From Bacteroidales bacterium (GTDB lineage Bacteria > Bacteroidota > Bacteroidia > Bacteroidales > Muribaculaceae), in assembly GCA_014800605.1 (NCBI GenBank), contig JAAVFS010000016.1:1-40040 (forward strand): a stretch of 40,040 nucleotides of DNA, given 5' to 3'. The notes under the pieces are model-generated. The model was not told the DNA's origin and did not search any database. It saw only the letters and a program-made list of their open reading frames with translations. Made by a program: the position numbers and the translations under genes. Position 1 is the first letter of the stretch; every line of letters starts with the position of its first letter. Positions 1 to 40,040 of this stretch are shown here, piece after piece.

Positions 1-178
1 ATGATGGGCTCGGACTCTTCCTTAGCCCATTCATTTACAAATTTATAATAAATTTAGATACTAACAAAGTCTTAACTGTCGCCACATGTGTTAATGGGGA
101 GAAATTAAAAAATGTGGGTGGGGATTGGGGAGATATTAAATATATTTTATAAATTTGTGAACCAAGTGTAGAAACGTA

Positions 179-1882
179 ATGCTTACAAAAAGAAAAGAAT
201 ACGATGTAATAATCATCGGAGGCGGAGCTACGGGCGCGGGCACGGCTCGCGATTGTGCGCTTCGCGGTCTGAGCGTGCTGCTGGTGGAGCGATATGACTT
301 CACGGCGGGCGCTACCGGGCGTAATCACGGCCTGCTCCACAGCGGAGCGCGATATGCTGTCACTGACCGTGAGAGCGCTACGGAATGTATCAAGGAGAAT
401 ATGATCCTGCGGCGGGTCGCGCGCCACTGTGTCGAGGAGACCGGTGGCCTCTTTATTACTCTGCCGGAGGATGACCTTGGATATCAGAAGCTTTTCGTCG
501 ACTCGTGTGAGGCTGCCGGCATCCATGCTGAGGTGATTGACCCGGAGCTGGCCAGGCGTCTTGAGCCGTCGGTCAATCCGGCTCTGACGGGTGCGGTCAA
601 GGTACCCGACGGGGCTATCGACCCGTTCAGACTGACGACGGCTAATGTGGTCGATGCCACGATGCATGGCGCCGATGTCCTGACCTATCACGAAGTGGTC
701 GGGCTGATCAAGAGCGGCGACCGCATCGAGGGTGTCAAGCTGATGGATGTGCGCACGGGCGCGCGTTCGGAGGCTCGCGGACGCCTCGTCATCAACGCCG
801 GTGGCATCTGGGGCGCCGGGATAGCGGCCAAGGCGGGAGTGACTGTAAATATGTTCCCGGCCAAGGGGTCGCTGCTGATCTTCGGCCATAGAATCAACAA
901 TCTGGTGATCAATCGCTGCCGCAAGCCTGCAAATGCGGATATCCTCGTGCCGGGCGACACGATATGCCTTATCGGCACGACGAGCGATCGCGTTCCATAT
1001 GACCAGATCGACCACATGACGGTCACCCCGGAGGAGGTCGACATCCTGATGGGTGAGGGCGCCAAGCTGGCCCCGTCGCTTGCCCACACCCGCATCCTGA
1101 GAGCCTACGCCGGCGTCAGGCCCCTTGTGGCGTCAGACGACGACCCGTCAGGCCGCTCGATAAGCCGCGGCATAGTCTGTCTGGACCACGCCACCCGCGA
1201 TGGCCTCGAAGGTTTCATCACAGTCACCGGCGGCAAGCTGATGACCTATCGCCTGATGGCCGAGTGGGCCACCGACATGGCAATGCGCAAGCTCGGCGCT
1301 ACTGACCCCGGATGCGTCACGGCCACCAAGCCTCTGCCTGGCTCCGAGCCTGCCGAGGTCAGGAAGGAAAAGAAGCGACTCAAGGGGTGGAACCGCCGCA
1401 AGTCGCACGTCATAGAGCTCTCGACCGAGCAGCTCGCGGCCGAGGGGCGCCACGGCACCCTGAGCCGCAAGATCGACACCCGCGATGCAGCGAGTGAAGC
1501 GCTCGTCTGCGAGTGTGAGCAGGTGTCGGTCGGCGAGGTCAATTATGCTATCAATGAGCTGCATGTCCACAATCTGCTCAACCTGCGCCGACGCACACGT
1601 CTGGGCATGGGTACCTGTCAGGGTCAGCTCTGCGCCTGCCGCGGCGCCGGACTTTTAGCCAAGGCCGGAGCTTGCGCCGATGCCGCGCTGGCCGATCTCG
1701 GATGGTTTATCAATGAGCGCTGGAAGGGGATGAGCCCCGTAGCATGGGGTGAGACCATAAAGGAGGTGCAGCTGATGTCGTGGCTCTATGAGGGAGTCGG
1801 AGGGCTGACCGAAGGGCGCCGTCAGCAGATGGACAGCGATATGGATTCTCAGCATGAAGCAAATACGGAGGATAAGAAATGA
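179..1882 (+). CDS. glpA: Anaerobic glycerol-3-phosphate dehydrogenase subunit A
   Basis: N-terminal FAD motif DVIIIGGGATGAGTARDCALRG; C-terminal Cys-rich BFD-like region (CECEQVS...GMGTCQGQLCACRG); followed by glpB and glpC. Confidence 0.95.
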   Translation: MLTKRKEYDVIIIGGGATGAGTARDCALRGLSVLLVERYDFTAGATGRNHGLLHSGARYAVTDRESATECIKENMILRRVARHCVEETGGLFITLPEDDLGYQKLFVDSCEAAGIHAEVIDPELARRLEPSVNPALTGAVKVPDGAIDPFRLTTANVVDATMHGADVLTYHEVVGLIKSGDRIEGVKLMDVRTGARSEARGRLVINAGGIWGAGIAAKAGVTVNMFPAKGSLLIFGHRINNLVINRCRKPANADILVPGDTICLIGTTSDRVPYDQIDHMTVTPEEVDILMGEGAKLAPSLAHTRILRAYAGVRPLVASDDDPSGRSISRGIVCLDHATRDGLEGFITVTGGKLMTYRLMAEWATDMAMRKLGATDPGCVTATKPLPGSEPAEVRKEKKRLKGWNRRKSHVIELSTEQLAAEGRHGTLSRKIDTRDAASEALVCECEQVSVGEVNYAINELHVHNLLNLRRRTRLGMGTCQGQLCACRGAGLLAKAGACADAALADLGWFINERWKGMSPVAWGETIKEVQLMSWLYEGVGGLTEGRRQQMDSDMDSQHEANTEDKK

Positions 1883-3117
1883 AATTTGACACTATAATAA
1901 TAGGAGGCGGCCTCAGCGGCATGACAGCGGGCATCACGCTCGCACGCGCCGGACAGCGGGTAGCCATCTTTTCGACAGGCCAGAGTGCCCTGCAATTCAG
2001 CTCCGGCTCGATGGAGCTGCTCGGACAGCTCGACGGCGAGCCGGTGGAGCGCCCGACCGAAGCTTTTGACTCTCTACCCGAGAGCCACCCTTACCGTCGT
2101 ATCGGCAAAGCGAAGTGGCTCGACCTGCTCGGCCACGTGCAGCCGATGCTGAGCGAAGCGGGAATCAACACGATAGGCGACACCTCGCGCAATCGCTGGC
2201 GCCTGACCCCCTTAGGCAAGATCAAGCCGGCATGGCTGACGCTTGACGACTTCGCCACATTCACGTCGCCCGACAAGCTCCCGTGGCGCAGCGTGGCACT
2301 GGTCAACATAACCGACTTTATCGACTTCTACCCCCGGTTTCTGGCTCCGACGCTTGAGCGCCGCGGCGTGAAGTGCCGGCAGGAGTCGGTGACTATACCG
2401 CGCCTGGAGAAGCTGCGCCGGAGTAGCACCGAGATGCGCGCCCCGACCGTCGCCCGACTCCTTGATGACGACGCCATACGCCAGATCGCAGGCCGACTCA
2501 ATGTGATAGCCCGCGATGTCGATGCGCTGATCATGCCGGCTGTCGTCGGCCTTAGAGACGACCATCAGCTCACCCTGCTCCGCCGCCTGATCGTGAAGCC
2601 GGTTTACTTCGTGACCACAATGTCGGCCTCTGTCCCCGGCATCAGAATCCAGATGCAGCTCGATGCCTATTTCAAGAAGCTCGGCGGAATGCTGTTCCCT
2701 GGCGATACCGTAGTCAAAGCCAACATGGATGGCGACAAGATCCGCGCCGTCTACACCGTCAATCATGGCGACGAGCCGCTCGAAGCTGACAATTACATGC
2801 TCGCATCGGGGTCATTCTTCGGCAATGGCCTTGTAGCGCTCCCCGACCGGATCATAGAGCCGGTCCTCGGCCTTGATGTCGAGGCACCCGGTCTGCGCGC
2901 CGAGTGGTATAAGCCCGACCTCTATGATGCTCAGCCCTTTATGGCTTTCGGAGTCAAAAGCGACGAGAGCTTCCGGCCGTCACTCGACAGCCGGACCATC
3001 AGCAATCTATATGCCGTCGGCTCAATTCTCGGCGGCTGCAACCCCATCAAGGAGGGGTGCGGAGCCGGAGTCGCAATTCTGACAGCTATGTTTGCTGCCG
3101 ATAAAATACTTGAATGA
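1879..3117 (+). CDS. glpB: Anaerobic glycerol-3-phosphate dehydrogenase subunit B
   Basis: FAD motif DTIIIGGGLSGMTAGITLARAG; 4-bp overlap with glpA; order glpA-glpB-glpC. Confidence 0.93.
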   Translation: MKFDTIIIGGGLSGMTAGITLARAGQRVAIFSTGQSALQFSSGSMELLGQLDGEPVERPTEAFDSLPESHPYRRIGKAKWLDLLGHVQPMLSEAGINTIGDTSRNRWRLTPLGKIKPAWLTLDDFATFTSPDKLPWRSVALVNITDFIDFYPRFLAPTLERRGVKCRQESVTIPRLEKLRRSSTEMRAPTVARLLDDDAIRQIAGRLNVIARDVDALIMPAVVGLRDDHQLTLLRRLIVKPVYFVTTMSASVPGIRIQMQLDAYFKKLGGMLFPGDTVVKANMDGDKIRAVYTVNHGDEPLEADNYMLASGSFFGNGLVALPDRIIEPVLGLDVEAPGLRAEWYKPDLYDAQPFMAFGVKSDESFRPSLDSRTISNLYAVGSILGGCNPIKEGCGAGVAILTAMFAADKILE

Positions 3118-3132
3118 AAAACGCAATAACAG

Positions 3133-4392
3133 ATGATAGATCAACTCAATATAAGCGAAAACAACTTTGAGCAGTGTATCAAGTGTACGGTATGCACCGT
3201 CTACTGCCCGGTGACGGCGGTCAATCCGCTCTATCCGGGTCCGAAGCAGGCCGGTCCTGACGGAGAGCGCTACCGACTCAAACACCGCGACTTCTATAAT
3301 GAGGCCCTCAAATACTGCCTCAACTGCAAGCGATGCGAAGTGGCGTGTCCCTCAGGCGTGCGCATCAGCGACATAATCCTCTCGGCGCGCAATCGCTACA
3401 GCAAGGGCTCAGCCGGCGTGCGCGATCGCATGCTGGCCCACACCGACATGATGGGCGGCCTGGCCACACGACTGAGCCCGACGGTCAACGGCCTCCTGCG
3501 CCTGAAGCCCGTCAAGCTGGCTATGGACCTGACGCTGGGCATCGACCGCCGACGCACATTCCCGGCCTATACTCCCCGAAAGTTTACTACCTGGTATCGT
3601 CGCCACGCAGCCGAGCGTCAGGCACGCTTCGCCAATCAGGTGACCTACTTCCATGGCTGCTATGTCAACTACAATTTCCCGCGTCTGGGCAAGGACCTTA
3701 TAAAGGTGATGAATGCCATCGGATGGGGCGTGCAGCTTATGAAGGATGAAAAATGTTGTGGAGTTGCCCGCATCGCCAACCGCCTCATCAAGCAGGCCAC
3801 CGAGGCCGCCAAGGTCAATCTGCGCGAGATAGGCACAGCTGTCGACGCCGGCCGCGACGTCATCTCGACATCCTCGACCTGCGTGATGACCATGCGCGAC
3901 GAGTATCCCCACGTGCTCGGCCTCGACAATTCGGCAGTGCGCGAAAGCATCATGACAGCCACCCGCTTCCTCTACAATCTGGTCGAGAGCGGACGCGTCA
4001 AGCTAGCCTTCAAGTCCGACTATCGTCTGCACGCAGCCTATCACACGCCCTGTCATCTTGTACGCCTGGGCTGGGGCGTGTATTCGACCGAGCTGCTCAA
4101 GATGATACCGGGACTGCAGCTGACCATCCTCGACTACAACTGCTGCGGCATAGCCGGAACCTATGGCTTCAAGAAAGAGAATTATGCTTACTCGCAGGCC
4201 ATAGGCAAGCAGCTATTTGACTCGATAGCCGAGGCCGCGCCCGATATCGTGGCTACCGACTGCGAGACGTGTAAGTGGCAGATCGAGATGTCGACGGGGC
4301 TTAAAGTGGCCAACCCGATATCGATTATCGCCGATGCACTCGATGTTGAGGCCACCCGACAGTTAAATAATGTATCGACTCCTGCGGAGTAA
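3133..4392 (+). CDS. glpC: Anaerobic glycerol-3-phosphate dehydrogenase subunit C (Fe-S, CCG domains)
   Basis: Two 4Fe-4S motifs (CIKCTVCTVYCP, CLNCKRCEVACP) and CCG-type motifs (EKCCGVA, YNCCGIAGTYGF). Confidence 0.95.
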   Translation: MIDQLNISENNFEQCIKCTVCTVYCPVTAVNPLYPGPKQAGPDGERYRLKHRDFYNEALKYCLNCKRCEVACPSGVRISDIILSARNRYSKGSAGVRDRMLAHTDMMGGLATRLSPTVNGLLRLKPVKLAMDLTLGIDRRRTFPAYTPRKFTTWYRRHAAERQARFANQVTYFHGCYVNYNFPRLGKDLIKVMNAIGWGVQLMKDEKCCGVARIANRLIKQATEAAKVNLREIGTAVDAGRDVISTSSTCVMTMRDEYPHVLGLDNSAVRESIMTATRFLYNLVESGRVKLAFKSDYRLHAAYHTPCHLVRLGWGVYSTELLKMIPGLQLTILDYNCCGIAGTYGFKKENYAYSQAIGKQLFDSIAEAAPDIVATDCETCKWQIEMSTGLKVANPISIIADALDVEATRQLNNVSTPAE

Positions 4393-4440
4393 CCTTCATA
4401 GACAATAATACAATCATACAAACAGTATAGACTCACCATC

Positions 4441-5949
4441 ATGTCGAAAAACGACCCTTACAGCTCGCTTGGAGCTGATCGCAAGCGCTTTATGTCGTGG
4501 CAGATGCGCACGATCCTGGTAACAATGATCGGCTATGCCATCTTCTACTTTGTCAGAAAGAATTTTTCGGTTGCCATGCCGGCTCTCTCGGCCGAATATG
4601 GCATTAACAACAAAAGCTTCGGCTGGATCATCATGGCAGGCTCCTTGGTCTATGGTGTCTCCCGCTTCGTCAACGGATACCTTGTCGACAGAATACGTGC
4701 GAAGGTGGTGATGGCAGTCGGACTGCTGCTGTGTGCCTTGTCAAACTTTGCTTTTGGCTTCGGTGCTGACCTGAGTTCATGGCTGACAGGAGTCAGCAAC
4801 GGACCCCGAATGGTCGAGATGCTCATCCTGATCATGGGCGTGACTATCATTCTCAATCAGTATTTTCAGGGTCTCGGCTATCCTCCGTGTGCGCGCATTC
4901 TGCCCCACTGGATCCACCCCTCGGAGCTGGCGACCAAGATGTCGATATGGAATTGCAGCCACTCGATAGGCGCTGCCTTTGCCGTAGTGGTCTGCGGCTA
5001 CATCCTCGGCCACTTCGGATCTGACCTCTCGGCTGACACCCATCTGCGCCTGACAATCTCCGAAAACCTTCTCGCCACCGGCACAACCCCTGCTGACCTC
5101 GAGCGAAATGTCACCACATTCATCACCCACGTGGGCGCGTGGAAATGGTGCTTCTGGCTGCCGGCATGTCTGGCTGTAGCCGGAGCGATCGGCATATTCT
5201 TCGGTCTGAAAGATGATCCTAAGGAAGCCGGCCTCCCCGACCTCCCCGGCACGAGCCTCGGCAACTACAAAGGCGCGAAAAACAAGGCTGCACGCCGCAA
5301 GTTTGAGTCGGTCATGGTGTGGCGCAACCGCTGGGTCTGGACATTCTGCATCGCCAATCTGTTTGTCTACGTAGTCAGAATGGGTATCCTTGACTGGGGC
5401 CCGAAATTCCTGACCGAGAGCCGCGGACTGTCGATCGGCAGCGCTACCTGGTCGGTAGCCGCCTTTGAGATAGCCGGCGTGGTCGGCACCCTGTTCGCCG
5501 GATGGGCCACTGACAAGCTCTTCCACGGCAAGGGGCATCGTATGTGCGTGTTCTGCATGCTCGGCGCGGCCATCTTTATGACGATCTTCCGATTCCTTCC
5601 CGAGACCACAAGCCTGACATGGACCGTCCTCGTGCTCGTCGGAGCCGGATTCTGCATCTACGGCCCGCAGGCGCTGATCGGCATCGAGCTTGGTAATCAG
5701 GCTACCAAAGAGGCCTCAGCCCGTGCTAACGGACTCGCCGGCATTCTGGGTTATCTCGGCGCCGGTCTCTCCGGTCTGCTCGTGGGCTATGTGGCCGATG
5801 CAGCCGGATGGACGATGGTATTCCAGTCGATTATCATCGTGGCTGTCATCGGTATGGTGATCCTGCTGACAATGTGGCGTGCCCCTCGCGACGGCTATGA
5901 GCGCGCCGCCTCTATCGACTATTCAGATGTGAAATCAGACAAAGAATAA
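4441..5949 (+). CDS. glpT: MFS organophosphate (glycerol-3-phosphate type) transporter
   Basis: GlpT/UhpT-like N-terminus (YAIFYFVRKNFSVAMPALSAEYG...GWIIMAGSLVYGVSRFVNGYLVDR), 12-TM-like; in the glp operon. Confidence 0.85.
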   Translation: MSKNDPYSSLGADRKRFMSWQMRTILVTMIGYAIFYFVRKNFSVAMPALSAEYGINNKSFGWIIMAGSLVYGVSRFVNGYLVDRIRAKVVMAVGLLLCALSNFAFGFGADLSSWLTGVSNGPRMVEMLILIMGVTIILNQYFQGLGYPPCARILPHWIHPSELATKMSIWNCSHSIGAAFAVVVCGYILGHFGSDLSADTHLRLTISENLLATGTTPADLERNVTTFITHVGAWKWCFWLPACLAVAGAIGIFFGLKDDPKEAGLPDLPGTSLGNYKGAKNKAARRKFESVMVWRNRWVWTFCIANLFVYVVRMGILDWGPKFLTESRGLSIGSATWSVAAFEIAGVVGTLFAGWATDKLFHGKGHRMCVFCMLGAAIFMTIFRFLPETTSLTWTVLVLVGAGFCIYGPQALIGIELGNQATKEASARANGLAGILGYLGAGLSGLLVGYVADAAGWTMVFQSIIIVAVIGMVILLTMWRAPRDGYERAASIDYSDVKSDKE

Positions 5950-5953
5950 ACCA

Positions 5954-6811
5954 ATGAACGACAAGATAATAACTGACCTCAGCCACGACGGCCTGATGGC
6001 TGCCTGCCGCCGTATCAAGCATGTCACTCTAGATATGGACGGCACCATCTATCTCGGTGCCAATCTCTTCCCATGGACCCTCGGCTTCCTGCAGCAGCTC
6101 AGAGACAACGGCATCGGATATTCATTCCTGACCAATAACCCCACCAAGTCGGTCGGCGACTATCTGAAAAAACTCTCCAAGCTCGGCATCGAGGCTAAGC
6201 CGGAAGAGGTCTACACTACCGCCGTAGCCACGATCGACTATCTGCGTCTCCATCTGCCGGAGGCCAAGCGCCTGTTTATCATGGGTACCCCGAGCATGGT
6301 AGCCGAGTTTGAGGCCGCCGGATACGAGAGCGTAGCCGATGACCACGCGGAGCGCCCGGACGCACTTATCGTAGCCTTCGATATGACGCTGACCTACGAC
6401 CGCCTCTGCCGCGCAGCATGGTGGGCATCGCAGGGAGTCCCCTATATCGCTACCAACCCTGACCGCGTATGCCCGACCGATCTCCCGACCATCCTTGTCG
6501 ACTGTGGATCGATGACCGAGTGCATCCACCACGCTACGGGGCGCTACCCCGACGTCGTCATCGGCAAGCCTAACCCCGACATGCTCCGCTGCATCATGGA
6601 AAAGCGCGGCCTGGAGCCTGACGAAGTGGCCATGTGCGGCGACCGCATATATACCGACGTAGCCTCCGCGCGCAATGCCGGCGCCCTCGGGGTGCTCGTG
6701 CTCTCTGGCGAGACCACGCTGGAGACAGCCATGGCCCACGACCCCCGTCCGGCTATCACAGCTGCTACTGTGGCTGACTTTGGTAATCTGTTAATCGAGT
6801 CAAGAAAATAA
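5954..6811 (+). CDS. HAD-IIA (NagD/PGP-like) sugar- or glycerol-phosphate phosphatase
   Basis: LDMDGTIYLG motif I, FLTNNPTKS motif II, IGKPNPDML and CGDRIYTDVASA motifs; 4 bp downstream of the MFS gene. Confidence 0.88.
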   Translation: MNDKIITDLSHDGLMAACRRIKHVTLDMDGTIYLGANLFPWTLGFLQQLRDNGIGYSFLTNNPTKSVGDYLKKLSKLGIEAKPEEVYTTAVATIDYLRLHLPEAKRLFIMGTPSMVAEFEAAGYESVADDHAERPDALIVAFDMTLTYDRLCRAAWWASQGVPYIATNPDRVCPTDLPTILVDCGSMTECIHHATGRYPDVVIGKPNPDMLRCIMEKRGLEPDEVAMCGDRIYTDVASARNAGALGVLVLSGETTLETAMAHDPRPAITAATVADFGNLLIESRK

Positions 6812-6813
6812 GT

Positions 6814-7596
6814 ATGAAAAAGTTGATATTCAGTCTGATGGCAGCTATCGGCTGCTTCAGCGTAAAGGCCGTAGAGCCCATCGTAATCCAATTGCACCCC
6901 GACTCAGAGGAGAGCCCGACACTCTGGGTCTATCCCGCTGAAAATGGTGACGGCACAGCTATCATCAGCTGCCCCGGCGGCGCCTATGGCTGGCACGCTA
7001 TGGACCATGAGGGACACGAATTTGCCCCGTGGCTCAACGAAAACAGCATCACCTACGCCGTGCTCCGCTATCGCCTGCCGCAGGGACGCCACGACGTACC
7101 CTCGGCTGATGCTATGGAGGCTATCCGGCTGATGCGTAGCCATGCAGCTGAATGGAAGGCTGATAAGGTCGGCATCATGGGTTTCTCCGCCGGCGGCCAT
7201 CTCGCTTCCACCGTCGCCACTCATGCTACAGGCGACTCTCGCCCCGACTTCCAGATACTTTTTTATCCGGTCATCACGATGAACCCATCCTACTCCCACC
7301 CGCTGACCCATGACAACCTGCTCGGCGACTCTGCGACAGTGGCGATGGAGTCATATTACTCCAACGAACTTCAGGTGTCGGCGACTACACCTCCGGCGTT
7401 GATCCTCAGCTCATGGGACGATGACGCCGTGCATATCTCCAACACCCTCAACTATTCGCGCGCGCTGGCTGCAGCCGGAGTGCCCGCATCGGTCTACATT
7501 TTCCCGACGGGTGGCCACGGTTGGGGCTTCCACGACACGTTCCCCTACAAGCCGGTTTGGCAGACCGTATTCCTCGCTTGGCTTAAGAGCCTGTAA
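6814..7596 (+). CDS. Exported alpha/beta hydrolase, acetyl-esterase-like
   Basis: Signal peptide MKKLIFSLMAAIGCFSVKA; CPGGAYGW oxyanion-hole motif, GFSAGGH nucleophile elbow, WDDDAVH and GGHGWGFH catalytic Asp/His regions. Confidence 0.85.
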   Translation: MKKLIFSLMAAIGCFSVKAVEPIVIQLHPDSEESPTLWVYPAENGDGTAIISCPGGAYGWHAMDHEGHEFAPWLNENSITYAVLRYRLPQGRHDVPSADAMEAIRLMRSHAAEWKADKVGIMGFSAGGHLASTVATHATGDSRPDFQILFYPVITMNPSYSHPLTHDNLLGDSATVAMESYYSNELQVSATTPPALILSSWDDDAVHISNTLNYSRALAAAGVPASVYIFPTGGHGWGFHDTFPYKPVWQTVFLAWLKSL

Positions 7597-7612
7597 GACC
7601 CTTGGCATAAAT

Positions 7613-7644
7613 TTTGTAGGTTAGGCGGATTTCAACTACCTTTG
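7613..7644 (+). promoter_or_regulatory. Bacteroidetes-type promoter for the GH97 gene
   Basis: TTTG (7613-7616) - 20 nt - TACCTTTG (7637-7644), matching TTTG-N19-21-TAnnTTTG, about 50 bp before the GH97 ATG. Confidence 0.75.
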
Positions 7645-7695
7645 TGGAGAGAATAGCAAACCACAAATATCAGGGAGTACCATCCCCCTTATGCC

Positions 7696-9669
7696 ATGAA
7701 TTTACGCAAAGTTGTTTTTTTATTAGTCGGAGCAGGGATATGTATTCCTGCTCTGGGAGGTGTCAGAAACGCTGAGAGTGTCAACAGCCCGGACGGTAAG
7801 GTGAGCGTCACCGTAATGGGTGACAGCTTAGCTCGCTATGAGGTCCGTCTTGACGATCAGTTGATGATCGAGCCGTCGGCTCTCGGCCTGGTGACCAATC
7901 TGAAAGGTGGCGGGATATTGACGCTCGACTCTGTGTCGGAGGTCAGACTCCTCACTGATCGCTACGAGCTCCCCACCGGCAAGCGCGCTGTCGTCGACTC
8001 GAGGGCGTCGGAGCGCTTCTTTCACTTTGGCCGAGACGGCCGGAAGGCTATGGATGTAGAGTTTCGCGTGTCAGACGCGTATGTGGCGTTCCGCTATAAA
8101 GTCTATCCGCAGGGTGAGACACTCTGCGCCGTCGTCAGCGAGGAAGATACGGAGTTTGTCGTGCCGGAGAATACCCGGGCATACGTGTGTCCCCAGATGT
8201 CTCCGATGTCAGGTTGGGCCCGCACAGCACCCAGCTATGAGACCCACTATCAGGTCGATGTGGCTCTCGACAGCCTGAGCCGTGTGGCCGCTCCTGATGG
8301 CTACTCGTTCCCATGCCTGTTCAGGGTCGGAGATGCCGGCTGGATGCTTATCTCCGAGACTGGTATCGCCGGCGACTATTGCGCCTCGCATCTTGACTAT
8401 GAGGGGGATCGCATATTCAAAATCGCATATCCTGATCCGGCCGAGCAGAATGGCTTTGGCACTACCGGTGCTGCCATAGCGCTCCCGGGCTACACGCCGT
8501 GGCGTATCGTGATGCTCGGTAAGACGCTCGCTCCGATCGTGGAGACCACAGCGCCGTGGGACCTCGTCGAACAGCTCTATGTGCCTTCCCTCGACTATCA
8601 GTATGGCAAAGGGACCTGGAGCTGGATCATGAAGATGGATCCCAGCTGCAACTTTGACGAGCAGAAAAGCTATATCGACTTTGCCGCCGAGATGGGCTAT
8701 TCGAGCGTGCTTGTCGATGCTCTTTGGGACACCCAGATCGGCTATGAGGGTATCGAGGAGCTGGCACGCTACGGACGCGACAAAGGGGTGTCGCTCTACC
8801 TCTGGTATAACTCTAACGGCACATGGAACGACGCTCCCCAGGGTCCCCGCGGCGTGATGAATGATATCGTAAAGCGCCGCAAAGATATGCGCTGGATGGC
8901 TCAGAATGGAGTCCGCGGCATCAAGGTCGATTTCTTCGGAGGCGACAAGCAGGAGACCATGCGTCTCTACCACGACATTCTCGCGGATGCCAACGACTAT
9001 GGCCTGCTGGTGATCTTCCATGGCTGTACTCTCCCACGCGGATGGGAGCGGATGTATCCCAACTTTGTGGCATCCGAAGCCGTCCGCGCAAGTGAGAATC
9101 TTCATTTCTCTCAGGCTGACTGCGACCTGGAGGCTCTCAACGCCGCTCTCCACCCGTTTATCCGTAACACAGTGGGAAGCATGGACTTCGGAGGAAGCGC
9201 TCTCAATCAGTTCTACAACTCAAAAAATAAGCCAGACAAAGGCTCGCAACGACGCACGTCCGATGTGTTTGCCCTCGCTACGGCCGTCCTTTTCCAGAGT
9301 CCGACACAGCATTTCGCCCTCGCTCCCAACAATCTCGACGACGCTCCGGCGTGGGCCATCGACTTTATGAAAAGCGTTCCGACACTCTGGGATGAGACAC
9401 GATTTGTCGAGGGTCGTCCGGGAGAGTATGTCGTCATGGAGCGACGTGCCGGCGATACCTACTACCTTGTCGGTGTCAATGCAGGCCCCGAAGCCCGGAA
9501 GCTGACGATGAACTTACCGACCTCACAGGGCGTTGTAAAGGGTGAATTATACACCGACGATGCCGCGCTCGCAGGGAGTGTCAAGACTGTCAGCCTTAAT
9601 CGTAAGGGTCAGCTGAAAGTCGTCATGCCGGCTGAGGGTGGCTTTGTCTATAAATATACAGTAGAATGA
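7696..9669 (+). CDS. Glycoside hydrolase family 97 (alpha-glucosidase/alpha-galactosidase-like)
   Basis: SusB-like N-terminal beta-sandwich (VNSPDGKVSVTVMGDS...ALGLVTN), GH97 core (YIDFAAEMGYSSVLVDALWD, GIKVDFFGGDKQETMRLYHDIL, VIFHGCTLPRGWERMYPN). Confidence 0.92.
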   Translation: MNLRKVVFLLVGAGICIPALGGVRNAESVNSPDGKVSVTVMGDSLARYEVRLDDQLMIEPSALGLVTNLKGGGILTLDSVSEVRLLTDRYELPTGKRAVVDSRASERFFHFGRDGRKAMDVEFRVSDAYVAFRYKVYPQGETLCAVVSEEDTEFVVPENTRAYVCPQMSPMSGWARTAPSYETHYQVDVALDSLSRVAAPDGYSFPCLFRVGDAGWMLISETGIAGDYCASHLDYEGDRIFKIAYPDPAEQNGFGTTGAAIALPGYTPWRIVMLGKTLAPIVETTAPWDLVEQLYVPSLDYQYGKGTWSWIMKMDPSCNFDEQKSYIDFAAEMGYSSVLVDALWDTQIGYEGIEELARYGRDKGVSLYLWYNSNGTWNDAPQGPRGVMNDIVKRRKDMRWMAQNGVRGIKVDFFGGDKQETMRLYHDILADANDYGLLVIFHGCTLPRGWERMYPNFVASEAVRASENLHFSQADCDLEALNAALHPFIRNTVGSMDFGGSALNQFYNSKNKPDKGSQRRTSDVFALATAVLFQSPTQHFALAPNNLDDAPAWAIDFMKSVPTLWDETRFVEGRPGEYVVMERRAGDTYYLVGVNAGPEARKLTMNLPTSQGVVKGELYTDDAALAGSVKTVSLNRKGQLKVVMPAEGGFVYKYTVE

Positions 9670-10334
9670 TGAAAATCAAAGAGATATACTCATTTCTAAA
9701 GGATATAAGCAAGCATAACGACCGCGAGTGGTTTGCGGCCAATAAGGAGCGCTATCAGGCGGTAAAAGCCGAGGTGGAGGAGCTCACTCGCCAGCTCATA
9801 TCGAGAGTGGCTGTCGAAGATCCGCGCGCGGCGATGCTGAGCGTGGCCGACTGCACATATCGCATCTATCGCGATACTCGTTTTTCGCAGGATAAAACAC
9901 CATACAAGACCCACATCGGCATATTTGTCAATCCGCCGTTTGGCAAGAAGGGCGATACAGCCGGCTACTATCTGCACCTGGAGCCGGGCAGCACCGCTTT
10001 CTATGTCGGCAGCTATTGCCTTCCGCCCGATAAGCTCAGGGTGCTCCGTGGTGAGATCTATGCCAATATCGACGAATACTTGGAGATAGTTGATGACCCG
10101 GCTTTTCGCGCTCTCTATCCGGTGGTCGGCGACGATCCGCTCAAGACAGCGCCCAAAGGCTTCCCGAAGGATTGGCCATATATCGACTATCTCAAGCCGC
10201 GACATTTCGGTGTCAACGCACTGTTGCCTGACGACTTCCTTGACAAGAATGGAGTAGACGGACTGATACCCTACATAGAGCAGGGGGCCCGTTACAACCG
10301 CTTCTGCAACTTTACCCTCGACCCCGAGGACTGA
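9666..10334 (+). CDS. DUF2461 (TIGR02453 family) protein
   Basis: FLKDISKHNDREWFAANKERYQ and CTYRIYRDTRFSQDKTPYKTHIG are characteristic of this family; 4-bp overlap with GH97. Confidence 0.88.
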   Translation: MMKIKEIYSFLKDISKHNDREWFAANKERYQAVKAEVEELTRQLISRVAVEDPRAAMLSVADCTYRIYRDTRFSQDKTPYKTHIGIFVNPPFGKKGDTAGYYLHLEPGSTAFYVGSYCLPPDKLRVLRGEIYANIDEYLEIVDDPAFRALYPVVGDDPLKTAPKGFPKDWPYIDYLKPRHFGVNALLPDDFLDKNGVDGLIPYIEQGARYNRFCNFTLDPED

Positions 10335-10374
10335 TCGCCCCGGGGAGAACCGTGTGAGGCTGATCGCCGCGAGG

Positions 10375-11529
10375 TTATTTCTCTAAGAGAGAGTGGCTGA
10401 GCGCGGTGAGCTGCGCGATGGTCTCTTCTGTCATGCGGCCGCGGAGGGTGATGGTGGGCTCGACGATGGTGATGTCCTTCATCTGCTCAAACATGGCGCG
10501 CATCTTTCGGCCGGCTGCCGGTGCCCACAGCCCATTTTCAACGATGGCTATACGGCGTGAGCGGAATCCCTTGATAGCCAGATGGTGGATGAAGTCGTGA
10601 ACCGGCGGGAAGATCTCTCCGTCGTAGGTCGGCGACATCACTACGAGGTGGCTCATGCGGAATGCGTCCTCGACGGCTTCCGACAGGTCGTGGCGCGAAA
10701 GGTCGATGACTTTGACTTTCGGAGCGCCGGCCGCGACGAGCAGCTCACGGAGCTTTTGTGCGGCTTCGCCGGTCATGCCATGGATTGAGCCGTAGGCTAT
10801 CAGCACGCCGTCGGTCTCCACGTCGTAGGCTGCCCATGAGCGGTAGAGAGAGAGGTATTCGGTAAGATCCCCTTCGAGTACGGGGCCGTGGAGCGGGGCT
10901 ATGGTGTCGATTTCTTTGCCGGTGAGCTTGCGAAGGACGGTCTGTACAGGCTGTCCGTATTTGCCTACGATGTTGAAGTAGTAGCGGCGTGCTTCGTGAG
11001 CCCAGGGGAGAGTGGGGTCGGGAGCTCCGAAGCGGCCGAAGCCGTCGGCAGAGAATAGGGTGTTGGCAGTGGCATCATAGACCATCATGACCTCGGGCCA
11101 GTGGACCATCGGCGCGGTGACGAATGTCAGTTCGTGGTGGCCGAGCGACATCGTGTCGCCGTCGGCTTTCGTGTCGATGCGGTCAGCGTAGGCAGAGCAG
11201 TCAGTCAGCAGCGGGAGCATCTTCAGGGCTGCGGCTGTGCATATCAGGCGGCATTCCGGGTAGCGCTCCATGACCCAGCGTATCTGCGACGAATGGTCGG
11301 GCTCGAGATGCTGCACGATCAGATAGTCAGGCTGACGGTCGCCGAGTATTTCGAGCAGATTTGTGCGCCAGTCGTCGTCCTTGCGCTGGTCGACAGTGTC
11401 GATGAGCGCTATCTTATCGTCGAGGATGATGTAGGAGTTGTATGTAATACCTTCCGGTACAGGATATTGGCTTTCAAATAGGTCGATATCGTGATCGTAT
11501 ACGCTTAATTCTTTGATGTCTGCGTGCAT
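10375..11529 (-). CDS. FprA family A-type flavoprotein (flavodiiron protein)
   Basis: Metallo-beta-lactamase diiron motif VQHLEPDHSSQI, HGPVLEGD, followed by a flavodoxin-like domain (VLIAYGSIHGMTGEAAQKL, VVMSPTYDGEIFP). Confidence 0.92.
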   Translation of the reverse strand: MHADIKELSVYDHDIDLFESQYPVPEGITYNSYIILDDKIALIDTVDQRKDDDWRTNLLEILGDRQPDYLIVQHLEPDHSSQIRWVMERYPECRLICTAAALKMLPLLTDCSAYADRIDTKADGDTMSLGHHELTFVTAPMVHWPEVMMVYDATANTLFSADGFGRFGAPDPTLPWAHEARRYYFNIVGKYGQPVQTVLRKLTGKEIDTIAPLHGPVLEGDLTEYLSLYRSWAAYDVETDGVLIAYGSIHGMTGEAAQKLRELLVAAGAPKVKVIDLSRHDLSEAVEDAFRMSHLVVMSPTYDGEIFPPVHDFIHHLAIKGFRSRRIAIVENGLWAPAAGRKMRAMFEQMKDITIVEPTITLRGRMTEETIAQLTALSHSLLEK

Positions 11530-11618
11530 TGTTTCGTGTTCTTACGGTTTATGCTGACAAAGATAGTCAATTTTTCCAAAAGCCGGTCTCGCAACCTGAA
11601 TAAATCGGGGTCGGCGTC

Positions 11619-12683
11619 TTAGCGATTGCTGATGTAGCGTTCGTAGTAGGAGAAGATGACGGCGGTGGCCGGGAGCGCTATCAGCATTCCGAGGATGCCG
11701 AGCAGGCTGCCCCACACTGACAGCGCGAGCAGGATGATGGCGGGGTTGAGCCCCATCGCTTTGCCGAGTACGCGAGGTGTCAGGATGTAGTCGCAGATAG
11801 TCTGGCTGAATACATAGACCAGCAGGCACTTGGCCAGCTCCGACCAGAATGAGACTTCGCCGCCGAGCGAGGTGATGAAGCAGATGATCGCAACCGGGAT
11901 GATGGTCACATACTGGAAGTAGGGGATCATGTAGAGGGTGCCGACGGTGATGCCCATTATGATCGCCATCGGGAGCCCTACGATGCTGAAGCCGATGGAG
12001 TAGAGCACCATAGCGCAGAGTGCCATGAGTCCCTGTCCGCGGAAATAGTGGTTCATGGCGTCCTTGACATCGTTGATGACAGTCATGACCTGCTTACGAT
12101 ATTTGCGCGGAGCTATCTTCTTGAATCCTGTCGAGATCTCGTCGTAGTAGAGCATGATAAAGATTATGTAGATAAACATCAGCAGCCACTCCAGCATGTG
12201 GAAGAGCGCCATGACGACAGCCGAGACTATCGTCTGTCCGCGTGAGATCAGGCTGTCGAGCTTGCCGCTTTCGATCAGGGTGTCAATCTGCTGGCGGTCG
12301 AGCTTGTCGATGATGTCGGTGACGAATTTCGGTATGAGGGGTGTGTTGTGGGAGTGTGCGTTGTATTCATCGACGAGGTGGCAGAGCGATTGTGTCTCTT
12401 TTATTATCAGCGGGACGATAAAGTAGGCGAGCAAAGCCACTGCGGTCAGTACCTCGAAAAGTGTTGCCCATACAGCCATATAGTGTTGAGAGAGATGGAG
12501 GTATCGACGGTTGAGTCCGACGATCGGGCGGAGCATGTAGGAGATCACGCAGGCGGCGAGAAACGGCAGGATGGCACCTGATAGCTGTCCGAGCAGCATG
12601 ATGAGGCCGACGGTGATGGTGACGCCGATGATCAGCTGCATGATGCGGTCGGTAGTCCAGTAGGTGGCTTTGTTTTCGGGCAT
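11619..12683 (-). CDS. AI-2E family transporter (PerM-like)
   Basis: Multi-TM protein with the C-terminal AI-2E region (SQTICDYILTPRVLGKAMGLNPAIILLALSVWGSLLGILGMLIALPATAV). Confidence 0.9.
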   Translation of the reverse strand: MPENKATYWTTDRIMQLIIGVTITVGLIMLLGQLSGAILPFLAACVISYMLRPIVGLNRRYLHLSQHYMAVWATLFEVLTAVALLAYFIVPLIIKETQSLCHLVDEYNAHSHNTPLIPKFVTDIIDKLDRQQIDTLIESGKLDSLISRGQTIVSAVVMALFHMLEWLLMFIYIIFIMLYYDEISTGFKKIAPRKYRKQVMTVINDVKDAMNHYFRGQGLMALCAMVLYSIGFSIVGLPMAIIMGITVGTLYMIPYFQYVTIIPVAIICFITSLGGEVSFWSELAKCLLVYVFSQTICDYILTPRVLGKAMGLNPAIILLALSVWGSLLGILGMLIALPATAVIFSYYERYISNR

Positions 12684-12698
12684 GTCTTTAGGAGGGTT

Positions 12699-13658
12699 TT
12701 AGTAGGTGAGGCCTACGTTGTCGATCCAGAGCGTCAGTCCGGGGGTACCGATATAGGCTTTGCCCGATGCGGCTGAGGCCATGACGAGCATGTGGGTCGG
12801 GGTTGCGTCGGGCGAGTCCCAGCCTACCTCCTTGACGGGCACCATCTTGCCGCGGCTGTTGCGGGCGTAGTAGCTGTCGGCTTCGGGTATCAGACCCATG
12901 TAAGGCTGATATCCGGGGGCGTTGGTGATGTCGCCATACTGTACGGCGATTTCGTGGCCGTTGACCCATCCTTTGGTCGATTTGCCGAATCGCTCGCGCC
13001 CTGTACCTACGCGCTTTGCGTAGATATTGCCGTCGGCATCCTCCCAGCGGCGCTGCAGGATAATGAATACCTCGGCATTGTCGCGGCCGGGGAGTGTCTT
13101 TTTGCGGCCGAATCCGCTGGAGTAGATGCGCGAGTCTTCTTTGGGCATCTCGAGGCGATAGTCGAAGCGGAGCGTCTTGGGTCGCTTGGTGAAGGGGATG
13201 CCCATGACCATGTGGCTGTAGGGGTCGCTGGTCGACGAGACAGGTTCGATCATCTCGCCCAGGAAGATTGAGCCGCCGACGAGCACGTCGATATTGATGA
13301 TGCCGACCGCCTTGCAGCGCTCGATGATGGTCTCAAGCTTGGCAGCGCGGTTGCGTCCGGAGCGTGTGTCGGGCCATACGGCGTTGGAGGTCTTGACAAT
13401 CCCTTTGACCTTGGCGAGGACATTAGATGTGGCCCACGGAGAGCCGCCGGTCGGTTCGTAGGGGATGTCCCCTTTGACTGTCTTCTCGGGAGCAATTTCG
13501 TAGATATTACGTGTGTTGCCGCCCAGGAGGAAGCTCTCCTTGATCTCGCGGGTCTGCCATCGGTCCATGTCGCCAAACGGGAGAAGCTCAAATTTCTGAG
13601 CTCGGGCGGCGGGAAGCATTGCGACTGCGGCAACAGTTGCCAATAATATTTTTTTCAT
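12699..13658 (-). CDS. Exported PCMD-like (putative carbohydrate metabolism domain) protein
   Basis: Signal peptide (MKKILLATVAAVAMLPAARAQ); C-terminal pattern THMLVMASAASGKAYIGTPGLTLWIDNVGLTY resembles the end of PCMD domains. Confidence 0.6.
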   Translation of the reverse strand: MKKILLATVAAVAMLPAARAQKFELLPFGDMDRWQTREIKESFLLGGNTRNIYEIAPEKTVKGDIPYEPTGGSPWATSNVLAKVKGIVKTSNAVWPDTRSGRNRAAKLETIIERCKAVGIINIDVLVGGSIFLGEMIEPVSSTSDPYSHMVMGIPFTKRPKTLRFDYRLEMPKEDSRIYSSGFGRKKTLPGRDNAEVFIILQRRWEDADGNIYAKRVGTGRERFGKSTKGWVNGHEIAVQYGDITNAPGYQPYMGLIPEADSYYARNSRGKMVPVKEVGWDSPDATPTHMLVMASAASGKAYIGTPGLTLWIDNVGLTY

Positions 13659-13692
13659 TTTAATTTTTAAAGTAATAGCAGAAACGTGCCTG

Positions 13693-13724
13693 CAAATTTA
13701 GCTTATTGGCCTCAAATATGCAAA
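13693..13724 (-). promoter_or_regulatory. Bacteroidetes-type promoter for the PCMD-like gene/operon
   Basis: On the minus strand TTTG (13724-13721) - 20 nt - TAAATTTG (13700-13693). Confidence 0.72.
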
Positions 13725-13823
13725 TATACAGACTATATTGGTTAGCCCGTCGGGTGAACACTCGCGCCAGCGAAAGTGTTAGAATGTAAATATGAATTCA
13801 TCACCTGATAATTGAAGAACGAT

Positions 13824-14573
13824 ATGTCTTCCACTGCTGCTACACCTGCTTTCAAGCCCGCTCACCGCGGCGACGCCATTCTGAAAGCGTTTAATTTCGT
13901 TGTGCTGATCCTCTCCGGCCTGTTGATCGTGTGGATCACGCTCGATACATTTAATAATGTCAACTTCCTGGAGAGCCACCACTACATGACCTTCCAGTTT
14001 TGGGTTTGTATCGTCTTTATAGCCGATTTTTTCGTGGGCCTCTTCTATGCCGACCGCAAGTGGCGCTACTTCCGTCGCCGGCTGATCTTCCTGCTGTTGT
14101 CAATACCGTATCTCAACATTATTCACCACACCGGCATGCAGCTCGACCACGGGGAGGTCTACTTCCTGCGCTTTATCCCGCTGGCCCGAGCTGCCTTGGC
14201 TATGTCGATCGTGATCGGATATATGTCGGCCAATGCTGTGACGAGCCTCTGTATATCCTATCTGACTATTATCGTCTTCGTGACCTATTTCTGCTCGCTT
14301 ATCTTCTATCAGCGCGAAGCGGGTTTGAATCCCGATGTCCACACCTACTGGACGGCTCTCTGGTGGTCGGCGATGAATATGACGACCGTCGGGTCATCAA
14401 TCGAGCCGGTGACGGTAGCCGGAAAGATAGTCGAGGTGATCCTTCCTATCTGCGGCATGATTATCTTCCCGCTCTTTACCGTCTATCTGACCAACTATGT
14501 GACCGGCATCTATGGTCAGAATCGTCAGAATTCGTCCGACCCTGACGCCGACAAAAAAACAGCAGCCAAGTAA
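13824..14573 (+). CDS. Voltage-gated-like ion channel / potassium channel family protein with atypical pore
   Basis: Four N-terminal TM segments plus pore region (TALWWSAMNMTTVGSSIEPVTVAGKIVEVILPICGMIIFPLFTVYLTNYV). The ATG at 13824 is preferred over the upstream TTG at 13812. Confidence 0.8.
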   Translation: MSSTAATPAFKPAHRGDAILKAFNFVVLILSGLLIVWITLDTFNNVNFLESHHYMTFQFWVCIVFIADFFVGLFYADRKWRYFRRRLIFLLLSIPYLNIIHHTGMQLDHGEVYFLRFIPLARAALAMSIVIGYMSANAVTSLCISYLTIIVFVTYFCSLIFYQREAGLNPDVHTYWTALWWSAMNMTTVGSSIEPVTVAGKIVEVILPICGMIIFPLFTVYLTNYVTGIYGQNRQNSSDPDADKKTAAK

Positions 14574-14618
14574 GCGTGTTTACTCAGCTGCCGTCCTGTA
14601 GAATATTCTGTTTTAGCC

Positions 14619-16583
14619 TTAGCTCGTGCGTGTGCGTGTGAAGGTGACTACATTGTCGGAGCCATTGGCTACGAAGTTGTTATTTTCTTCCTGAATCCAT
14701 ACGCGAACCGTGATTGTGGAGCCCACGGCCACACCCATGTCCTGGAGTGAGCGCACGGTCAGCATACGGCAGCGTATGCGGTGGGCGGTGATGTTGCCAT
14801 TCTCGTCATAGACGATTGTTCCCTGGTCATCCGTGTCATGAGCATTGTTGATCGGAGTGTTGTAGTTGGCAAGGGTCACGGTCTTCACGTATTTGATGCG
14901 CGTGTCGCCCTGAACACTCGGGAAGAATGACGGGCCTTCAGTCACCGACATGTTGCCGTAGAAGTCGTTTTCGATGTTCTGACGGTCAGATTCGAGGATG
15001 AATTTCAGTGGGAAAATGGATTCCGGCAGGTCGTTGGGGATGTCAAAGAAGATAGTCAGTGGAGCCTGAGCGTCCTGGCTTACTGTGCCGTAATTGGTAG
15101 CACCGGTAGTCCAGTTGGCGAGTCGAGCGCCATATTCGCGCAGGTTGCGGTAGGTCCACTTCTGGTGGAGGCTCATATTGATTGTACGACCAAGGCCGTC
15201 CTTGTTGACGATCGTGAATTGCTGAGTCTTGGTCTCGGAGGTAGCTTTGTAGCAGGTGATTGTGATGGTACGCCAGCCGTCGGGATCGTCGGTGGTGCCT
15301 TTTGAGACGTGTTTGATGACGTCACCCGGCTCGAGTCCTACGAATGTGACGTTCGAGTCGTCGTTGTAGTATTTTCGGTCTGTGACGTCACGGTATTTGT
15401 ACTTAAACTCGATGACTTCTTCATTGGCTGCATCGGTGAGCACCATATTGGTAGCCGATACATATACGATCTGTTTGCCGTCGGACATATTGAGCATATG
15501 GCTTGTATCGACCGAGAAGGATACGTTGTTGGAGACGATGCCGTTGGATGCTTCGTGGGCTGATTCATAGCCGTCGCGTTCGACCTTGGTCAGTGTGACG
15601 TTGTAGTGGAAGTTGCGCAGGATGTTGTAGTTGCGGAATACGCCGTCGGCATCGTTTTTGCCAAGGTCGAGCTTGTAGTAGTTCATCTTGCCGTTGCGCA
15701 GACCGCAGACTATGAGGAATGTGCGGCGGTCAAGCGAGTAGGGGCGCTCGTAGAGGTATTCGGGATCGGTCGAGAGGACGGGATCCCATCCGGATGGCTG
15801 ATTGTCGAAGTCGGTGCCGGAGGGGAGGATACCTGAATAGGAAGCCTTGATCTCATCGTAGCTTGGGGTAGCTCCGGCGGCATTGATGAATTCGGGGAAT
15901 TTAAGGGTCTTGGGGTTCCACGGTGCGATGGTGCCTGCTGTGGGGAGGTTCATCACCACAAATCCCTGATAGTCGAAGCCGGGGTCGGTGCAGTTTACGG
16001 TGATTTTGGCGAAGTTTCTGACGAGCTGCACCTTGGTCAGCTTGTCGATTAGCTCCTGATTGGGGAGCCAGGAGCCATCGTCGGCCTCAGAGCTGTAGCC
16101 GTTGGGGAAGGATATGCGCCGCCAGTAGGCATCGGTGCCGTTGGAGACGGTCAGGTGGGGGATGACTTCGGCTTCAAGACCATACTCGACGGTGAGCTCT
16201 TCGTCGTCAGGTATGGCTATGAGGTGCATGATCTTGGCGTCGTCGGTAGCCATCAGCTTTACGCGGAAGGTGACAAGGCCGTCGCTTGCCACCTCCTGCT
16301 CAGCCTGATAGACGCGGGTCAGTGTGTTGGTGACTGTAGAGCCGTGATCGTCAAACTCGATCAGGTAAAGGTGTAGAGCGCCATAGTCGGGCTGGTCGGC
16401 CATCGCGCGGCCTCTCATCTCGGCTATCTCGGGGACATCGAGTGATACTTCGAGTGTGATCTCGTCGCCGTCGACCCGTATGTCGCCGTAGTCGTGGGCG
16501 CCGGTAGGCATCGAGTCGGAGCAGGCTGACATGAAGGCAGCTCCGATGAGTATTATTATATATTGGAGATATCGGGTATTCAT
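14619..16583 (-). CDS. Fimbrial accessory/tip-like lipoprotein (Mfa-type locus)
   Basis: Lipobox IIILIGAAFMSACSDS from the internal start MNTRYLQ; EMRGRAMADQPDYGALHLYLIEF resembles fimbrillin N-terminal domains; same strand as the mfa genes. Confidence 0.65.
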   Translation of the reverse strand: MNTRYLQYIIILIGAAFMSACSDSMPTGAHDYGDIRVDGDEITLEVSLDVPEIAEMRGRAMADQPDYGALHLYLIEFDDHGSTVTNTLTRVYQAEQEVASDGLVTFRVKLMATDDAKIMHLIAIPDDEELTVEYGLEAEVIPHLTVSNGTDAYWRRISFPNGYSSEADDGSWLPNQELIDKLTKVQLVRNFAKITVNCTDPGFDYQGFVVMNLPTAGTIAPWNPKTLKFPEFINAAGATPSYDEIKASYSGILPSGTDFDNQPSGWDPVLSTDPEYLYERPYSLDRRTFLIVCGLRNGKMNYYKLDLGKNDADGVFRNYNILRNFHYNVTLTKVERDGYESAHEASNGIVSNNVSFSVDTSHMLNMSDGKQIVYVSATNMVLTDAANEEVIEFKYKYRDVTDRKYYNDDSNVTFVGLEPGDVIKHVSKGTTDDPDGWRTITITCYKATSETKTQQFTIVNKDGLGRTINMSLHQKWTYRNLREYGARLANWTTGATNYGTVSQDAQAPLTIFFDIPNDLPESIFPLKFILESDRQNIENDFYGNMSVTEGPSFFPSVQGDTRIKYVKTVTLANYNTPINNAHDTDDQGTIVYDENGNITAHRIRCRMLTVRSLQDMGVAVGSTITVRVWIQEENNNFVANGSDNVVTFTRTRTS

Positions 16584-16605
16584 ACTTGCAAGTAACATTG
16601 TCGGG

Positions 16606-19143
16606 TTAAATTCCATCTCTCTTGGCATCGCCCCATCTGAATGGATATTCGGGATAGGTCTGACCGGCGGGTGGCGCTTTGTCGATCATTTGGCTACCCC
16701 AATACCATTCATCGTAGACGAAGCGTGCGCGCTGATAGTTGGAGACCGTAGTATTGCGGTTTGTTTGCAGCGATGGAGTCTGGTTGGGATCGCTCTTTCC
16801 GGGTACGACGGCTTCACCTTGGGCGCACCAGTAATACCATGTAGTAGTACCCGAGCGACCAAAGAGGCGCGGAATCTTGTATTGGGCAGACAGGTTGATG
16901 ATGAACTCTACCTCTCCATAGGTCGGAAGGCGCCAGCGTCCGGCCGGATAGCCCATCTCCTGGAAGGCGGCGGCACGCAGGCGAGCTCTGATGAAGTTCA
17001 GACCCGGTCCTGTGCCTGCATAGCTGGAGCAGATACGGAATTTCGGCGCGATCATATACTGTGTGGCTTCTCCGGGCTGAGTAGGATAGTAGTAGCTGAG
17101 AGATCGTGTGCCACCCTCTATAGAGGGCGCATCGACGAATCCGAAACCGCTTGCAACCGTATAAGCATGGTCAAGATACTCGACATTAATATTAGCCGGA
17201 TCCATGCTTGCCGCCTCCAGATTGTTGTTGATCAGCTGTCGGCGCGGGTCGCCGATCTGATACTTCGTGTCGGTCGGGAGAGTTGATATTGTGATGACAT
17301 ACAGATTCGGGTTCCAGTTCAAGTTCCCGTCACTGTTCAGACCGATAGAGGTGGTCCAATATGTAGCAGATGTGTATCCTACCTCGAGGGATTGGCAATT
17401 ATTGTTTACCCAGCAGCTTGCCATAGCGCCGGTGCCTTGAATATGTCCATTTGCGAGTGACTCATAATTATTTGGCGTAGCGTCAATATAGATTGCCGGA
17501 TACTGGGTGACGTAGACGGTCTCCTTCCAGAGGGGCTGTCCCTTCATGTCGGAGTGTTGCACGGTGATCTCGTAGTCTACCTGCGAGAATTCGTCGTCGT
17601 CCAGCTGTACATAGCGTGTGGCCTGAGCGAGTCTCTGCTGGATGACTGCATTGTTCTGAGTCTTTGCACGGGTGGAGGTGGGGCCGTCGCCGTTGGTCAG
17701 AGATATCTCGTTGTTGCCGTTATAGGGCTGATACATCTTCAGGGGGTGCCAAATTCGGAGGAATGAGCTGCCGTTACCCTCCAGCTCGTTGATAAATCGT
17801 GCATTGAACACATTGGTATTTGCATTGCTGAATAGGTCGATGGTCACCGGAAACTTGGATCCTTCATCAGAGTAGTTGAATCGGTAGAAGGTCATCTTTG
17901 CGTCAATGACCTCGGTATTGTGTGAGGTATAGAAGGGAATCTCGAGAGTCGTCTGGTTGTTGAATGTATAGTTTTCCTGTTCGACTACAAGGAAGCGGTA
18001 GTCGGGGATCTCGACATCAAAGCTCTCTGTGCTCCAGTCGGCAGCCGTATAGCTCAGGTCGGGAAGCTCGACCGGCTCGTCGGGCACGAAGCTGCCGAGC
18101 ATTCCGAGATGGATCTTGATGCGATAGGATGTGTTTCTGACGAGCTCGGATGACGAAACGGGGACAACCGGCACCTGATAATAACATGTACGCCAGCTCT
18201 GTCCGCCATCCGAGCTCCAAGGGAGGCTCAGGGTGATGAATGTGCGATGCTCCTCATCGGGCAGGAGTGTCCATGCGTTGGGGTAGGTATAGAATGGGGT
18301 AGCCTGTGTGAGCGGATAGCGCTCGTCGTGGAGGCTGTCGGTGAAGTTGTAGCGCAGGCTGGAGGGGGTGTCGAAGTAGTTGGCCTCGTCGATGGTGCCG
18401 GCTTCGGTGCGGGGAGTGAGGGTGGAGGTATGGACACCGCTGTAGAGGTTGACACGCATAGCGCTCAGGTTGGGCTTCCAGACGAGGGAATCGCCGCCAT
18501 TGGGGTTGGGCTCTTTAAGCTCGGTCTCGCAGTTGACTGACACGGTGATCTTGCACGCAGAGCGGTGGGCGTTGATGGTGCCGGTGGCATAGGTGTGGTT
18601 GGGGTCGACTGTGAGCTGTGCGTCGCCATCCATGGTGAATGATTCCTGCACCTTGTGGGTGGCGAAGTCGGAGGTGACTACGAGCTGCTTCAGATCGGCT
18701 ACGGTCTTGGCATCCCCGGGGTCGACATTGACAGCGACGTAGGCCAGGCAGGGGTTGTTGGCTCCTCCGCTCTCGAAGAGCTGCAGGCGGAGAGCCGGCG
18801 AGAGAGGTACGCGGAGCTTGGCCGACCCGGTGGCCTCGAGATTAGTGAAATTCTCCATATAAACCGGTGGCACGGTCTCGGGTCGATCGCCTCCCTTGGG
18901 CCAGAGGCAGAGCACGACGTTGTTGATGACATTCTCATTGAGGTCGTCGAGTCCAGGCTCGTCGTTGAGGCCGCGGGATGATGGCTTGGCAGCGACGACA
19001 TCGATTGTGATGTAGCCGCGTTCGTTCTCATGTGGGTCGCCGGGCCTCAGAGATTCAGGCTCGTCGGAACAACCGGTGGCGAAAATGCCGACCAGGAGGC
19101 CCAGTAGGGTGTATTTCAGTTTACCTGCAAAAGTGCGTGGCAT
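16606..19143 (-). CDS. Large fimbrial tip-like lipoprotein with C-terminal FISUMP/C-lectin-like region
   Basis: Lipobox LLVGIFATGCSDEP; fimbrillin-like N-terminus (SSRGLNDEPGLDDLNENVINNVVLCLWPKG); C-terminus GRWRLPTYGEVEFIINLSAQY...ARFVYDEWYWG. Confidence 0.7.
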   Translation of the reverse strand: MPRTFAGKLKYTLLGLLVGIFATGCSDEPESLRPGDPHENERGYITIDVVAAKPSSRGLNDEPGLDDLNENVINNVVLCLWPKGGDRPETVPPVYMENFTNLEATGSAKLRVPLSPALRLQLFESGGANNPCLAYVAVNVDPGDAKTVADLKQLVVTSDFATHKVQESFTMDGDAQLTVDPNHTYATGTINAHRSACKITVSVNCETELKEPNPNGGDSLVWKPNLSAMRVNLYSGVHTSTLTPRTEAGTIDEANYFDTPSSLRYNFTDSLHDERYPLTQATPFYTYPNAWTLLPDEEHRTFITLSLPWSSDGGQSWRTCYYQVPVVPVSSSELVRNTSYRIKIHLGMLGSFVPDEPVELPDLSYTAADWSTESFDVEIPDYRFLVVEQENYTFNNQTTLEIPFYTSHNTEVIDAKMTFYRFNYSDEGSKFPVTIDLFSNANTNVFNARFINELEGNGSSFLRIWHPLKMYQPYNGNNEISLTNGDGPTSTRAKTQNNAVIQQRLAQATRYVQLDDDEFSQVDYEITVQHSDMKGQPLWKETVYVTQYPAIYIDATPNNYESLANGHIQGTGAMASCWVNNNCQSLEVGYTSATYWTTSIGLNSDGNLNWNPNLYVITISTLPTDTKYQIGDPRRQLINNNLEAASMDPANINVEYLDHAYTVASGFGFVDAPSIEGGTRSLSYYYPTQPGEATQYMIAPKFRICSSYAGTGPGLNFIRARLRAAAFQEMGYPAGRWRLPTYGEVEFIINLSAQYKIPRLFGRSGTTTWYYWCAQGEAVVPGKSDPNQTPSLQTNRNTTVSNYQRARFVYDEWYWGSQMIDKAPPAGQTYPEYPFRWGDAKRDGI

Positions 19144-19149
19144 ATAGAA

Positions 19150-19348
19150 TAAGTAACTGTTGATAATTAAACGATATTAAGTGCAAAGTAGCTGTCAATT
19201 TTAATCTTTCATACTATCTATGGCTGTAAATTGGTCTATATCAAAATAGTAATCGGTCATGAAGCTCGCTTCACTCCCTCTTCATCTTTTGATATATCCT
19301 CAATTTCCATCTCATATATAGTATAAATTATTTTTCAACAGTTACTTA
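19150..19348. repeat. 199-bp intergenic element bounded by perfect 14-bp inverted repeats
   Basis: TAAGTAACTGTTGA (19150-19163) and its exact reverse complement TCAACAGTTACTTA (19335-19348). An 8-bp direct repeat TAGAATAA occurs at 19145-19152 and 19347-19354. Confidence 0.85.
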
Positions 19349-19401
19349 GAATAAATGATTTATAATGAGTGGTTCTGATAAGAGAGTGGCTGAGGGTGGG
19401 G

Positions 19402-20991
19402 TTACTGCGGGTTCTGGATGATGGTCAGATACTCATTGCGGCCGTAACGGGCCGGGTTGAGGATGTTGACCGGAACAGTGGCGCCACCCGGGAGTGTCGC
19501 TGTGACCTGCAGTCGGGCTGTGCGCTGCTGATTGCCGGGAGGCAGCACGTTGACAATGAATACATTGTTGAGTTTGTTGCCCATCGAACCGGAGATGTGG
19601 GTCGAGTATGTATAGGAGCCTGTCGAGGGGTCGATAGAGCGGAACTGGATCGCATCCTGATCGCCATCGGTCGTGATGAGATATGCATCCCAGGTAGCAC
19701 CTACGGGAGTCGAGATGCCGAATGTGCTTCGGGCGGGCTGGTCGCTGTCGAGCACAAGGCGTGCTGTCGTGTAATCAAGGCTCGTGTAGGTGTTGGGGAC
19801 AAATGTCAGGTAGCCGTCCTGGGCTATACTGATCTGTGTCGAGTAGTCGTATTCGTACTCCTCGGAGTTCCAGGGGAGGACGTTGACATCCACGAGCATG
19901 ACATGGTTATTGCCGATAGTGATATCGACCACTACGTGCGTATTGCGCGGGAACAGGTCGAGATTAGGGAGTTTGACGGGTGTCGAGAAGTTTCCGTCGG
20001 CGGTGTGTATGCGGATGTTGAAGCCATCGGTCGGCGGAGTCACGCTCTCGGGGAGGTAGATCTTGGGCGAATAGGTGAGCACCTGATCGTCGATCAGCTC
20101 GTCGGGGCGGAAGGGGTAGGGGAGGTTGTAGACAAATGTCGACACAAGGTTATTGACGGTCGGGACGGTGAAGGAGGTGATGTCGCGGCCTTCATACTCA
20201 TTGTCGCTCGGGACTCCTTTGGCGGGCGAGTAGACAGTGTTGCGCGGGATTATGAATGAGCTGGCACCGATGAAGTCGATGCCGATACCATCGATGGCGG
20301 CGTTGCTTGCTCCGGTGAAGTCGGCTGACTTGTGGAAACGGAATGAGAATTTGGAGACGGCGCGGGTGATGAACAGTCGGGCTGACTGATTTCGGTCTTC
20401 GGGGGTGGCGGGCTGACGCACATTGACCTCCCATCGCTCGCTCATCGGGACGCGGAGAGAGTTTTCGCCCCGGGTCCAGTCGTAGATGGGGGCTGTGCCG
20501 GAGCGGGAGAGTGTGCCGTTGTCGACCGAGGTGGGGAGGACGGTGCGCACCGACGCTGCTGTGAGAGTCGACACGTAGGCTTCGGGCATTGAGCTTTCAT
20601 TGCCGAAGAGATAGATGTATTTATCGCCGGCGGTGACTTTGAATGTCAGATTGTCGTTGAGGGGATATCCCTGGTCGTTGAGTGTGACCTGACGGTTGGC
20701 CTCGACGCGGCGGTCGGCCTTGGAGACGATTATCACACGCAGTGTACGGAGCTTCTCGCAGTCGAGCTCGGGGAGTTCGAAGTCGCCTGCACGGGAGAAG
20801 CGATGGTTTCCTCCACGCGAATTGAGTACATCGACATCGAGTGTGAGGAAGATATCGGGTGATTTCATGTCTGTATCTGCGCCCGTGTCTGCGTCGAGAC
20901 CCGGATCGCACGATGACTCGCTACAGGCACATAGCCCGGCTATCATCGCCATGGCGATGAGATAACGTGATATGTAGCGGAATATGATCAT
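19402..20991 (-). CDS. Fimbrial minor-subunit lipoprotein (Mfa2/FimB-like accessory)
   Basis: Lipobox AMAMIAGLCACSES; NSRGGNHRFSRAGDFELPELDCEKLRTLRVIIVSK and VDVNVLPWNSEEYEYDY are typical of Bacteroidetes fimbrillin-family subunits. Confidence 0.72.
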   Translation of the reverse strand: MIIFRYISRYLIAMAMIAGLCACSESSCDPGLDADTGADTDMKSPDIFLTLDVDVLNSRGGNHRFSRAGDFELPELDCEKLRTLRVIIVSKADRRVEANRQVTLNDQGYPLNDNLTFKVTAGDKYIYLFGNESSMPEAYVSTLTAASVRTVLPTSVDNGTLSRSGTAPIYDWTRGENSLRVPMSERWEVNVRQPATPEDRNQSARLFITRAVSKFSFRFHKSADFTGASNAAIDGIGIDFIGASSFIIPRNTVYSPAKGVPSDNEYEGRDITSFTVPTVNNLVSTFVYNLPYPFRPDELIDDQVLTYSPKIYLPESVTPPTDGFNIRIHTADGNFSTPVKLPNLDLFPRNTHVVVDITIGNNHVMLVDVNVLPWNSEEYEYDYSTQISIAQDGYLTFVPNTYTSLDYTTARLVLDSDQPARSTFGISTPVGATWDAYLITTDGDQDAIQFRSIDPSTGSYTYSTHISGSMGNKLNNVFIVNVLPPGNQQRTARLQVTATLPGGATVPVNILNPARYGRNEYLTIIQNPQ

Positions 20992-21178
20992 GATATGTGT
21001 TTGAAATGATAGTTTTTGGCTGGCGTCGAGGGGGAGCTGAGCCTGACTCTCGGGTCGGAGCTTAGTCGGTCCAGGACTGCCGGGGTAGGGGTGGCGGCCT
21101 GCAGGCTTCTACGCCTTGCGTCGCAGTAGCAACGGGTCGTTAAGAGGTTGAATTTATGAGAGGTGTGTCCGGTCGAAA

Positions 21179-22213
21179 TCAGTCGAGAGCGCCCATATCG
21201 TCGATGTCGTTGATGCGCACATCCCAGTCGTTGATGACGATGTTGGCATCCATCCAGTTGCCTTGCTCGTCGATGAAGAAGATCAGGCGCCACTCGCTGT
21301 TGCGGTCGAGGAATTCCTGATCAGCCATTGACTCATACTGCTGGCTGCGGAGCAGTAGCAGGGTCTTGGCCAGGGGGATAGAGAGCACGTTGGTGCCTTG
21401 CGACTTGCGGGTGACGGTCAGACGTGCGGTCGAGGCGGTGACGATGCGCGAGGTGCTGATCTCGGCGAAGGGCATGTAGATAGGGTCACCTGTGACGGTG
21501 ATGCCGCCCAGGGCGTTGCCTGATGTCCAGGGGGTGTAGGTGACGGTCTGAGTCGGGATTATTGCGTTGTCCCAGCCCAGGAGGGTGTTGTCGTCGGTCA
21601 GAGTGAAGTCAAAGTCGTCGGAAGCGAGAGATGTCCCGTCGGCATTGGCAAGGAGGACACGCAGGTTGTTGGTGTCCTTTATCATATAGATAGTGGTGCG
21701 GCGATAGTCGGTATCGGTCTTGGCGATGGTCATAGTGCCCTGGCCGTAGAAGAGGTTATGAAGGGGCTTGCCGTCCTGACCTCCGAGGAGTCCGGGCTTC
21801 ATGGCTACTTCGAGATCCGACAGGAGAGCCGGAATGGCGCGTGAGGGTGATGTGAACTCGAATGAAGCGTTCTCACAGGCCATGCCGCCATAGGCTATGA
21901 AGCGGTATTCGCCCGGGTCAAGACGCAGCTGCATGCGCCAGTCTTCGTCGCTGAGCAGGCTACGGTCGGTGACGGTGTGTGTGGCAAGATATTTTCCGGC
22001 GCCATCATAGACGAGAAGTGTCAGACAGTCTACCTGAGCGGGGAAGGCATTGGCAAACTCCATGTTGTAGTCATAGATGAAGCGGAGTTCGACGCCCTGC
22101 GTACAAGGCTCGAGATCTGTGTATATGAGGTCGCAGGAGGTAAGCGCCGTGGCCGGCACTGCCGCGATAGCAGTGCCGACAAGCGCGTTAATGAGATGCT
22201 TTTTGAGTGACAT
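21179..22213 (-). CDS. FimB/Mfa2 family fimbrial anchor/assembly subunit
   Basis: Lipobox AVPATALTSCDLIYTDLEPCTQGVELRFIYDYNMEFANAFPAQVDCLTLLVYD is a hallmark of Mfa2/FimB; directly downstream of mfa1. Confidence 0.9.
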   Translation of the reverse strand: MSLKKHLINALVGTAIAAVPATALTSCDLIYTDLEPCTQGVELRFIYDYNMEFANAFPAQVDCLTLLVYDGAGKYLATHTVTDRSLLSDEDWRMQLRLDPGEYRFIAYGGMACENASFEFTSPSRAIPALLSDLEVAMKPGLLGGQDGKPLHNLFYGQGTMTIAKTDTDYRRTTIYMIKDTNNLRVLLANADGTSLASDDFDFTLTDDNTLLGWDNAIIPTQTVTYTPWTSGNALGGITVTGDPIYMPFAEISTSRIVTASTARLTVTRKSQGTNVLSIPLAKTLLLLRSQQYESMADQEFLDRNSEWRLIFFIDEQGNWMDANIVINDWDVRINDIDDMGALD

Positions 22214-22235
22214 CGTGAGTGATTAGGGGGCGATA

Positions 22236-24332
22236 TTAGAATTCGATATTGTTGATGCGTACTGACCAGGGGAGTACCTGACACTCTACGTCGATGTAGA
22301 CATTGTCGCTTTCGTCAGGGGTGTCGGGTGTGGGTGGCTCGGGGTCGTTGACCGACAGACGGGGATGGCCGAGACGGTTGATGTTGGTGACGGAGAGCTT
22401 GTAGACATTGTTGCGTACGACAGCAAACTCCATCGGGCCCATGACGCCATTGTCGGTGTTGTCGTTGTGGCGGTTGCGATAGTAGTAGTATACATAGTAG
22501 CCGGGGCCGAAGCGATTGTCGATACTTGACTGGTAGAGAGTGAACTGGGCCTGTTCGCTGGTCATGGCCTGACGCATCTTTGAGAGGAGCGATCCGGCAG
22601 CATTGTCGTTGGGTTTGCCGGCAGCGTCCCATGCGGTCCATGCGGCGTTGGCTGAGTTGGGGTCAAGGGGTTTGTTGTCCTCGAATTCGGCTTTGACGGT
22701 TTCTTCCTCACCATCGGCATTGATGATGGTGTATTCATATTCGAAGGGGAGCATGCCGCCGGTGCCGTAGCAGGCGATGTAGAGTGAGTTGTTGCGGTTG
22801 ACGTTGACCTGACCGTTGGTAGTGATCTCGACAGCTTCCATGCGCACGGCGTTGCGTACCATCTCCCAGGTAGCGTATAGAGTACCGGCGTGATAGTAGA
22901 GGATGGGGTCCTTAGTGGGGTCGCCTGTAGCGTCGGTGAGCGCCCGGGCTACCTGCTGTATGCCGGCATACTTGAGAGTATCAGCTGAGAGAGCTGCCTC
23001 AGTAGCGATGAGTTTGCCCTTGAAGACGATGATGGTAGAGCGGCCGTAGGTCTCCTTCTCGACGGGGCCGGGAATGGTATTTTCCGTGCAGTAGCGCCAT
23101 ACATGGTAGCTCTTGTCGCCGTAGTTGTCGCTTGTGCCATTGAGCACGTCGTTGATGTAGTAAGAGCTCCAGCGGTCGCCACCCTCTACGTTGTCGTCAG
23201 CCGAGATATTGTCGATCTCGCCCTGAGCATTGAAGAAGGGGAAGTTGAAGACGCCGGCTGCGGTGAGACCTGCTGCGCTCTGGGCGCTGAATTTGGTGTA
23301 GTTGGGAGACACGACATAGTTGGTCGGAGTCTCCCGGCCGCAGATGATTGCATTGGTGGGACCGCCTGTAGCAGACACGCGGGGCACATAGTAGAAGTCC
23401 TTGGCCATGTTGGTCAGACAGATACGCTGCAACTCGACGTTGACAAAGAGGGGACCCTCCTTGGTGAAGTCGATTGTGCCGTCCTCGTCGTAGTAGTTGC
23501 CGTAGAGCACGCCATAGGTGTTGGCAGCGGTAGTATTGTCTGAGCCGTCCTTGAAGTCAAAGCGAGCTACAGAGCGCTCTACCTCGACAGGGCCGCCGAT
23601 GCTGTTGTCGACCTGGTGGTTAGTGCCGGCGCCATTGTCCTCAGAGAGATGGAAGGGAGAGGATGAGGTCTTGTAGCTGTCCCAGTCTTCGAGATGGAGG
23701 GGGAAGCTGCGCTGTGCGATCTTGGAGTTGTTCATCAGGAATCCGTTGGGAGCCCAGATGCCGGTGTTGATGCCGCCATTCTTGGCTGCGTCAACTGTGC
23801 AGACGGTGTTGATCCAATCGTTGGAGTCGCTGTCTGCGGATGCGATGATGGTTGAAGTCAGATCCTGAGTGGGGTTGCAGAATACATAGACATTGACTTT
23901 GGCCTGAGTGGGGGTCAGGTCGATGTCGTTGCTGTTTTCGTCCTGATAGTAGCCGGCGATCTGGGTCTTCTGGAATTTAGCTACTGCCTTGTAGGTATTG
24001 GCGCTGGTAGCCTGAAGATTGTTGCTTAGGACGGAGCCGGCTGTGATGATGTTGTTGTTGATGTCAGTGAGTACGATGAGCAGTGATGATACGGTGTTTT
24101 CGGCATCAGAACCTACTTCGGTGCCGTCGGTAGAGTCGCCGTTGCTATCGGTCTGGCTACGACGTCCTTCGGTGGGCATCTTAACTTCGAGAGAGACATA
24201 GACACCTTCGCTTTCTTCGGTGCCGGGATGATTGGGGGTGTTGGGCTCTTCACCGCCGATCTTGTCGTCAGAGCAAGCGGTCATGAGCGCAACTGCTGCG
24301 AGCGCATAGAGGCTTCTTTTCAGAATTTTCAT
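22236..24332 (-). CDS. Mfa1 family fimbria major subunit
   Basis: Lipobox ALAAVALMTACSDDKIGG; AVAKFQKTQIAGYYQDEN; C-terminal VMGPMEFAVVRNNVYKLSVTNINRLGHPRL typical of Mfa1. ATG at 24332 preferred. Confidence 0.92.
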   Translation of the reverse strand: MKILKRSLYALAAVALMTACSDDKIGGEEPNTPNHPGTEESEGVYVSLEVKMPTEGRRSQTDSNGDSTDGTEVGSDAENTVSSLLIVLTDINNNIITAGSVLSNNLQATSANTYKAVAKFQKTQIAGYYQDENSNDIDLTPTQAKVNVYVFCNPTQDLTSTIIASADSDSNDWINTVCTVDAAKNGGINTGIWAPNGFLMNNSKIAQRSFPLHLEDWDSYKTSSSPFHLSEDNGAGTNHQVDNSIGGPVEVERSVARFDFKDGSDNTTAANTYGVLYGNYYDEDGTIDFTKEGPLFVNVELQRICLTNMAKDFYYVPRVSATGGPTNAIICGRETPTNYVVSPNYTKFSAQSAAGLTAAGVFNFPFFNAQGEIDNISADDNVEGGDRWSSYYINDVLNGTSDNYGDKSYHVWRYCTENTIPGPVEKETYGRSTIIVFKGKLIATEAALSADTLKYAGIQQVARALTDATGDPTKDPILYYHAGTLYATWEMVRNAVRMEAVEITTNGQVNVNRNNSLYIACYGTGGMLPFEYEYTIINADGEEETVKAEFEDNKPLDPNSANAAWTAWDAAGKPNDNAAGSLLSKMRQAMTSEQAQFTLYQSSIDNRFGPGYYVYYYYRNRHNDNTDNGVMGPMEFAVVRNNVYKLSVTNINRLGHPRLSVNDPEPPTPDTPDESDNVYIDVECQVLPWSVRINNIEF

Positions 24333-24381
24333 GCTATTCCGTTTTTTAGAGATTGGTTTCTTACTGTGTGATATTATTATG

Positions 24382-25857
24382 TTACTTCTTTTCGGGGTAG
24401 ATGATCCGGACCTCTCCCTGGGGATGAGCTGCGAGAGAGCGGATCGTGTCGAGCGCACGGCGTGCCTCCTCGAATCCGTCAGCGGCGGCGACGGTGAATA
24501 GCTTCTCGGCCAGGGCGTAGTCGTTCATGCGTGCGGCCAGGACGCCACGGGCGTAGCTGACTTCAGGTGTGTCGCCGGCTTTTGACAGATAGCGCTCGGC
24601 GGTTTTGAAGTCGCCGCGGCTGATGGCGGTGTTGGCTGCATTGAGGTTGCAGAGGGGGTCGTTGGGATAGATGCGTACAGCGGTCTCAAACACTTCGTTA
24701 TATTCATCCGAGCCTTCGATCATGCTCTTTGCGGCGCGATAGAATTCTTCGGCCGAGAGCTTTTGGGGCTGGGTGTGGAGCGCGTGGAGGATCTCTTCGA
24801 TGGTAGTGTATGATTTAATGTTGTAGCGTATGATGTAGTCAGAGTGGCGAAGTACGGGATAGACATTGGCCAGCAGGAATTTATAGTCATCGGGGAATTC
24901 CTTCTTGATGCGTGCGTCCTTGGCGTCGGGTTCGAGCGATGAGTCGATGAGCGCGAGGATGGCGTCACGGTTGGCCATGCCGGATTCCTCTACATAGGCG
25001 CGGAGTCCGGGCCAATCTTCGGGGAGATAGTCGGTCGAGATGATGTCGCCTGAGAGATTATGCAGGCGGCGTATGTACTGCTCTACGTAGTCGCGGAGAG
25101 TCTGGGTACGTCCCTTTGCGAGGCGTACGTTGTTGTTGTACGGACCTTCAGGCGAAGCAAAACCCTTGATGAAGATCGATGTGATGGTCACATCCTCATC
25201 CCCCTTGATCGAGTCGATAGTCGATGTGATCTTGGCGAGTTCAGAGGTATTGCTCATGTAGTCGGGGAAGAGCTCGATGCGATTGACGGGGAAGTTGACG
25301 TAGGCAGTGCCTTCGATGGCAAACTCTTTGATAGAGTCGGGGAGGGGACATGCGTAGACAAACTCCGGACGATAGACCGGGGTCGGGATGATCTTGACGA
25401 TCGTGTCGGTCGATGATGCTACGGGAGTGGAGCAGCAGCCGATGCGCTTGACATTGAGAGCGACGTTAGCCTGATCCATCCAGGGAGCGCGCTCGAGGCG
25501 AGCTGAGTAGCTGACGGGCTCGCCGGCTTCGGGGCGCACCATGCGTGTGCCATTGAGGTCGTCAAGGCGGAGGTGTCGATAGTAGAGGTTGCGTCCGGCG
25601 ATGATGACGGGCTCCATAGCCACGGAGTCGGCGCCATCGGCTGACTTCATGACGGGAGTCACGATATATTCGGAGTTGGATTTGAGCTCGAGGTCTTTGG
25701 TGTCGATGGTCAGATCGATCTGTACGGCATGATCTGCGCGGTCGATGCGGATGTCGGAGAGGGGCAGATAGCACGGGGTAGTCTTAGCTGCGCTGAGATT
25801 GCCGGCGGCAAGGGTAGCTGCGGCAATGGCTATTATGTATGACTTCATTGACTTCAT
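24382..25857 (-). CDS. DUF3868 / OmpA-like protein with C-terminal TPR-like repeats, fimbrial operon
   Basis: OmpA-like motif FIKGFASPEGPYNNNVRLAKGRTQTLRDYV, TPR-like C-terminus, signal peptide MKSMKSYIIAIAAATLAAGNLSA; adjacent to DUF3575. Confidence 0.82.
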   Translation of the reverse strand: MKSMKSYIIAIAAATLAAGNLSAAKTTPCYLPLSDIRIDRADHAVQIDLTIDTKDLELKSNSEYIVTPVMKSADGADSVAMEPVIIAGRNLYYRHLRLDDLNGTRMVRPEAGEPVSYSARLERAPWMDQANVALNVKRIGCCSTPVASSTDTIVKIIPTPVYRPEFVYACPLPDSIKEFAIEGTAYVNFPVNRIELFPDYMSNTSELAKITSTIDSIKGDEDVTITSIFIKGFASPEGPYNNNVRLAKGRTQTLRDYVEQYIRRLHNLSGDIISTDYLPEDWPGLRAYVEESGMANRDAILALIDSSLEPDAKDARIKKEFPDDYKFLLANVYPVLRHSDYIIRYNIKSYTTIEEILHALHTQPQKLSAEEFYRAAKSMIEGSDEYNEVFETAVRIYPNDPLCNLNAANTAISRGDFKTAERYLSKAGDTPEVSYARGVLAARMNDYALAEKLFTVAAADGFEEARRALDTIRSLAAHPQGEVRIIYPEKK

Positions 25858-25859
25858 GA

Positions 25860-26453
25860 TTAAAAGACATAAATTAGGTTGAGGGCAGCTTTTGTGGGCC
25901 CGACATAGTTGTGGTGCTTGTTGCTCTCGAGCTTGGTGCCGCACTTGGCGCACGGATAGCGGTCGAAGCGGGTGTAGGCGTAGCCGAATCCGATCTCGGC
26001 TTCGATGTTCCAGTGCTTGCTCAGGATCCATGAGTAGCCGTAGGCGATGCCGGCGCCGATAAACCAGCCCTGGAAGCGTGAGTCGGCGAGCTTCTTGAAG
26101 TCAGTGCCGAGGAACTCGAATCCGTGACCCCAGTGACCTACGTTGTACTGGCCGGCGATGCCGTGGAGGCCGAGGAAGTGACCCTGAAAGGGATTACAAA
26201 ACCAGTAGCGGGCCTCGGGCTGAACAAACCAGTGGCGCATGTATTTGTCGGCCTTGATGTTCCAGGCGTTAAGGTTGCCTGAGATGTCGAGTGACCAGCG
26301 AGGTGCGACTTCAACCTCGACACCGAGATTGACGGTTGCTGTCGCGTCATAGAGCAGGTTGGTCTTGATGCCGACGGTCTGTCCCTTTACGGTCAGTCCG
26401 GTGGCAAGAATGGCCACAAGGATGATAAGTCGGCTCAACAGTTTTTTTATCAT
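25860..26453 (-). CDS. DUF3575 domain-containing protein, fimbrial operon
   Basis: VGIKTNLLYDATATVNLGVEVEVAPRWSLDISGNLNAWNI...RHWFVQPEARYWFC matches the DUF3575 pattern. Confidence 0.92.
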   Translation of the reverse strand: MIKKLLSRLIILVAILATGLTVKGQTVGIKTNLLYDATATVNLGVEVEVAPRWSLDISGNLNAWNIKADKYMRHWFVQPEARYWFCNPFQGHFLGLHGIAGQYNVGHWGHGFEFLGTDFKKLADSRFQGWFIGAGIAYGYSWILSKHWNIEAEIGFGYAYTRFDRYPCAKCGTKLESNKHHNYVGPTKAALNLIYVF

Positions 26454-26608
26454 TGGTTGATGTTTGAGTTATAATGTTCCTTATTATAAATTTTCAGCAA
26501 TAATGTGTGTGTGCATTGCTTGTACCGTAGGAAACTATCTGTACCTATTAGTTAGGGTTTTACAGTCTTATTACGTGTATTTTCAAAAGTTGTTTCTTCA
26601 TCAAGGGG

Positions 26609-26640
26609 CAAAGTTACCCTTTTATTACCAATATGGCAAA
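26609..26640 (-). promoter_or_regulatory. Bacteroidetes-type promoter for the fimbrial operon
   Basis: On the minus strand TTTG (26640-26637) - 20 nt - TAACTTTG (26616-26609); the only upstream region of the DUF3575-mfa cluster with a full consensus match. Confidence 0.78.
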
Positions 26641-26688
26641 TGATAATCCCGTAAGGGACAATGTGGTAGAGGAAAATCTGAAATTTGC

Positions 26689-26698
26689 GGGGGGGGGG
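26689..26698. repeat. Poly-G (poly-C on minus strand) homopolymer, 10 nt
   Basis: gc-GGGGGGGGGG-taata at 26689-26698 in the divergent intergenic region. Confidence 0.9.
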
Positions 26699-26845
26699 TA
26701 ATATACTGATAATCAACACTATAAACGTATTACAGTGCTATTGTCTGCTTTTATATTTCACAAAGTTTAACTATATTAACTATTTTTCAGTAAACTTTCA
26801 GCCCCCTTGGAGGGTTTTAGTGATATAATTTCAACATTTATCATT

Positions 26846-27388
26846 ATGAAAGAACTCAAGGGAACAAAGACCGAGGCCAACCTCATGGCCGCATACGCAG
26901 GCGAATCACAGGCCGCAGTGAAATATAGCTTCTATGCCAAGCAGGCTAAGAAGGACGGATATGTACAGATCGGTCAGATCTTCGACGAAACCGCTCACAA
27001 CGAGCGCGTTCACGCCAAAATCTGGTTTAAGCAGCTCCATGGCGGAGAAATACCTGACACAAAGGTCAACCTCGCAGACGCAGCTGCCGGCGAGCAGTTT
27101 GAGTGGACCGACATGTATGCTCAGTTTGCCAAGGAAGCTCGCGAAGAAGGCTTCGACAAGATCGCTCGCCTCTTTGAGATGGTAGGCGCCATCGAAAAGA
27201 CCCACGAAGAGCGCTACCTCAAGCTCCTCAAGAACATCGAGGAGGGTATCGTCTTCACACGCGACGGCGATCGCCTCTGGCAGTGTCAGGAGTGCGGCCA
27301 CATCCATGTAGGCAAGTCAGCTCCCCAGATCTGCCCCGTGTGCAGCCATCCGCAGGCTTACTTCGAGATTGAAGCTCAGAACTACTAA
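26846..27388 (+). CDS. rbr: Rubrerythrin
   Basis: [23 protein letters not shown]; ferritin-like E...ExxH motifs; C-terminal rubredoxin-like [28 protein letters not shown]. Confidence 0.97.
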
Positions 27389-27423
27389 TACACATATATT
27401 ATAATAAGAAGTAATTCCTATAC

Positions 27424-27465
27424 CGGGAGACGCTCTAAGAGAGTGTCTCCCGATTTGTTTTTTTT
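27424..27465 (+). terminator. Intrinsic terminator after rubrerythrin
   Basis: CGGGAGACGCTCT-aag-AGAGTGTCTCCCG hairpin (27424-27452) followed by a T-rich tract. Confidence 0.88.
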
Positions 27466-27485
27466 GCTGATATTGACTAAGTTTG
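27454..27485 (+). promoter_or_regulatory. Bacteroidetes-type promoter for the glycosyltransferase pair
   Basis: TTTG (27454-27457) - 20 nt - TAAGTTTG (27478-27485), overlapping the U-tract of the rubrerythrin terminator. Confidence 0.75.
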
Positions 27486-27505
27486 CATAAACAAATGTCT
27501 GCAAA

Positions 27506-28642
27506 ATGATACCTGACCGTCCGCTCGACATACTCCTCGTAGGCGATGCAAGCAGCTACCACCCGACGCTTGCCGACGCCCTCCGAGGCCTTGGCCACCA
27601 CGTCACCGTGGCGTCAGACGGATGCATCAGCTGGATGCAGACCCGCCGCGAGATCAACACCGCCCGCCGCCTGCCGGGTAAGCTCGGCGGCCTCGACCTA
27701 TGGATGCGACTTGGGCTCAACCGGAAGCGACTCTTCTCGGGCTACGACATAGTCAGCCTCGCCTCGCAGGATTTCGTTCCGCTTCGCCCGTCGAGGGTAA
27801 GGACATTCTTCGACCGGCTCAAGGCCGACAACAGGTCAATCTTCTACACGGCCCTCGGCACCGACTGGCGCTTCACACAGGAGTGTCTCGACCCGGCTAC
27901 CCCGCTGGTCGAAAATGAGTTTATGGTCCGCGGCGAGCCGACCCCGTTCTACCGCGCAGACCGGGCGGAAGTGAACCTCTGGACGCAGGGCGAGCTGCTC
28001 GACACAGGGCAGCATATCTACGCCAATGTCGATGGCGCCGTATCGGCCCTATGGGAGTATGACGTTGCTATCCGACGCTACTTCGCTTCCGACCGCATGG
28101 CCTACGGCGGCATACCGATCGACACCCGGAAGGTCGCCTATCAGGATCTGCCCGAGCGTCCGGATCGCGTGCGCCTGTTCCTCGGCCGGCATCGCCACCA
28201 CATGATGCTAAAGGGGACCGACAAGCTTGAAGCCGCGGCACGCGCCGTAGTCGCGCGCCACCCCGACAAGGCTGAGCTCGTCATCGTCGAGAATCGCCCC
28301 TACGATGAGTATCTCCGCCTGCTCGAGAGCGCGCATGTCGTGCTCGATCAGATATATAGCTACACGCCGGCCACCAACGCTATGCTGGCTATGGCGATGG
28401 GAAAGGTGGCCGTCAGCGGTGGCGCCGAGTGTTTCTATCGGTTTATCGGCGAGGAGGAGATGCGCCCCGTGCTCCATATCGACTCCGACTACGAATCAAT
28501 AGAGCGCGCCTTGGAGTGGGCCGTCACCCATCCCGAGCAGCTGCGCGAGCGGGGCAGGGAGGGGCGCCGATTTGTAGAGAAGCATAACGACAGTCGCGTC
28601 GTGGCACGCCGATTCCTCGACTTCTGGACCTCACGGCTATGA
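27506..28642 (+). CDS. Glycosyltransferase (GT4-like)
   Basis: N-terminal DILLVGDASSYHPTLADALRGLGHHVTVASDG; C-terminal donor-domain-like YDEYLRLLESAHVVLDQIYSYTPATNAMLAMAMGKVAVSGG. Confidence 0.7.
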   Translation: MIPDRPLDILLVGDASSYHPTLADALRGLGHHVTVASDGCISWMQTRREINTARRLPGKLGGLDLWMRLGLNRKRLFSGYDIVSLASQDFVPLRPSRVRTFFDRLKADNRSIFYTALGTDWRFTQECLDPATPLVENEFMVRGEPTPFYRADRAEVNLWTQGELLDTGQHIYANVDGAVSALWEYDVAIRRYFASDRMAYGGIPIDTRKVAYQDLPERPDRVRLFLGRHRHHMMLKGTDKLEAAARAVVARHPDKAELVIVENRPYDEYLRLLESAHVVLDQIYSYTPATNAMLAMAMGKVAVSGGAECFYRFIGEEEMRPVLHIDSDYESIERALEWAVTHPEQLRERGREGRRFVEKHNDSRVVARRFLDFWTSRL

Positions 28643-29433
28643 TGATGCTTGACCTGATAATCGCCACACACTCCGCTGAGGGGATAGAGCGGGTAGCCCG
28701 CATGGTTCTGCCGCCGCGCGAGGGGGTGAGGTATATCGTCTCCTGGCAAAACAGCGGCTCGACACCCATCCCTCCGGCACTGCAGCGCGCGGATATCGAC
28801 CTCCTTCGCACTGACACCATCGGCTCCAGCTCCAATCGCAACAATGCGCTCGACCATTCCTCAGGCGACATCCGCCTGATCGTCGATGATGACCTCATAT
28901 TCACCGCCGATCAGCTCGAAAGCGTCCGATCGACATTCGAGGCCAACCCGGAGCTTGACGTCGCCCTGTTCAGATACGACGGGCCGGACGCGAAGCAGTA
29001 TCCGCCCGTGGAGTGCAAGCTGCCCCCCGTACCGAAAGGATATTATATCACCGCCTTCGAGATGGCGATACGCAATCGCGGCGAAGCAGCCCGCCTGCGC
29101 TACGACGAGCGCTTCGGCATCCACGGCACCATCTTCACCATCGCCGAGGAAGAGGAGCTACTCTACCGCATCATCAAGGCGCGCCTCGACCTGCGGCTTT
29201 TCCCGATCACAATCACCACCCACCCGGGGCTTACCACCGGCAACCGACCCATGGACGATCCCCGCGCCCTGCGGGCACGCGGCGTCACCATCAGCCTCTT
29301 CTACCCGCTGACATGGCCCCTGCGCATCCCCCTCGTGGCCTGGCGTGAGAGCCGGAAAGGGCGTGTCCGATTTTTTTCAATGCTCTCAAATGGCTTGTCC
29401 GGAGCGGTCTGGCGCTTTTTGCGCTACCATTGA
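28639..29433 (+). CDS. Glycosyltransferase family 2-like protein
   Basis: LDLIIATHSAEG..., SSSNRNNALDHSSGDIRLIVDDDLIF contains a GT2-like DDD motif; overlaps the preceding gene by 4 bp. Confidence 0.75.
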   Translation: MMMLDLIIATHSAEGIERVARMVLPPREGVRYIVSWQNSGSTPIPPALQRADIDLLRTDTIGSSSNRNNALDHSSGDIRLIVDDDLIFTADQLESVRSTFEANPELDVALFRYDGPDAKQYPPVECKLPPVPKGYYITAFEMAIRNRGEAARLRYDERFGIHGTIFTIAEEEELLYRIIKARLDLRLFPITITTHPGLTTGNRPMDDPRALRARGVTISLFYPLTWPLRIPLVAWRESRKGRVRFFSMLSNGLSGAVWRFLRYH

Positions 29434-29494
29434 TTACATATTTTAACGAAAACCGTTAAGAACTTTTTTTCTCCTATTTGTTATAATAAGTGAC

Positions 29495-29513
29495 GACGCG
29501 AAAAAAACGCGTC
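29495..29513. promoter_or_regulatory. Inverted repeat in the frc leader (operator or 5'UTR hairpin candidate)
   Basis: GACGCG-AAAAAAA-CGCGTC, perfect 6-bp arms, about 62 bp before the frc ATG. Confidence 0.45.
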
Positions 29514-29575
29514 AGCCCAACAACGTACCTAACAAACACTTAATAATAACAATTTAAAATTAGGAGGAAAATACT

Positions 29576-30910
29576 ATGAACACAGCCCCTCTACAAGGAA
29601 TCAAAGTGGTCGACTTCACAGAAGTACAGTCAGGCCCTTCATGTACTCAGCTGCTTGCTTGGCTCGGTGCAGATGTAATTAAAATCGAGCGTCCCGGTGT
29701 AGGTGACGCAACACGTGACGAACTTCAGTTCGATCCCACCCTTCCAAGCTACTACTTCCTGCAGCTTAACTCTGATAAAAAATCGCTTGCTCTTGATGCA
29801 GCGACTCCCGACGGTAAAGAAATTCTGACCAAATTGATTCAGGAGGCCGATGTATTCATTGAGAACCTTCACCCCGGAGCTATGGATAAGCTCGGCTTCA
29901 GCTGGGAAGAGGTCCATAAAATCAATCCTAAATGTATCTACGCTACTATCAAGGGATTCCCTGTATCTTCACGCTATAAAGATCTGAAGGCCTACGAACC
30001 TATCGCACAGGTGACCGCGGCAGCCGCTTCTACTACAGGCTGGTTTGACGGCGAATACAACATCCCTACTCAGAGCGGTGCCGCTCTTGGCGACTCAAAT
30101 ACCGGTATGCATTGTACAATCGGTATTCTCGCTGCCCTTCTGCAGCGTAACATCACCGGCGAAGGTACCTATGTATATCAGTCAATGCACAATGCATGTC
30201 TTAACCTCTGCCGTATCAAGACCCGTGACCAGCTCACCCTCGATAAGATCGGCTATCTGACACAGTTCCCCCAGTATCCTGACGGAAAGTTCGGTGACTG
30301 TGTGCCCCGTTCAGGCAACATCGAAGGTGGTGGCGTATTAGGCTGGACCTACAAGTGTAAGCCCGCCGGAGGTCTTGACTCAGCTCTTGACGCCAACAAC
30401 TATGTATATATCATCCTGCAGCGCGGTGCCAAGGACTTCGAGCTCGCTTGTCAGGGCTTCGGTTTCCAGGATTGGCTGACCAACCCCGACTTCAACACCG
30501 CAGACGCTCGTGACCGTCACAAACAGGAGATCTATCAGCGCATCGGCGAGTGGTGTGCCGACAAGACCAAATATGAAGTCACCGAAATCCTCTCCAAGTA
30601 TGGTGTACCTGTAGGTCCTGTATTGTCTACCAAGGAGATGATGTCAGATGAGTCACTCTATGATGGCAACACTCTCGTCAAGATCAATCAGGGCGGTAAG
30701 ATAGGTGAATTCGTCACTGTAGGTGTCCCCTTCACCATGAGCAACTATCAGCCTACCTATGGTCCTTGTCCTGAACTTGGTGGCAACACTGAGGAGATCC
30801 TTACCTCACTCGGCTATACTGCCGAACAGCAGGCTCAGATGAAGGCCAACGGTACTACCGCTCCCAAACCTAAGACAGCAGCTCCCGCAGCAACTCCTGC
30901 AAGCAAATAA
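29576..30910 (+). CDS. frc: Formyl-CoA:oxalate CoA-transferase
   Basis: CaiB/BaiF fold; LQGIKVVDFTEVQSGPSCTQLLAWLGADVIKIERPGVGD, GDSNTGMH with catalytic Asp, SGNIEGGGVLGWTYKCKP; adjacent oxc. Confidence 0.95.
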   Translation: MNTAPLQGIKVVDFTEVQSGPSCTQLLAWLGADVIKIERPGVGDATRDELQFDPTLPSYYFLQLNSDKKSLALDAATPDGKEILTKLIQEADVFIENLHPGAMDKLGFSWEEVHKINPKCIYATIKGFPVSSRYKDLKAYEPIAQVTAAAASTTGWFDGEYNIPTQSGAALGDSNTGMHCTIGILAALLQRNITGEGTYVYQSMHNACLNLCRIKTRDQLTLDKIGYLTQFPQYPDGKFGDCVPRSGNIEGGGVLGWTYKCKPAGGLDSALDANNYVYIILQRGAKDFELACQGFGFQDWLTNPDFNTADARDRHKQEIYQRIGEWCADKTKYEVTEILSKYGVPVGPVLSTKEMMSDESLYDGNTLVKINQGGKIGEFVTVGVPFTMSNYQPTYGPCPELGGNTEEILTSLGYTAEQQAQMKANGTTAPKPKTAAPAATPASK

Positions 30911-30931
30911 TCTTAGACAATAATATCAGAT

Positions 30932-30983
30932 AAACTTGTGGGGTCAGCGTGAATCCGATTTGATTCCAGCCCCACAAGTTTTT
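30932..30983 (+). terminator. Terminator/attenuator-like hairpin between frc and oxc
   Basis: AAACTTGTGGGG (30932-30943) / CCCCACAAGTTT (30970-30981), 12-bp perfect arms, nested GAATC/GATTC stem, followed by T's. Confidence 0.85.
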
Positions 30984-31017
30984 CAACTTTTATTCACACC
31001 TTATATTATAAAATACT

Positions 31018-32778
31018 ATGGCAACTCAGACTACCAAAACTAATACCACCACTCTCGCTGATGGCGCTACTGCACCCAAGTTCCCTGAACAGGTGACAGG
31101 TATGTATATCCTTGCCCAGGCTCTCCATCGCCTCGGCCTTAACGACGTATATGGTCTCGTAGGTATCCCTGTGACCGAAGCAGCTTATGCCATGCAGAAA
31201 GTGGGCATGAACTACTATGGTTTCCGTTTCGAACAGCAGGCCGGCATGGCAGCTGCTACACACGGATTCCTCACCAAACAGCCCGGTGTGCTGCTGACAG
31301 TGTCATCACTCGGATTTATGAATGGCCTCACCGCAACCACTAACGCTACTGTCAACTGCTATCCTATGATTCAGATCTCAGGCGCATCTGATCCTCAGAT
31401 GGTCGACATGAACATGGGCACATACGAGCAGCTCGATCAGTTTAACGCAGCTAAGCCTTTCGTAAAGGCGGCGTTCCGTTGCAGCCACGCTAAGGATATC
31501 CCCTCAGCCGTAGCCCGCGCATATCGTGCAGCCGTCAGCGGCCGTCCCGGTGGCGTATATATCGACATGACTACCCCCGCTCTCGCAGAGGTAATGGACG
31601 CAGCTGAAGCTGAAAAGCTCTTCTATCAGCCTGTTGATGTTGTTTCGCCCGTAGCTCCTAACGCCGACGCAGTAAAGCGCGCAGTCAGCATCCTCTCACA
31701 GGCCAAGCGCCCTGCAATCCTCCTGGGTAAGGGTGCCGCTTATGCACAGGTCGACGACAAGATCAAAGAGCTCATCGAAAAGTACAATATCCCTTATCTC
31801 GCAATGTCAATGGCCAAGGGTCTGATGCCCGACGAAGGCCCGCTGAGCGCCCTCGCTTGCCGCTCTACTATCATGGAACAGGCCGACGTTGTGATGGTCA
31901 TCGGTGCACGTATCAACTGGATGCTCTCATTCGGCCGTGGCCGCTGGAACCCCAATGTTAAGTTTATCCAGCTCGATGTTGAGCCTCAGGAGATTGACCG
32001 CAACGTGCCCGTAGCAGCTCCTGTCGTAGGCGATATGGGTCTGGCCCTCGATGCTATCCTCGCTGAGATGTCAGGTGTCAAGATGGCCGCTGATCCCGCA
32101 TGGGTTACTTCACTCCAGGCCGAGACCAAGGAGAAGAACGCTAAGTTCGCTGCCCGTCTGCAGGATGCCTCTACTGCATCACCCATGAACCACTGGACAG
32201 CTCTGAGCGCTATCAAACCCGTACTCGCTGCCAACCCTGACGTGATCCTCATCAACGAGGGCGCCAATACACTTGATGACACCCGTGACACTATCACACA
32301 GTCACTCCCCCGTCATCGTGTCGACTGCGCTACATGGTCAATCATGGGCATGGGTATGGGCTCGACAATCGGTGCCGCTGTCGCTACCGGCAAGAGCGTA
32401 GTGGCAATCGAAGGTGACTCGGCATTCGGCTTCTCAGGTATGGACTTTGCTACCATCTGCCGCTATCAGCTCCCCTGTACAGTGGTGATCTTCAACAATG
32501 GCGGTATCTACAACGGTATCGGTGTCGATCCCGGCAACTCAAAGGGCCTCGCACCTACAACCCTTGACATCAATGCCCGCTACGACAAGCTGGGTGAGGC
32601 CTTCGGCGCTGCCAACTATTATGTGACCACACCTAAGGAACTCGCCGACGCACTCACAGCCGGTATCGCATCCAAGAAGCCTTGTATCATCAATGTGCAG
32701 CTCGCTGCCGACTCAGGCAAGGAATCAGGCCACATCGGCTACCTTAACCCCGCTCCTCTGATTGAATATACCGTCTGA
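31018..32778 (+). CDS. oxc: Oxalyl-CoA decarboxylase (ThDP-dependent)
   Basis: ThDP-family N-terminus (YGLVGIPVTEAAYAMQKVGMNYYGFRFEQQAGMAAATHGFLTKQPGVLLTVSSLGFMNG), GDSAFGFSGMDFATICRYQLPCTVVIFNNGGIYNG. Confidence 0.95.
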   Translation: MATQTTKTNTTTLADGATAPKFPEQVTGMYILAQALHRLGLNDVYGLVGIPVTEAAYAMQKVGMNYYGFRFEQQAGMAAATHGFLTKQPGVLLTVSSLGFMNGLTATTNATVNCYPMIQISGASDPQMVDMNMGTYEQLDQFNAAKPFVKAAFRCSHAKDIPSAVARAYRAAVSGRPGGVYIDMTTPALAEVMDAAEAEKLFYQPVDVVSPVAPNADAVKRAVSILSQAKRPAILLGKGAAYAQVDDKIKELIEKYNIPYLAMSMAKGLMPDEGPLSALACRSTIMEQADVVMVIGARINWMLSFGRGRWNPNVKFIQLDVEPQEIDRNVPVAAPVVGDMGLALDAILAEMSGVKMAADPAWVTSLQAETKEKNAKFAARLQDASTASPMNHWTALSAIKPVLAANPDVILINEGANTLDDTRDTITQSLPRHRVDCATWSIMGMGMGSTIGAAVATGKSVVAIEGDSAFGFSGMDFATICRYQLPCTVVIFNNGGIYNGIGVDPGNSKGLAPTTLDINARYDKLGEAFGAANYYVTTPKELADALTAGIASKKPCIINVQLAADSGKESGHIGYLNPAPLIEYTV

Positions 32779-32844
32779 TAGGCACACTCAGTCTCCGAGA
32801 GATATAAGTAAATTTATTAATTAACTCATCTAAAAATCGCAATT

Positions 32845-33843
32845 ATGGATTTAAGTCATATCATACTCTATGCGATTGTGCCTATCATCGTCGTAATGCT
32901 GGCGGGATTCATCTCCGGTAAGAAGGGGATATTCACCGGTGCGGATGCCAAGAAATTCAATAAAGTCGTACTTGACTACGCACTTCCGGCAGCCCTCTTC
33001 GTCTCGATCGTACAGGCCTCTCGCGACGACCTCGTGAAGGATATACGACTGACGATCGTCTCTGCCGTAGGCATCATGGCCTGCTTCATGCTTGTCTATT
33101 TCGTATTCAAGTATTGTTTTAAGAAGAATACCGGTGCCGATGCAGCCATCTCAGCCCTGATCAGCGGTTCGCCTACAATCGGCTTCCTCGGATTCGCAGT
33201 CATGGAGCCTATCTTCGACCAGACCGTAGGCCTCTCTTCAGTAGCCCTCGTGGTGGCAATCGTAGGTATCGTGGTCAATGCGATCGGTATCCCTGTCGGC
33301 CTCTCGCTGATGAATGCCTCGCTGGCAAAGCAGAACCCCTCGGCCAAGAAGCAGAGCGCTTGGAAGCCTGTGATACACGCACTCTCGCAGCCTGTGGCCT
33401 GGGCTCCTATCCTTGCCGTGGTGCTGGTGGTCTGCGGCCTCAAATGGCCTGCATGGGCAAGTCCTTCATTCGACCTTATCGCCAAGGCTAATGCATCAAT
33501 GGCAGTATTTTCCGCCGGTATCACACTGGCAGCCATCAAGTTCTCAATGAACTTCCAGGTGATCCTCGGATCATTCATGAAGATGATCGTAATGCCTGCC
33601 GTAGTGCTCGTGCTCGGCATCGTCTGCGGTATGGACGCCAACAACCTCCGTATGCTCGTCGTAGCAGCTGCTCTTCCCCCTGCATTCTCAGGCATCATCA
33701 TTGCCGACGAAAACGATACATACGTTGCAACCGGTACATCCTCACTGACCCTGTCAGTTATCCTCTTCATCGGATTCTGTCCGCTCTGGATCTGGCTGAC
33801 CAACCTCGCCATCAACGGCCATCTCTTCGGTTATCTCGGATAA
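32845..33843 (+). CDS. AEC family (auxin efflux carrier-type) permease, candidate oxalate/formate transporter
   Basis: 10-TM pattern, LDYALPAALFVSIV and LPPAFSGIIIADENDTYVATGTSSLTLSVILF; directly downstream of oxc. Confidence 0.85.
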   Translation: MDLSHIILYAIVPIIVVMLAGFISGKKGIFTGADAKKFNKVVLDYALPAALFVSIVQASRDDLVKDIRLTIVSAVGIMACFMLVYFVFKYCFKKNTGADAAISALISGSPTIGFLGFAVMEPIFDQTVGLSSVALVVAIVGIVVNAIGIPVGLSLMNASLAKQNPSAKKQSAWKPVIHALSQPVAWAPILAVVLVVCGLKWPAWASPSFDLIAKANASMAVFSAGITLAAIKFSMNFQVILGSFMKMIVMPAVVLVLGIVCGMDANNLRMLVVAAALPPAFSGIIIADENDTYVATGTSSLTLSVILFIGFCPLWIWLTNLAINGHLFGYLG

Positions 33844-33865
33844 ACAAAATATAGCTGAACTACCG

Positions 33866-33910
33866 CGCCCCCCGCAGTGCACTGACACAGCGGAGGGCGT
33901 TGTTGTTTTG
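33866..33910. terminator. Intrinsic terminator between the convergent AEC permease and glgB genes
   Basis: CGCCCCCCGC / GCGGAGGGCG near-perfect stem (33866-33875, 33890-33899) followed by ttgttgtttt. Confidence 0.75.
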
Positions 33911-33936
33911 TATCGGAATGTTGGGGGGAGGGGATG

Positions 33937-35970
33937 CTACTTTTTGCGACGCTGGCGTGAGCGGTGCAGCCGGAGCACCTGGGCCGAGCGGGCCGGCAGG
34001 TAGAGCTTCAGCCACTCCTTGCCTGTGGGAGCATAGAGCGGATCGGCCACTGTCAGATGACTGACGCTTTCGTCGATATTGCCGTAGCCGCCGAAGGCTG
34101 GATTGTCGGATGAGAGTTCGACGGTGTATTTGCCGGCAGGGGCAAGGATGCCGTAGCCGTCAAATGACTTGAAGGGGTTGAAGTTGAATACGAACACGAG
34201 GTTGCCTCGGCGGAACGCGAGCACCTGGTCATCGTCCTTCTCCCACAGTTTCTCGATGCCGAGAGCCTGAAAATTGTTGATGCCTGCCACCAGCTCGACC
34301 ATGGCATTGTCAAAGGCCTGCAGATACTTGTATTGCAGGTCGTCGCGGTCTACGAGGTCCCACTGGCGGCGCGCATATTTGTAGCTCCAGCCATTCCCTT
34401 CGCGGGGAAAGTCGATCCACTCGGGGTGGCCCCACTCGTTGCCCATGAAGTTGAGGTAGCCGCCATTGATAGTGGCTAAGGTGACAAGGCGTATCAGTTT
34501 GTGCAGGGCTATGCCGCGGCTGACTGTCATGTCGTCGTCGCCGACCATCATGTGCCAGTACATCTTGTCGTCGATCAGGCGGAAGATGACTGTCTTGTCG
34601 CCTACAAGAGCCTGGTCATGGCTCTCGACGTAGCTGATGGTCTTCTCGTCGTCGCGGCGGTTGGTCAGCTCCCAGAAGATGGAGGTGGGCTTCCAGTCTT
34701 CGTCCTTGACTTCTTTGAGGGTCTTGATCCAATAGTCGGGGATGCCCATGGCCATGCGATAGTCGAATCCCATGCCGCCATCCTTGATCGGTAGGGCGAG
34801 TCCCGGCATGCCGCTCATCTCCTCGGCTATGGTGATGGCGTGAGGGTTGAGTGAGTGGATGAGCTTGTTGGCCAGAGTCAGATAGGTGATGGCGTTGGGG
34901 TCCTGCGATCCGTTGTAGTAGTCATCGTAAGATCCGAATGCCTGGCCGAGGCCGTGGTTATAGTATAGCATGGATGTGACGCCGTCAAAGCGGAAACCGT
35001 CGAAGCGGAACTCTTCCATCCAGTATTTGCAGTTGGAGAGCAGGAAGTGTATCACTTCATTCTTGCCATAGTCGAAGCAGAGCGAGTCCCACGCCGGGTG
35101 TTCGCGGCGGTCATCGCCATAGAAGTACAGGTCGTAGGATCCGTCGAGGCGGCCGAGTCCCTCCACTTCGTTCTTGACAGCGTGAGAGTGTACTATGTCC
35201 ATGATGACGGCAATACCGTGTGAGTGTGCGTCGTCGATGAGCTGCTTGAGTTCCTCGGGGGTACCGAATCGGCTTGAGGGTGCGAAGAAGTTGGAGACAT
35301 GGTAGCCGAAGGAGCCGTAGTAGGGATGCTCCTGGATGGCCATGATCTGGATGGCATTGTAGCCGTCGGCCGCGATGCGTGGCAGCACGTTATGGCGGAA
35401 TTCTTCGTAGCTGCCGACCCCCTCTTTCTGTTGAGCCATGCCGATGTGGCACTCATAGATCAGCAGTGGGGTTACATCCGGACGGAAGTCTTTGACTTTC
35501 CATTTGTATGGTTTGGCGGGATCCCAGACCTGGGCCGAGAAGATATGCGTCTCTGGATCTTGTACCACGCGTGTGGTGTAGGCGGGGATGCGCTCCCCCT
35601 CGCCACCGGGCCACTCGACGAGCATCTTGTAGAGCTGCCCGTGGCGGATAGTGTCGGCAGGGAAATGTCCTTCCCAGATGCCGTTGGGGAGACGCGTGAG
35701 GCTGAACTCCTCGCGCGGCTGCCAGCCAGAGAAGTCGCCTACGAGCTTGATCGATGTGGCATTAGGCGCCCATTCGCGGAAGACCCATCCGTCGCGGTCG
35801 CGGTGGAGTCCGAAATACTGGTGTCCGTTGGCAAACTCGCTCAGTGAGCCGGCTTCTTTGGTCAGCTCGGCTTCCTTTCGGATAGCCTCGGCGTAGCGCC
35901 CTTCGATAGCGTCAGAGAATGGCTTAAGCCAGGGATCATTTTTGATGATGGGCAGTGTCTTTTTTCTCAT
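33937..35970 (-). CDS. glgB: 1,4-alpha-glucan branching enzyme (GH13, eukaryotic-type)
   Basis: CBM48-like N-terminus, YECHIGMAQ, DIVHSHAVKNEVEGLGRLDGSYDLYFYGDDRREHPAWDS, GFRFDGVTSMLYYNHG, ESHDQALVGDKT. Confidence 0.93.
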   Translation of the reverse strand: MRKKTLPIIKNDPWLKPFSDAIEGRYAEAIRKEAELTKEAGSLSEFANGHQYFGLHRDRDGWVFREWAPNATSIKLVGDFSGWQPREEFSLTRLPNGIWEGHFPADTIRHGQLYKMLVEWPGGEGERIPAYTTRVVQDPETHIFSAQVWDPAKPYKWKVKDFRPDVTPLLIYECHIGMAQQKEGVGSYEEFRHNVLPRIAADGYNAIQIMAIQEHPYYGSFGYHVSNFFAPSSRFGTPEELKQLIDDAHSHGIAVIMDIVHSHAVKNEVEGLGRLDGSYDLYFYGDDRREHPAWDSLCFDYGKNEVIHFLLSNCKYWMEEFRFDGFRFDGVTSMLYYNHGLGQAFGSYDDYYNGSQDPNAITYLTLANKLIHSLNPHAITIAEEMSGMPGLALPIKDGGMGFDYRMAMGIPDYWIKTLKEVKDEDWKPTSIFWELTNRRDDEKTISYVESHDQALVGDKTVIFRLIDDKMYWHMMVGDDDMTVSRGIALHKLIRLVTLATINGGYLNFMGNEWGHPEWIDFPREGNGWSYKYARRQWDLVDRDDLQYKYLQAFDNAMVELVAGINNFQALGIEKLWEKDDDQVLAFRRGNLVFVFNFNPFKSFDGYGILAPAGKYTVELSSDNPAFGGYGNIDESVSHLTVADPLYAPTGKEWLKLYLPARSAQVLRLHRSRQRRKK

Positions 35971-35988
35971 GGTAGATTTGTTATTGCA

Positions 35989-36020
35989 CAAATATAGTCC
36001 ATATTCGGCATTTTCTCAAC
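35989..36020 (-). promoter_or_regulatory. Probable Bacteroidetes-type promoter for glgB
   Basis: On the minus strand GTTG (36020-36017) - 20 nt - TATATTTG (35996-35989), about 20 bp before the preferred glgB ATG. Confidence 0.6.
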
Positions 36021-36051
36021 TCCGAGGCGTAAAAAATTCCTTAACAAGCTC

Positions 36052-37152
36052 TTATCCCTCGGTGGAGTCTTTGCCGAAGTAGCGTTCGAGCACGTCGCGC
36101 GCTGCGATGAAGGAGCTCAGGCGGTTGGCCAGAACGGCTTCCTCCTTAGCTGCGAGCATAGAGGCTATCTCCGGATTCTGGAAGAAGTGGTTGCGTAGCT
36201 GCTCTTCGATGGTCTCATACATCCAGAATCGGGCCTGCTCACGGCGTCGGCGCTCGAAGTAGCCGTTGGCCATGACGAAATCAAAGTATCGGTCGATCAT
36301 GTCCCAGACCTCGGGGATACCAAGCTCGAAATAGCCGGAATATGTCAGCACCTCGGGGCTCCAGCCGGAAGCTGTGGGAGGGAAGAGGCGGAGCGCGCTC
36401 TTAAACTGTGCTTGGGCCAGACGCGCGCGGTCTATGTTGTCGCCGTCAGCCTTGTTGATGACGATGCCGTCGGCCATCTCCATGATTCCGCGCTTGATGC
36501 CCTGGAGTTCGTCGCCTGTGCCGGCCAGCTGTATCAGCAGGAAGAAGTCGACCATGGAGTGGACGGCTGTCTCGCTCTGGCCTACGCCGACGGTCTCCAC
36601 GAAGATGTTATTATAACCGGCTGCTTCACAGAGTATTATCGTCTCACGGGTTTTGCGGGCTACGCCGCCCAGGGAGCCAGCCGATGGGGAAGGGCGGATG
36701 AAGGCTCCTGGATGAGTCGACAGCTTCTCCATGCGGGTCTTGTCGCCCAGGATGCTGCCGCGGGTGCGCTCGCTCGATGGGTCGATGGCGAGCACGGCCA
36801 GCTTACCTCCCTGCTTGAGTACATGCAGTCCGAAGACGTCGATGGATGTTGACTTGCCGGCACCGGGTACGCCCGTGATGCCGATTCGCTTCGAGTTGCC
36901 GGAGTGGGGGAGACACTTCTCAATGACCTCCTGCGCCAGCTTCTGATGGTCGGGCGAAAGGCTCTCGACGAGGGTGACTGCGCGCGAGAGCATCGTCACG
37001 TCGCCTTTGAGGATTCCTTCTACCATCTCTGCGGCCGAAGGGAGCGGCTTGCGCTTGCGGCGGGTCATGTAGGGGTTGGTGATCGGTGGCTGGGGTACAC
37101 CTTGATTGACGGTGAGGCCTATGTATTGGGTGTCATTTTCGGGATGTTCCAT
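36052..37152 (-). CDS. meaB: Methylmalonyl-CoA mutase-associated GTPase MeaB
   Basis: GITGVPGAGKSTSIDVFG Walker A, LAIDPSSERTRGSILGDKTRM, ETVGVGQSE, INKADGDN motifs. Confidence 0.95.
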   Translation of the reverse strand: MEHPENDTQYIGLTVNQGVPQPPITNPYMTRRKRKPLPSAAEMVEGILKGDVTMLSRAVTLVESLSPDHQKLAQEVIEKCLPHSGNSKRIGITGVPGAGKSTSIDVFGLHVLKQGGKLAVLAIDPSSERTRGSILGDKTRMEKLSTHPGAFIRPSPSAGSLGGVARKTRETIILCEAAGYNNIFVETVGVGQSETAVHSMVDFFLLIQLAGTGDELQGIKRGIMEMADGIVINKADGDNIDRARLAQAQFKSALRLFPPTASGWSPEVLTYSGYFELGIPEVWDMIDRYFDFVMANGYFERRRREQARFWMYETIEEQLRNHFFQNPEIASMLAAKEEAVLANRLSSFIAARDVLERYFGKDSTEG

Positions 37153-37176
37153 GGGTGTGAGTGGGGCTAAAATGGG

Positions 37177-38256
37177 TTATTCGGATTTTAGCTGACCGAC
37201 GGCGCGCATGATAGTAGATGCGTTGTCAGGGTCGTTGGTGATGATCGAGATTCGGGCATTGATGATCTCTGACGGCAGGGCGAGAGGATCTACGGTGACG
37301 GTGACGGTGGCCGACTTTCCTTTCTTGACCTTGTCGGTCGATGATGTCACGGTCACGCCCGGATCTGTCGTGTAGATGCGCCGGAGCATCAGAGGGTCTT
37401 TACCCGTATTGGTGATTGTGAATTTGCCGGTGATAAGTCCTTGGGTTGGCTCGACTATTCCGAAGTCGACAAGTCGCTCCTTGATCTCCATGTGAGGGGC
37501 GTCGCGGAGCTGGCCCGGGGTCAAGGTCGAGAAGTCTTCCTCGACGATGGCGGCCATATCGATGGTGATAGGGTCGGCATCGGCCGATGGGCGGAGTGTA
37601 AGCGTGTCGGTATATGTCCCATACATATCGCTGCCGATGGGTCTGAAATAGAATGTGTATGTAGCCTGTTCGCCGGGAGCTACCGCTGGGGTGGCGGTGG
37701 TGACGGTCAGACCTTCCGGGAGATTGCTCCATGCGGGGATCAGCGTGTCGGCAGTCGCATTGTAGAGCTCAAAGAAGGCGCTCTTGCTGCGCCCCTTGGG
37801 CACATCGCCGAAGAGAATCGAGCGATTGCGCATCTTGACGGGGCCGGCATCGACCGGATAGCGGCCGCGCAGCGTGTTGCTCGAGCCGATGACTACCCCC
37901 TTGACCAGCAGTGTGTGGCGCGGAATATCGGTGTTGAAGTCTACATACACTTTTTTGCCGAAGCGGCCGGGACGGCCGGTCGGATTGTATTTCACGGTGA
38001 CGACGCCCGTGTCGCCGGGGGCTACGGCATCTTTCGTGTAGTGGGGTGTCGTGCATCCGCAGGTGGCGCGCGCAGCCACTATCATGAGCGGCTCATCGCC
38101 GACGTTGACAAACGGGAAGTCGCAACTCACGGTGCCGTCATTCTCGTCAAAGGCGCCGAAATCGTGCGTTTCGGTCAGAAACTTCACTTCGGGCTCGGCT
38201 TGCGCTGCCACTGTGGCGCCGGCTCCGATTAGTATGGTCAATAGTAGATTTTTCAT
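37177..38256 (-). CDS. DUF1573 domain-containing exported protein
   Basis: Signal peptide; VKFLTETHDFGAFDENDGTVSCDFPFVNVGDEPLMIVAARATCGCTTPHYTKDAVAPGDTGVVTVKYNPTGRPGRF. Confidence 0.92.
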   Translation of the reverse strand: MKNLLLTILIGAGATVAAQAEPEVKFLTETHDFGAFDENDGTVSCDFPFVNVGDEPLMIVAARATCGCTTPHYTKDAVAPGDTGVVTVKYNPTGRPGRFGKKVYVDFNTDIPRHTLLVKGVVIGSSNTLRGRYPVDAGPVKMRNRSILFGDVPKGRSKSAFFELYNATADTLIPAWSNLPEGLTVTTATPAVAPGEQATYTFYFRPIGSDMYGTYTDTLTLRPSADADPITIDMAAIVEEDFSTLTPGQLRDAPHMEIKERLVDFGIVEPTQGLITGKFTITNTGKDPLMLRRIYTTDPGVTVTSSTDKVKKGKSATVTVTVDPLALPSEIINARISIITNDPDNASTIMRAVGQLKSE

Positions 38257-38645
38257 TTCTTAGTGCTATTGGGGATGACTACACCGTTAATTTTCAGTGA
38301 GATGCTCTTTTTGCCCTGGGCGTTAGTGCGCACCTTGATGGTCTTGTTGAATTCACCCGGGCGACCCATCGGATTGTAGGTGACCTTGATCTTGTCGGTC
38401 TTGCCGGGGGCGATAGGCTTCTTAGGATATTCCGGGCGCGTGCATCCGCAGCTGGCGTTGGCCGAGATGATCACGATCGGTTCAGAGCCTGTATTGGTGA
38501 AAGCGAATTCGCAGCTCACGGAACCGTCGGCCTCCTTGATCGTGCCGAAATCATGACTTTTCGTGTCGAACTCTATAGTGGGCTGGGCGGCCATCATGCT
38601 GAGGGCGCCTACAAAAGCCAGTAAAAGAGAAATCAGTTTCTTCAT
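38253..38645 (-). CDS. DUF1573 domain-containing exported protein (short paralogue)
   Basis: IEFDTKSHDFGTIKEADGSVSCEFAFTNTGSEPIVIISANASCGCTRPEYPKKPIAPGKTDKIKVTYNPMGRPGEF; overlaps the next gene by 4 bp. Confidence 0.93.
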   Translation of the reverse strand: MKKLISLLLAFVGALSMMAAQPTIEFDTKSHDFGTIKEADGSVSCEFAFTNTGSEPIVIISANASCGCTRPEYPKKPIAPGKTDKIKVTYNPMGRPGEFNKTIKVRTNAQGKKSISLKINGVVIPNSTKK

Positions 38646-38669
38646 ATTATTAGGGTATTAAGTACAACG

Positions 38670-39698
38670 TTATTCAGCCGACGCCTCGTTTTTGCGTCCG
38701 GCCAGCATGCCGCATGCCGCCATGATATCCTCGCCGCGAGAAGCGCGTATCGTGGCTATGAATCCAAGCTCGTTGAGACGGTCGCGGAATCGCTCCATGT
38801 CAGTTTTCGTAGCCGGAGCAAGAGAGGAGCCGGGGATAGCGTGGAAACGTATCAGGTTGATGCGGCAGTCCAGGCCGCGGAGGAGTCGGGCCACAGCATC
38901 AGCGTGGCGCATATCGTCGTTGACACCATGCCACATTATGTATTCAAACGACAGCCTGCGCTGATGGCTGAAATCATATTCGCGGAGCATCCTGACCACA
39001 TTGACAGCAGGATATGCCCCTTCGACCGGCATCAGCGAGTGGCGCTCGTCGGCAAACGGCGAGTGGAGGCTGATAGCGAGGTGCACCTTAGTCTTGTCGA
39101 GCAGCTGACGCATCTCCTTGATCTTGCCGATGGTCGACACCGTGATACGCTTTGGGCTCCATGCCAGTCCCCAGGGAGCAGTCAGCACCTCAATCGCCTG
39201 CATGACAGCCGGAAGATTATCCATCGGCTCGCCCATACCCATAAAGACAAGGTTAGTCAGCGACTCCGATTCCGGTATCGCGAGAACTTGATTGATGATA
39301 GCCGAAGCAGTCAGATTGCCATGAAAACCCTGTCGCCCCGTCATGCAGAACGAGCAGTTCATCTTGCAACCCGCCTGCGATGACACGCAGAGCGTAGCTC
39401 TGTCACGGTCAGGGATATAGACACTCTCAATATCGCGGCCGCCCACGCCCTCAAAGAGGTACTTGACTGTGCCATCCGTGGAGCGCACCTCCATCTTTGG
39501 GGCGACGATACCAACACAGTAGCTCTCATTGAGACCTTCGCGCGCAGACTTTGAGAGGTCAGTCATCTCGTCAATAGACCGTACACGTTTGACATATAGC
39601 CAGCGAGCCATCTGCTTGGCCGCAAACGCCGGCATGCCCGTAGCCGCTGCGACATTGCGCAGATCCTCGAGAGTCATGCCTATAAGTGGAGTCTTCAT
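38670..39698 (-). CDS. rlmN: 23S rRNA (adenine2503-C2)-methyltransferase
   Basis: Radical SAM motif CKMNCSFCMTGRQGF; NLVFMGMGEPMDNL; SPKRITVSTIGKI; LSFEYIMWHGVND. Confidence 0.96.
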   Translation of the reverse strand: MKTPLIGMTLEDLRNVAAATGMPAFAAKQMARWLYVKRVRSIDEMTDLSKSAREGLNESYCVGIVAPKMEVRSTDGTVKYLFEGVGGRDIESVYIPDRDRATLCVSSQAGCKMNCSFCMTGRQGFHGNLTASAIINQVLAIPESESLTNLVFMGMGEPMDNLPAVMQAIEVLTAPWGLAWSPKRITVSTIGKIKEMRQLLDKTKVHLAISLHSPFADERHSLMPVEGAYPAVNVVRMLREYDFSHQRRLSFEYIMWHGVNDDMRHADAVARLLRGLDCRINLIRFHAIPGSSLAPATKTDMERFRDRLNELGFIATIRASRGEDIMAACGMLAGRKNEASAE

Positions 39699-39991
39699 AT
39701 TGTCAAATCAATAATATACATAACAAACAGACAGGCCGCTTTGATCGCACCGCCGCCCCGGCTTTTGAGCCATACAATCAGGTCAGCCTTTTGGTTAGCC
39801 AATCGGCCCGGCCAAACTGCTCAGCTAACCCGTGCGGTCAAACCGTTCGGCTATTCGGCTCGGTCGTTTCGGTCGATAGCGCCTATCAACTGCGAAGATA
39901 CGAAAATCTTTTCTACCGCCGCCCCCTTCCCACTTTAAAAATACACCCCGCACTCAGCCGGACCGCACGGATAAGTGAATATGAGAAGATG

Positions 39992-40036
39992 AATAAAGCG
40001 GATCTTCCTTGACTGTCAAGGAAGATCCGCTTTATT
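39992..40036. terminator. Perfect 22-bp inverted repeat, bidirectional terminator-like
   Basis: AATAAAGCGGATCTTCCTTGAC-T-GTCAAGGAAGATCCGCTTTATT; A-rich on the left and T-rich on the right. Confidence 0.8.
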
Positions 40037-40040
40037 GAGG

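Follow-up and report, generated by a model that had tools for sequence, protein, structure and literature searches.

RUP is a small intergenic repeat with TA termini and terminal inverted repeats (TIRs) matching those of IS630-Spn1, for which mobilisation in trans has been proposed, and it carries no other signature of structure or function (PMC2229807). The ERIC/IRU and Correia/NEMIS elements, of about 100-200 bp, also have TIRs and TA termini and form long stem-loops in transcripts; some elements of this type act on neighbouring mRNAs via RNase E or RNase III (PMC2229807, PMC10969869). In Porphyromonas gingivalis, the TIRs of MITE239, MITE464/MITEPgRS, MITE700 and BrickBuilt (GAGACTGTTGCA, ACGTGAGTTCGA and similar) match IS5-family ISPg elements (PMC4596501). 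The element described here lies in a fimbrial locus of a Muribaculaceae genome, within a window of 40,040 nt (the whole stretch of DNA that was analysed). It resembles RUP and IS630-Spn1 in its TA termini, its IS630-matching TIRs and its intergenic position (PMC2229807). Taken as a whole, the data almost certainly describe an IS630-type, TA-targeting MITE that inserted before a fimD-like gene, that has a conserved hairpin as its interior and that is predicted to lower translation of this gene.

A dispersed MITE at the fimbrial locus

The MITE spans positions 19150-19348 on the minus strand (orientation R, which for the fimD-like gene of the window is the sense orientation) and measures 199 bp including the TA at each end. 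Downstream of it, the gene at 16606-19143 (minus strand) encodes a FimD-type fimbrial tip adhesin (NCBIfam NF052322 FimD_tip_adhes, E 2.4e-106, over the cut-off) with a lipoprotein-like N-terminus (translation MPRTFAGKLKYTLLGLLVGIFATGCSDEP). The upstream gene of the fimbrial run, at 19402-20991 and also on the minus strand, showed weak Mfa1-family similarity (NCBIfam NF038041, E 1.3e-8), its 34.5 bits lying below the cut-off of 130. The run in which the fimD-like gene sits includes Mfa1- and Mfa2-like genes.

An earlier note, made from the sequence alone, had reported an exact 14-bp inverted repeat at the borders of the element, and inspection of the window sequence bore this out: TAAGTAACTGTTGA at 19150-19163 and its reverse complement at 19335-19348 enclose 171 bp. 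Except for one hairpin where the contig ends, no other exact 14-bp inverted repeat spanning up to 300 bp occurs in the window, and none was found in 30 windows simulated with equal dinucleotide composition. A 21-bp extended TIR pattern matched the window at these two ends alone (chance expectation 0), and the likeness of the two ends reached about 31 bp, beyond the exact part, giving TIRs at 19150-19180 (plus strand) and 19318-19348 (minus strand). No ORF of 100 aa is contained in the 199 bp, and thus the element has no capacity to encode a transposase. Two other features of the window were recorded. The hairpin at the contig end (39992-40036) is terminator-like, its two perfectly matching arms of about 22 bp (AATAAAGCGGATCTTCCTTGAC/GTCAAGGAAGATCCGCTTTATT) being separated by a short loop, and a 378-aa ORF at 27506-28642, with no Pfam match at E 1e-5, adjoins a glycosyltransferase-like gene.

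The reading of this element as a MITE, one of those offered in the earlier note, predicts dispersed copies in the host and its relatives as well as empty sites, and both were found. Besides one copy at 67%, the genome of the window contained more copies with the same ends at 95-98% identity, several of them truncated by contig ends. Of the eight genomes compared within the genus, G001, G002 and G005 had long copies with 74-88% identity. The TIR pattern was detected in 54 of 397 genomes of the family, covering 12 of 30 genera, while no match was listed for a reversed control pattern. The copies bounded by TIRs span 37-211 bp, the majority 165-211 bp, and the variant of the end sequence tends to be genome-specific and common to both ends of a copy. 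Altogether, 91 distinct copies were assembled from the genome of the window and its relatives. Searches of phages and plasmids and an exact-pattern scan of viral contigs gave no match to the element.

Several observations accompany this survey. Elements of 37 bp, consisting of two fused TIRs with almost no interior, were seen at L079 (1501-1537 and 2202-2238), L107 (7093-7129) and L108 (11510-11546; G037), the two in L079 lying on either side of one gene (1605-2180). The record G400 (L119/L128), titled Bacillota bacterium NALB_7861_17, gave 76 matches to the TIR pattern and 15 to the interior module described below; carrying a Bacteroidales TIR pattern under a Bacillota name, it is probably mislabelled or a mixed bin. 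An AT-rich Flavobacteriaceae MAG presented one exact 21-bp TIR match (L125, 6623-6643) with no convincing second end, which may be due to chance.

Empty sites were searched across the genus with the flanks of eight copies joined minus the element. The single orthologue of the window locus that was detected, in G004 (73% identity over 321 bp), lacked the element, and alignments also revealed empty orthologous sites for copies L005, L047, L044 and L049, that of L040 being less clear. The clearest case was a site between two genes that, from our own reading of the translated flanks, we take to be pyrH and frr. G005 has the filled site, CTCGTATAT-TA[AGTAAC...GTTACT]TA-AATTGATT, and G002 has the empty one, CTCGTATAT-TA-ATACTGATT, with a single TA. 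In addition, 81 of the 91 copies had TA at both ends and only 6 had a 2-bp repeat immediately outside, which is about the 1-in-16 chance level. Since the empty site holds a single TA and 2-bp repeats outside the element are not in excess, TA is the target duplication, represented in the window by 19150-19151 and 19347-19348. The earlier note had considered TAGAATAA, found at 19145-19152 and at 19347-19354, as the target-site duplication. This proposal was rejected, because only TA is duplicated and the remaining bases match by chance; the repeat looks longer because GAA happens to stand on both sides of the window locus. A chance origin of the inverted repeat itself is ruled against by the simulated windows, the dispersed copies and the empty sites. 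The element is securely a MITE, neither a phase switch nor a chance repeat, and its origin is mobile.

The genomic context was read from long ORFs around about 50 copies with enough flank. The element lay between co-directional ORFs in 32 rows, divergent ORFs in 12 and convergent ORFs in 5, a few rows being alternative ends of one copy, and it was never within an ORF. Some insertions were located at or within a stop codon, such as those of L047 (about 1498-1503) and L049 (about 1501-1503); as the element starts with TAA, a stop codon is regained when a TAA or TAG codon is interrupted at its TA.

A DDE_3 domain search of the genome of the window identified an IS of 1123 bp including the TA at each end. 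It was present on two contigs whose flanks had an equal end-match pattern, so that it may be one locus assembled twice. Its first frame (orfA) contains HTH domains and its second (orfB) a DDE domain (PF13358, E 1e-30), and the IS630 model NF033545 fitted both frames, exceeding its cut-off for orfB. When one 31-bp end of this IS was slid along both strands of the window, the best sites were the right and left ends of the MITE (26/31 and 23/31, respectively); the other IS end gave the same two sites (25/31 and 22/31), and the next-best site in the window reached 19/31. Related ISs of other genomes had ends of like form (TAAGTA..T...AAAATTA). The presence of an IS630-family IS whose 31-bp ends match both ends of the MITE makes mobilisation in trans by an IS630-type transposase the most likely route on sequence grounds, and the finding of this relative adds to the copies, empty sites and TA duplication that uphold the MITE reading. 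Positions 7-13 of the MITE TIR differ from the TIR of this IS; as the ends are not identical, the true partner may be another IS missing from the assembly, which is fragmented (135 contigs, 85% complete). A search for an autonomous IS through TIR pairs in 20 genome stretches yielded MITE-sized pairs only. In L113 (971-2001), the coding sequence of an IS630-type transposase is split between two frames that meet at six consecutive T (GGCTTTTTTATCC), a possible frameshift site. The proposed course of events is that an IS630-type transposase, from an IS of about 1.1 kb, would move the non-autonomous MITE through the matching ends of about 31 bp, and that the MITE would have inserted at a TA in the gap between the two co-directional genes of the fimbrial cluster. 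It now ends 6 nt ahead of the fimD-like start codon, instead of the 7 nt given previously, the tip gene and its upstream neighbour both being on the minus strand.

A covarying hairpin in the interior

The interior of the MITE does not resemble a deletion remnant of the IS; it is a conserved hairpin module that MITEs with several other types of ends carry as well. This module of about 104 nt lies at 19216-19319 on the minus strand and contains covarying pairs. A covariance model trained on IS630-type copies alone, the window copy among them, matched it with 104.6 bits (E 2e-22). Compared with shuffles, folding of the element gave z-scores of -10 as RNA and -8 as DNA. Across 27 aligned copies, changes on both sides were observed in 38 of 59 pairs, and 95.3% of the cells were paired versus 76.2% in shuffled alignments and 39-48% when the partner was slid.

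The apex was the most conserved part, with the order GAAGARGGAG, stem, tetraloop, stem and YGACYGATGA. It comprises the tetraloop, six Watson-Crick pairs and, beyond these, as many as three tandem G·A/A·G steps, and its antiparallel strands (G·A A·G A-U G·A A·G R-Y G-C G·A A·G G-Y) make a continuous helix in which the tandem pairs may be of the sheared type. In the window, the apex occupies 19250-19283 on the minus strand and consists of GAAGAGGGAG (19283-19274), the hairpin TGAAGC GA GCTTCA (19273-19260) and TGACCGATTA (19259-19250). Two of its three tandem steps are intact and part of one has been lost.

The same features were followed in 72 module matches, whatever the type of their ends. 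Of these, 66 retained two or more tandem G·A steps and 49 retained three or more. Paired cells amounted to 94.0% versus 66.0% after shuffling, a figure inflated by the fitting of this alignment to the covariance model, and double changes numbered 581 versus 158. Moreover, G·T cells outnumbered A·C cells (109 versus 27), which fits strand R, rather than both strands equally, as the folded one. Common descent of the sequences means that the shuffle controls and the G·T/A·C comparison both exaggerate significance, and the formal p-value of the latter is too small. The interior covaries, with apparent constraint on the folded form of one strand. No credible match was found among the Rfam covariance models, which gave one chance match of 24.5 bits. 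Two other candidates were discarded. A relic of a transposase ORF (MTDYYFDIDQFTAIDSMKD-like frames) was rejected since related copies lack the ATG, as is the case for the small reading frame of the G000 copies in G005, and since the changes track base pairing. A hammerhead core (CTGATGA, GAA) was rejected because its U is often C and pairs with R of the opposite strand, and the single hairpin between both motifs also speaks against it.

The covariance model matched 117 of 198 genomes of the family, in 20 of 30 genera, with up to 80 copies per genome (80 in G158 and 79 in G095); Palleniella intestinalis was also matched. None of 298 other Bacteroidota genomes had the module, the genome of the window being the only one of 299 across the phylum with a match at E 1e-6, which shows the specificity of the model and a narrow range, few of the listed genomes being of the same order. 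In G007, a genome of the same genus, matches restricted to the apex fell inside MITEs of about 206 bp with other ends (GAGTATGTTTGAAATTAA). These MITEs scored 77-83 bits (E 3e-17 or lower) with the model built from IS630-type copies only. The copies ending in GAGTRTG, from G007 and two other loci, were flanked by a TNA duplication that was equal on both sides in 8 of 8 cases. A 3-bp TNA duplication and ends beginning with GAG are as in IS5/IS1031-type MITEs, and we provisionally assign these copies to that group. The types of ends around the module include TAAGT..., GAGTRTGTTT, GAGGRTGTTTAATAA, GAAGT.RTTTAAACTT, AACTGATTTAAACTTTTTAT, TTAAGGGATGTCC and others, the type being uncertain for matches with a short or nested best inverted repeat. 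The MITE reading of the earlier note was therefore upheld but extended beyond what the sequence alone had offered, as the interior is a conserved covarying hairpin common to MITEs with different ends. Inverted pairs of modules about 55-85 bp apart, with a BIME-like arrangement, were also noticed in G014 (C11:333484-333753, C11:686591-686860 and C13:51353-51622), as was another inverted pair in L138 (1008-1301; G095) adjoining an IS630 copy.

The recurrence of the module in MITEs with quite different ends points to preservation of the fold as such. We tentatively propose that the hairpin of about 104 nt with its G·A steps could be a transferable RNA or single-stranded DNA fold, kept by selection, joined to unrelated IS ends and spread by different transposases across one family, whether as a selfish fold or as one of use to the host. 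One old MITE lineage whose ends have drifted, instead of modular exchange between transposon families, is a somewhat doubtful but serious reading of the same data. The nearly constant offset between the module and the left end (26-33 nt in most copies) speaks for it, as does some inner end sequence that looks similar between types. The target duplications nevertheless differ, TA versus TNA in the 8 cases mentioned, which implies different transposases, and many of the end types have no obvious sequence in common.

A mere palindrome, in which strand-switching in replication produced the covariation and no fold was selected, is an unlikely explanation. Near-perfect palindromic copies (L095, L091 and L080) are what template switching predicts, and such correction could lie behind part of the covariation. 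However, it would erase the G·A mismatches, and these persist in the proportions given above (66 and 49 of the 72 matches) among copies with unrelated ends. Neither would a strand-symmetric process give the large excess of G·T over A·C.

Predicted effect on the fimD-like gene

The leader of the fimD-like gene was folded with and without the element. The cost of opening the start region (-20 to +13) rose from 4.4 kcal/mol without the element to 15.0 kcal/mol with it, and the natural empty relative gave 6.3 kcal/mol; these are predictions for isolated RNA, without ribosomes arriving from the upstream gene. By these values, the element would hinder opening of the start region. The earlier note had suggested that the two arms could pair in the mRNA and sequester the region of ribosome binding. 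This RNA-level reading is plausible and gains the calculated opening cost, while remaining a prediction. In the fimD mRNA, a long stem formed by the element would stand next to the start codon and is predicted to lower translation initiation, and this stem might also be a site for a double-strand RNase. Any effect on fimD is deduced from these folding models. Scans for promoters and terminators detected nothing above chance.

An element domesticated from a MITE and selected by the host as an RNA regulator in the leader of the tip gene would be a stronger claim, and we consider it improbable. Its placement 6 nt ahead of the start codon, the orientation that puts the conserved fold on the mRNA and the predicted rise of about 10 kcal/mol in opening cost are in its favour. 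Nonetheless, the window copy differs very little from unrelated copies at other sites of the genome, and it consequently looks recent and not locally tuned. Furthermore, the one orthologous locus found lacks the element, and one G·A step of the window copy is no longer complete. Among co-directional copies with readable orientation, strand R was sense in 14 and antisense in 8; all copies taken together, there is no clear bias in orientation, and a general role in the control of host genes is not indicated. Finally, a phase switch of the surface locus, that is, an invertible promoter with a site-specific recombinase acting at the inverted repeats, is highly improbable despite the repeats, the plausible size and the location immediately upstream of the fimbrial tip gene, because TAnnTTTG is absent from both strands of 18900-19700 (confirming the earlier failure to find a Bacteroides promoter), there is a single sigma-70-like site, fewer than the shuffles have on average, no recombinase domain was found in the 28 window proteins scanned, and the repeats belong, as TIRs, to a dispersed transposon that the orthologous site lacks.

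Comparison with known systems

The element is an ordinary MITE by its ends and unusual by its interior. A MITE before a fimbrial gene is not in itself out of the ordinary; what is unusual is the conserved interior, with its covariation and recurrent non-Watson-Crick motif, and its association with several types of transposon ends. Our search of the open-access literature gave no published description of the element family or of the module. If confirmed, the module would offer a testable example of selection on a folded cargo in MITEs and would be relevant to the question of why long hairpins are so common among bacterial MITEs. The annotation of these gut Bacteroidales would further gain from it a structured repeat not listed before, with no Rfam match and up to 80 copies per genome.

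RUP, with 107 bp and a 9-bp TIR, is shorter than the present MITE (199 bp and ends of about 31 bp), and the likeness between them is one of description. Unlike RUP, the present MITE contains a covarying module that is found with other ends too (PMC2229807). The P. gingivalis MITEs, compared by their ends, come from the same order, Bacteroidales, but have IS5-type ends where those studied here are of the IS630 type. ERIC/IRU and Correia/NEMIS resemble the present MITE in form, although they belong to other bacterial groups and have other TIR sequences. To our knowledge, there is no report of ERIC or Correia interiors common to MITEs with unrelated ends. The REP/BIME palindromes, associated with RAYT transposases, are likewise high-copy, extragenic and imperfect, and sometimes occur as inverted pairs, as seen here in G014 and G095. 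In contrast to REP/BIME, whose palindromes measure 20-40 bp, the present hairpins reside within TIR-bounded elements of 37-250 bp that carry target duplications.
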